IMG/VR virus record: IMGVR_UViG_3300036822_000136
Coordinates: 1 to 36,867 of that record
DNA from: a virus
DNA: 36,867 nt
Reading direction: 5' to 3' (one strand)
Position numbers and translations under genes: made by a program. This document shows, piece after piece, positions 1-36,867 of this stretch. Position 1 is the first letter of the stretch. Each line of letters opens with the position of its first letter. The notes under the pieces were generated by a model. The model worked only from the letters and a program-made list of their open reading frames with translations, did no database searches and was not told the DNA's origin.

Positions 1-128
1 CACCCTTCATCGGCAATGAGCTGGCGTGCCGTTTCCGCCGCTTGCGCACTGGCATAGACGGCAACATTGCTGCCGTGCTTGTGCTCGTAAAGGCCCACAT
101 AAACCTTCATCGCGCGAATTTTCCGCAT
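1..128 (-). CDS. small phage protein, cut by the window edge
   Basis: Read leftward from an ATG at 128, this frame stays open to base 1, so only the first 42 codons are present. It begins MRKIRAMKVYVGLYEHKHG and continues with an Ala-rich helix. It starts 1 bp after the stop of the gene at 130-447, so it is the third gene of a leftward unit. An alternative start is the in-frame ATG at codon 7. I do not recognise a domain. The packing and the codon pattern support a real gene. Confidence 0.6.
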   Translation of the reverse strand, partial: MRKIRAMKVYVGLYEHKHGSNVAVYASAQAAETARQLIADEG

Positions 129-129
129 C

Positions 130-447
130 TCAGCGCACTCCAGTCCAGCGCACCCGACCGGTGCCGTTGTGTTCGTCGTAGACGTTGCCGCGCGCGCCCT
201 TGGCGGGCCGCTTCCAGCCGTCCGGCTTCAATACGTCGCCGGTGGTGGTGTCGACGAACGCCCAGGCGTGACGCTGGCCGGGGCTGGCGGCAATGATGCG
301 GATGTAACGCTTGCCCGGCTCAGCCTCGAGCTTGGGCGGGTTACCGATGACGCCGTCCTGAAACGCGGCGTAATCTTTGTTGGCGCGTTCCTGCGCCTTC
401 GCGAGGAAGGCGGCGAACGCTTTTTCGAACTCACTCACGGATGACAT
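130..447 (-). CDS. hypothetical phage protein
   Basis: A 105-residue soluble protein. The ATG at 447 is chosen because GAGGAC lies directly before it; the longer ORF to 495 would add 16 residues without a ribosome-binding site. The N-terminal third is an Ala/Lys-rich helix, followed by a basic strand-rich part with GKRYIRII and HAWAFVDTTTGDV, which looks like a small beta domain. It sits 25 bp downstream of the zinc-binding gene at 473-988 and 1 bp before the next gene, so the three are probably co-transcribed from the promoter at 1022-1050. No function can be assigned. Confidence 0.75.
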   Translation of the reverse strand: MSSVSEFEKAFAAFLAKAQERANKDYAAFQDGVIGNPPKLEAEPGKRYIRIIAASPGQRHAWAFVDTTTGDVLKPDGWKRPAKGARGNVYDEHNGTGRVRWTGVR

Positions 448-472
448 GTCCTCGATTGTTGTTGGTGACCGT

Positions 473-988
473 TTAACTCGGGCCGGTCCCATCACCCGTT
501 TGGATCACCTCGGGAATCGTTTTCGGCGGCACCCAGGCGGCTAGGCGTTTTTGCATAAATTCGATATCGGATTCCGCGCCCTTGATGTTTTGCTCCAGCG
601 TCGAAACCGCATTCCAGAATGCTTGCTCGTACCGCTCATGGAGACTGTAGCTGCCCGGGCGCTTGCCGTAGCCGTCGAAACCTTCCGGACGCGGCGCCTT
701 GCATTCTTTTACGGCGCGTCCCCAGGCGTCGCGGCGTGACACGTCGAATTCCGCCGGTGGTTTGGCGCGAAGCATCGTGAGCGTGACGACCGTATTGTTG
801 CGGTAGGCCATCGCGCGTTCGATCGCTCGCGGCAAGGCATCGCTGGCCACCTCGTACGGGCGCCAGCGGGCGCCGAAACATGAGGCGGTCTGCCAGCCTT
901 GGCCGGGCCGCCGGTAGCCGTGATGCGCGATCAAGCCGGTCGTGGCTTGGATGGCTCGCCCGCAGATTTGGCAATGATGTACTGACAC
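473..988 (-). CDS. zinc-binding conserved phage protein
   Basis: A 171-residue protein starting at GTG 988. The preceding GAGGACAAAACC gives a good ribosome-binding site, and the longer ORF start at 1024 would fall inside the -10 box of the promoter at 1022-1050. The N-terminus carries CQICG and then HHGYRRPGQGWQT and SCFG, a likely Cys/His metal site. The remainder is helical with a coiled-coil-like C-terminus. I recognise the pattern as a widespread phage hypothetical, with no known function. It is the first gene of the leftward unit controlled by operator copy 1. Confidence 0.8.
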   Translation of the reverse strand: MSVHHCQICGRAIQATTGLIAHHGYRRPGQGWQTASCFGARWRPYEVASDALPRAIERAMAYRNNTVVTLTMLRAKPPAEFDVSRRDAWGRAVKECKAPRPEGFDGYGKRPGSYSLHERYEQAFWNAVSTLEQNIKGAESDIEFMQKRLAAWVPPKTIPEVIQTGDGTGPS

Positions 989-1021
989 GGTTTTGTCCTC
1001 GGTTCTCTCTCTCACAGCTTG

Positions 1022-1050
1022 CATATAGGGCGCGGCGCCCTAGTACGCAA
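1022..1050 (-). promoter_or_regulatory. promoter P1 with palindromic operator (copy 1)
   Basis: On the minus strand, -35 TTGCGT (1050-1045) and -10 TATATG (1027-1022) are 17 bp apart. The spacer holds TAGGGC-GCGGC-GCCCTA (1026-1042), a 6-5-6 perfect palindrome that also occurs in three other promoters here. The early transcript carries GTGAGAGA (1015-1008), shared with two of the other copies. It drives the gene starting at 988. Binding by a repressor between -35 and -10 is inferred. Confidence 0.8.
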
Positions 1051-1075
1051 GCCATGCATGGTGCGGCAGTTTAGC

Positions 1076-1660
1076 TTAAGCGTAGCTTGACCAGTAGAGG
1101 GGTTCGTGCACCTCAATGCCGCCCATCCGCTTGCTACGGCTGCGGAAAGCGGTCCGCACGTCGTCGATCTTGATGCCGGTTTCCTGCGCCAGCCGTCGCA
1201 GCGGCTCGCCGATGTATTTGCCGGGCAGCGGTGCGCAGTGGCCGGACATAAAGCCGGTCTCGTTGCGTTCCTGGGCGATCTCGCGCACCATCACCTGCTT
1301 GCCCTTGATCTCGACCACCTCGAAAAATTCGACGTTGGTCTGGTCGTAGCCCCAGTTCGTGTGCAGGATCTCGCCGACCTTGTAGTCGGGCACCCAGGCG
1401 GTCCGCTTGGCGCGCAGCTCGGCTTTGAACGCCATCGACTGGCGCCGGGATTCGAAGGCCTCGCGCACCGCCGTCTCGCGCCGCGCTTCATCGCGGTAGT
1501 AGCAGTACACGACCGGCTTTGCCTGCTTGCCGACGAACACCCGCGCCGCGGGCTTGCCGTTCTTCTCCGTGTAGAGATAGGCGACCGCATCGCTTTGCTT
1601 GTCGACTACTTTGGTCGCACCCTTGGGGATGAACGACTCGCGGCTTGGTTTGTAACGCAT
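1076..1660 (-). CDS. conserved phage hypothetical protein
   Basis: A 194-residue protein starting at ATG 1660, preceded by CGAGGACAAATCACCA. The N-terminal part is basic. The middle segment has a beta-rich stretch around VGEILHTNWGYDQTNVEFF and VMVREIAQE, and the C-terminus ends LYWSSYA. This WGYDQTN...EV layout is one I recognise in many proteobacterial phage proteins of unknown role. It lies between promoters P1 and P2 and 23 bp downstream of the 1683-1988 gene, so it is probably second in the P2 unit. Confidence 0.85.
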   Translation of the reverse strand: MRYKPSRESFIPKGATKVVDKQSDAVAYLYTEKNGKPAARVFVGKQAKPVVYCYYRDEARRETAVREAFESRRQSMAFKAELRAKRTAWVPDYKVGEILHTNWGYDQTNVEFFEVVEIKGKQVMVREIAQERNETGFMSGHCAPLPGKYIGEPLRRLAQETGIKIDDVRTAFRSRSKRMGGIEVHEPLYWSSYA

Positions 1661-1682
1661 TGGTGATTTGTCCTCGTTTTCT

Positions 1683-1988
1683 TTAGGCGCCGATCGCGGC
1701 GTAGTATCCGGCAGCGGTCACGCGATAGCGGCCGATGCCGTCTGTGGTGGTCCCCGTTAGGGCTTTGAACTTGGCAACGCTGCCGGTGAAAAACACGACG
1801 GCCTCTTTCACCATGGCCATTGTGTAGGGGTCGAGATCGACCACCGCGTCGATCGGCATTTTCCAGTTCACCTTGTCGGCGACGGCCTCGAACGCGACCT
1901 TCAGCTCGCCCTGAGTGACCGCCCGGCCCATGACATTGGCCACAATCATCTTGGCGAACTCGACTTCGTTGGCTTGCAGCGTAGACAT
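1683..1988 (-). CDS. hypothetical phage protein, first gene of the P2 unit
   Basis: 101 residues from ATG 1988, with AGGAAAGGAACTAGGAACA just upstream. The ORF extends to 2021, but that start would lie inside the promoter at 2019-2046, so the shorter start is right. The sequence is mostly helical, ending in a small beta hairpin (GIGRYRVTAAGYYAA). There are no cysteines and no signal peptide. It is first in the unit expressed from P2. I do not recognise the family. Confidence 0.75.
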   Translation of the reverse strand: MSTLQANEVEFAKMIVANVMGRAVTQGELKVAFEAVADKVNWKMPIDAVVDLDPYTMAMVKEAVVFFTGSVAKFKALTGTTTDGIGRYRVTAAGYYAAIGA

Positions 1989-2018
1989 TGTTCCTAGTTC
2001 CTTTCCTCTGACACGATA

Positions 2019-2046
2019 CATATAGGGCGTCAGGCCCTATGTGCAA
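2019..2046 (-). promoter_or_regulatory. promoter P2 with palindromic operator (copy 2)
   Basis: On the minus strand, -35 TTGCAC (2046-2041) and -10 TATATG (2024-2019) have a 16-bp spacer. TAGGGC-GTCAG-GCCCTA lies at 2023-2039, with one more base of symmetry on each side. It drives the gene at 1988. It is back to back with P3, and their -35 boxes are 57 bp apart. The early leader is a diverged GTGTCAGAGGAAAGG rather than GTGAGAGA. Confidence 0.8.
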
Positions 2047-2103
2047 GACATGCGTATGGTATGGCAATAGGCAACGCTGCGACATCTTGCCTATACGCAC
2101 ACC

Positions 2104-2131
2104 TTGCATCTAGGGCGCCACGCCCTATATA
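2104..2131 (+). promoter_or_regulatory. promoter P3 with palindromic operator (copy 3)
   Basis: On the plus strand, -35 TTGCAT (2104-2109) and -10 TATATA (2126-2131) are separated by 16 bp that contain TAGGGC-GCCAC-GCCCTA (2111-2127). The leader then has GTGAGAGA (2142-2149) and AGGAAAGGAA before the ATG at 2174. This is the only rightward copy. It drives the 2174-4249 group, which includes one of the two paralogous HTH proteins. Confidence 0.8.
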
Positions 2132-2173
2132 TACTGTGTCGGTGAGAGAGAAACAGGAAAGGAACCCAGTCCC

Positions 2174-2335
2174 ATGAGCGCCTCCTATGTTGACCTTCTG
2201 TTCCGCGTGAAGCGGGGAAAGGTGCGGAAATAAGCGGCCAGATGGCCGCTCAATCAGGCCGGTGAGCGCCGCGGTGTTTGGCACGTCGACAACGACGAAA
2301 TCGCGAGCTTGCTTTTGGGACGCCGGTCTTGTTGA
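2174..2335 (+). pseudogene. small ORF split by an in-frame TAA
   Basis: ATG 2174 has AGGAAAGGAA upstream and reads 19 codons (MSASYVDLLFRVKRGKVRK) to a TAA at 2231-2233. The same frame then stays open for 33 further codons to TGA 2333. That part includes RRGVWHVDNDEIASLLLGR, which looks protein-like and keeps a GC-rich third position. The TAA coincides with the hairpin AGCGGCC-AGAT-GGCCGCT (2233-2250). It may be a gene broken by a nonsense change, a stop-readthrough gene, or a 19-residue leader peptide followed by an attenuator-like hairpin. I cannot choose between these from sequence alone. Confidence 0.45.
2233..2250 (+). promoter_or_regulatory. hairpin at the end of the P3 leader ORF
   Basis: AGCGGCC (2233-2239) and GGCCGCT (2244-2250) form a perfect 7-bp stem with loop AGAT. 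It begins at the last base of the TAA of the 19-codon ORF. There is no U-tract, so it is not a classic terminator. An attenuator or translation-control role is possible but unproven. Confidence 0.4.
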
Positions 2336-2391
2336 GCGACTACGTGTGCGGCCGACCGAAATCAGGCGGCCAGATCAGGAGGTGATCCAGT

Positions 2392-2454
2392 TTGAGCGGC
2401 GGTGCCGCTCCGCCGGGATCAACCCGAAACGAGGACAGAAGGAAAGTGACATGA
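2392..2454 (+). CDS. possible 20-codon coupling ORF with a perfect Shine-Dalgarno
   Basis: AGGAGGTGATC (2377-2387) is an 11-base perfect complement of a typical 16S rRNA 3' end. It lies 4 bases before TTG 2392, which opens a 20-codon frame rich in Gly, Pro, Arg and Lys. The frame ends TGA at 2452, overlapping ATG 2451 of the next gene as ATGA. The peptide itself looks unremarkable, so it may act only to couple translation to the 2451 gene. Low confidence as a protein. Confidence 0.3.
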   Translation: MSGGAAPPGSTRNEDRRKVT

Positions 2455-2777
2455 GTAAACCGCATTGGAAACCGCGCAACGTCAAGCTGACGGGCAATGG
2501 CGCACTGACGAAAGCGCAGAAGCTCGGCGGCGAGTATGTGAATCCGGAGGGGAAAAAAGATTGGTTCGCCGACGAAGGGTTCGAGCTGTCGCGTAAAGGG
2601 CTCGAGCGCATGCAGGCGAACGGCTGGCAAGGCTATGCCAACGGCTACGGCACCAAAAAAAAGCGCCAACGGAAGCTGACGGCGGCTGAGGTCAAGGTTT
2701 GGATCGCCGCCAACTACGCCCAGGCGCAAGCGATGCTGGCGGAGCTGGCACCGGCGCCGCTGCGGCTGGCCGCGTAA
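2451..2777 (+). CDS. hypothetical small basic protein
   Basis: 108 residues from ATG 2451, with GAGGACAGAAGGAAAGTGAC upstream. The N-terminal half is strongly basic and Gly-rich (MSKPHWKPRNVKL). The middle has FELSRKGLERMQANGWQGYANGYGTKKKRQR, which is consistent with a small nucleic-acid-binding segment, and the C-terminus is an Ala-rich helix. It belongs to the P3 unit, and the gene at 2789 follows after 11 bp. No family is recognised. Confidence 0.7.
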   Translation: MSKPHWKPRNVKLTGNGALTKAQKLGGEYVNPEGKKDWFADEGFELSRKGLERMQANGWQGYANGYGTKKKRQRKLTAAEVKVWIAANYAQAQAMLAELAPAPLRLAA

Positions 2778-2788
2778 CGGAGGGACAG

Positions 2789-3061
2789 ATGACATTCAAC
2801 ATTCACACGTTCGGCAGTACCGGCGAGGCCTACGACGCCAGCCAGTGCGATGACAACATCAAGAACGGCGACGTGCTGATCGTGCCGAGCGAACGCGTCG
2901 CGGGCGTCCTGGTCGAGGCGTGGCCAGTCGCGGTGTCGGAAGCGACCGGACACTTTCACCGGTTCAACGATGACGCCGACGTCTCGGCGTTCCCGAGCGT
3001 GCGCGGTGACAAAGTCTACGACTACAGCGCCGCCGTCGCGTTCGCCAAAGCCGCGTTCTAG
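2789..3061 (+). CDS. hypothetical phage protein
   Basis: 90 residues from ATG 2789, with a good GGAGGGACAG ribosome-binding site. The longer ORF to 2699 would overlap the upstream gene without an RBS. The sequence is acidic and strand-rich (IKNGDVLIVPSERVAGVLVEAWPVAV) with HFHRF in the middle and an Ala-rich end. No cysteines, no membrane segment and no recognised family. Part of the P3 unit. Confidence 0.75.
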   Translation: MTFNIHTFGSTGEAYDASQCDDNIKNGDVLIVPSERVAGVLVEAWPVAVSEATGHFHRFNDDADVSAFPSVRGDKVYDYSAAVAFAKAAF

Positions 3062-3143
3062 GCTTGAGCGTCATCCCTGAAACTGGCACCCGGCGCCCAG
3101 GATGCCTATATGCATGCGCGGCGGGGCGACTCGGTGACCGACG

Positions 3144-3269
3144 ATGATGCCCCTTTGGTTTTGGGAAGATGACCTACCCTGCAAGGGCCTTACGACGTGC
3201 AGTGGCGAGGATGGCTACTGGACAGAGTTCCTTATTTGGTTCGATCCACCCGGCAATCGAAACTGGTAA
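3144..3269 (+). CDS. possible 41-residue Trp-rich protein
   Basis: An ATGATG at 3144 opens 41 codons that begin MMPLWFWEDDLPCKG and end WFDPPGNRNW before TAA 3267. It fills most of the 240-bp gap between the genes at 2789 and 3302 and is in the same orientation. Five tryptophans and an acidic patch are unusual for random translation. The ribosome-binding site is weak. It could be a small phage accessory peptide; no family is recognised. Confidence 0.4.
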   Translation: MMPLWFWEDDLPCKGLTTCSGEDGYWTEFLIWFDPPGNRNW

Positions 3270-3301
3270 CCCCTGACTCAGTCATCACAGGAACGACGGC
3301 C

Positions 3302-3559
3302 ATGATCTCGGAATTCACCCCGTCAGGCATCAAAGTGATTGCACTGAAGACTGGCTTCGAGATCGTTCGGGGTCAACTCTATACAGTGCGCGGAATGGTC
3401 ATCAACCGCCATTGGCGAACGCGCGAGCCCGATCCTCATGTTCTATTCGAGGAGGTCGGCAGGCCGAAGGGTCGAATTGGAGAGGTGGGCTACCCGCGCG
3501 ATGCGTTCGATATTCCCGCCTTGCCGACCGTCTCCCGCGAGCTGGAAATGGCGGAATAG
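3302..3559 (+). CDS. hypothetical protein
   Basis: 85 residues from ATG 3302, preceded by AGGAACGACGGCC. The upstream part of the longer ORF (from 3197) overlaps the Trp-rich frame and has no RBS. The protein has an N-terminal beta-like region (GIKVIALKTGFEIVRGQLY) and a charged C-terminus. The third-position GC is lower than in neighbouring genes, which may mark a different origin. Part of the P3 unit. Confidence 0.6.
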   Translation: MISEFTPSGIKVIALKTGFEIVRGQLYTVRGMVINRHWRTREPDPHVLFEEVGRPKGRIGEVGYPRDAFDIPALPTVSRELEMAE

Positions 3560-3584
3560 GAGTCGCAGTCGATGACCAGCAGCC

Positions 3585-3983
3585 ATGAATGAGGCGGCGA
3601 TTAGGGCCGTTGTGGACGATCAAGCGAATGATGATGGCCTGTGGTTCATTCCGGTGACAATCACCGAGGACTATCTTCAGCGCGCCTTGCGCCGACTCCA
3701 TGCCGCGATCGAGGGTAAATCGCCGCAGCAGTGTGCCATCGAAACACTGGTCGAATTGGAACGGAGTGAGTCAACAATGACAGCCAAGCAATACAAGGCG
3801 GCGCTGAAGCAGATCGGCATCTCGAATTACGCGGCAGCGCCGTGGCTCGGGATTGCGCTGCGCACCGCCCAGAACTACGCCAGCGGCGAGCGCCCGGTTC
3901 CGGAACCGACGGCGCGGCTGTTGCGTTTGGTGGTCAATCTCAAGCTCGATCGCGATAAGGCGGCGCAGCTGTGGACGACCTAA
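3585..3983 (+). CDS. HTH regulator with an N-terminal extension (paralogue of 33094-33285)
   Basis: 132 residues. Residues 1-64 form a small helical domain (DDGLWFIPVTITEDYLQRAL). Residues 65-132 begin at an internal ATG (3777) with MTAKQYKAALKQIG, followed by LGIALRTAQNYASGERPVP, a Cro/XRE-like helix-turn-helix. The stand-alone gene at 33094-33285 starts with nearly the same MTAKQY motif at its own first codon. The present gene may therefore be a fusion, or a GGAGTGAG-led internal start at 3777 may yield a separate 68-residue HTH protein. It is expressed from operator-controlled P3, which makes it a candidate for the regulator of that operator. Confidence 0.75.
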   Translation: MNEAAIRAVVDDQANDDGLWFIPVTITEDYLQRALRRLHAAIEGKSPQQCAIETLVELERSESTMTAKQYKAALKQIGISNYAAAPWLGIALRTAQNYASGERPVPEPTARLLRLVVNLKLDRDKAAQLWTT

Positions 3984-4249
3984 CCGCGAAGGCCAACTTC
4001 GACTGGGATGATCCGGCGCACAGGGCGCGCGCGCTCGAGGTCCTGGGCCCGGACTGTTACAACGCGGCATTGCTCGAGCATCGGCGCCGCTCCACCGTCA
4101 GCATCATCAATGGCCATGCCATCCATGCGGTAACGTCGCGCTTTGGCCGGATCTTCACGGTCGGCGACAGCGGCCGCGCTTTCGCCAAGCTCGATGATGC
4201 CCGCGCCTTCGCGCGCGGCATCAATTCGGACCCCGAGCGCGTAGCTTAA
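3971..4249 (+). CDS. hypothetical protein, translationally coupled to the HTH gene
   Basis: 92 residues from GTG 3971, overlapping the end of the HTH gene by 13 bp. It reads as an N-terminal helix (HRARALEVLGPDCYNAALLEHRR) followed by a small beta domain (INGHAIHAVTSRFGRIFTVGD) and a helix with FAKLDDARAFARG. This resembles many small phage proteins of unknown role. Its 3' end overlaps the convergent gene at 4221-4478 by 29 bp. Confidence 0.65.
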   Translation: MDDLTAKANFDWDDPAHRARALEVLGPDCYNAALLEHRRRSTVSIINGHAIHAVTSRFGRIFTVGDSGRAFAKLDDARAFARGINSDPERVA

Positions 4250-4478
4250 GATCGTCCAACTCTTCGCGCAGCGCGTTCTCGAACCAGTCGCGCGCCCGCT
4301 GCCGATCTTCCGCATCGTTGATCGCCGACAGCACTATCGCCGTGGTCGTCGCCAGCGAATTGAGCACCTCGAACACATGCATGCGATCGGGGTCGAACCG
4401 CTGATAGTGTGCGCGCACTGCCATCATCATTCGCGTGGTGAGTTGCTGGGTCGCTTCGGCATCAAGATCATCAGGCAT
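4221..4478 (-). CDS. hypothetical helical protein
   Basis: 85 residues from ATG 4478. All-helical composition with a polar N-terminus and HYQRFDPDRMHVFEVLNSLATT in the middle; no cysteines. The last 29 bp overlap the convergent gene ending at 4249. It is the most downstream gene of the long leftward run. No family is recognised. Confidence 0.65.
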   Translation of the reverse strand: MPDDLDAEATQQLTTRMMMAVRAHYQRFDPDRMHVFEVLNSLATTTAIVLSAINDAEDRQRARDWFENALREELDDLKLRARGPN

Positions 4479-4502
4479 CGATCGCGGGCCATTGCGGGAC
4501 AG

Positions 4503-4694
4503 TTATGATTTTTCCGGGGTGTTGAAATGCAGGCAGATCAGCGTCGCGATATCCTCGGCGACGGATTTGTAATCAAGATCAATCCGCACGTTCATAATGG
4601 CGAGCTGGCACACCGCTGCGCCTTTCTCGTCATGCAACGTCACGGTTTGGCCAACAACAGAGGAGTACGGAACCTTTTTAGCGGTCAAAAACAT
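4503..4694 (-). CDS. hypothetical small protein
   Basis: 63 residues from ATG 4694 (MFLTAKKVPYSSVVGQTV), with GGAGACCGACCA just before it; the longer frame to 4751 lacks an RBS. The N-terminal part is strand-rich and the C-terminus is a helix ending CLHFNTPEKS. It is 24 bp upstream of the 4221-4478 gene. No recognised family. Confidence 0.55.
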   Translation of the reverse strand: MFLTAKKVPYSSVVGQTVTLHDEKGAAVCQLAIMNVRIDLDYKSVAEDIATLICLHFNTPEKS

Positions 4695-4857
4695 TGGTCG
4701 GTCTCCAGGAAATCCGTCGAGGGTTCCACGAACATTTCCGGTCACCCACAACCCTGTCAGGACGATGCGCGTCGTTCTCGCCTACTAGGACTTCATCGAT
4801 CTGGTCCCTATCGCGGTTCCATTTCTCCGTCCGTTCGCTCGGCATCTCGTATCTGGC

Positions 4858-5088
4858 TTAGGGCGGCAACGGCGACGGGGCTCCAGAAATCATGCCCGTG
4901 CCCTCAGTACCGACAATTGAGAGGCCGTAATGCCTGCCGATTTGAGTGCTTGGCGAAGCGCAGGTATCCGGGTCTAGAGCCCATGCCAACGCCTGCTTCG
5001 CAGCATACAATGCGTCGTAGGTCTCGCCCGAAGGCGTCTGCTGGCACAGTTCCATCAGCTTGTCGTGTTCACGTTGAATGAAGCTCAT
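4858..5088 (-). CDS. hypothetical small protein
   Basis: 76 residues. ATG 5088 is preferred over the ATG two codons upstream because AAAGGAG is 6 bp away. It starts MSFIQREHDKLMELCQQT, continues as an Ala-rich helix typical of small phage proteins and ends in a Gly/Pro-rich tail. About 160 bp separate it from its neighbours on each side. I see no further gene in those gaps. Confidence 0.6.
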   Translation of the reverse strand: MSFIQREHDKLMELCQQTPSGETYDALYAAKQALAWALDPDTCASPSTQIGRHYGLSIVGTEGTGMISGAPSPLPP

Positions 5089-5231
5089 TTTCATCTCCTT
5101 TGGTTAGTGGTTCTGACCGACACTCTGGGTAACGGAATCATCGAGCCCGAGCCCATCAGCGGTCCGGGTGGGGGCAACTCTCTTTTGACCATGGTCATCG
5201 GACCGTCCCTCTTGCTCTCTTGCGAGCACGA

Positions 5232-5268
5232 AAGTTGGATTTTGGGGCTCTTAAGAGCCCACCAACTT
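5232..5268 (-). terminator. nested hairpin spanning a stop codon
   Basis: GGGCTCTTAAGAGCCC (5245-5260) is a perfect 16-bp palindrome. It is enclosed by AAGTTGG (5232-5238) and CCAACTT (5262-5268). The TAA of the leftward gene 5251-5496 lies in the loop. No T-run follows, so this may be a Rho-independent-like brake, a processing site or a protein-binding palindrome rather than a strong terminator. Confidence 0.5.
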
Positions 5269-5496
5269 GGTATTCTCGGGCCGCTTCATTTGGAACTCAG
5301 CCGCCCGTACAAGGTTGGCGGCGTCGTTGCGTAGCGGCTCGTCTGAGTAGTACCAACGGCGGAAGATCGAGCGCCAGCCGGTGTTCTCGGTCGCCATTCG
5401 GTGCAAGATGCCGAGCGCTTCACGTAGCAGATAGTGGTCGCTTGGAAGCTGCGGAGTTCCCATAACAGAGTTTGGCGTAGTGTATCCTTTGCTCAT
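5251..5496 (-). CDS. hypothetical protein
   Basis: 81 residues from ATG 5496, with CGAGGAATAA as ribosome-binding site. A polar N-terminal tail is followed by helices (LLREALGILHRMATEN and EPLRNDAANLVRAAEFQM). Trp, Arg and Tyr are concentrated in the middle (WRSIFRRWYY). Its stop codon lies inside the hairpin at 5232-5268. No domain recognised. Confidence 0.65.
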   Translation of the reverse strand: MSKGYTTPNSVMGTPQLPSDHYLLREALGILHRMATENTGWRSIFRRWYYSDEPLRNDAANLVRAAEFQMKRPENTKLVGS

Positions 5497-5520
5497 TTAT
5501 TCCTCGTTCTCGGCCATTCG

Positions 5521-5934
5521 TCACACGTTCAGCTTCAGACCATGCTTGGCGAGCACGGCATTGATGCGGGTGATCACCTGCGTCCCGACATTTGGTTGTC
5601 GACGCAACTTGTCTTCGCTGATCGTCAGCAAGTCGCGCACCGTCCGCAGGAACCGGCGCTCGGCAGCATTCGCGCGGCTTGCTTCATAACGATTCCAATT
5701 GTCGAAAATCTTGCGCACACGCTTGACGTAATCGAGCCCCCAGTCGACCTGATCAAGCGGGCACTCGAGAAATGCAAAATCGAGCGGGACCGACTTGAAC
5801 TCGTCTGCCTTCAACGTCGCGATCATCATCGCCCGTTCCAGTAACCGCAACGCTTCGGCAACCCTGGACGTCGCCTGCAGGATCATGTTGATCGGGTTCT
5901 CGTCGGCGGCCTTGTCCTCCGCATCGCCCATCAT
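5521..5934 (-). CDS. hypothetical helical protein
   Basis: 137 residues from ATG 5934, with GAGGACAC directly upstream and a 4-bp ATGA overlap with the gene at 5931-6140. It is helical throughout with several Arg/Glu-rich segments (KRVRKIFDNWNRYEASRAN). It has neither a signal peptide nor a membrane segment. It is followed 24 bp later by the gene at 5251-5496. No family is recognised. Confidence 0.75.
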   Translation of the reverse strand: MMGDAEDKAADENPINMILQATSRVAEALRLLERAMMIATLKADEFKSVPLDFAFLECPLDQVDWGLDYVKRVRKIFDNWNRYEASRANAAERRFLRTVRDLLTISEDKLRRQPNVGTQVITRINAVLAKHGLKLNV

Positions 5935-6140
5935 GTGTCCTCATCCGCGTCGTAGAGACAGACGGCCACGATCGCCGCAGGATCGATGAACAATTCGCTG
6001 TCATGCATCACCAGCAAATTGAGCGTGGTGTTGAATCGCGCTTTGCCGATAAACGGCCCAGGATCGCCTGTCACGTACACCGAAATCGTTTGATCGTCGG
6101 CACGCGCCAGAATGTCCTCGATCTGGCTGAGAGTCATCAT
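5931..6140 (-). CDS. hypothetical small protein
   Basis: 69 residues. It overlaps both neighbours by 4 bp, which supports tight translational coupling. It opens with a helix (MTLSQIEDILARADD) and then a beta-rich acidic part (ISVYVTGDPGPFIGKARF). Possibly a small SH3-like or binding domain; no family is recognised. Confidence 0.75.
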   Translation of the reverse strand: MMTLSQIEDILARADDQTISVYVTGDPGPFIGKARFNTTLNLLVMHDSELFIDPAAIVAVCLYDADEDT

Positions 6141-6394
6141 GGCTTGTCACACGCGAGCTTGATTGAACGCGGATCGTCGGGACGCCCGGCGGTGGTGATG
6201 ATGGCGTTAGCGCCACAGCGGCGGCACTCGACGACAAAATACCCGATGCGCGGCGCGGGCCACGGCAGTGCGTCCTTGCAGCCCTCGCGGCCTTGCGAGA
6301 GATCGAGATCTTTGCCCAACGGAAAAAGTGGGTTCGGCTGCAGCCTCGGCGACTCGCCGCGATCGATCCAGTGAATTTTGAAGTCGGCGCTCAT
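6137..6394 (-). CDS. hypothetical protein with a likely zinc site
   Basis: 85 residues from ATG 6394, whose first bases overlap the stop of the 50-residue gene at 6391-6543 (ATGA). The C-terminal half has CRRCG followed by AGRPDDPRSIKLAC, giving three cysteines that could bind metal. The first half is Pro- and Trp-rich. The architecture matches small rhizobial phage proteins I have seen, of unknown role. Confidence 0.75.
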   Translation of the reverse strand: MSADFKIHWIDRGESPRLQPNPLFPLGKDLDLSQGREGCKDALPWPAPRIGYFVVECRRCGANAIITTAGRPDDPRSIKLACDKP

Positions 6395-6543
6395 GGCCCT
6401 GGCATCGCCACCATCCTGGCCCGCAAATCGCGCTCGCGCCTCGGTGCAAACAACGCGATGATTGCTTCGGCGGCTTCATCAGCACTAGCGATTTCACCGC
6501 GTCGGTAGCGGTGGAGAATCTCGATTACTTGATCACGGATCAT
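6391..6543 (-). CDS. 50-residue hypothetical protein
   Basis: Read directly: ATG 6543 follows AATAGGAGGGAAC, one of the best ribosome-binding sites in the window. The frame runs 50 codons (MIRDQVIEILHRYRRGEI and onward) to TGA 6391, overlapping the next start by 4 bp. It is an amphipathic helical peptide with a basic middle (PRRERDLRARM). Position and RBS make it a real gene. Function unknown. Confidence 0.75.
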   Translation of the reverse strand: MIRDQVIEILHRYRRGEIASADEAAEAIIALFAPRRERDLRARMVAMPGP

Positions 6544-6551
6544 GTTCCCTC

Positions 6552-7250
6552 CTATTGCGCTGGCAGCAATTTACGCGCCTCGGTGTATTGCCGCTCGAGC
6601 TGGGACACGGCCTTGTAGCCCTGGTGGAACGCCATGCCGCGCAATATCGGCATGCCGCTGTCGATCGATTCCAACACCTCAGCGCGGGTCGCCAGCCGTC
6701 CCTCGCGATAAAACGCAATGTCGATTGGCGCGCCCAGCTCGAACAACAACCCGGCCTTGCCGCGATCCGGCCGAAACGGCCGAAAACTTTGCGTGATATA
6801 GATCGCCACCGCGCCGGGATTGCGATCGAGATGCTCGCCCGGCGGCGAGATCGAGCCCTCCGGCAGATCGACCGTGTTCCTCCGCATGCGCGGCTGCGTC
6901 AGAAACGGGCAGGCCCGCACCGCATATTCAGCGCAATCGCGATGGCTCGGCGGTTCGCTGATTATCCGGTTGACTATGCACATGGGGCCCAAGACAAAAG
7001 CTAACCGGTGCCCTAGCGACTGGCCGCACAGCCAGCACAGTTTCTGCTTCACCGCGCGCTGCATCTTGATCCAATCAAATGCGCGGAAGTCATGGGTGCC
7101 ATCGCCGAGCTTGGACACGAACCAGGGCACGATATAGCCGCTCGGCGCCACCGGCAGATGCGCCATGCGGCGCGGCACCGGAATGTTGCTGGTACGCGCA
7201 TTAAGACGCGTTTTCATCTCAGCGACAAAATCATCAGGTGTGCGCTTCAT
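6552..7250 (-). CDS. conserved phage/rhizobial hypothetical protein, Cys-containing
   Basis: 232 residues from ATG 7250, overlapping the previous gene's stop. The sequence has PVAPSGYIVPWFVSKL, then CWLCGQSLG, GPMCIVNRI, SEPPSHRDCAEYA and VRACPFL. This run of cysteines and histidine looks like a metal-binding core, and the DRNPGAVAIYITQSFRPFR region is strand-rich. I recognise the pattern as a family common in rhizobial genomes and phages without an assigned function. It is the first long gene below the RecT block. Confidence 0.85.
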   Translation of the reverse strand: MKRTPDDFVAEMKTRLNARTSNIPVPRRMAHLPVAPSGYIVPWFVSKLGDGTHDFRAFDWIKMQRAVKQKLCWLCGQSLGHRLAFVLGPMCIVNRIISEPPSHRDCAEYAVRACPFLTQPRMRRNTVDLPEGSISPPGEHLDRNPGAVAIYITQSFRPFRPDRGKAGLLFELGAPIDIAFYREGRLATRAEVLESIDSGMPILRGMAFHQGYKAVSQLERQYTEARKLLPAQ

Positions 7251-7462
7251 TCGTGCTGTCCTTCGACTTGTTGGATGAATTCGGCAGGCGATAGGCCTTG
7301 CTTGACCGCCTGCACCACGGCATCGGGTCCAGTGCCCAGCTGGACGCCGATGGCGGTCATTTCCGTCACGTAGGCGAGCGGGCGGGTGAGATCGCTGCTC
7401 GGCGGACGATCATCGTGCGGCCACAGCGGACGTTCATCGATTAACGCATTCACGCGTGTCAT
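7247..7462 (-). CDS. hypothetical protein
   Basis: 71 residues from ATG 7462, two bases after the stop of the upstream gene; the longer ORF (to 7699) lies inside that gene in another frame. The start reads MTRVNALIDERPLWPHDD, then a helical part with GTGPDAVVQAVKQGLSPAEF. Its stop overlaps ATG 7250. No family is recognised; the spacing supports a real coupled gene. Confidence 0.7.
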   Translation of the reverse strand: MTRVNALIDERPLWPHDDRPPSSDLTRPLAYVTEMTAIGVQLGTGPDAVVQAVKQGLSPAEFIQQVEGQHE

Positions 7463-7464
7463 GC

Positions 7465-7872
7465 TCAGTACCTGCAGCGCCAATGCCAGACACCATGATA
7501 GCGGAATTCCTCGCGCCGTCCGGGCGCACAGATATCGCGCGGCTTGTCCGGCGCAGCGGGCGGTGCTTGCAACGTCGCGCGCTCTTGCGGCGTGGTGTCG
7601 AGCGGCGGCGGCTTGTCCTCCGGCGGGCTCGAGACTTGCAGCGCCGGAATGAGATGCGGCCGCAGCGGCACGCGCAGCTGCTCCAGCTCCTCGGTCCAAT
7701 TCTGCATTGGCATTCGGATCGGCAACTCGAGCCGCCGGACGATCGTCATGCCATCGCCGTCGCGGGCCAGCACCGGCGACGCCACTTCCTGCATTGATTG
7801 ACCGAGCAGATAACCGGCGCCCAGAGCGGCCAGGGCGACGATGGCAAGATCACGTTCGCGGTACATTCGCAT
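7465..7872 (-). CDS. small membrane-anchored or exported protein
   Basis: 135 residues from ATG 7872, with GGAGGACAAACCG upstream. Residues 8-24 (LAIVALAALGAGYLLGQ) form one hydrophobic segment after a basic start, so it is anchored or secreted. The mature part is Pro-rich (SSPPEDKPPPLDTT) and has two cysteines near the C-terminus, the last in HWRCRY. A spanin-like or envelope role is only a guess from size and topology. It overlaps the upstream gene by 23 bp. Confidence 0.7.
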   Translation of the reverse strand: MRMYRERDLAIVALAALGAGYLLGQSMQEVASPVLARDGDGMTIVRRLELPIRMPMQNWTEELEQLRVPLRPHLIPALQVSSPPEDKPPPLDTTPQERATLQAPPAAPDKPRDICAPGRREEFRYHGVWHWRCRY

Positions 7873-8209
7873 CGGTTTGTCCTCCCGAGCTTTCAGTCAA
7901 CTTGTTGCAAGCCGTTTCGACGCTGGTCAGTATTTTCTGAGCGCAATGGAGCTGTTCGCGTGTTGATTCTAGCTCGTCGAACAGCCGTTCAATCGCGCGC
8001 GTGCGGCGCTGTGCGGGCGGATCGCGATAGAGAATGCGCTCCGCCATTCCGCGCAAAACATAATCATTCTTGCGATCGCCTTCGCAAAACATCAGCACCA
8101 GCCGGGCCAAGAGTATGCCCGCCATGGCACGGTCCAGCTGCGTCAGCTCGGCCGGTTCATCGGTGAAGTCAAAACCGACACCTTGATCTTTGATCGTGAA
8201 TTTCAGCAT
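7850..8209 (-). CDS. hypothetical protein
   Basis: 119 residues from ATG 8209 (MLKFTIKDQGVGFDFTDE), which follows AAGGGCTGGGCG. The track of in-frame codons continues to 8344 but crosses the two hairpins at 8286-8356, so the shorter start is preferred. It has a beta-rich N-terminus, a helical Arg/Glu-rich body and a polar C-terminus. It overlaps the membrane-protein gene by 23 bp. No family is recognised. Confidence 0.7.
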   Translation of the reverse strand: MLKFTIKDQGVGFDFTDEPAELTQLDRAMAGILLARLVLMFCEGDRKNDYVLRGMAERILYRDPPAQRRTRAIERLFDELESTREQLHCAQKILTSVETACNKLTESSGGQTDANVPRT

Positions 8210-8285
8210 CGCCCAGCCCTTGAAGGCGAACCGACGGCACCGTCGGAGGTGAATTCGTAACCGGGTTGACCGCGGCGCCGTCGGC

Positions 8286-8356
8286 CTTGAGGCACAGGCC
8301 TCAAGCTCTGTTAGAAGTGGCCGCCCGAGCCTAGAGGCACCCAAACCCGGGCGGCC
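8286..8356 (-). promoter_or_regulatory. two strong hairpins in the 5' region of gene 7850-8209
   Basis: CTTGAGGC (8286-8293) pairs with GCCTCAAG (8298-8305) across loop ACAG. GGCCGCCCG (8319-8327) pairs perfectly with CGGGCGGCC (8348-8356) across a 20-base loop. Both lie in the 167-bp gap between the genes ending at 8376 and starting at 8209. The absence of U-tracts argues against ordinary terminators. A structured leader or small RNA is possible. Confidence 0.5.
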
Positions 8357-8375
8357 GTTCCCCTCTTCCGCGCTG

Positions 8376-8711
8376 TCATCCGGACGCGGTCGAGGAAGCT
8401 TCCAACTCTTTGACCGCCCAGCCGTGCAGCAAGTCGGCGATCTCGACCGGGTGCTCGGCGAGTACCTGATCGTTCTGGGAATGCAGCGATTTGGCGAGCA
8501 ACATCATGTCGTAATAGCTCAGCCGTGAGAGTTGCTGAGCAATCGATTGCAGAGCGCTGCTACGTGGCACCGGCGAATGCTCCGGGTGGGTCGATCCGAG
8601 CGATGCGACCGGCTCGGGCCCGTTGGGTTTGTTGGCTGGTTGTAGTGTTCGCAGCCTCTCGTGCACGACTTTGCTGATATCGCCGGTTAGTCCTTGTCCT
8701 TGGTCTGTCAC
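8376..8711 (-). CDS. hypothetical protein next to recT
   Basis: 111 residues from GTG 8711, directly after AAGGAGGACAAGCAG, an excellent ribosome-binding site; the longer frame to 8774 would run into the end of recT. A polar, Pro/Ser-rich N-terminal half is followed by helices (SIAQQLSRLSYYDMMLLAKSL and IADLLHGWAVKEL). It might be an accessory to recombination by position only. Confidence 0.7.
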   Translation of the reverse strand: MTDQGQGLTGDISKVVHERLRTLQPANKPNGPEPVASLGSTHPEHSPVPRSSALQSIAQQLSRLSYYDMMLLAKSLHSQNDQVLAEHPVEIADLLHGWAVKELEASSTASG

Positions 8712-8743
8712 CTGCTTGTCCTCCTTGCGTGGTGAGTAGTAGT

Positions 8744-9910
8744 CTACTTGTCGGTTTCCCAACCTCTTTGCCAAGCCGTGACCAGGGCCTGATTGTCCCG
8801 ATACTCTGGCGGCACCGCGCGCTTCTGCTGGCCGCGGTTACGATCGGCAATGCCGCGCTGGCGGGCGGCTTCGATCGGATCGGTGAATAGATTAGAGGGA
8901 GCGGCGGCCGGGCTCGAATCAGCCGCCGCTCCAGCCGCCGAGCGTTCCGGTTCAGCGGCAGCACTCGCCGGGGTTTTGGTCTCCGCGGCCGAGTGTTCCT
9001 GATTCGTTGATGATTCGGTCTCTGATTCGGTCAGCGGCGCTGATGCATCGGTTTCGGATGGCAATGATTCGTTTTGCTTGTCCCCAGGTTCGTCATCGGG
9101 TGCAAATACATCGAAGGCGTTTTGCAGGGACGTCGGCCGCGGTGCGGGCTTCACCGCCTCGCGTTTATCGCCAGCGCCCTGGAAGTCGTACAGGGAGTCA
9201 TCTGCGTGAATGAGCCGGTCGAGATCAGTGCTCATGGGCAACGACTTGGCGTGATGTTTGACGACGGTTTTTATGGCCATCTCAGAATACGATTCCTTGA
9301 CGCTCCAAGGGCCCTTGCGCGAACGCGAGAATTTTTTGCGAATGTCCTCGACTTCCTCGATCGGCATCACGTCGCGTGAGATCGTGCCATCATTGAACAC
9401 GGCAATCGAATACACGTATTTGATCGGCCGGGTGCGGCCGCCGGGCTTGGGCTTGTGGCGGATAAACGGTTCATCGCCCAGCTCGTAAGCGAACTCGTCA
9501 CCCTCATAAACTGCGTGCGCATGCAGATCCTTGATCTCGCCTGAATTGCGAACCTTCTTGCGAATGCCAAAGATCATCGGAAGGTAGCCTGCGAGATCGG
9601 CGCGGCTGCGGGCTCGAGGGCTGTCGTCGTCTGTCTCTTCGCCGAACGGGACAATCGCGGCCTCACGACCGTCCGGAAGCAACCCGTCCTGGGCGCAGCG
9701 CACCGCGGCATTGAAAAAGCTCTGCTTACTGCAGGCCATCAGTTTGTGATTGTTCTGCAGCGCAGTCATCACCACGCGAAGAAACCGCTCGACTGGGATA
9801 TGCGCCGGAAGGGCCATCTTGAACTGATCGCTCATGCGATTTACGTCCGCGCGCCACTCGTCGATCAGACGGACGGCCTTGCCACTAGTCGGCTGCAATT
9901 CGTTGCTCAT
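8744..9910 (-). CDS. recT: RecT-family single-strand annealing protein with a C-terminal RMF-like domain
   Basis: 388 residues from ATG 9910, preceded by GCGAGGAAAAAAGC. Residues about 30-240 match RecT: a helical start with FLRVVMTALQNNHKLMACS, then AQDGLLPDGREAAIVPF, IRKKVRNSGEI, FIRHKP and KSLPMSTDLDRLI. RecT anneals single strands after an exonuclease resects DNA, and the YqaJ-type exonuclease lies upstream in the same run (11123-12046). Residues about 245-340 are an acidic, Ala/Ser-rich linker. Residues 342-388 (ARQRGIADRNRGQ ... PPEYRD ... LVTAWQRGWE) resemble the ribosome modulation factor-like module. That extension is unusual for RecT. Confidence 0.93.
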   Translation of the reverse strand: MSNELQPTSGKAVRLIDEWRADVNRMSDQFKMALPAHIPVERFLRVVMTALQNNHKLMACSKQSFFNAAVRCAQDGLLPDGREAAIVPFGEETDDDSPRARSRADLAGYLPMIFGIRKKVRNSGEIKDLHAHAVYEGDEFAYELGDEPFIRHKPKPGGRTRPIKYVYSIAVFNDGTISRDVMPIEEVEDIRKKFSRSRKGPWSVKESYSEMAIKTVVKHHAKSLPMSTDLDRLIHADDSLYDFQGAGDKREAVKPAPRPTSLQNAFDVFAPDDEPGDKQNESLPSETDASAPLTESETESSTNQEHSAAETKTPASAAAEPERSAAGAAADSSPAAAPSNLFTDPIEAARQRGIADRNRGQQKRAVPPEYRDNQALVTAWQRGWETDK

Positions 9911-10418
9911 GCTTTTTTCCTCGCTGGCGTTGTTGGTTACTAGTTTGTTCGCTCTGCGTCGCCCAGCGGCAATTGCCGGGCTCGTAGTTGCCATCATTGT
10001 CGATGCGGTCGATAGAATGAGCCATCGACGGCTTCCGTCCCATATCAACGAGGAAGTTAGCAAAACTCTTGCGCCAGCGTTCGCAGACAGTAATGCCGCG
10101 GCCGCCATAATATTTGAACACAGGATTGCGTGGGTTCTCACATCGTCCGATCAATCCCTTCCAAGCGATATGTTCTGGACTAAGGCATGCGCCGTGAGTT
10201 GTTGCCATTGTTTTTGCTGATTTCGCGGCGATCTCTCGCTGCAAACAACCGCAGGATCGTGTAGTACCGGCAGTCAGTCCGTCGCCGCGACAAGAAAGCT
10301 CAGTGCCACAATCGCATCGGCACTTCCATAGCGCTCGATTGCGTTTATCCCTTCCAGCGTAGTTGAGAACGGCTAGACGCTCGAAACGCCATCCATGAAG
10401 ATTCACGCGCGCGCTCAT
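9885..10418 (-). CDS. HNH/homing-like DNA-binding protein
   Basis: 177 residues from ATG 10418, with a 4-bp overlap upstream and a 26-bp overlap with recT downstream. The N-terminal part has CRCDCGTELSCRG and SCGCLQ, a likely zinc site. The C-terminal part has YYGGRGITVCERW, then HSIDRIDNDGNYEPGNCRW. That last motif is shared by many phage proteins and resembles the beta-beta-alpha metal core of HNH and homing endonucleases. Whether it cuts or only binds DNA is not clear. Placed between the recombination genes, it may be a selfish insertion. Confidence 0.75.
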   Translation of the reverse strand: MSARVNLHGWRFERLAVLNYAGRDKRNRALWKCRCDCGTELSCRGDGLTAGTTRSCGCLQREIAAKSAKTMATTHGACLSPEHIAWKGLIGRCENPRNPVFKYYGGRGITVCERWRKSFANFLVDMGRKPSMAHSIDRIDNDGNYEPGNCRWATQSEQTSNQQRQRGKKHEQRIAAD

Positions 10419-10600
10419 GGTGCGCCTCGTTTGATAGGAATGCTCAGGACCAGCCGCGCCGTACGTGCCGTGTCGACTGCTTGGTCGTCGAACGGAATCC
10501 GGATCGACACGTGGTCATCGATGCGCACGGCGATATAGCCGTCACCGATGCTGGCAACAGTGGGTAGCTCGAGTTCCAAGCGTAGGTCGTCGTCGCTCAT
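10415..10600 (-). CDS. hypothetical small protein
   Basis: 61 residues from ATG 10600, with AAGAGGCGGC upstream. Acidic, strand-rich sequence (LRLELELPTVASIGDGYIAV) and no cysteines. It overlaps the HNH-like gene by 4 bp. This position and size would suit a small binding partner; no family is recognised. Confidence 0.65.
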   Translation of the reverse strand: MSDDDLRLELELPTVASIGDGYIAVRIDDHVSIRIPFDDQAVDTARTARLVLSIPIKRGAP

Positions 10601-10608
10601 GCCGCCTC

Positions 10609-11109
10609 TTACTCAGCCGCGACTAAGCGGAGCGGAGCTGGTTCCGGCTTGGCTTCTGGCTCGTCATCGCTTTTTTGCAAACGTTTGAGCCGCGAGGCCG
10701 AGACTTCGCGCGCGCGTTTCAATTGCCGTCGCAGTTCCCTGTTTTGTCCTTCCAGATGTTCCAAGCGTTGGCGGCTGAACGATCCGCCATCGAGAACAGT
10801 GGTCAGGGCCCCGCTCGCCCATTCGAACAGATTGTCGTCCGGGTCCATGCGCTCAACTCCCCAACTGGAATTGAAATAATAGTCGCGCACCGAAATCTGC
10901 CCGCAGACATGGTTATGAGCGACGCGTTTTGCTTCCGGGTACAAGCGGCACCAGCCGTCAAGCATACCACCGTGATTCCTGACGTAACGGATGGCAGTGA
11001 ATTGGTCCCATTCTCTGCCGCAATGGGATTCGCACTGGTTGGTCTCGCGTTGCTGCTTGTGTTCCTGCGGTTCAGCTGGTTGGAAATAACGACAGATTAA
11101 ACATGGCAT
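10609..11109 (-). CDS. Cys-rich hypothetical protein with a C-terminal coiled coil
   Basis: 166 residues from ATG 11109, with GAGGAGACAACC directly before it; the longer frame to 11253 overlaps the exonuclease gene. The N-terminal half holds CLICRYF, CESHCG, WCRLYP and VCGQI, seven cysteines and several histidines, so a zinc fold is likely. Residues about 115-150 are a heptad-like coiled coil (RLEHLEGQNRELRRQLKRA). A DNA-binding or scaffolding role beside YqaJ/RecT is inferred from context only. Confidence 0.75.
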   Translation of the reverse strand: MPCLICRYFQPAEPQEHKQQRETNQCESHCGREWDQFTAIRYVRNHGGMLDGWCRLYPEAKRVAHNHVCGQISVRDYYFNSSWGVERMDPDDNLFEWASGALTTVLDGGSFSRQRLEHLEGQNRELRRQLKRAREVSASRLKRLQKSDDEPEAKPEPAPLRLVAAE

Positions 11110-11122
11110 GGTTGTCTCCTCT

Positions 11123-12046
11123 TCATGCCGCCTCTTGCTTGTCGCGTTTGACGGTGAGCTGGCGATAGTCGACCGGCGGCGCGACGTAGCCACGGCGGTG
11201 CCGCGACTTCCAGGCCACGCGCCAGCCGCGCACGATGGCGAATTCAGCATCACCTAGTTTGGCTTTGATCTCGGTCTCGGCCATGTCGATCTCAGTCTCG
11301 AGTCGTTTCTTTTCCGCAGCATCGCGTTCGATCGCCTCGACCAGTTCGAGCATGCGATTATCGCCGCGCAGATCGATCACCTTGCCCGGCGCTTCGTGCG
11401 GATAGAGTGCATCGATGATGCCGCTGTCGCGATCGAACGCGGGTTTTGGCTCGCGGCATTCGGCGACCGCTTGCCAGAACGCTGCAGCCGCGGCGCGGAT
11501 CTTGGCTTGGGCGCCGTCGTGATGTGGCACCTCGTATTCGTACACCTCAAAGGTGAAATCGCCGACCACCAGCGGGGCGATGATGCCCCAGCGGGCGCCG
11601 GTGAGCATCAGCTCGGTCTGCGCCTGCAGCGCGATCCAGAACGGTGGATTCTCCGGCGTCCAATGCTTGCGATAGATGCTCGAGGCGACGGTTTTGGTTT
11701 GCAACAATCCCGGCCCGCGCGGATCGCCGTCGATCAGGAAGTCGGGCGTGGCACCAATGCGGGCGGCGGCATCGCGGTAGTAGAACCGGTTGCGGATGAT
11801 CTTCCATTTCTTGTAGCGCTTCTTGATCTCACTCGCCACCACCGGCTCGAGCGCGAGCCCGCGCCGCATCACCGCCGTCGTTTCCGGATCGGGCAGCTCG
11901 GCGCCGCGATGACGCGCATAGAGCGCGAAGATCGTGGTGTAGGGATGCACGTCAAACAATGCGCCCATGACGCTCGCCGTGAGATCCTCGGTGCGCTCAA
12001 GCGGGAAGCCGCCGCCGCGCGGAAGAGCGATGCGTTCGATCGTCAT
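11123..12046 (-). CDS. YqaJ-type viral recombination exonuclease
   Basis: 307 residues from ATG 12046. The PD-(D/E)XK core is visible: RRGLALEPVVASEI with E67, ATPDFLIDGD with D102, then LLQTKTV with K118, followed by WIALQAQTELMLTGA. The family resects double-stranded DNA 5' to 3' to feed RecT. Gln116 stands where lambda exonuclease has the second acidic residue, so either the variant is tolerated or another residue acts. The C-terminal third is helical and then basic. It is the first gene of the leftward run. Confidence 0.88.
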   Translation of the reverse strand: MTIERIALPRGGGFPLERTEDLTASVMGALFDVHPYTTIFALYARHRGAELPDPETTAVMRRGLALEPVVASEIKKRYKKWKIIRNRFYYRDAAARIGATPDFLIDGDPRGPGLLQTKTVASSIYRKHWTPENPPFWIALQAQTELMLTGARWGIIAPLVVGDFTFEVYEYEVPHHDGAQAKIRAAAAAFWQAVAECREPKPAFDRDSGIIDALYPHEAPGKVIDLRGDNRMLELVEAIERDAAEKKRLETEIDMAETEIKAKLGDAEFAIVRGWRVAWKSRHRRGYVAPPVDYRQLTVKRDKQEAA

Positions 12047-12053
12047 CAGTTAC

Positions 12054-12110
12054 CTAATTGTGATCGTTCGAGCCGCGACAATTAGAGAACGCACGCCGCT
12101 GTAAAGTCAA
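12054..12110 (-). promoter_or_regulatory. leftward promoter and operator for the recombination operon
   Basis: On the minus strand, TTGACT (12110-12105) and TCTAAT (12086-12081) are 18 bp apart, a sigma70-like pair. The inverted repeat CTAATTGT (12054-12061) / ACAATTAG (12078-12085) overlaps the -10 and the start of transcription. GTAAAG (12101-12106) / CTTTAC lies around the -35. The divergent YdaS-like gene starts at 12227, so it is the natural candidate to bind here. Confidence 0.55.
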
Positions 12111-12226
12111 GCTCGGCTTTACGACAAAACGCGCGCATGGGATAACTGCACGGAGTGCTGAGGTGCAACTCTTGACCGCAGCGACACCGGCGCCGTAGCG
12201 TTCATTGGTAAAGGTTAGCGATAGCG

Positions 12227-12508
12227 ATGAGCATGGTTCTGCAGAAAGCGGCGGTGGCGGAAAGTGTTTGGAGCGAGCTAAAGCATAGCCAGCCCCGTAT
12301 GATGAGCGATATCGCGCAAGCCATTGGCATTCGGGTGCAAGCGGTGTCGCAGTGGCGGCGTGTGCCGATCGAACGTGTTGATGTCGTCGCGCGGGTGACC
12401 GGTATTCCCGCGCAAAAGCTGCGGCCGGACTGGCCGTGGCCCCCGCCGATCTCGGCGCCGCTGGCGCCTGCCAAACCACGCAGCACTAAGAGATCATCCG
12501 CGCGCTAA
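12227..12508 (+). CDS. YdaS/Cro-like HTH protein
   Basis: 93 residues from ATG 12227 (a second in-frame ATG is two codons later). The core MMSDIAQAIGIRVQAVSQWR followed by VPIERVDVVARVTGI and LRPDWP matches the YdaS/Cro-like family, which phages use as small repressors. The C-terminal tail is Pro/Ala/Lys-rich and probably disordered. It is divergent from the YqaJ-RecT run and heads the replication operon, the usual position for a Cro-like switch. Confidence 0.85.
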   Translation: MSMVLQKAAVAESVWSELKHSQPRMMSDIAQAIGIRVQAVSQWRRVPIERVDVVARVTGIPAQKLRPDWPWPPPISAPLAPAKPRSTKRSSAR

Positions 12509-12540
12509 CTGGACTCGGTTCGAGTCATTGGGAGGCTGCG

Positions 12541-13083
12541 ATGTCCCAGCGGGCATCCGGGTACGCGCGGCGTGCGGATGAGGAGTATCCGACCCCGGGT
12601 TGGGTGGCGGTGACGATCGGCGACTACCTCGCCAAGCGGGCGCTGCACATCTGGGAACCGGCGGCCGGGCATCCGGCGCTCGCCCGCGCGCTCAAGGCCT
12701 ACGGCTACCGGGTGACGGCAACACGCAGCGATTTTTTCCTGCGCACCCGCCTGCCCGATGACCGGGTCGACGCCATCGTAACGAACCCGCCCTATGGCGA
12801 CGACAAGCGCGGCCAGATCGCCGCAGACTTCATCCGCCATGCGCTGAGCCTGCCGGTGCGCACTGTGGCCATGCTGCTACGGGTCGACTTCGATAGCGCA
12901 AAAACGCGTGTGGATCTCTTCCGCGACAACCCCAGGTTTGCCGCCAAGCTGGTACTGCTCAACCGGGTGAAATGGTTCGAGGGACCGAGCGCGCCGTCCG
13001 ACAATCACGCGTGGTTCCTGTGGGATGCTGCGCACCGCGGGCCGCCGCGGCTGGCCTATTGCGAGCGAAAGGAAGCGCAATGA
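12541..13083 (+). CDS. DNA adenine-type methyltransferase
   Basis: 180 residues from ATG 12541, with GGGAGGCTGC as RBS. IWEPAAGHPALARAL (E39-G43) is SAM-binding motif I, and TNPPYGD (N82-Y85) is the NPPY catalytic motif of N6-adenine or N4-cytosine methyltransferases. At 180 residues there is little room for a target-recognition domain, so its specificity is unclear. It may protect phage DNA from host restriction. It overlaps the next gene by 4 bp. Confidence 0.85.
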   Translation: MSQRASGYARRADEEYPTPGWVAVTIGDYLAKRALHIWEPAAGHPALARALKAYGYRVTATRSDFFLRTRLPDDRVDAIVTNPPYGDDKRGQIAADFIRHALSLPVRTVAMLLRVDFDSAKTRVDLFRDNPRFAAKLVLLNRVKWFEGPSAPSDNHAWFLWDAAHRGPPRLAYCERKEAQ

Positions 13084-13529
13084 AGCGGGTGCTGGTGGAG
13101 AGCCCCTATGCTGGCGAGGTCGACGATAACGAAGCCTACGCCCGCGCCTGTCTGCTGGACTGCCTGCGCAGGGGCGAAGCTCCGTTCGCTAGCCACCTGC
13201 TCTACACCCAGGTGCTCGACGACGCCAAGCCGGGCGAGCGCCAGCTCGGTATTGCCGCCGGACTGGTATGGGGCGCCTGCGCCGATCTCGTCGCGGTCTA
13301 CATCGATCGCGGCGTCTCCTCGGGGATGCGCCGCGGCATCGAGACGGCGACCGACGCGGGCCTTCCGATCGAGGAGCGACGCCTGCCCCCGGAGCGGCCG
13401 GAGGACGGCGAGGTGAAGATCGGCCAGCCGGAGCGGCCGCACAAGAAGATCAGCGTCCAGCGCGCCAAGCCGACGCGCATTGCCGAGAAGCGCGAGCCGG
13501 AGGTTCCACGTGAAACAAAAACCGATTGA
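13080..13529 (+). CDS. nucleoside 2-deoxyribosyltransferase-like protein
   Basis: 149 residues from ATG 13080, a 4-bp overlap with the methyltransferase. VLVESPYAGEVDDNEAYAR, then PFASHLLYTQVLDD and WGACADLVAVYIDRGVSSGM, resembles the DUF4406/DUF7768-type fold seen in phages. Members look like nucleoside 2-deoxyribosyltransferases, but their substrate is unproven. The last 40 residues are a basic Pro/Lys tail. It might act on nucleotides for modified phage DNA, which is a guess from its place beside a methyltransferase. Confidence 0.8.
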   Translation: MKRVLVESPYAGEVDDNEAYARACLLDCLRRGEAPFASHLLYTQVLDDAKPGERQLGIAAGLVWGACADLVAVYIDRGVSSGMRRGIETATDAGLPIEERRLPPERPEDGEVKIGQPERPHKKISVQRAKPTRIAEKREPEVPRETKTD

Positions 13530-13683
13530 GCCGCACCGGTGCCACCGTTGCCATGCGCCGATTGCGGACGGCTTCAGCTTTTGCACCGATTGCCGTCGCG
13601 ATATCCGGCGCGAGGCCGCCAAGCGGGCGACCCAGAGCCGCAAGCGCCGCGCCATCACCCTGGCCAAGCCGGGAGGTGCGTAG
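13510..13683 (+). CDS. 57-residue zinc-ribbon protein
   Basis: GTG 13510 follows CCGGAGGTTCCAC, and the frame has 57 codons to TAG 13681. CHRCHAPIADGFSFCTDC is a two-knuckle zinc ribbon, and the rest is strongly basic (RRDIRREAAKRATQSRKRR). It overlaps the end of the previous gene by 20 bp in a different frame. A small DNA- or RNA-binding protein is the likeliest reading. Confidence 0.75.
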   Translation: MKQKPIEPHRCHRCHAPIADGFSFCTDCRRDIRREAAKRATQSRKRRAITLAKPGGA

Positions 13684-13684
13684 G

Positions 13685-14101
13685 GTGGCACGGCTCGGGC
13701 AACCGGATCTCTTTACCAAACGGGTGCGCAGCCTGCCGCCAACTCCTGAATTCAAGCTCCATGTCATGGTCGCCGACGTGCTCGCTAAATGGCTAATGTG
13801 GGGATGGCGATCCAATCATATCGCCTCCGGTGAGTACCGGCCCGACGCCACCGCCGGGCGGCTCAAGCGCATGGGCCTCATTCCTGGCTGGAGCGACTTC
13901 ATCCTGCTATCGCCCAAGCCACGCACGCTGGCGCATTTCCTCGAATTGAAGCGGCGCGGCGGCAAGCTCAGCGATCACCAGAAACTATTCGCCGACTACT
14001 GCCAGGAACATGGCTATCCGTTCGCGTGTGTCGATCGCTTTGACGACGCGGTGGCCGTCTTAAAGCAATGGGGTGCTCTGCGCGTGAGCATTTCGGCATG
14101 A
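13685..14101 (+). CDS. VRR-NUC-type nuclease
   Basis: 138 residues from GTG 13685, with GGGAGGTGCGTAG before it. GLIPGWSDFILLSP (D71), HFLELKRRGGKLSDHQ (E87, K89, Q99) and YPFACVDRFDDAVAVL match the VRR-NUC branch of the PD-(D/E)XK nucleases, common in phages near replication genes. The fold is predicted to cut structured DNA such as junctions or flaps. It starts one base after the zinc-ribbon stop, so the two are coupled. Confidence 0.85.
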   Translation: MARLGQPDLFTKRVRSLPPTPEFKLHVMVADVLAKWLMWGWRSNHIASGEYRPDATAGRLKRMGLIPGWSDFILLSPKPRTLAHFLELKRRGGKLSDHQKLFADYCQEHGYPFACVDRFDDAVAVLKQWGALRVSISA

Positions 14102-14168
14102 GCGACGACGGGTAAAAAATACTTGGAGGCGGAATGTCTTGTTGCTGACAGAATTAGGAAGTCGACCA

Positions 14169-15710
14169 ATGGCGGCAGATGAACATCACGCGCCTTCTCT
14201 GGGTTTGTTTGAAGTTGGATTCGCCTCATGGTCGCGGGTATTGAGTGTCAGTATCAATGACGATGTGCGGCTGTCGAATTTCAGCAATGCCTGCCGCGAG
14301 GCGGTGACCTACGTCGGCAAGGGATTAGACAAACCGATTGCGGTCGACACCTTGCTCGAGCTGGCGGAAACGCACGGCTTGGTCGAACAGGCCGGACTCG
14401 AGAACATCGAAGCGATGATCGGCCGCGCGTTCGAGCCGCCCACGTTTGCCGAGGCGCCGCAGCCGAAGGTCAACGGCGGCGCCGAGCCCGCGCCGGAGCG
14501 AGAGCAGCAGCCGCAGCTGCGCTATGCCACGCTCTACATCCCGCCCAATCCGATGGAGATTCCGCGCCGCGGCTGGCTGTATGGCGGCCACTACATCCGG
14601 CAAGCGGCAACGGCGACGGTGGCGCCGGGCGGATTCGGCAAGACCACATTGACGATTCACGAGGCGATCATGATGGTCGCCGCCGGGCTCGCGGTTTGGT
14701 ATTTGTCCGGCGAGGACCCCAAGGTCGAGATCGACCGCCGCATTGCCGCGCATTGCCTGCATCATCAGGTTAATCTGAGGACGTTCACCGGGCGCCTGTT
14801 TGTCGACGACAAAAGCACGTTTCCGCTGACGATCGCTACCGCGCCACGCACCGGCGCGGTCAAGTTCAACGATCAAGCGTTGACTGAATTCGAGCACGCG
14901 ATCCTGGCCTCGGAGATCGACGTGGTGATGCTCGATCCGTTCATCGCCTTTCACACCGTAGCCGAGAACGACAACGGCTCGATCGACGCGGTGACCAAGC
15001 GGCTGGCGGCGATTGCGCAGCGCACCGACAGCTGTCTCGAGATCTCGCACCATGTGCGCAAGCCGTTCATGGGCCAGGGCACGTTGACGGTCGACGATGC
15101 CCGTGGCGGCTCGGCGCTGATCAATGCCGTGAGGTCGGGCCGGGTGATCAACCGCATGACCCAGGCCGAGGCCGAGAACGCCAAGATCTCCAACGAGGAC
15201 CGGCACTTTTACATTCGCGTCGACCGCGGCAAGCGCAACATGGCGCCGCCCGACAAAGCGAGCTGGTTCCATCTGGTGTCGAAAGAGATCGCCAATGGCG
15301 ACAGCGTGCAGGCGCTCGAGGAATGGGAATTCCCGAAAGCGGCAAAGCCGACCGAGGCGGATATCATCTGGCTGCGGGTGGTGATGTTCGATCGACCGCT
15401 TGGCTTCGACCGACGCTCACCGGATTGGATCGGCGATGTTCTCGCCGAGCACTTCGAACGCGATCCGGATGACGAGGCGGATTTGAAATGGATCAGGCAA
15501 ACCGTCGCCCACCTCGTCAAGGAAAAGGTGATCCGCAAGACCAAGCTACGCAACAAGAATTCCAAGGAACGCACGCACTATGTCCTGTGTGATGCCAAAC
15601 CACATCTGACCGTGGTGCCACGCGACGGCGAGCCACCTCCGGCTGACGAGCTGCCGCTCGACGACAATGGCGATGATGACGATGAGCCGGACGATGACGA
15701 TCCAGCCTGA
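14169..15710 (+). CDS. RecA-fold replication ATPase (RepA/AAA_25-like helicase)
   Basis: 513 residues from ATG 14169, with TTAGGAAGTCGACC upstream. APGGFGKTTL (K158) is Walker A, and DVVMLDPFIAFH (D256) is Walker B. ISHHVRKP and ARGGSALINAVRSGR follow, as in RepA-type hexameric helicases. The first 130 residues are a separate helical domain, and the C-terminal 120 residues hold a winged-helix-like segment ending in an acidic tail (DDNGDDDDEPDDDD). It probably opens or drives phage replication. It is the last gene of the 12227-15710 operon and has a strong hairpin after its stop. Confidence 0.88.
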   Translation: MAADEHHAPSLGLFEVGFASWSRVLSVSINDDVRLSNFSNACREAVTYVGKGLDKPIAVDTLLELAETHGLVEQAGLENIEAMIGRAFEPPTFAEAPQPKVNGGAEPAPEREQQPQLRYATLYIPPNPMEIPRRGWLYGGHYIRQAATATVAPGGFGKTTLTIHEAIMMVAAGLAVWYLSGEDPKVEIDRRIAAHCLHHQVNLRTFTGRLFVDDKSTFPLTIATAPRTGAVKFNDQALTEFEHAILASEIDVVMLDPFIAFHTVAENDNGSIDAVTKRLAAIAQRTDSCLEISHHVRKPFMGQGTLTVDDARGGSALINAVRSGRVINRMTQAEAENAKISNEDRHFYIRVDRGKRNMAPPDKASWFHLVSKEIANGDSVQALEEWEFPKAAKPTEADIIWLRVVMFDRPLGFDRRSPDWIGDVLAEHFERDPDDEADLKWIRQTVAHLVKEKVIRKTKLRNKNSKERTHYVLCDAKPHLTVVPRDGEPPPADELPLDDNGDDDDEPDDDDPA

Positions 15711-15711
15711 T

Positions 15712-15763
15712 CCTCCGCGATAATTTTTAGGACCACAAGTGAGGTGTCAAAAATTATCGGAGG
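15712..15763. terminator. bidirectional terminator-like hairpin
   Basis: CGATAATTTTT (15718-15728) and AAAAATTATCG (15749-15759) pair over 11 bp, and CCTC/GAGG extend the stem outside a small bulge. T-runs and A-runs are inside the stem, so it can work on both strands. It sits between the convergent ATPase gene (stop 15710) and membrane zinc-ribbon gene (stop 15800), the expected place for a two-way terminator. Confidence 0.7.
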
Positions 15764-15799
15764 TACTGCGGTCATGCTGGTCCGCGTCGTTGCTGAAGC

Positions 15800-16141
15800 T
15801 CAGCGATACAGGAACGGCGGCCCGTCCTCGATCGGCTCGGCCCATACCCGACCGCTGCCATAATTCTCGACCCGAAAACCTGCCCGGCAGCTGGCATTGC
15901 CGCAATAGATGATGCCGGGCCGCTCCTCGGCATAAAAGCCTTCCTCGTCGCAGCGCGGGCAGCGGTTGGCGGCGATGCAAAGGCCGAGATCGTTACTGCG
16001 CGGGAATCCGTTCGAACGCGGAATAACAATCGGTTGCTGGTGTTGCAGGCGCGGAACGATGATGATGATCAGTGCGACGATCAGCGCGATCATCACCATC
16101 GCGGCGAGAGGTGCCCACCACATACCCAATTTTTCCGTCAT
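15800..16141 (-). CDS. membrane-anchored zinc-ribbon protein
   Basis: 113 residues from ATG 16141. Residues about 8-30 (WWAPLAAMVMIALIVALIIIIVP) are one transmembrane helix. The soluble part has CPRC and YCGNASC, which form a Cys4-like metal site. The N-terminus is short, so the bulk is probably on one side of the membrane. The ribosome-binding site is weak. Neighbouring PEP-CTERM genes suggest a cargo block; no family name is certain. Confidence 0.7.
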   Translation of the reverse strand: MTEKLGMWWAPLAAMVMIALIVALIIIIVPRLQHQQPIVIPRSNGFPRSNDLGLCIAANRCPRCDEEGFYAEERPGIIYCGNASCRAGFRVENYGSGRVWAEPIEDGPPFLYR

Positions 16142-16267
16142 GGCGGCAGGCCTGGGACCCCAAAATCGATCAGCCTGCCGCCCGGGCAGGACAAAGAGCG
16201 GTGGCCGCCGCAAACTGTCCCACCGATCCGCTGGCGCCCGAAGGCGCCAGCGGAGTTAACTGTTAGG

Positions 16268-16888
16268 TCAGGCGAGGCGCGGCGCGAACATCTTGCGCTT
16301 GTTGCGGAAGGCAAAGCCGAGCCCGACAAAGCCGAGCAGCAGCATGCCCCAGGTTGCAGGCTCTGGTACAGCCGCCACAGCCGTTTCGATGCGGTTGTGT
16401 TCGAAGGTGAATAGACTTCCGGTGGAATCGGTTAGCGTTAGCGAGTTGATCACTTCACCGTTGATGGCGTTCACCGTGAACCCGGACTGGCCATTACCGA
16501 TAGTGCCGAGATCAAAGTTGAACGTTCCGTCCGTAGCGTTCACGGCCAGCTTCACGTCGCCTGTGCCCGTCAAACTGAACACCTCCGTCGTGGTACCAAC
16601 TACGACGGTGTTGGTCGGGTCGAACACTTGATCGGTCAGACTACTGGTGTTGCCAATCTTTATGTCGTTGCCGTTGGCAGCGAACGTAAAGCCGGTCGAT
16701 AGGTTCGTGTAACGAACCACATCGAGATGCTGGCCATTGAGATGACCTAGAGCACTGTTGGTGCTCGAGGAGTCGGCGACGACGTTGTCGCCCGTCCCGC
16801 TCAGTTGAGGAAGGACTGTAACGTCTGCCATCGCTGGCGACGCCAGCGCAAAGCACAGTGCCGCCGTGCCAAGTAGAAGTTTTTTCAT
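16268..16888 (-). CDS. PEPxxWA-CTERM secreted protein
   Basis: 206 residues from ATG 16888, with CGAGGACCAA as RBS. A signal peptide (KKLLLGTAALCFALASPAMA) is followed by a beta-rich Thr/Asn/Gly-rich domain. The C-terminus has VPEPATWGMLLLGFVGLGFA and then RNKRK. This is the PEP-CTERM sorting signal of the PEPxxWA type: a PEP motif, a hydrophobic helix and a basic end. Such proteins are exported and processed by host exosortase. The mature domain is unlike any I recognise. The sorting machinery is not in this window. Confidence 0.9.
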   Translation of the reverse strand: MKKLLLGTAALCFALASPAMADVTVLPQLSGTGDNVVADSSSTNSALGHLNGQHLDVVRYTNLSTGFTFAANGNDIKIGNTSSLTDQVFDPTNTVVVGTTTEVFSLTGTGDVKLAVNATDGTFNFDLGTIGNGQSGFTVNAINGEVINSLTLTDSTGSLFTFEHNRIETAVAAVPEPATWGMLLLGFVGLGFAFRNKRKMFAPRLA

Positions 16889-16974
16889 TTGGTCCTCGTT
16901 TTAGTTGTTGATCTTAGACTTCGGGTTAGATTGGCCACCGCGCGTACGCGACAGCCGTTGTTGTTGCGCTTCCG

Positions 16975-17628
16975 CTAGGCAACGCCGAGAACGCGGCGAC
17001 GCTTGTGGAAGGCAAACGCCAAGCCGACGAAACCGAGGAGCATCATGCCCCACGTCGCGGGCTCAGGAACGGCGGCACTAATATCAATACCGCCGTTGAA
17101 CGAGCCTTCTCCGACCGAGGTGATCGTGTAGTGCTCATCAGCAGTAAACAGCGCACCGGCGAATGCAGCGTTGGTCGAAAACGCTGAGTCAGACACCCCG
17201 GTGAACAACGGAGTGGTGGCAAGCGTAACGCCGTTGATGGTGGTGCGCTCGATCACGGACCATCCCGCCGTCTGGCCGCTGACCGAAAATGACGACAAGA
17301 AGTCTTGCAGCGCATTCGGCCCCTTGAGGCCGGTTGCAGTGATGTCCAGGACCAGCGTGTGAGTGCCGGTCGTGGTCTGATCAACGTCCAACGTGTTGCT
17401 CGACAAGATGCCGGGAGGCGCTAGAAACGTTTCTGAGTTGATGCTCAGCGAATTCAGGTTGAATGCGCCGAACGATTGGTTCGTGACAGTTAAGCTACCG
17501 TCAGGGCTGGAGGCAGAGCCTGCCACCACTCCGTCAACCGTCGCCGTTAGGTTGATGGCGTCGGCATAAGCAGCTGACGCCGATAGCGCGCTGGCCGCAG
17601 CCAACGCGACAAGAAGTTTCCATGTCAT
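16975..17628 (-). CDS. PEPxxWA-CTERM secreted protein
   Basis: 217 residues from ATG 17628 (MTWKLLVALAAASALSASA), with GAGCGACTCCCA upstream; the longer frame to 17667 lacks an RBS. Signal peptide first, then a beta-rich Thr/Ser/Asn-rich domain (about residues 25-185). The C-terminal VPEPATWGMMLLGFVGLAFA and HKRRR form the same sorting tag as its neighbour. The two mature domains are otherwise not obvious paralogues. Both are probably transcribed together leftward with the 15800 gene. Confidence 0.9.
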   Translation of the reverse strand: MTWKLLVALAAASALSASAAYADAINLTATVDGVVAGSASSPDGSLTVTNQSFGAFNLNSLSINSETFLAPPGILSSNTLDVDQTTTGTHTLVLDITATGLKGPNALQDFLSSFSVSGQTAGWSVIERTTINGVTLATTPLFTGVSDSAFSTNAAFAGALFTADEHYTITSVGEGSFNGGIDISAAVPEPATWGMMLLGFVGLAFAFHKRRRVLGVA

Positions 17629-17829
17629 TGGGAGTCGCTCCACTGTGGGGTTCAACGCCGCACTCACTCACCGCGGGCCGTGGTCCGCGTGTCGCCGTTT
17701 GTTTGACTCAGAGATTCCCAAGCGCGGCGACCTTATGCCCAAAATGTCGCACGCGGTATATATCTAACGATAGTTCCGCTTAAGTTTTCCCCGTTGTCCG
17801 CGGATGACCGCAGCTCTTAAGCTCTGCGC

Positions 17830-18624
17830 ATGATTCACCGCTTCGTCCCGCGTGGCATTGCGCCGCCGACCTACCGGCGCACGGTGCCGCAATGGCTGCG
17901 CGCGCTGAGCGATCCGCCGCCGGTGTTCGATGACGACGAAGCCTATGAATTGATTGCGCATATCCGCAATACCGGGCAACTCGGCTCGGGCGAGATCCGC
18001 GAGGTCGATTCCTGGTATGGGCGACCGTGGGCGTCTGCCACGGTGGCGGCGCCGGTCAGCAAAGACGCCTCCGAGCGCACCAACGCCGAGATCCGCGCCG
18101 CCATGGCGGTCGAGGAGGCCAGGGCCGAGGCGCAAGCCAAAGCCCGGCGCGAGCAGTTCGCCAAAGAGCTGGTGCAGCTGCGCAAGCAGGTGGCCAAGCG
18201 CAAGGCCGAGCGCGATGAGCGCGACCGCCGCCGTCGTGAACATGAGCGTGCGCAATGGGAAGCGGCGCGCGAATACGAGCGCCTGCAGCTCGAGCGCCAG
18301 CGTGAGCAGGCCCGGCGCGATCGCGAATGGAACGAAGCCACCGCCAAGGCCGATGCCGAGCTGGCGGCGAAGATCCTGGCCAAGCAGCGGGTGCAGCAAG
18401 CCGAGGACATGGCGCATCGCCAGCGGGCGCCCGACCCCAACATTGTCCTCAAGCTGGCGCATGAGCATCGCAAGGCGGAAATTCTTCGCGCGCTCGAGGC
18501 GCTGCGTCAGCAGGGCGTGCGCGATATCCGCGTCGGCGATCTGATGCGGGTGATCGGTTGCAGCGATGAAGCCGAGATCCATCGCTGTGTGCAGGAACTG
18601 GGATTAGCGTGGCGGCCGGGATGA
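17830..18624 (+). CDS. coiled-coil protein with a C-terminal winged-helix-like end
   Basis: 264 residues from ATG 17830. Residues about 80-195 are a long Glu/Arg/Ala-rich coiled coil (AMAVEEARAEAQAKARREQF and onward). The last 60 residues (EILRALEALRQQGVRDIRV and IGCSDEAEIHRCVQ) look like a small winged helix. A 272-codon frame exists on the other strand, but its Leu/Gly/Arg-rich content looks like a complement of coiled coil. Possibly a structural or DNA-organising phage protein; the family is not recognised. Confidence 0.75.
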   Translation: MIHRFVPRGIAPPTYRRTVPQWLRALSDPPPVFDDDEAYELIAHIRNTGQLGSGEIREVDSWYGRPWASATVAAPVSKDASERTNAEIRAAMAVEEARAEAQAKARREQFAKELVQLRKQVAKRKAERDERDRRRREHERAQWEAAREYERLQLERQREQARRDREWNEATAKADAELAAKILAKQRVQQAEDMAHRQRAPDPNIVLKLAHEHRKAEILRALEALRQQGVRDIRVGDLMRVIGCSDEAEIHRCVQELGLAWRPG

Positions 18625-18706
18625 CCTGGGAAAACGGTTAAGTTCGACTTGAAAGTGCGCGGATCTCGGCGCAGCCTTGGTGGTCTCAACCGCAAAGGAT
18701 GGCCCG

Positions 18707-18949
18707 ATGGATCAGCAGCTTGTAAATGACCACAAAGCCCTGAAATTTCGCGAGATCGCCGAGCGCCGAGTTAATGCGATCGTGAAGGCATTGAGGTTGA
18801 TCGGCAACCTATCGCGCAAGCACAGCTATCAATACTCCGACTTGGAGGTTGATAAGATGTTCAGCGCCTTGCGCGATGCGTTGGACACCACGGAGGCGAA
18901 ATTCAAGGACAATCCGCCGCCGGTCCAACCCGGATTTCGGTTCGAGTGA
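18707..18949 (+). CDS. hypothetical small helical protein
   Basis: 80 residues from ATG 18707 (MDQQLVNDHKALKFREIAER), with AAAGGATGGCCCG before it. It is basic at the start and helical throughout, ending in a Pro-rich tail. It follows the coiled-coil gene by 82 bp on the same strand, and the winged-helix gene begins 37 bp later. No family is recognised. Confidence 0.65.
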   Translation: MDQQLVNDHKALKFREIAERRVNAIVKALRLIGNLSRKHSYQYSDLEVDKMFSALRDALDTTEAKFKDNPPPVQPGFRFE

Positions 18950-18986
18950 TCTGTTCAGCTTCCAGTATGGCGTACGGAGTCGTCCG

Positions 18987-19325
18987 ATGGCTGACGACGA
19001 CGATGATGATGATGACGATCAGGGCGCGTTCCGGTTCACCGATCCGCAGACGTCGCGCGATGCCGCGAAGTCGATCAAGGTCGGACCGATCATGTGGAAG
19101 ATCCTTGAATATCTGCAGCACCAGCCGATTCCGCGCAACGGTCAGGAAATCACCGATGCGCTCGAGCTGGTGTCGATCACGGTGGTGCCGCGGCTGGCGC
19201 CGATGCGACGCTGGGAGCTGATCGTCGACGTCGGCACCAGCGTCAACCCGCGCTCGGGCCGCATGCAGATGGCCTATGTGATCACCGACAAAGGCCGCAA
19301 GTTGCTCAGTAAGGACGCCGTCTGA
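18987..19325 (+). CDS. small winged-helix protein with a poly-Asp N-terminus
   Basis: 112 residues from ATG 18987, with GGAGTCGTCCG upstream. It begins MADDDDDDDDDQGAFRF, encoded by a GAC/GAT repeat. Then a winged-helix-like fold: TSRDAAKSIKVGPIMWKILEY, ITDALELVSITVVPRLAPM, RRWELIV and MAYVITDKGRKLL. This resembles a small DNA-binding regulator, and the acidic start could mask or mimic DNA. Its 3' end overlaps a leftward 49-codon gene by 20 bp. Confidence 0.7.
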   Translation: MADDDDDDDDDQGAFRFTDPQTSRDAAKSIKVGPIMWKILEYLQHQPIPRNGQEITDALELVSITVVPRLAPMRRWELIVDVGTSVNPRSGRMQMAYVITDKGRKLLSKDAV

Positions 19326-19455
19326 GATGCATCGGGCTCGGGCGCAGGAAGCACAGCGGCAAGCCATCATCGAACATGACCAGCGGACCGTCGCCGTAGC
19401 CATAGGCGATCAGCGCGCGGAGGATGCGCAGGCGGGCGATGTGCAACGAGGTCAT
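19306..19455 (-). CDS. 49-residue hypothetical protein
   Basis: Found by reading the minus strand: ATG 19455 with GGGGAAGCAATC upstream, 49 codons to TGA 19306. It begins MTSLHIARLRILRALIAYG and contains DDGLPLCFLRPSP. The third-position GC is high. The opposite strand also has an open frame (from 19326), but its composition is poor. Convergent with the winged-helix gene. Function unknown. Confidence 0.55.
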   Translation of the reverse strand: MTSLHIARLRILRALIAYGYGDGPLVMFDDGLPLCFLRPSPMHLRRRPY

Positions 19456-19512
19456 GATTGCTTCCCCAGTTTTCTGTCTCGACTGATTCAAAAAAAAGCC
19501 TAACATTCGCAA

Positions 19513-20715
19513 ATGCGTATACGCCTCACCCAGATTGACGGCAAGCTGCCCAATCTCGCGCTGATGAAGTTGGCGCACTATCACAAAGCGCGCGGCGACG
19601 AAATCGTCTTTTCTAAGCAGATCGAGCGTCCCAATACCGAACTGAACTACGATCGGGTTTATGGCTCGGCGATTTTCTCGTTCTCGGCTGAGCGAGTGAC
19701 GAAGTTCAAGCAGCACTGGCCGAATGCGTTCGTCGGCGGCACGCACAATGTGCTCGATAACATCACTGTCGAACAAATGCTCGGCATTGAGGAGTACGAA
19801 CACTATGACTATTCGATTTTTCCAAACTTTGAAGGTTCGATCGGCTTTACACAGCGCGGGTGTAGGCTCAAGTGCGGGTTTTGCGTCGTGCCGAAAAAAG
19901 AAGGTAAGGCGCGGTCAGTAAACACTATCGAACAAATTTATCGCGGCGAACGGACGCCAGACAATTTTAAGGCGGCGCTGAAGCGCTGGAAGGATCAGTT
20001 CGCCGAGCATGAGCGTAACAAACCGCAATTGCTCGATCTATTTCCCTCCGTTGAAGAACAACATAAATGGGAACTGCAAAAAGCTGCATTAGAGAAGGAC
20101 AAACCTGGCAGATATCACAAACTGCATCTACATCTACTCGACAATGACTTCTTTGGCCAGCCGCGCGAACAGTGGCAGGCACGGATGCGTGAGATCATTG
20201 ATGGTAAATTCAAGGTCTGTTTTAATCAGGGCATCAACACACGCATGATTGATGATGAAAGTGCCGAGGCGCTTGGTTCAATCCAGTTATATGACGACAG
20301 TTTCAAAACACGGCGTCTCTACACCGCGTGGGATAATCTCGGCGACGAAGAACGATTTTTCAAAGGCGTCGATACGCTCGAACGGCACGGCGTGAAGCCG
20401 TACAGTTTGCTGGTTTACATGCTGGTCGGCTACGACAAGCGCGAGACTTGGGACCGGGTACTCTACCGGTTCCGGCGTATGACCGAGCGTAAGATCCGAC
20501 CCTACCCGATGGTTTATGGCGATCGGCGACGGCAGCTCGAGCCGCAGCATCCGAGCTTGGGTCATCGCACTCTGGCCGAGTTCCAGCGTTGGGCCATACG
20601 TAAATACTACACCGTTGTTTCGTTTGAGGATTATGACGGCTCGGCCACAGAAAAGTTGGTCAAGACGGCAGATGGTTACCAGCCGCTATTAGCACTCACG
20701 GATGACTCTGTGTAA
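19513..20715 (+). CDS. radical SAM enzyme, unknown substrate
   Basis: 400 residues from ATG 19513. Residues 1-105 look like a cobalamin-binding-type Rossmann domain (MRIRLTQIDGKLPNLALMK and VYGSAIFSF). GCRLKCGFC (C117, C121, C124) is the CxxxCxxC [4Fe-4S] site of radical SAM enzymes. HLLDNDFFGQPREQW and FNQGINTRMID follow, typical of the barrel. A 60-residue insertion after the cluster is charged and helical. The region is AT-richer than its neighbours, pointing to transfer. The ParB-like gene at 20836 follows, so they may act together. Substrate unknown. Confidence 0.85.
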   Translation: MRIRLTQIDGKLPNLALMKLAHYHKARGDEIVFSKQIERPNTELNYDRVYGSAIFSFSAERVTKFKQHWPNAFVGGTHNVLDNITVEQMLGIEEYEHYDYSIFPNFEGSIGFTQRGCRLKCGFCVVPKKEGKARSVNTIEQIYRGERTPDNFKAALKRWKDQFAEHERNKPQLLDLFPSVEEQHKWELQKAALEKDKPGRYHKLHLHLLDNDFFGQPREQWQARMREIIDGKFKVCFNQGINTRMIDDESAEALGSIQLYDDSFKTRRLYTAWDNLGDEERFFKGVDTLERHGVKPYSLLVYMLVGYDKRETWDRVLYRFRRMTERKIRPYPMVYGDRRRQLEPQHPSLGHRTLAEFQRWAIRKYYTVVSFEDYDGSATEKLVKTADGYQPLLALTDDSV

Positions 20716-20792
20716 AAGCACAGACAAGCACGGCCACGCACACGAGTTTTAATTTGACTCTCGCAATATCGGCGCGCACCATCACACACGCA

Positions 20793-20815
20793 CCAGCACA
20801 TCAGAGCTGGTTTTT
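20793..20815 (+). terminator. short Rho-independent terminator or attenuator
   Basis: CCAGC (20793-20797) and GCTGG (20806-20810) pair over 5 bp with an 8-base loop, followed by TTTTT. It lies between the radical SAM gene and the ParB-like gene. The stem is short, so partial termination is likelier than full. Confidence 0.5.
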
Positions 20816-20835
20816 CTAGCGAGAGGAAATCAGCC

Positions 20836-21894
20836 ATGCCCGAGCAATCAGTGTTCGAGGAAATTATGTTGCATCATCCTCCCCCACTGCGAATCGAGCA
20901 CACGTTAGCCAAGGTTGATCTGATCGACTTTGATCTCGACAACCCACGGCTCCGCTACCTGCGTAGCCTCAATCCCGGGAAGTCCGACAGCGATCTGCTG
21001 TTTGACGATAACGACACCAAATGGCTCAAAGGCGATATCAAGGAAAAGGGGTTGCTTGACGCGCCATACGTCAAGCGCATTGCAGGCGGTCGCCATATCT
21101 GTGTCGAAGGCAACCGCCGACTGGCGTGTATGAAAAGCCTCACAGCTGAGTTCCCGGACGATGCCAAGTTCAAATGCATCCAGGTCCGGGTCTTGCCAGA
21201 AACGACGACAGAGGCCCAAGCCGCATTGCTCATGGCCTCGTTCCACGTCGCAGGCAAGTTGCAATGGGATGCACACGAAAAAGCCGGGCACATCTACCAC
21301 ATGACGCACGTGCTCAAAATCCCAGAAGAGGAACTGAAAAATACACTCCACATGGGTGCTCCGGCGATCAAGCGCACCGCCGAATCATATCGCATCCTAC
21401 GCGAAGTGTTTTGTACGATTGATCAGGGTGCCTACGCAAAGGATGCGGACGGTAAATGGTCTTTCTTCTCCGAAATGGTCAAGGATAAGCAATTGCGATC
21501 CCGCTATCACGAGAAGGACCCACGCTGGTGCGAGACATTCTCGCGTTGGGTGGGTGAAGGCCGCATCCCGAATGCTGCCGATGTACGTGCACTCCCGGAG
21601 ATTCTGGCACAGTCAAACGCGCGCAGAATCTTTGAAACTTCGCCCGCTGAGGAAGCATTCCGACTGTCTCGCATGGAGACCGATCGCAGCAATCCGGCCA
21701 ATATGAGCACTTTCTACAAGCAACTCCAAAAACTGCTTGATACGCTGATGGCCGCTGAGTTCAGGGACATCGAGCTCGCCGGTAATAACGAGGCCGCCAA
21801 ACTGCTCTTGCAGGACACCTACGCCAAGATCGGCGAATTCATGGAGCGGGCTGGAGTCCGTGTCATGCCGTCGTCGACTCGTCGCGTCGCCTGA
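20836..21894 (+). CDS. ParB-like nuclease-fold protein
   Basis: 352 residues from ATG 20836, with GAGAGGAAATCAGCC upstream. Residues 20-120 match the ParB/Srx-type N-terminal domain: VDLIDFDLDNPRLRYL, IKEKGLLDAPYVKRI and VEGNRRLACMKSL (EGNRR, 91-95). The remaining 230 residues are helical, with a dimer-like end. In phages such stand-alone ParB proteins are found beside DNA-modification or nucleotide-processing enzymes rather than a ParA. No ParA is near. The base composition resembles the radical SAM gene upstream. Confidence 0.85.
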   Translation: MPEQSVFEEIMLHHPPPLRIEHTLAKVDLIDFDLDNPRLRYLRSLNPGKSDSDLLFDDNDTKWLKGDIKEKGLLDAPYVKRIAGGRHICVEGNRRLACMKSLTAEFPDDAKFKCIQVRVLPETTTEAQAALLMASFHVAGKLQWDAHEKAGHIYHMTHVLKIPEEELKNTLHMGAPAIKRTAESYRILREVFCTIDQGAYAKDADGKWSFFSEMVKDKQLRSRYHEKDPRWCETFSRWVGEGRIPNAADVRALPEILAQSNARRIFETSPAEEAFRLSRMETDRSNPANMSTFYKQLQKLLDTLMAAEFRDIELAGNNEAAKLLLQDTYAKIGEFMERAGVRVMPSSTRRVA

Positions 21895-21907
21895 AGCAGA
21901 CGCCTAC

Positions 21908-21941
21908 CCTAGCGATCGCATTTCCCAATCCGATCGCTAGG
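21908..21941. terminator. perfect hairpin after the ParB-like gene
   Basis: CCTAGCGATCG (21908-21918) and CGATCGCTAGG (21931-21941) pair over 11 bp with a 12-base loop, 14 bp after the ParB-like stop. There is no T-run, so it may terminate weakly, protect the mRNA 3' end or bind a protein. Confidence 0.55.
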
Positions 21942-21979
21942 TCCTCAGCAAAATCAGATTTCGAACCAGGGTCATTCCC

Positions 21980-22336
21980 ATGGCTATGGACAACTTTGCT
22001 GTGCGCCAACTTGCCGATGGTCGGTGGATATGTATCGAGCTTGATCCCGATCCACCTTGGCGATCGTTTGAGCGTGAGACCCCAACGTGGCTCTGTCGCG
22101 AGCTTCATAGCGAGCCAGGGAGTAACCCAGATCAGGAAAGTGTTTTACGCCACCTCGGCGACGATCTCACTTTTCGGCAATGTCGCTTTGACGTCGTGGC
22201 CGAGCAGCTCGAGCAGCACGCGGACACGATCCTTCCCGCTCATACCTTGGTAGATGCCACCAAGGCCGCCCCAGAGATCGTTGCGATTGACGACACGGAT
22301 GCGATCGCCAAGCTTGAGCACTTTGGGCTCAGGTAG
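21980..22336 (+). CDS. possible small protein overlapping the NusG-like gene
   Basis: 118 codons from ATG 21980. The first 55 (MAMDNFAVRQLADGRWICIE and a Trp/Asp/Pro-rich part) look protein-like. The remaining codons run antisense over the end of the NusG-like gene, an overlap of 192 bp. A gene truncated by recombination and now ending in foreign sequence would fit. A short true gene with a missed frameshift near 22145 would also fit. Weak RBS. Confidence 0.35.
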   Translation: MAMDNFAVRQLADGRWICIELDPDPPWRSFERETPTWLCRELHSEPGSNPDQESVLRHLGDDLTFRQCRFDVVAEQLEQHADTILPAHTLVDATKAAPEIVAIDDTDAIAKLEHFGLR

Positions 22337-22660
22337 CCGAATAAGCCCGCCGCGCTCCTTAGCTTTGATCCGGTTGATCTCGTTTTCCGACACGCAAGCT
22401 GGTTGATCGCCAGCGAGGAGCACGTCGAGAATGCCGATGCACGACTTGATCGGCGACCATCGGTCAATCACCCGAACGAACAGGTACGACCGGAACAACG
22501 GCTCAATGCGCGAGATGGTCCGCGTGCGCTGGCTGCGATCGCGTACGTGGTAGACCGTCTTGATGCGCGGTAAGTACGTTTCGTAGCCGAATCGGCCAAG
22601 CCAGAGGGCAGCTGTCGTCTCGCGCTGGTTCTCGGTCTGAGCAACGGACCAGTACGCCAA
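22145..22660 (-). CDS. NusG-like transcription (anti)termination factor
   Basis: 171 residues starting at TTG 22660, with GAGGCGCGCAA upstream. The first 110 residues have the NGN layout (AYWSVAQTENQRETTAALWL and EPLFRSYLFVRVID). The C-terminus has a KOW-like segment (LKLGDRIRVVNRNDLWGGLG and VRVLLELLGHDV). Such phage NusG/RfaH paralogues modulate RNA polymerase on selected operons. It lies alone on its strand next to the structured region at 22661-23204. Which transcripts it serves is unknown. Confidence 0.85.
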   Translation of the reverse strand: MAYWSVAQTENQRETTAALWLGRFGYETYLPRIKTVYHVRDRSQRTRTISRIEPLFRSYLFVRVIDRWSPIKSCIGILDVLLAGDQPACVSENEINRIKAKERGGLIRLPEPKVLKLGDRIRVVNRNDLWGGLGGIYQGMSGKDRVRVLLELLGHDVKATLPKSEIVAEVA

Positions 22661-23204
22661 TTGCGCGCCTCGCAGCTGCGGGTGGCTCGAGGCCGCACTT
22701 TGCGGTCAACAGTGCTGACCTGTCAACGCGGGATCACAGCGTCCGCCGCCGTGTCCAGTCTTATTAAATCGGGGTAGGTCACTTTTTGGCTTTAAGCACA
22801 CCTTTCAGTATTATCCGTTAACGAACAACAACCTATTTTGGGATTGGCGGGTTTTTCGCTACGTTTGGCAGTATGATTGGCGAAAACGCGGAGGTAAAAA
22901 AGCGCCGTCTTGTCACCGAATTTCCGTTCGCCAACTTCTTTTGCCGACCTAAGTAAAATTAGGTCGGCAAAAGTAGCCGCTAAGTGGCTTTGACGGACGG
23001 AAATTAGGTTCGGCGACAAGTCGGCGATTTCCCTCGGCGGCCAACTGCCCAAAAGATCAAATAGAGAACATCCGTTCCGCGTCCAGAAAATGCGCTCAAC
23101 GGTCAGTTCCCCACCACATCTTGCGTCGAATGCCCGACTAGGATAATAATCGGTTCGGGCCAAGGGACGAATTATCCTCACAACGCACTGTTTTTGCGAG
23201 GTTT
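22661..23204. other. structured non-coding region upstream of HNH
   Basis: About 540 bp without a convincing gene; the 129-codon leftward frame (22792-23181) crosses a long palindrome and lacks an RBS. It contains direct and inverted GTCAAC/GTTGAC elements near 22707-22735 and a 124-bp imperfect palindrome at 22903-23026. It separates the leftward NusG-like gene from the rightward HNH gene. It may be a control or packaging-related region. Confidence 0.5.
22903..23026. repeat. 124-bp imperfect palindrome with a perfect 15-bp core
   Basis: The core CTTTTGCCGACCTAA (22938-22952) / TTAGGTCGGCAAAAG (22959-22973) is a perfect 15-bp hairpin with loop GTAAAA. Outside it, 22903-22927 and 22997-23026 pair again (CTTGTCaCCGAA against TTCGGcGACAAG, TTTCCGT against ACGGAAA), with a 4-base insertion. 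Such a long palindrome suggests a structured RNA, a MITE-like remnant or a protein-binding site. Confidence 0.65.
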
Positions 23205-23669
23205 TTGCGCGTTTTCCGCGTCAACCTCCCGCGCGGAGCGCCTCCGCTCCGCTGGCATCAACACCCGAACGGGCGCAAGATCTGGATAGTTCTTCCCAGG
23301 TACGGCCCACGTGCATGTGAGCACCCGATCTTGCGCCCACTCCCCACCTGCAAGCCCGATCGCTGGCGCCGCGTCGCATGGTCGGCTTGGTATAACCACG
23401 TCGACTGGAAGCGCCGCCGAGCCCACCAGCTGCGTAAGCAGCCATGGTGTGCCCTGTGTGAGCAACGCGCCATCCCTACAGCTGCGACCATCGCTGACCA
23501 CGTCGTGCCGCATGCCGGTAATCGAACAGCGTTCCTCACTGGCAAGCTCCAGTCACTGTGCAAGGACTGTCACGATGGTGCGAAGCGGCTGCAGGAATTG
23601 CGAGGCCATGCGCCGGGCTGCGATGAGCTTGGCAATCCACTCGATCCAACGCATCCGTGGAACCAGTAG
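23205..23669 (+). CDS. HNH endonuclease of the packaging module
   Basis: 154 codons from 23205 to TAG 23667. The conserved part begins near residue 52. The metal site includes WCALC (C82, C85), ADHVVPH (H99, H103) and LCKDCHD (C119, C122, H123), and WKRRRAHQL precedes it. In cos-type phages this protein works with the terminase near the packaging start. The start is uncertain: codon 1 is TTG with only GCGAGG nearby, and the N-terminal 50 residues look unlike the family. The large terminase lies 3.2 kb further on, not directly after. Confidence 0.8.
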   Translation: MRVFRVNLPRGAPPLRWHQHPNGRKIWIVLPRYGPRACEHPILRPLPTCKPDRWRRVAWSAWYNHVDWKRRRAHQLRKQPWCALCEQRAIPTAATIADHVVPHAGNRTAFLTGKLQSLCKDCHDGAKRLQELRGHAPGCDELGNPLDPTHPWNQ

Positions 23670-23849
23670 GCTACCGCAATACCTCACAACCAACCTCCTC
23701 CGGTACCACAAGGAAAGAGAAAACAATTCTATGCGTTTGAAATCGTTGCGCAAACGCAGCTGAGCAAACAGTTCCATTGGCGAACGTCGCGTCACTTTTT
23801 TGCCATCATCTTTTGGGGGGACAGAAACCCCAATTATATCAAAGGGGTG

Positions 23850-23885
23850 GGGGGAGGTAAAAACTAAAAAGGGGGAGGTAAAAAC
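23850..23885 (+). repeat. two direct GGGGGAGGTAAAAAC repeats within G-runs
   Basis: Identical 15-mers lie at 23850-23864 and 23871-23885, 21 bp apart, about two helical turns. With the G-runs at 23815 and 23844 they form a possible G-quadruplex on the plus strand. The second copy is also the apparent ribosome-binding site of the ORF at 23887. Confidence 0.6.
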
Positions 23886-23886
23886 G

Positions 23887-23985
23887 ATGACGCGGCTGCA
23901 CTCGCGAACTTTTGGGCTCCACAACCCAGGAGTTGTAAGGATTGCGGTCCTAAAAGGAGAAGAAAATTCCTCTCGGTTCCAATAG
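23887..23985 (+). CDS. possible 32-residue peptide
   Basis: ATG 23887 follows GGGGGAGGTAAAAACG, which looks like a strong ribosome-binding site. 32 codons (MTRLHSRTFGLHNPGVVRI and onward) end at TAG 23983. The peptide is basic and not similar to anything I recognise. The region is repetitive, so the RBS match may be chance. Confidence 0.3.
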   Translation: MTRLHSRTFGLHNPGVVRIAVLKGEENSSRFQ

Positions 23986-24107
23986 GAAAACGGTCCAGCG
24001 TAAGCTCAACTTGAGCGAGCGCGGAATTGAAACCTAGAGGGATTTCAGCGGCTTAGCGGAAACGCCCGCCGACTTCCGCCAATCGTTCGCCAATCTTTCC
24101 GCCGAAA

Positions 24108-24153
24108 ACCACCAGCGGAATCACCAAACCACCAGCGGAAACCACCAGCGGAA
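24108..24153. repeat. three copies of ACCACCAGCGGAA
   Basis: Identical 13-mers at 24108-24120, 24128-24140 and 24141-24153; the last two are adjacent, and the first is spaced by 7 bp. AGCGGAAAC and CCGCC half-sites continue upstream. Iteron-like or terminase-binding repeats are possible. On the minus strand the repeats would encode PLVV-type motifs in a 71-codon frame, which I do not trust. Confidence 0.55.
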
Positions 24154-24314
24154 ACACCTCGGGGTGGTAAATGCGTTTCTGGTATCGAATTGGGATGCGT
24201 GAGGCGCTGGCCGGGGCGTACATGCCGCCGGGCGGCTTGGTGCGGCTGTGGTACCGGTGTGGCCACATGGTTGGCCGGGCGCGGCGGGAACGCGCCGTCA
24301 GCCTTGCGTAAGCC

Positions 24315-24581
24315 CTACGGCTCGGCGCCGATCTCTTTGGCCGCGATCGGCACCATGTGCCACGCCGCGACGGCGAGCAGGTCGAGCTGGGCCTTGCGGA
24401 TCTTGGCGGTTTCGGCGGGCGACTCGAGCACGACGTGGCCAGCGATGAACCGGGCGATCAGCTGGACCAGGACGGCGCCTTGGATCTGCGGGCCTTTCCC
24501 GGCGAGCGCATCGAAGAACGGCGCTAGTTCATCGGCGAGATCCGCAGCGTGCACCGCGATCCTATCCACGTCCTCGGTCAC
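24315..24581 (-). CDS. hypothetical helical protein
   Basis: 88 residues from GTG 24581, which overlaps the TGA of the upstream gene as GTGA; the longer frame to 24665 lies inside that gene. All-helical: ADLADELAPFFDALAGKG and QGAVLVQLIARFIAGHVV. It is the last gene of the leftward cassette 26803-24315. A small helical phage protein of unknown role. Confidence 0.7.
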   Translation of the reverse strand: MTEDVDRIAVHAADLADELAPFFDALAGKGPQIQGAVLVQLIARFIAGHVVLESPAETAKIRKAQLDLLAVAAWHMVPIAAKEIGAEP

Positions 24582-25198
24582 GGGGTGATCTCCATCTCCA
24601 TGCGGACGTCGTCGGGCCACGTTGAGCGCTCGGGGTGTAGTTCCGCGTCGCTGATCTCGTGCCATTGCTTGTCCTCGGATAGGGCGGGTGCGATCAAGAT
24701 CAGGGCCTCGCGCTCGGAGAATCGCAGGATCGCGGCTTTGCCTTCGGCCGCCCGGCGTTCGATGAACGCGCGCAGTTCGGCGTCCTGGCGCCAGTCATCG
24801 CGCCGTTTGGGATCGATCCAGATCTGCACCACCTCGACCGGGGTGCCACCCTCTGGGCCGCTGCCGTCCTTGCTCACGTAGCGGATGAAGTCGGGCACCA
24901 TATCGACCACGTACCCGGCCCGATCGGGACGGCGCATCGCCGCGGTGTCGGCGCCGCTGAGCCATGCGCAGGACCAGATCCGGCATCCGAACGGGCGCCG
25001 ATCGTAGACGCTGCAGCCGGTGTGACGCTGATGCTGACAGCGGGCGCCCGCGCGCTTGTCGAAGTCGCGCACCCAGGTCGGCGGCAGGCCGAGCGGAAGC
25101 AGTTTGCTGATCTCCGGATAGCGGGCGAGATCGTCGCGCCCGGCCTGCATTGGCAACAGGCGGCAACAGAGCGTACAGCCTGAGCATTCGCGTCTCAT
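24578..25198 (-). CDS. YkgJ-type cysteine-cluster protein
   Basis: 206 residues from ATG 25198, a 4-bp overlap with the gene upstream (ATGA). The N-terminus has CSGCTLCC (C5, C8, C11, C12), and residues about 55-80 hold CQHQRHTGCSVYDRRPFGC and IWSC. This CxxCxxCC...C...YDRRP.C pattern fits the YkgJ family, thought to bind a metal or Fe-S cluster; the reaction is unknown. The C-terminal half is strand-rich with VEVVQIWIDPKRRDDW. The longer ORF start (25399) overlaps the gene at 25195-25377. Confidence 0.8.
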   Translation of the reverse strand: MRRECSGCTLCCRLLPMQAGRDDLARYPEISKLLPLGLPPTWVRDFDKRAGARCQHQRHTGCSVYDRRPFGCRIWSCAWLSGADTAAMRRPDRAGYVVDMVPDFIRYVSKDGSGPEGGTPVEVVQIWIDPKRRDDWRQDAELRAFIERRAAEGKAAILRFSEREALILIAPALSEDKQWHEISDAELHPERSTWPDDVRMEMEITP

Positions 25199-25377
25199 TT
25201 CGGGCCGCAATCCATACACAGCATCGTCTGAGTGATCGCGCTCGGCTCGCTTGGATCTTGATAGACAACATCGGCTCGAACATATTGCTGCCCTGGTTCG
25301 ATCCTCTTGCCGCAGCCGCAGATGTACGGTTTCCTTGCTGTGTGTTGATGACTGCGCACGATTCGATATTTGTCCAT
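25195..25377 (-). CDS. 60-residue zinc-ribbon protein
   Basis: ATG 25377 with AGAGGACAGCAA just before it. CGCGKRIEPGQQYVRAD followed by MLCMDCG makes a two-knuckle zinc ribbon. Basic N-terminus (MDKYRIVRSHQHTARK). It overlaps the YkgJ-like gene by 4 bp. Similar small ribbons are found in many phages. Possibly a nucleic-acid-binding partner. Confidence 0.75.
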   Translation of the reverse strand: MDKYRIVRSHQHTARKPYICGCGKRIEPGQQYVRADVVYQDPSEPSAITQTMLCMDCGPK

Positions 25378-25391
25378 TTGCTGTCCTCTGT

Positions 25392-25661
25392 TTATTCACT
25401 CAGTGCCTTGGCGATCCGGTGCATTAGCTGGCGATTGGGAAAGTCGAAGGTGCTATCGACTTCTCCGGCGGTCATCGCCGCGAAGACGGCGAGCGGATAC
25501 GGCACCTGCTGGCGATGCAGGTAGGCTTTCGGTCCGAGCGTGTCATAGGTTTCCTGCAGTAGCGCGCGCAGCTCGCTGGCGCGTGATAGGCCGTCAGCCA
25601 GACCGGTGGCGTAGGCCATCCGTGCAGCTGGTCCGCTCATGCAATGATGATTTGAAGTCAT
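25392..25661 (-). CDS. hypothetical helical protein
   Basis: 89 residues from ATG 25661, an ATGA overlap with the DUF6166 gene. A helical sequence (ARMAYATGLADGLSRASEL and YPLAVFAAMTAGEVD) ending FPNRQLMHRIAKALSE. A start at the internal ATG 25640 is possible. The 14-bp gap to the zinc-ribbon gene holds its RBS. Unknown function. Confidence 0.7.
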   Translation of the reverse strand: MTSNHHCMSGPAARMAYATGLADGLSRASELRALLQETYDTLGPKAYLHRQQVPYPLAVFAAMTAGEVDSTFDFPNRQLMHRIAKALSE

Positions 25662-25987
25662 CGCGATTGCCCCACCGTTTGGAGATGAGCAGCAACATCA
25701 AGGATTTCCTCGCGCGTCAGCTCCCATTCGTCGTCGGCGATGGGGGCAATCCGCAGCCGCTTGAATTCTTGATGCAGTTCGACCGCCTGCAAGTCGTTGC
25801 CGGTCGCGTCAGCGAGCAGCGCGACGGCGAGCTGGGCCGGGCCTGATCCGCCGTAACCCCAATTGAAGCCAGTTGGGGAATGGTTCTCGAGATCGAGCCG
25901 GATGCGTAGCGGCCGTTTGCGGGTGCCATCGATGCGCCAGACGAAACAGACGCCGTGCTTGTCACGCTGGCCGCGGTAGTGGGTCAT
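25658..25987 (-). CDS. DUF6166-type protein
   Basis: 109 residues from ATG 25987. YRGQRDKHGVCFVWRID, then IRLDLENHSPTGFNWGYGGS and GPAQLAVALLADATG match the DUF6166 signature. The WGYGGSGPAQLA core is the hallmark. The family occurs in phages and mobile elements, with no known function. It overlaps both neighbours by 4 bp, so the whole cassette is translationally coupled. Confidence 0.85.
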   Translation of the reverse strand: MTHYRGQRDKHGVCFVWRIDGTRKRPLRIRLDLENHSPTGFNWGYGGSGPAQLAVALLADATGNDLQAVELHQEFKRLRIAPIADDEWELTREEILDVAAHLQTVGQSR

Positions 25988-26337
25988 GTGCGTCGCCGGG
26001 GTCGGCGTGGGCGATCAGGATCGCGCGGTATATCCGACAGCACACGATCCTGCTCGATGGCGCGGCCCGTTGGAACGGAAAACCTATTGTCATCTGTGCG
26101 CTGACGCGGATAGGCGATAGCCGCAATCGGCTCGGCACCACGGGTGGCAGTCTCCGGATTACCGCGCGGAAGCGTCGAGGTCAGCGCACTGATCCAAGCA
26201 TCGGCCGCAGCCTCATCGTCGAACACGTTGAGGTCGAGAATCTGAATGCCGTAGCCGCCCCAATAGACGATCGCGAGCCAAGTATCATCGACTTGACGGT
26301 GCTTGAGGCCTTGATAGGCGTCTCCGACATGGGTCAT
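25984..26337 (-). CDS. hypothetical protein
   Basis: 117 residues from ATG 26337 (MTHVGDAYQGLKHRQVDDTW), an ATGA overlap; the longer frame to 26394 lies inside the membrane-protein gene. The first 60 residues have a beta-rich middle (WLAIVYWGGYGIQILDLNVF), and the C-terminus is an Arg/Pro-rich tail (DRPRRPRRRT). No family is recognised. Confidence 0.7.
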   Translation of the reverse strand: MTHVGDAYQGLKHRQVDDTWLAIVYWGGYGIQILDLNVFDDEAAADAWISALTSTLPRGNPETATRGAEPIAAIAYPRQRTDDNRFSVPTGRAIEQDRVLSDIPRDPDRPRRPRRRT

Positions 26338-26522
26338 GACAGGTGCTTCCAGATCAGTGCGCCCCACAGCACCAGCAACACGAGCCCCGCACACAGCCCG
26401 AAGATGCGGTTGAACTTGAACTGGCGCAGCATGGCCAACAGAAACTCATCTCCGATCTCGCGGGCGAACTGCTCGGTTTCGTGAATGTCCGCCATATAGC
26501 GGCGCCATAACCGTCGCATCAT
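26334..26522 (-). CDS. small single-pass membrane protein
   Basis: 62 residues from ATG 26522. Residues about 38-58 (FNRIFGLCAGLVLLVLWGAL) form one hydrophobic helix near the C-terminus, and the N-terminal part is a charged helix. A tail-anchored topology is likely. It overlaps the gene at 26519 and the one at 26337 by 4 bp each. Role unknown. Confidence 0.75.
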   Translation of the reverse strand: MMRRLWRRYMADIHETEQFAREIGDEFLLAMLRQFKFNRIFGLCAGLVLLVLWGALIWKHLS

Positions 26523-26803
26523 TTGCGGCCGCTCCGCTCGACGATCTCGCGCAGTTTCATCACCACGCCACGCGCGGTCTGTATCTCGACAAAACGCGGA
26601 TCGAGCGCCATTTGGATCAGCTCCGCCTCGGTCAGTGCTCGCACCTTGAGATCGGCCTTGAATGCCATCACATAGCCGCAGCGAAAGCAGATGGTGAAAT
26701 CACCCGGTTTCGGCGTTGCATCGGTCAGCGCGTCGGTGACGCTGTCCAAGCGTGTCTTGCAATCGAGACACCAATCGTCGCTGGCCAATCGAGTCGTTTT
26801 CAT
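26519..26803 (-). CDS. hypothetical zinc-binding protein, head of the leftward cassette
   Basis: 94 residues from ATG 26803, 40 bp from the start of the divergent terminase; the longer frame to 27073 is antisense to it. WCLDCKTRL and FTICFRCGYVM make a Cys4 metal site. The remaining part is helical and basic at the end. First gene of the cassette that runs to 24315. Its promoter must lie within the terminase start region. Confidence 0.75.
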   Translation of the reverse strand: MKTTRLASDDWCLDCKTRLDSVTDALTDATPKPGDFTICFRCGYVMAFKADLKVRALTEAELIQMALDPRFVEIQTARGVVMKLREIVERSGRK

Positions 26804-26843
26804 CGTCTGCTGACCATAGCCACTCAAGCCGCCCTTTAGCAAG

Positions 26844-28481
26844 ATGCCCGACATCATCGATATCTCTGGCCGGTTCAATCGGCCGACCGGCAAAAAGGCA
26901 GAAGACGCCTTGCGCATGCTCGAGGAGCTGGCGGGCGAGCGGGCGCCGTGGGAAGAGCCGGGGTTGAAGCGTCGTTCCGATAAGGTTATCGCCTTTTGCC
27001 AGGACATGACGATTACGAGCGGGCCGTTGAGCGGCAAGAAAATCACCCTCCGCCCATGGCAAAAAAAGTTCATCCGCGCGGTCTACGGCGTCGACAAGAC
27101 CGGCAATCGCCGGGTGCGCACGGCGATCCTCAGTCTTGGAAGGAAAAACGGCAAGACTCAGCTCGCTGCTTGCTTGGCGCTATGCCATCTCTCCGGCCCG
27201 GAGAGCGAGAGCCGCGGCGAGGTCTATTCGTGCGCCAACGATCGCCTGCAGGCGAGCAAGCTGTGCAACGAGATGATTGCGATGATCGTCAATCATCCGT
27301 GGCTGGCGATGCGCACGCGGGTGTTGCGCGGCCGCAAGCAGATTGATGATCTGGTCACCGAGTCGACCTATCAAGCACTGTCACGCGAAGCAAACACAAA
27401 AATGGGTTTGAACCCAAGTTTTGTTTGCTACGACGAATTGGGCTCCGCCAAGGGTCGCGACTTGTACGACGCGATGGATTCGGCGCTCGGCGGTCGCAAA
27501 GAACCGTTGTTGTTGGTGATCAGCACGCAGGCCGCCGACGACTTCGCGCCCATGTCGCAGCTGATCGACTACGGGCTCAAAATCGAACAGGGCGACATTC
27601 AAGATCCGGCGTTTCATCTGACGCTGTTCACGGCGCCGGAAAATGCTGACCCCTGGAACCCGGCCAGTTGGGAAGCCGCCAACCCGGCGCTCGGCGACTT
27701 CCTCTCGCTCGAGCACGTGGCGCGCATGGCCAAGCAGGCGCAGCGCATCCCGGCGCGCGAGAATTCCTTCCGCAATCTGGTGCTCAATCAGCGCGTCGCC
27801 GCCGAGACCCGATTTGTTGATCGCATCACCTGGAACGCCTGTGCAGGCGCGGCGGTGATTCCGCGCGGGGTGCACGTCTATGCCGGGCTCGACCTCGGCG
27901 CCACCCGCGATTTGTCGGCGCTGGTGATCGTCGCCGTTGATCCAAACGGGTGCTGGAATATCCAGCCGCATTGCTGGATTCCGGGGAAGGATCTCAAGGA
28001 GCGCAGCGATCTCGATCGCGTGCCATACGAGGCCTGGGTGCGCGACGGCGCCATCATGCCGATCGGCGAGTCGACAGACCCGAAGGTAATCGCGCACAAG
28101 ATCGCGCAGATCAACGGCATCACCCCGATCGATCTACTGGCATTTGATCGGTGGCGAATTGCTGATCTCAAACGCGAGCTGGATGCGATTGGCTGTCCGG
28201 TCGTGCTCGAGCCGTTCGGCCAAGGGTTCAAGGATATGAGTGCCGCAGTTGATATTGTTGAACGATTGCTGATTCAGAAAAAGCTCAGACACGGCGGCCA
28301 CCCGGTGCTGACATGGTGCGCGCACAACGCCGTGGTGGTGCGCGATCCGGCAGGCGGGCGCAAGTTTGATAAAGCGAAAAGCTCCGGCCGCATTGATGCG
28401 CTGGTCGCGGCGAGCATGGCGTTGAGCCTCGCGCTGACGCGGGCGCCGAAGGCGGTGGACATTGATGCGTTGATAGGATAG
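26844..28481 (+). CDS. terL: terminase large subunit
   Basis: 545 residues from ATG 26844. It packages phage DNA into proheads. LGRKNGKTQLA (K104) is Walker A, VCYDELG (D197, E198) Walker B and LLVISTQA the coupling motif. The C-terminal nuclease has AGLDLGATRDLSA (D350), LAFDRWR (D435) and GRIDALVAAS (D518), three acids for metal binding. It is a typical full-length Terminase_1-like protein. No small terminase is directly upstream: the space holds divergent small genes instead. It stops at 28481, and a leftward gene with its terminator follows. Confidence 0.95.
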   Translation: MPDIIDISGRFNRPTGKKAEDALRMLEELAGERAPWEEPGLKRRSDKVIAFCQDMTITSGPLSGKKITLRPWQKKFIRAVYGVDKTGNRRVRTAILSLGRKNGKTQLAACLALCHLSGPESESRGEVYSCANDRLQASKLCNEMIAMIVNHPWLAMRTRVLRGRKQIDDLVTESTYQALSREANTKMGLNPSFVCYDELGSAKGRDLYDAMDSALGGRKEPLLLVISTQAADDFAPMSQLIDYGLKIEQGDIQDPAFHLTLFTAPENADPWNPASWEAANPALGDFLSLEHVARMAKQAQRIPARENSFRNLVLNQRVAAETRFVDRITWNACAGAAVIPRGVHVYAGLDLGATRDLSALVIVAVDPNGCWNIQPHCWIPGKDLKERSDLDRVPYEAWVRDGAIMPIGESTDPKVIAHKIAQINGITPIDLLAFDRWRIADLKRELDAIGCPVVLEPFGQGFKDMSAAVDIVERLLIQKKLRHGGHPVLTWCAHNAVVVRDPAGGRKFDKAKSSGRIDALVAASMALSLALTRAPKAVDIDALIG

Positions 28482-28483
28482 CG

Positions 28484-28515
28484 AAAAAAAACCGCGCCCG
28501 CGCACAGGGACGCGG
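28484..28515 (-). terminator. Rho-independent terminator of the leftward gene 28544-28792
   Basis: On the minus strand CCGCG-T-CCC (28515-28507) pairs with GGG-CGCGG (28499-28492), followed by eight T (28491-28484). This is the clearest intrinsic terminator in the window. It lies 2 bp past the terminase stop and so ends the convergent leftward gene. Confidence 0.8.
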
Positions 28516-28543
28516 CGAGTTCCCGAAGGGTCACCAAGTCGTG

Positions 28544-28792
28544 TTAGACAATGATCGGTGATTGTGGCTCGGTCTTGGCGGCCTTGCGGGCGGCGCGGGT
28601 AGCGGCCTTTTCCTCCTCCCGCGCCTTGTTGATGCGGCGCTGGCTGCGCGCCAATGCCTTGACAGAGCGGTCGAGTTTAGCCGCAGCTCGGATCAGCAGT
28701 CGGATCGCCTTGTCGCGCTGAACCATCGCGCTATCGAGATCATGCACCAGCTTGCGGTGTTGCTCGAGCGCGCGTTCGAGATAGGTTTTCAT
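28544..28792 (-). CDS. coiled-coil hypothetical protein
   Basis: 82 residues from ATG 28792, with CGAGGACAAAC directly upstream. It is Arg/Lys/Ala-rich and heptad-like throughout (LVHDLDSAMVQRDKAIRLL and RSQRRINKAREEEKAATRA). It has its own promoter and terminator, a single-gene unit inserted between terminase and the collagen-like protein. Maybe a small DNA- or protein-binding moron. Confidence 0.75.
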   Translation of the reverse strand: MKTYLERALEQHRKLVHDLDSAMVQRDKAIRLLIRAAAKLDRSVKALARSQRRINKAREEEKAATRAARKAAKTEPQSPIIV

Positions 28793-28836
28793 GTTTGTCC
28801 TCGTTTGCTTGGTCGTCAGGACAATTCCTGATCGAT

Positions 28837-28858
28837 GTTGCTATTATAGCACAGCAAC
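28837..28858 (-). promoter_or_regulatory. leftward promoter with inverted repeat
   Basis: Minus strand -10 TATAAT (28848-28843) matches the consensus. GTTGCT (28837-28842) and AGCAAC (28853-28858) flank it as a 6-bp inverted repeat, possibly an operator. I see no good -35. It drives the gene at 28544-28792. Confidence 0.55.
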
Positions 28859-28967
28859 AATTTGTTGATCGGCGCAGCATGCCACGGAGCAGGAAGTCGC
28901 TGTTGATGTGGTTGATGTTTTGCTGCGCGATCATGTCGCGATTTGCTTGATGCCGCCAGATCGACAG

Positions 28968-29099
28968 ATGTTCTGGTTCTGGGTGGTGTTGCTGATCCTG
29001 ATGTGCATCTGGATTTTCGTCATCGCTTACACCTTGATGCGCGAAGAAGAGACCAGACATGGCTTATCGCAAGCATTGCTGTTGCGGTGGCGCCAATAG
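28968..29099 (+). CDS. small membrane protein
   Basis: 43 residues from ATG 28968: MFWFWVVLLILMCIWIFVIA is one transmembrane helix, followed by a charged tail (REEETRHG). An alternative GTG start at 28908 would add 20 residues. The RBS is weak. The gene at 29116 follows after 16 bp. A holin-like role is conceivable but no feature proves it. Confidence 0.5.
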   Translation: MFWFWVVLLILMCIWIFVIAYTLMREEETRHGLSQALLLRWRQ

Positions 29100-29115
29100 T
29101 TAAGCGGAAGCCGTC

Positions 29116-29346
29116 ATGAGTGCTGGCAAATCCAACGGCGCCGGTGGCGTCACCGTCTACGCCGCCAACATGCAGCGGATGGCAAGCTTGCTCAGCGATC
29201 TCTACACGCCGATCGAGACCGACCAGTGGCTGCAGGCGAAACATGATCTGCTCGGCGGTCAGACCCCAGCGCAGCTGATCGCCGACGGCCGCGCCGCAGA
29301 GGTTGAGGACTTGATCTCGGCGATCAAGGACGGCGTGTTCCTATGA
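29116..29346 (+). CDS. MbcA/ParS/Xre antitoxin-like C-terminal domain protein
   Basis: 76 residues from ATG 29116. The C-terminal 40 residues (QWLQAKHDLLGGQTPAQLI, then GRAAEVEDLISAIKDGVFL) match the toxin-binding module (DUF2384) of MbcA/ParS/Xre-type antitoxins. No HTH precedes it, and no RES-type toxin is nearby, so it may be an orphan antitoxin that counters a host toxin. The ATGA overlap with 29343 suggests coupling. Confidence 0.7.
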   Translation: MSAGKSNGAGGVTVYAANMQRMASLLSDLYTPIETDQWLQAKHDLLGGQTPAQLIADGRAAEVEDLISAIKDGVFL

Positions 29347-29540
29347 CCCAACGCCAGCGCATCGGTCTCGCCATCATCATTGCGTTCGTCGTGCTGATCG
29401 GGCTAGCGGTTTATTTTTCGCGCCAAGAGCAAAAGCAGCTGATCGACAAGTGCAGCAGCCGCGGGCTGGTGCCGTACGAGATCGAGCACACCACCGTCTG
29501 CCGCGAACCGGCGACCGGCCAGCTGTACGCACCGCAATAG
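29343..29540 (+). CDS. small single-pass membrane protein
   Basis: 65 residues from ATG 29343. Residues 7-25 (GLAIIIAFVVLIGLAVYFS) form a transmembrane helix after a basic start; the rest is soluble with two cysteines (DKCSSRG, TVCREP). Probably anchored with its C-terminus outside. Spanin-like or immunity-like roles are possible. It starts in overlap with the antitoxin-like gene, and the collagen-like gene follows after 3 bp. Confidence 0.65.
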   Translation: MTQRQRIGLAIIIAFVVLIGLAVYFSRQEQKQLIDKCSSRGLVPYEIEHTTVCREPATGQLYAPQ

Positions 29541-29543
29541 CCG

Positions 29544-30977
29544 ATGTTCGCAGCGTTCGACATAGCGTTCGGTCACGCGCCGACGATGACGCTAACGGTG
29601 GCGGCCACCGTCGCCATCGCCCCGCCCGACGACAGCGTCGACACCAACAAGATCATCGTTACCGGCACCGGCACCGTCAGCTCGCTCGGGCCGGGGCCAC
29701 TGCCGCCGTACGGCCAACCCGACGAAGAGGTGCCAACGCCGTGGGGCGTGAGCAAACAGGTGACCTGGATTCCGCAAGATGCGACGCATCCGATCACTCT
29801 GGTCTACAGCCCGACGCTGCAGCTGCTCGGCAGTGTCAACCGCACCATAACCGTCAAGACGATCTGCGATTACAGCTGGGACCCGATCGCCCAGGGGTGG
29901 ATCGAGGAGAGCTACACCGACACCACGCAATCGAAAGGCGGTGGCGGTAGCGGCGGCACCGGACCGCAAGGCCCAGCCGGACCCGCCGGACCCGCCGGAC
30001 CCGCGGGTCCGGGCTACAAAGCCACCAGCACCAGCGCCGTCAACATCGCCACCGGGGCGCAAACCTTCACCACGCAATCCGGGCTTGCCTACACGATCGG
30101 TGCGCGGACGCGCGCCAGCTCCAATGGCACGCCGACGAGCTGGATGGAGGGCCGGGTCACCGCCTATAGCGGCACATCGCTCACCATCGGCGTCGATCTC
30201 ATCAGCGGCAGCGGTACATTTTCCGATTGGAACATCAACCTCGCCGGTGTGCAGGGCGCGCAAGGCGCCACCGGCGCGCAGGGCAACCAAGGTCTGCAAG
30301 GAAATGCAGGCCCGCCCGGCCCAACCGGCCCGCAAGGCATCCAAGGCAATCCCGGCGCTACCGGATCGACCGGGCCCGCGGGTCCAGGCTATACGGCGAC
30401 CAGCGGGTCATCGATCGCTGTCAGTAACGGCGCCAAGACGTTCGTTACACAATCCGGACTCGCCTACACGGTCGGCGCCCGGGCGCGCGCCGCGTCGAAC
30501 GGCGCACCAACAAACTGGGTGGAGGGCCAAGTCACCGCGTATAGCGGGACGTCACTGGTCATCAACGTCGATCTAACAAACGGCTCAGGCACGTTCGCCG
30601 ATTGGACCATCAATCTCGCGGGTGTGCAGGGCACGCAAGGCGCCACGGGCCCGCAGGGCTCGCAGGGTGTGCCCGGCGCCGCCGGTGCACAAGGCCCGCA
30701 GGGCATCCAAGGCAATCCCGGCGCTACCGGGCCGCAAGGTCCGGCGGGCCCGACCGGATCGGCTGGCCCGACCGGGGCGAGCTACGTCGCCACCAGTACG
30801 ACCAGCTTGCCGATTGCAGCCGGTCCAGCGACGATCACGACGCAAGCCGGGCTCGCTTATATGGTCGGCGCGCGCACGCGATTGAGTTCAAATTCCAATC
30901 CATCGCAATGGATGGAAGGAGTTGTTACGGCTTACAGTGGTACATCGTTGACCATAAATGTTGATCTACACAGTTAG
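29544..30977 (+). CDS. collagen-like repeat protein, likely virion fibre
   Basis: 477 residues from ATG 29544 (an internal ATG 29586 is possible). Residues 1-135 are a beta-rich head, followed by a Gly-rich hinge. Three Gly-X-Y collagen stretches (about 138-157, 235-285 and 335-390) alternate with a beta module of about 75 residues that recurs three times (the shared motif is TAYSGTSL). The third copy ends early at DLHS. Collagen-like repeats trimerise and are common in phage tail fibres. Being between terminase and capsid genes is unusual for a tail protein. It may act in virion decoration or host attachment. Confidence 0.8.
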   Translation: MFAAFDIAFGHAPTMTLTVAATVAIAPPDDSVDTNKIIVTGTGTVSSLGPGPLPPYGQPDEEVPTPWGVSKQVTWIPQDATHPITLVYSPTLQLLGSVNRTITVKTICDYSWDPIAQGWIEESYTDTTQSKGGGGSGGTGPQGPAGPAGPAGPAGPGYKATSTSAVNIATGAQTFTTQSGLAYTIGARTRASSNGTPTSWMEGRVTAYSGTSLTIGVDLISGSGTFSDWNINLAGVQGAQGATGAQGNQGLQGNAGPPGPTGPQGIQGNPGATGSTGPAGPGYTATSGSSIAVSNGAKTFVTQSGLAYTVGARARAASNGAPTNWVEGQVTAYSGTSLVINVDLTNGSGTFADWTINLAGVQGTQGATGPQGSQGVPGAAGAQGPQGIQGNPGATGPQGPAGPTGSAGPTGASYVATSTTSLPIAAGPATITTQAGLAYMVGARTRLSSNSNPSQWMEGVVTAYSGTSLTINVDLHS

Positions 30978-31031
30978 TGATACAGCGCATCAAATAATCG
31001 GTTAGCGTCGGTCCTTTCGCAGCCATCCAGG

Positions 31032-31051
31032 CCGCCGCTGAGGGGCGGCGG
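31032..31051. terminator. GC-rich hairpin after the collagen-like gene
   Basis: CCGCCGC (31032-31038) and GCGGCGG (31045-31051) form a perfect 7-bp stem with a 6-base loop, 55 bp after the stop. No T-run follows, so termination strength is uncertain. Confidence 0.45.
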
Positions 31052-31108
31052 GCGCGGCGGCTTGCAGTGGCGTCGCGTTCGTCGTTCGCCCCAAAGGGAA
31101 ATCGCGCG

Positions 31109-31324
31109 ATGCCCGACGACGACCAGCAGCAAAGCTTCACGCTCGAGCGCGGGCCCGACCCCTGGCACAAGCTGCCGAGCTTGGCAGCGCGGCTCGGTGT
31201 CGAGCCTTGCAGCGGGCCGATGGCGGGTCGCGTCATCGTGAGCAATCGCGAGGGCAAGCGCTACGATTTGTTTGAGCTGGTCAACGCGTTGCTCGATCGG
31301 CTCGATCGTGCGGCCCAGGACTAA
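31109..31324 (+). CDS. hypothetical small protein
   Basis: 71 residues from ATG 31109, with AAGGGAAATCGCGCG as RBS. It starts MPDDDQQQSFTLERGPDPWH, then helices (KLPSLAARLGVEP and YDLFELVNALLDRLDRAAQD). It lies between the collagen-like and zeta genes on the same strand. It overlaps a leftward frame (31281-31490) by 44 bp. Function unknown. Confidence 0.65.
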   Translation: MPDDDQQQSFTLERGPDPWHKLPSLAARLGVEPCSGPMAGRVIVSNREGKRYDLFELVNALLDRLDRAAQD

Positions 31325-31490
31325 GCAAGCGCGATGACCGATCTCCCGGAATTGGTAGGTCAATTCCCTCCTGGCGAAACAGCTCTTTCAGCTGGCGCCA
31401 GCAGGCGAGGCCGCGACTGTGGTGCCAGAGGCGCGTCATCGGGCGCATGGGAAACCACGCGCGTAGGATATGCGCCCAGATGCAAGTCAT
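31281..31490 (-). CDS. possible leftward small protein
   Basis: 69 codons from ATG 31490. The first 55 residues (MTCIWAHILRAWFPMRPMTR and LWHHSRGLACWRQLKELFR) read like a real protein with GC-rich third positions, but there is no clear RBS. It overlaps the end of the gene at 31109. The plus strand also has an open frame here (31334-31558) that looks worse. Keep as uncertain. Confidence 0.4.
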   Translation of the reverse strand: MTCIWAHILRAWFPMRPMTRLWHHSRGLACWRQLKELFRQEGIDLPIPGDRSSRLLSPGPHDRADRATR

Positions 31491-31554
31491 TAGCCACAGT
31501 GCTCGTACGACGTTCCGCATCCGCGATGACTACCACAGGACTAAAGCAAGCGCG

Positions 31555-32694
31555 ATGACCGACGACGTCGCCAAAGCCAACGCGCAGACGGAGTTCATGA
31601 ACGACTGCGTGCCGTACTTCATCGATGAGGGCAAGGACCAGGATCAGGCGATCGCGATCTGTCTGCATCTGTGGGAAGGCAAGCGCTGGCGCGGCATCCG
31701 CGCTCGCGCCGAGCAGCTGCAGGCCCGGCGCCGTCACGCCGACAACAAGGCCCGCTTTGCGGCGCTGCGCTATCAGCCGCATCCGTGGCGGGCGCTGCGC
31801 CAACGCGCGGCCGAGCTGCTGGTGCGGTTCGATCCCGACGAGCCGCGCGACGAATCCGGCAAATGGACCGACGGCGGCGGTGGTGGCAGCGACGGCGGCG
31901 GCAAAAAACCAGCCAGCGAGACCAAGCCCGCTGTCGCCGCACATGCCAATCCCAAGGTCAAGGAGATCATCGAGAAGGTCCCCGGCGCGCAAGCCGCGAT
32001 CGAGCGCGCTGTCGACAAGCTCGCCAGCGGCAAGCCCAGCGATGCGCCGGTCGGCGAAGGCGGCTACAAACGCTCGGATGGCTTCTACACCGCGCCGCGC
32101 CAAAAGGTGCACGCCGAGATCCTGGAGAAGATCTTCACCCCGGAGAAGATCGCTGCCGCCACGCCCAAGCCGGGCGAGCAGCCGACCGCGCATCTGCTCG
32201 GCGGCTCCGGCGGTTCCGGCAAGGGCTGGTTCACTAAGCCGGACGGCACGGTGCGCACCGACAATGCGATCTATCTGAATTCCGATGACATGAAGGCGAT
32301 GCTGCCCGACTACAAGGGCTGGAACGCGCCGTTGCTACATGAGGAATCGAGCGAGCTGCTGCGGCTGACGGAAAACATCGCCATGGCCCAAGGTCTCAAC
32401 GTCATCATCGACGGCACCATGGGCAAATACGACGGGCTGGCCAAGCGCATCGATCGCTACAAGACCGGCGGCTATCGGGTGGAAGGTCACTTCATGCGGG
32501 TGACACCGGAGACGTCAGCAACCCGCGCGCTGCAGCGGTTCGTGCGCGGCGGCGAGAGCGGCCGCTACGTGCCGCCGGAAATGCTGCTCGCGCATCCGGC
32601 GACCGCTAACTTCGAGAAGGCGCGCAGCAAGATGGACGCCTGGGAGATGTATGACAACGAGGGCACCAAACCGAAGTTTGTCAGCCGCGGCTAG
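31555..32694 (+). CDS. zeta-toxin-type kinase with a virion-like N-terminus
   Basis: 379 residues from ATG 31555. Residues 14-40 (FMNDCVPYFIDEGKDQDQAI and onward, C18 and C36) match the N-terminus of the protease-capsid fusion at 34417. Residues 91-108 (RFDPDEPRDESGKWTDGG) are a motif common in phage head proteins. From about residue 210, LLGGSGGSGKGWF (K223) is Walker A, then YLNSDDMKAMLPDYKGW, SSELLRLTENIAMAQGLNV and IIDGTMGKYDG fit the zeta-toxin/PNK-like kinase fold. Zeta toxins phosphorylate UDP-GlcNAc, but this one may have another target. No epsilon antitoxin is adjacent. The location and N-terminus suggest a virion-packaged enzyme. Confidence 0.85.
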   Translation: MTDDVAKANAQTEFMNDCVPYFIDEGKDQDQAIAICLHLWEGKRWRGIRARAEQLQARRRHADNKARFAALRYQPHPWRALRQRAAELLVRFDPDEPRDESGKWTDGGGGGSDGGGKKPASETKPAVAAHANPKVKEIIEKVPGAQAAIERAVDKLASGKPSDAPVGEGGYKRSDGFYTAPRQKVHAEILEKIFTPEKIAAATPKPGEQPTAHLLGGSGGSGKGWFTKPDGTVRTDNAIYLNSDDMKAMLPDYKGWNAPLLHEESSELLRLTENIAMAQGLNVIIDGTMGKYDGLAKRIDRYKTGGYRVEGHFMRVTPETSATRALQRFVRGGESGRYVPPEMLLAHPATANFEKARSKMDAWEMYDNEGTKPKFVSRG

Positions 32695-32924
32695 TTGCGC
32701 GCGCGTTGTTTTTTCGCGATCTCTTCCGCGCACGTGATCCTGATCAGTGTTATCAACTTCTCAGCCAAATCATCCTCGCTATCATGAAGATCATAGCGAA
32801 CCGCGATCTTGACGGCTGTTACGATAAGCGCGGGAATTATATCGCCGGGATCAACAGAGGGCCGTTCGACGAGCCAAGCGATCAGCTCATTGGTCAGCTC
32901 TTGGGCGGCTTGCGGGCTGCTCAC
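32691..32924 (-). CDS. hypothetical helical protein
   Basis: 77 residues from GTG 32924, with AAGGATTAGCCCTG as RBS; the longer frame to 33014 overlaps the small gene at 32930. Helical: SSPQAAQELTNELIAWLVER and DIIPALIVTAVKIAVRYDL. The stop codons of this gene and of the zeta-kinase overlap tail to tail (32691-32694). It is the last gene of the operator-controlled leftward cassette. Confidence 0.7.
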   Translation of the reverse strand: MSSPQAAQELTNELIAWLVERPSVDPGDIIPALIVTAVKIAVRYDLHDSEDDLAEKLITLIRITCAEEIAKKQRARN

Positions 32925-32929
32925 CAGGG

Positions 32930-33097
32930 CTAATCCTTTTTCGGTTTTGATTTGCGCTTGGCATATTTGTCGTACAGCTCCTGGAACGCCTCTGGCACCT
33001 CGCCGGGGTCCCAATCGCTGTCGAAGTTCTCGAGCGGAATCGGATTGCCGTTGCCGTCGACGTAGCCGTCCGGCTTTTTGTCTTTGTCGTCACTCAT
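32930..33097 (-). CDS. 55-residue acidic/basic hypothetical protein
   Basis: Found by reading: ATG 33097 overlaps the TGA of the HTH gene as ATGA, and GAGGACTTCAC precedes it. 55 codons: MSDDKDKKPDGYVDGNGNPI and EAFQELYDKYAKRKSKPKKD. Highly charged and probably unstructured. The stop is at 32930. The translation coupling supports a real gene; function unknown. Confidence 0.75.
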   Translation of the reverse strand: MSDDKDKKPDGYVDGNGNPIPLENFDSDWDPGEVPEAFQELYDKYAKRKSKPKKD

Positions 33098-33285
33098 GTG
33101 AAGTCCTCTGCGGTTAAGTTATGCTTTACCATATAGTCTAGCACCTTGGCAATCAGCGGCGGCACGGGCAGCTCGCCAAGCGCATAGCGCCGCGAGGTAC
33201 GCGGATCGATCGCGAGGAAATGCGCCGCCGTCACCTGATTGAATCCGATGCGATCGAGCGCGCGTTGGTATTGTTTCGCGGTCAT
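33094..33285 (-). CDS. small HTH regulator (paralogue of the 3585-3983 C-terminus)
   Basis: 63 residues from ATG 33285, an ATGA overlap with the gene upstream. MTAKQYQRALDRIGFNQVTA, then FLAIDPRTSRRYALGELPVP is a Cro/XRE-like helix-turn-helix. It aligns end to end with residues 65-132 of the protein at 3585, including MTAKQY, IG, RT and the GE-PVP turn. It sits inside the leftward unit driven by operator copy 4, so it is a candidate autoregulator of TAGGGC-N5-GCCCTA. The target is unproven. Confidence 0.8.
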   Translation of the reverse strand: MTAKQYQRALDRIGFNQVTAAHFLAIDPRTSRRYALGELPVPPLIAKVLDYMVKHNLTAEDFT

Positions 33286-33494
33286 GGGGTGGTCTCCGCA
33301 AACGGGCGCCCGTGATAACCATCGAGGAATGCAACCAGCTCGGCGGCGTCGTAGGCCTGCAGGCTGACGACGTACCACGTCAACGGATGGCCGACCGCGC
33401 GCACCCGGCGCCCGCGCCAGTACGCCCGACGCGCAGCCGAGACCAAGCCCGCTTCCGCGAGCTTGGCCCGATACTCGGCCATTGTCTGTTCCAT
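33282..33494 (-). CDS. hypothetical small basic protein
   Basis: 70 residues from ATG 33494 (a second ATG is at codon 5). Helical, Arg/Ala-rich (MAEYRAKLAEAGLVSAARRA), then WRGRRVRAVGHPLTWYVVSL and AAELVAFLDGYHG. It lies directly before the HTH gene with an ATGA overlap, and its start follows the 33495 gene by 0 bp. No family is recognised. Confidence 0.7.
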   Translation of the reverse strand: MEQTMAEYRAKLAEAGLVSAARRAYWRGRRVRAVGHPLTWYVVSLQAYDAAELVAFLDGYHGRPFAETTP

Positions 33495-33878
33495 CTAGGC
33501 GCCGTGCACCGCGAGATACTTCGCTGCGCCCGCCTTTTCGGCTTCCGCCTTCACCACTTTGCTGACGCCGGGAAACCGCACAACCTTGCCGTCGCCGCTA
33601 ATCTTGAATGAGCCGCGCCGCACAACCGGATCGCCGACCCAGTCGGGATGATCGCCGAACCCGCGCGCAATCGCTTCGGCCTTGCGCTCCTCGTCAGTCA
33701 ACGTCTTGACCGTCTTGAACACCGTTCCGGTGATCGAGCCGTCATCGTGCTCGACCCGCGACGTTTCATAAAAACCGTCCGACAAGCCGTTGCTCGAGTG
33801 ATTGGTGGTCCCGCGCCGGGCGATCTCGCCCAACGCCTGGAAAACGTAACCGGCTTTCGCCGCGTAGCTGTAACCCAT
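33495..33878 (-). CDS. hypothetical phage protein
   Basis: 127 residues from ATG 33878, with CGAGGACACA as RBS. MGYSYAAKAGYVFQALGEI, then YETSRVEHDDGSITGTVFKT and SFKISGDGKVVRFPGVSK. The second part reads as a small beta domain with a Gly/Asp turn. It is second in the operator-4 unit. A similar layout is seen in small phage proteins with unknown roles. Confidence 0.75.
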   Translation of the reverse strand: MGYSYAAKAGYVFQALGEIARRGTTNHSSNGLSDGFYETSRVEHDDGSITGTVFKTVKTLTDEERKAEAIARGFGDHPDWVGDPVVRRGSFKISGDGKVVRFPGVSKVVKAEAEKAGAAKYLAVHGA

Positions 33879-33914
33879 TGTGTCCTCGTTTCAGTTAGTG
33901 GTGGTAGTTGCTGC

Positions 33915-34232
33915 TCACTCGATCTCCATCGGCAACCCGACGCTTTTACGCAGCGCGCGGTAGCGAGGTTCGGCGAGTTGTTTGCGGAGTAAATTACGTT
34001 CCGCGTCGATGTGCTTTTGCGCGTAGGCAACCGCTTCTTCGCGCGTGGCAAATGCGACGCCCTTGACCGGGTTCCAAGTGTGGAACCTGCTGATCCGATC
34101 CGGCCGGTCATAGTTGATGACGGGCACATAGGGATAAGCTGGATTGCGTCCGCGTTTGGCGGCCGACGCGCGGCCATACCAACGCTCAGCGGCAATGGCC
34201 TCGATCGCAGTCATCAGTTCAACGCGGTTCAT
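33915..34232 (-). CDS. hypothetical protein, first gene of the operator-4 unit
   Basis: 105 residues from ATG 34232 (MNRVELMTAIEAIAAERWYG), with AGGAATTCGAG before it. The longer TTG frame to 34325 has no RBS. Helical start, then PVINYDRPDRISRFHTWNPV and FATREEAVAYAQKHIDAERN. The 5' leader from the promoter at 34340-34367 is about 100 bp, longer than at the other copies. Function unknown. Confidence 0.75.
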   Translation of the reverse strand: MNRVELMTAIEAIAAERWYGRASAAKRGRNPAYPYVPVINYDRPDRISRFHTWNPVKGVAFATREEAVAYAQKHIDAERNLLRKQLAEPRYRALRKSVGLPMEIE

Positions 34233-34339
34233 CTCGAATTCCTGGTGCGGGTGTTCCGGCGAGACCCGCTCACGCCGCCCGCCAGCTCCGCTGCCGAGTC
34301 CGGGCCACCGCCGTCGCGATGGCAATCTCTCACGCTCTT

Positions 34340-34367
34340 AATATAGGGCATCACGCCCTATACGCAA
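34340..34367 (-). promoter_or_regulatory. promoter P4 with palindromic operator (copy 4)
   Basis: On the minus strand, -35 TTGCGT (34367-34362) and -10 TATATT (34345-34340) have a 16-bp spacer. TAGGGC-ATCAC-GCCCTA lies at 34344-34360. GTGAGAGA follows at 34333-34326, as at P1 and P3. It drives the leftward cassette 34232-32691, 32 kb from the other three copies. It is 57 bp before the start of the rightward capsid gene. Confidence 0.8.
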
Positions 34368-34416
34368 GTGGTGCGGTGAGCATGCCGCACGTATCCCCAT
34401 ACCGATGGAGGCAGAA

Positions 34417-36867
34417 ATGCCCATGAAACCGCACAAGGGTGAAAGCCAGGACGCGTTCATGAAGCGTTGCGTGCCCGACATGATGGGCGACGGTAAGCGT
34501 GAGCAGGACCAAGCCGTCGCTGCTTGCATGTCGATCTGGCGCGACGACAAGGGGCAGAAGCAACCCGAGGGCAAAGACTTTGCCGACCCCGGTTATCGCG
34601 GCGACGGCGGCAAGCGCTATGTGATCGATACTGCCGATCAGGTGCGCACGGCATGGCACAACATTCATCGCGCCGGTGAAATCTATACCAAGGCGCAGGA
34701 CGATCGCATCAAGGCGCGCATCATCTCGGCCTGGAAAGTGCTGATCGACAAGGCCGGGCCGCCCGACCTGGGCGATGCCAGCAACCGCGCGGCGTTGCGC
34801 CAGCATGTCGTGACGGTGACCAAACAGGACTGCCCAGAAGTCGACGCCGACGAAAGCCACGACGACTACATCGAGCGCTGCATGTCGGAAATGGGCGACA
34901 TGGCCGACGATGACGCCGAGGAAGCGTGTCAGCTGGCCTGGGAAGAATCCAACGACAATGAGCGTAGTGGCGACGCTGTGCTGCTGCACAAGACGATGGC
35001 GACGCCGAGCACCGGCATGGAGTTCGTGCTGTCGGACGGGACCCCGGATCGGTTTGGTGACGTGATCGAACCGCTTGGCTGGAAAATCGACACCTTCGCT
35101 TCCAACCCCATTGCCCTCTTCAATCACAATACTTCGTTCGTTATCGGCCGCTGGCGGAACCTGCGCGTCACCGACAAGGATCTGCGCGGCGATCTCGAGC
35201 TGGCGCCCAAGGGCACCAGCGACCGCATCGATGAGATCCGCAAACTGATTGAGGCCGACATTTTACGCGCGACTAGCGTCGGCTTCCGGCCGATCGCATC
35301 CGCGCCGATCAACGCTAAGGACCCGTGGGGCGGTGTGCACTACACCGAACACGAGTTGGTCGAGACCAGCGTGGTCGCTGTCCCAGCCAATCCCAATGCG
35401 CTGGCGGTAGCCAAAGGCTTAGGCGTTTCTGGGAATACGTTGCGCATGGTGTTTGGCGAGCAAGCCGACAAGGGCACCATCGTGCAGCGCGAGTATCGAG
35501 CGCAACGGGGCGAGCACGCCGACACACCAAAGCGCGAGACGACGACGACCAAACAAACTGGCGAGCATGCCGATCCCAAACAGATTGGAGCACAACGGAG
35601 GACTCCCATGTTGCTCTCGCAGCGAATTCAGGAACTGGAAAAGAGCTTACTGGCGGATCAAGACGATCTCGACCGCCATCTGGAAACCATTGACGACGAC
35701 AATCCGACCGAAGAGCAGATGGCGCTGACCGAAGATAAGACCACTAAGATCGAGAACAAGCAGCGTCAGCTCAACAACCTCAAGACGGTCGAGGCCAAGA
35801 ACGGCAACGGTGCGATCGACACCTCGACTGCGACGGCCGTCGCTCGGCGTAAGAGCAACGAGATCCGGCTTCCGGCCGAGCTGGCCCCGCGTCCGGCCAA
35901 GAAGGCTGACCCGCTCGATTTCATCGTGCGCGCCGCCATCGTCCGTGCCAAATCAAAGGTCGAAGGCGTCAGCATCGACGATATGCGGCGCAAGATCTAT
36001 GGCGACGACGAAGCCACCCGCATCATGACCGATCTGGTGTTGAAGGCGGCGACCGCTCCGGCGGAAACCACCGTCACGGGGTGGGCGGCTGAACTGGTCC
36101 GCACCGTGTGGGCGGCGTGGATGGACGTCTTGCTGCCTGTTTCGGTATTGCCAAAGCTAAGCGCGATCGGTCTCGGCCTCACGTTCGGACAGAACGGCCG
36201 CATTGTCATTCCGACGCGCTCGCTGACGCCGTCGATCGCCGGTGCGTTTGTTGGTGAAGGTCAACCAATTCCGGTGCGTCAGGGCGCCTTCACCTCGCAG
36301 ACCCTGACTCCCAAGAAACTTGCTGTTATCACTTCCTGGACTAAAGAGATGGAGGACTTTTCCATTCCAGCAATTGAGGGTCTGCTACGGCAGGCGATCA
36401 TCGAAGACACGGCGGTGGCGCTCGATACGGTATTGCTCGACAACAACGTCGCCACCGCGATCCGGCCACCCGGCTTGCGCTCTTACGGCGCTGGTCTGAC
36501 GCCGAGTGCAACGACTCCATTCGCCAACTTTGTCGCCGATTACAACGCGCTCTATGGTGCGCTGCTGACAGCGACCAAGGGTAACGTGCGCCGCCCGGTG
36601 ATCTTGCTCAACCCGACGGAGGTGCAGTCACTCAGCATGCTGCAACCGCCCAACGCAGCGGCGCCGTTATTCCCGTTCATGACGATGCTGGATAACAACC
36701 GGCTGGTCCGCGCCGATCTTGTTGAATCGTCGACGGTGACTGCGGGAACGGCGATCATGCTCGACGCGGCCGATTTCACCACCGCCGGTGCTGAAGGTCC
36801 GCGCATGGACATTTCAGATACTGCGACTCTGCATATGGAAGATACGGCTCCGGCGGATATCGTGTCC
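34417..36867 (+). CDS. prohead protease-major capsid protein fusion (3' end outside the window)
   Basis: Open for 817 codons from ATG 34417 (GATGGAGGCAGAA upstream) to the window end. Residues 13-41 (AFMKRCVPDMMGDGKREQDQ and onward) match the zeta-kinase N-terminus. Residues 55-110 resemble a DUF6582/ChaB-like domain. A Cys-containing repeat follows near 165-195. The HK97-type protease spans about 210-345 with H237 (LFNHN) and S287 (ATSVGF) as catalytic candidates. A coiled delta-like region lies at about 400-465. The HK97-fold capsid domain runs from about 520 onward (VGEGQPIPVRQGAF, LNPTEVQSL). An in-frame ATG at 35608 (codon 398) has CGGAGGACTCCC before it and could start a capsid-only product. 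Confidence 0.92.
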   Translation, partial: MPMKPHKGESQDAFMKRCVPDMMGDGKREQDQAVAACMSIWRDDKGQKQPEGKDFADPGYRGDGGKRYVIDTADQVRTAWHNIHRAGEIYTKAQDDRIKARIISAWKVLIDKAGPPDLGDASNRAALRQHVVTVTKQDCPEVDADESHDDYIERCMSEMGDMADDDAEEACQLAWEESNDNERSGDAVLLHKTMATPSTGMEFVLSDGTPDRFGDVIEPLGWKIDTFASNPIALFNHNTSFVIGRWRNLRVTDKDLRGDLELAPKGTSDRIDEIRKLIEADILRATSVGFRPIASAPINAKDPWGGVHYTEHELVETSVVAVPANPNALAVAKGLGVSGNTLRMVFGEQADKGTIVQREYRAQRGEHADTPKRETTTTKQTGEHADPKQIGAQRRTPMLLSQRIQELEKSLLADQDDLDRHLETIDDDNPTEEQMALTEDKTTKIENKQRQLNNLKTVEAKNGNGAIDTSTATAVARRKSNEIRLPAELAPRPAKKADPLDFIVRAAIVRAKSKVEGVSIDDMRRKIYGDDEATRIMTDLVLKAATAPAETTVTGWAAELVRTVWAAWMDVLLPVSVLPKLSAIGLGLTFGQNGRIVIPTRSLTPSIAGAFVGEGQPIPVRQGAFTSQTLTPKKLAVITSWTKEMEDFSIPAIEGLLRQAIIEDTAVALDTVLLDNNVATAIRPPGLRSYGAGLTPSATTPFANFVADYNALYGALLTATKGNVRRPVILLNPTEVQSLSMLQPPNAAAPLFPFMTMLDNNRLVRADLVESSTVTAGTAIMLDAADFTTAGAEGPRMDISDTATLHMEDTAPADIVS

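What the first reader, a model, noticed from the sequence alone, without database searches (positions are those of the whole stretch)
31555..32694. Zeta-type kinase carrying a virion-protein N-terminal module
Residues 14-40 of the kinase and residues 14-41 of the protease-capsid fusion share FM-x2-CVP, GK, DQA and C-x3-W at almost the same positions. The RFDPDEPRDESGKWTDGG segment is also typical of phage head proteins. This suggests the kinase is packaged or head-bound and delivered at infection, rather than acting as a plasmid-style toxin. There is no epsilon antitoxin gene next to it.
Basis: partly seen in the sequence, partly recalled or inferred. Interest (0 to 1): 0.78.

Follow-up and report, generated by a model that had tools for sequence, protein, structure and literature searches.

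The report
Phage kinase with head-protein address tags
A soil phage encodes a toxin-like kinase whose front end copies the start of phage head-assembly proteases and continues into a linker motif shared by many enzymes encoded among phage head genes, so it is probably packed in the virus particle and injected at infection; kinases of this sort in phage heads were already known, but this way of addressing them to the head was not.

Summary
Window 31555-32694 encodes a 379-aa Zeta-type kinase. Its residues 7-43 match the N-terminus of the phage's own protease-capsid fusion, and this module ("CVP") is otherwise found mainly in head maturation proteases (30 of 37 proteins scanned). The segment RFDPDEPRDESGKWTDGGG (residues 91-109) is a recurrent linker "tag": 44 non-redundant viral loci carry it, 36 of them beside recognisable head genes and 11 in the same ORF as portal or protease-capsid. 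Tagged ORFs carry ADP-ribosyltransferase, ParB-like, GNAT-like, Acb1 or kinase domains. One unrelated locus (L152) repeats the layout CVP-tag-enzyme. Kinase relatives at about 61% identity are tag-kinase alone (L103) or a kinase inside a MuF-type head protein (L104). In cyanophage P-SS2 a published study found a MuF protein in virions, and I find a Zeta domain in it. The best reading is head cargo, injected at infection, not a toxin-antitoxin pair. Zeta-MuF fusions were already described (Iyer 2017), so this is a new variant of a known kind. What appears new is the protease-type N-terminal module on a free cargo enzyme, the shared tag, and cargo translated in frame with protease-capsid. Packaging, cleavage, substrate and target are not shown.

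The parts
31555..32694 (+). Zeta-type kinase ORF, 379 aa (ATG 31555; an upstream in-frame ATG at 31447 is not conserved in L002)
31573..31683 (+). N-terminal CVP module, residues 7-43 (F-M-x2-C-V-P ... D-Q-A ... C-x3-W); predicted helical hairpin
31825..31881 (+). linker tag RFDPDEPRDESGKWTDGGG, residues 91-109, at the start of a disordered stretch
31951..32691 (+). kinase domain, residues 133-379; Walker A GGSGGSGKG with K223, D244 (aligned with Zeta Asp67), T288, R328, R337
34417..36867 (+). protease-capsid fusion (runs off the window end); start at 34417 has an upstream GGAGG
34435..34545 (+). CVP module of the protease-capsid protein, residues 7-43
34837..34911 (+). second, weak CVP copy in the protease-capsid protein (10.7 bits)
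26844..28481 (+). terminase large subunit, 43.6% identical to HK97 TerL; fixes the late head-gene setting
31067..31324 (+). 85-aa ORF upstream of the kinase, no known family; its counterpart overlaps the kinase start in L002

Best explanation
The kinase is head cargo. It is made with the late head proteins and directed into the assembling procapsid by its N-terminal module, which is the N-terminal extension of head maturation proteases. The tag and disordered linker join address and cargo and may be where the prohead protease trims it. The kinase domain is carried in the virion and injected with the DNA. Inside the new host it phosphorylates a small molecule, either a UDP-amino sugar as in Zeta toxins or NAD as in AvrRxo1, to alter cell-wall precursor or nucleotide pools, or a defence response, in the phage's favour. 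Shown by sequence: the domains, the module's source, the tag's head-gene setting, conserved active-site residues and purifying selection. Inferred: packaging, trimming, injection, substrate and benefit.
For: Module shared with the phage's own protease-capsid; in other phages it sits just ahead of HK97-type prohead protease (L046, L094), and 30 of 37 module proteins carry S78 or S78_2 protease. Tag: 44 non-redundant loci, 36 with a detected head gene, 11 in the same ORF as portal or protease-capsid; cargo domains ART, ART-PolyVal, ADPrib_exo_Tox, ParB_N, GNAT, Acb1. L152 repeats CVP-tag-enzyme downstream of TerL. Relatives: tag-kinase 1 kb after TerL (L103) and a MuF-type protein with Zeta and DUF7178 after the portal (L104). 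P-SS2 ORF 030 has Phage_Mu_F 154-270 plus Zeta_toxin 427-597 and averaged 96.5 peptides in purified virions (PMC2784084). K223, D244, R328 and R337 are invariant in 18 kinases.
Against: No proteomics exist for this phage. The kinase itself has no MuF, portal or capsid domain. The CVP module is missing from the 61% relatives and from the more distant kinases found. What CVP does in proteases is unknown. P-SS2 peptides are not mapped by domain, so its Zeta part could have been removed. No exact tag match was found in 385 genomes drawn from one bacterial class and no tblastn tag match in cultured phages, so hosts are unknown.
Confidence: 0.62

Rival explanations
1. The kinase acts in the producing cell late in infection, for example by blocking peptidoglycan precursor synthesis to help lysis or exclude other phages. 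The CVP module serves only dimerisation or control.
For: Late-gene position; Zeta-type kinases act on cell-wall precursors (PMC3062530, PMC5923241); no protein of this phage has been seen in virions.
Against: Does not explain a protease-type N-terminus and a tag found chiefly among head genes, nor relatives inside MuF-type head proteins.
Confidence: 0.17
2. The kinase is a structural or maturation component of the head (for example an internal ATP-binding factor) and never leaves the virion.
For: Same head-gene and module evidence as the best explanation; phage P1 DarA and Hdf line the head wall (PMC12810830).
Against: The same tag joins many unrelated enzyme types of the kind described in phage effectors (PMC5512222), which suggests interchangeable cargo rather than one structural role.
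Confidence: 0.11
3. It is the toxin of an addiction or superinfection toxin-antitoxin pair whose antitoxin is one of the unrecognised small ORFs nearby.
For: Zeta fold with conserved active-site residues; an 85-aa ORF overlaps the kinase start in L002; gonococcal epsilon1 has a fold unrelated to epsilon (PMC5923241).
Against: No epsilon match (control silent). The gene ahead of the 60%-identical kinase in L103 is a different 117-aa protein. Does not explain the N-terminal module or tag.
Confidence: 0.06

Closest known systems
Zeta kinase domains in polyvalent and MuF proteins of phages (Iyer et al. 2017, PMC5512222)
   Same: Zeta-type kinase encoded among phage head genes, predicted to be packaged and delivered; relatives here are fused to a MuF-type head protein
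   Different: this kinase is a separate 379-aa protein with no MuF or portal domain; it carries a protease-type N-terminal module and a linker tag instead
Cyanophage P-SS2 ORF 030 (PMC2784084)
   Same: Zeta domain in a head protein detected in virions
   Different: 1500-aa MuF protein, no CVP module or tag seen; only distant kinase similarity (28% over 107 residues)
Epsilon/zeta and PezAT toxins (1gvn, 3q8x, 2p5t)
   Same: kinase fold (Z about 16-17) and conserved Lys, Asp, Thr and Arg
   Different: no epsilon antitoxin found; Zeta Arg120 aligns with Gly290 (residue numbering counted from the alignment); N-terminal head module
AvrRxo1 NAD 3'-kinase (4z8u)
   Same: fold match as good as Zeta (Z 17.1 over 209 residues)
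   Different: sequence match weaker than to Zeta (E 6.5e-5 against 4e-16 for PezT); phage head setting
Head-packaged proteins of other phages (T4 Alt, P1 DarA/DdrB; PMC5512222, PMC12810830)
   Same: enzymes or defence-related proteins carried in the phage head
   Different: no sequence relation of CVP or tag to their targeting sequences was tested
MuF polymorphic toxins (Jamet et al. 2017, PMC5576092)
   Same: toxin-like domains carried by phage head proteins
   Different: toxin is fused to MuF and usually followed by an immunity-type small ORF

Membership tests
Zeta toxin kinase family (PF06414) | family profile above curated cut-off | tested here: met
   99.4 bits against cut-off 22.3, E 2.4e-28
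Zeta toxin kinase family (PF06414) | fold of solved Zeta toxins | tested here: met
   1gvn_B Z 17.1, rmsd 2.6 over 195 residues; AvrRxo1 equal at Z 17.1
Zeta toxin kinase family (PF06414) | Walker A Lys, catalytic Asp and conserved Arg residues | tested here: met
   K223, D244, R328, R337 invariant in 18 kinases; D244 aligns with Asp67
Zeta toxin kinase family (PF06414) | phosphorylates UDP-GlcNAc | not testable with these tools
   needs an assay; NAD is an alternative substrate
Epsilon/zeta toxin-antitoxin system | adjacent epsilon antitoxin gene | tested here: inconclusive
   no PF08998 match in the window, but the control genomes gave none either; flanking ORFs tested have no known family
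MuF or polyvalent-type Zeta head proteins | MuF, portal or other head domain in the same protein | tested here: not met
   only Zeta_toxin and AAA_33 score well; present in P-SS2 and L104
MuF or polyvalent-type Zeta head proteins | encoded among phage head genes | tested here: met
   TerL 26844-28481, protease-capsid from 34417, portal next in L001
Head-packaged ejection proteins | present in virion and transferred to the host | not testable with these tools
   no isolate or proteome; P-SS2 relative seen in virions
Head-packaged ejection proteins | N-terminal targeting segment, often cut by prohead protease | tested here: inconclusive
   N-terminal module shared with prohead proteases; targeting and cleavage untested

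The most novel reading that the evidence does not exclude
A head-cargo loading scheme not described before: the CVP module is a general procapsid address taken from head proteases, the RFDPDEPRDESGKWTDGGG tag is an exchange and joining point for interchangeable enzymes, and in several phages the cargo is loaded by translating it in frame with the protease-capsid gene, while an internal ribosome-binding site and start make the bulk of the protease-capsid protein.
Probability: 0.4. Interest if true: 0.82.

Novelty: new variant of a known kind. Interest (0 to 1): 0.62.

Why it matters
Which phage proteins enter the head with the DNA, and how they are addressed there, is known for only a few model phages. 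A short module shared by head proteases and cargo enzymes, together with a recognisable linker tag, would let injected enzymes be found by sequence in uncultured phages and would give a testable packaging signal for HK97-type heads. It would also place a Zeta-type kinase outside toxin-antitoxin biology as an infection tool.

Tried and rejected
Whole-kinase and tag tblastn against cultured phages found nothing; the kinase domain alone found only weak matches, the best being P-SS2. No paper in the held library contains the four tag strings tried. The exact tag pattern is absent from 385 genomes of one bacterial class, so no host could be assigned. The idea that the kinase copied its module from the neighbouring protease-capsid gene is not favoured: it scores better against the profile of other phages' modules (60.3 against 49.3 bits), although that profile was collected with the kinase as query. 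The upstream start at 31447 was rejected because L002 starts at the position of 31555. The PF08998 search is not proof of absence, as its controls were silent. Substrate assignment from sequence was left open: Zeta and AvrRxo1 fit the model equally well.

Full report
WHAT IS THERE. The window is a 36,867-base IMG/VR virus record. The kinase ORF runs from 31555 to 32694. It has three parts: an N-terminal module of about 43 residues that I call CVP, a linker holding the tag RFDPDEPRDESGKWTDGGG at residues 91-109, and a kinase domain at 133-379. Pfam Zeta_toxin matches at E 2.4e-28. An AlphaFold2 model (mean pLDDT 84.4) shows a helical hairpin at 2-41, low confidence at 88-98 and 103-125, and a confident kinase fold. 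The closest solved folds are Zeta toxin (1gvn, Z 17.1) and the NAD kinase AvrRxo1 (4z8u, Z 17.1). By sequence PezT and Zeta are closer (E 4e-16 and 1e-14) than AvrRxo1 (6.5e-5). Lys223, Asp244, Arg328 and Arg337 are invariant in 18 kinases, and Asp244 aligns with the catalytic Asp67 of Zeta (PMC3062530).

THE N-TERMINAL MODULE. The match to the phage's own protease-capsid fusion is real (16/35 identical, E 3e-10 for the pair). A search of viral contigs with the first 51 residues gave 62 loci. Among 37 module-bearing proteins scanned, 27 carry Peptidase_S78_2, 3 Peptidase_S78 and 4 a portal domain. In L046 and L094 the module sits directly ahead of the HK97-type prohead protease domain. Neither Pfam nor NCBIfam names the module in the proteins scanned. 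A profile of 46 copies gives 60.3 bits for the kinase and 49.3 for the protease-capsid; the best of 2000 shuffled kinases gives 4.5. The copies were gathered with the kinase as query, so the pairwise result and the nature of the proteins found are the more independent evidence. The module is under purifying selection (dN/dS 0.09 against L002).

THE TAG. A profile made without this kinase finds the tag only in this protein in the window (51.3 bits). A DNA pattern scan returned 45 viral stretches. After merging with earlier loci there are 44 non-redundant tag loci: 36 hold a recognisable terminase, protease-capsid or portal gene, and in 11 the tag is in the same ORF as a portal or protease-capsid domain. 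Domains in tagged ORFs include ADP-ribosyltransferases (ADPrib_exo_Tox, ART-PolyVal, ART), ParB_N, GNAT, anti-CBASS Acb1, portals, S78 protease with capsid, Mu-like protease, MuF and this kinase. Many ORFs carry two or three tags between domains. No paper in the held library contains the tag strings tried.

CARGO FUSED TO PROTEASE-CAPSID. In several contigs (including L009, L011, L019, L022, L028, L138, L142, L168 and L173) the order tag, cargo, CVP, protease-capsid is one uninterrupted reading frame. In the six such fused ORFs examined, including L004 whose contig ends early, a Met codon stands just before the CVP module; GGAGG or a close purine-rich sequence lies shortly upstream, as it does at the free-standing starts in L007 and in this window at 34417. 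This looks like nested translation: a long cargo-protease-capsid product and an internally started protease-capsid product. That is inferred from sequence, not shown.

RELATIVES OF THE KINASE. L002 (91%) has the same layout. L103 (60%) is tag plus kinase without CVP, about 1 kb after TerL. L104 and L102 (61%) hold the kinase inside a protein of about 1250 residues after a Phage_portal_3 gene, with head-morphogenesis similarity at 245-298, DUF7178 near the C-terminus and tag-like segments between domains. L152 is the most telling comparison: CVP, tag, an ART-like region (by eye), a second tag-like segment and a GNAT-like region (by eye), encoded downstream of TerL. So CVP-tag-enzyme is not unique to this kinase. 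In bacterial genomes, related kinases lie next to phage portal genes in L106 and L107 and inside large proteins in others.

EVIDENCE FOR VIRION PRESENCE. There is none for this phage. The nearest published evidence is cyanophage P-SS2: ORF 030 (17648-22147, 1500 aa) averaged 96.5 peptides in mass spectrometry of purified particles (PMC2784084). The authors called it a capsid protein. My scan shows Phage_Mu_F at 154-270 and Zeta_toxin at 427-597. Peptides were not mapped by domain. Iyer et al. (PMC5512222) had already reported Zeta-like kinases fused to MuF and proposed that they weaken the cell wall during entry. That prior description is why I rate this a new variant and not a new kind.

HOW IT MOST LIKELY WORKS. 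The kinase is made late, enters the procapsid through its protease-type N-terminus, and is injected with the DNA, where it phosphorylates UDP-amino sugars or NAD. The steps from packaging onward are inferred. An antitoxin was not found, but that search had silent controls and the small flanking ORFs are of unknown function. The main rivals are action in the producing cell, a purely structural head role, and a toxin-antitoxin pair.

LIMITS. Most loci are metagenomic fragments; several tag loci are close relatives, so 44 is not 44 independent origins. Hosts are unknown. Head-gene detection used only a few query proteins, so 36 of 44 is a lower bound. ART-, GNAT- and RelA-like regions named by eye are marked as such.

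Noticed in passing
window 31316-31562: A direct repeat (about 22 bases, ggactaa(a)gcaagcgcgatgacc) flanks about 220 extra bases between the 85-aa ORF and the kinase; L002 lacks the insert and there the two genes overlap.
   Followed up: partly
L107 8908-9489, L108 4498-5037, L110 9206-9763: HD_4-type proteins (ppGpp hydrolase-like; Pfam for L107, by eye for the others) lie beside Zeta-type kinase genes in three unrelated loci.
   Followed up: no
L163 2759-3646: Anti-CBASS protein Acb1 (E 2.3e-32) carries the tag at its C-terminal side, between TerL and capsid genes.
   Followed up: partly
L150 8022-9041: A tagged ORF whose cargo looks like a RelA/SpoT synthetase by eye; no Pfam match at E 0.001.
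   Followed up: no
window 16268-17667, minus strand: Two neighbouring secreted-looking proteins end in tails of the form VPEPATWGM-hydrophobic stretch-basic residues, resembling PEP-CTERM sorting signals, which is odd in a phage (by eye).
   Followed up: no
window 29544-30977: A collagen-repeat tail-fibre-like protein lies between terminase and the kinase, within the head-gene region.
   Followed up: no
window 19513-21894 and 22145-22660: A radical-SAM-like protein (weak Pfam match), a ParB-like protein by eye and a NusG-like protein sit next to one another.
   Followed up: no
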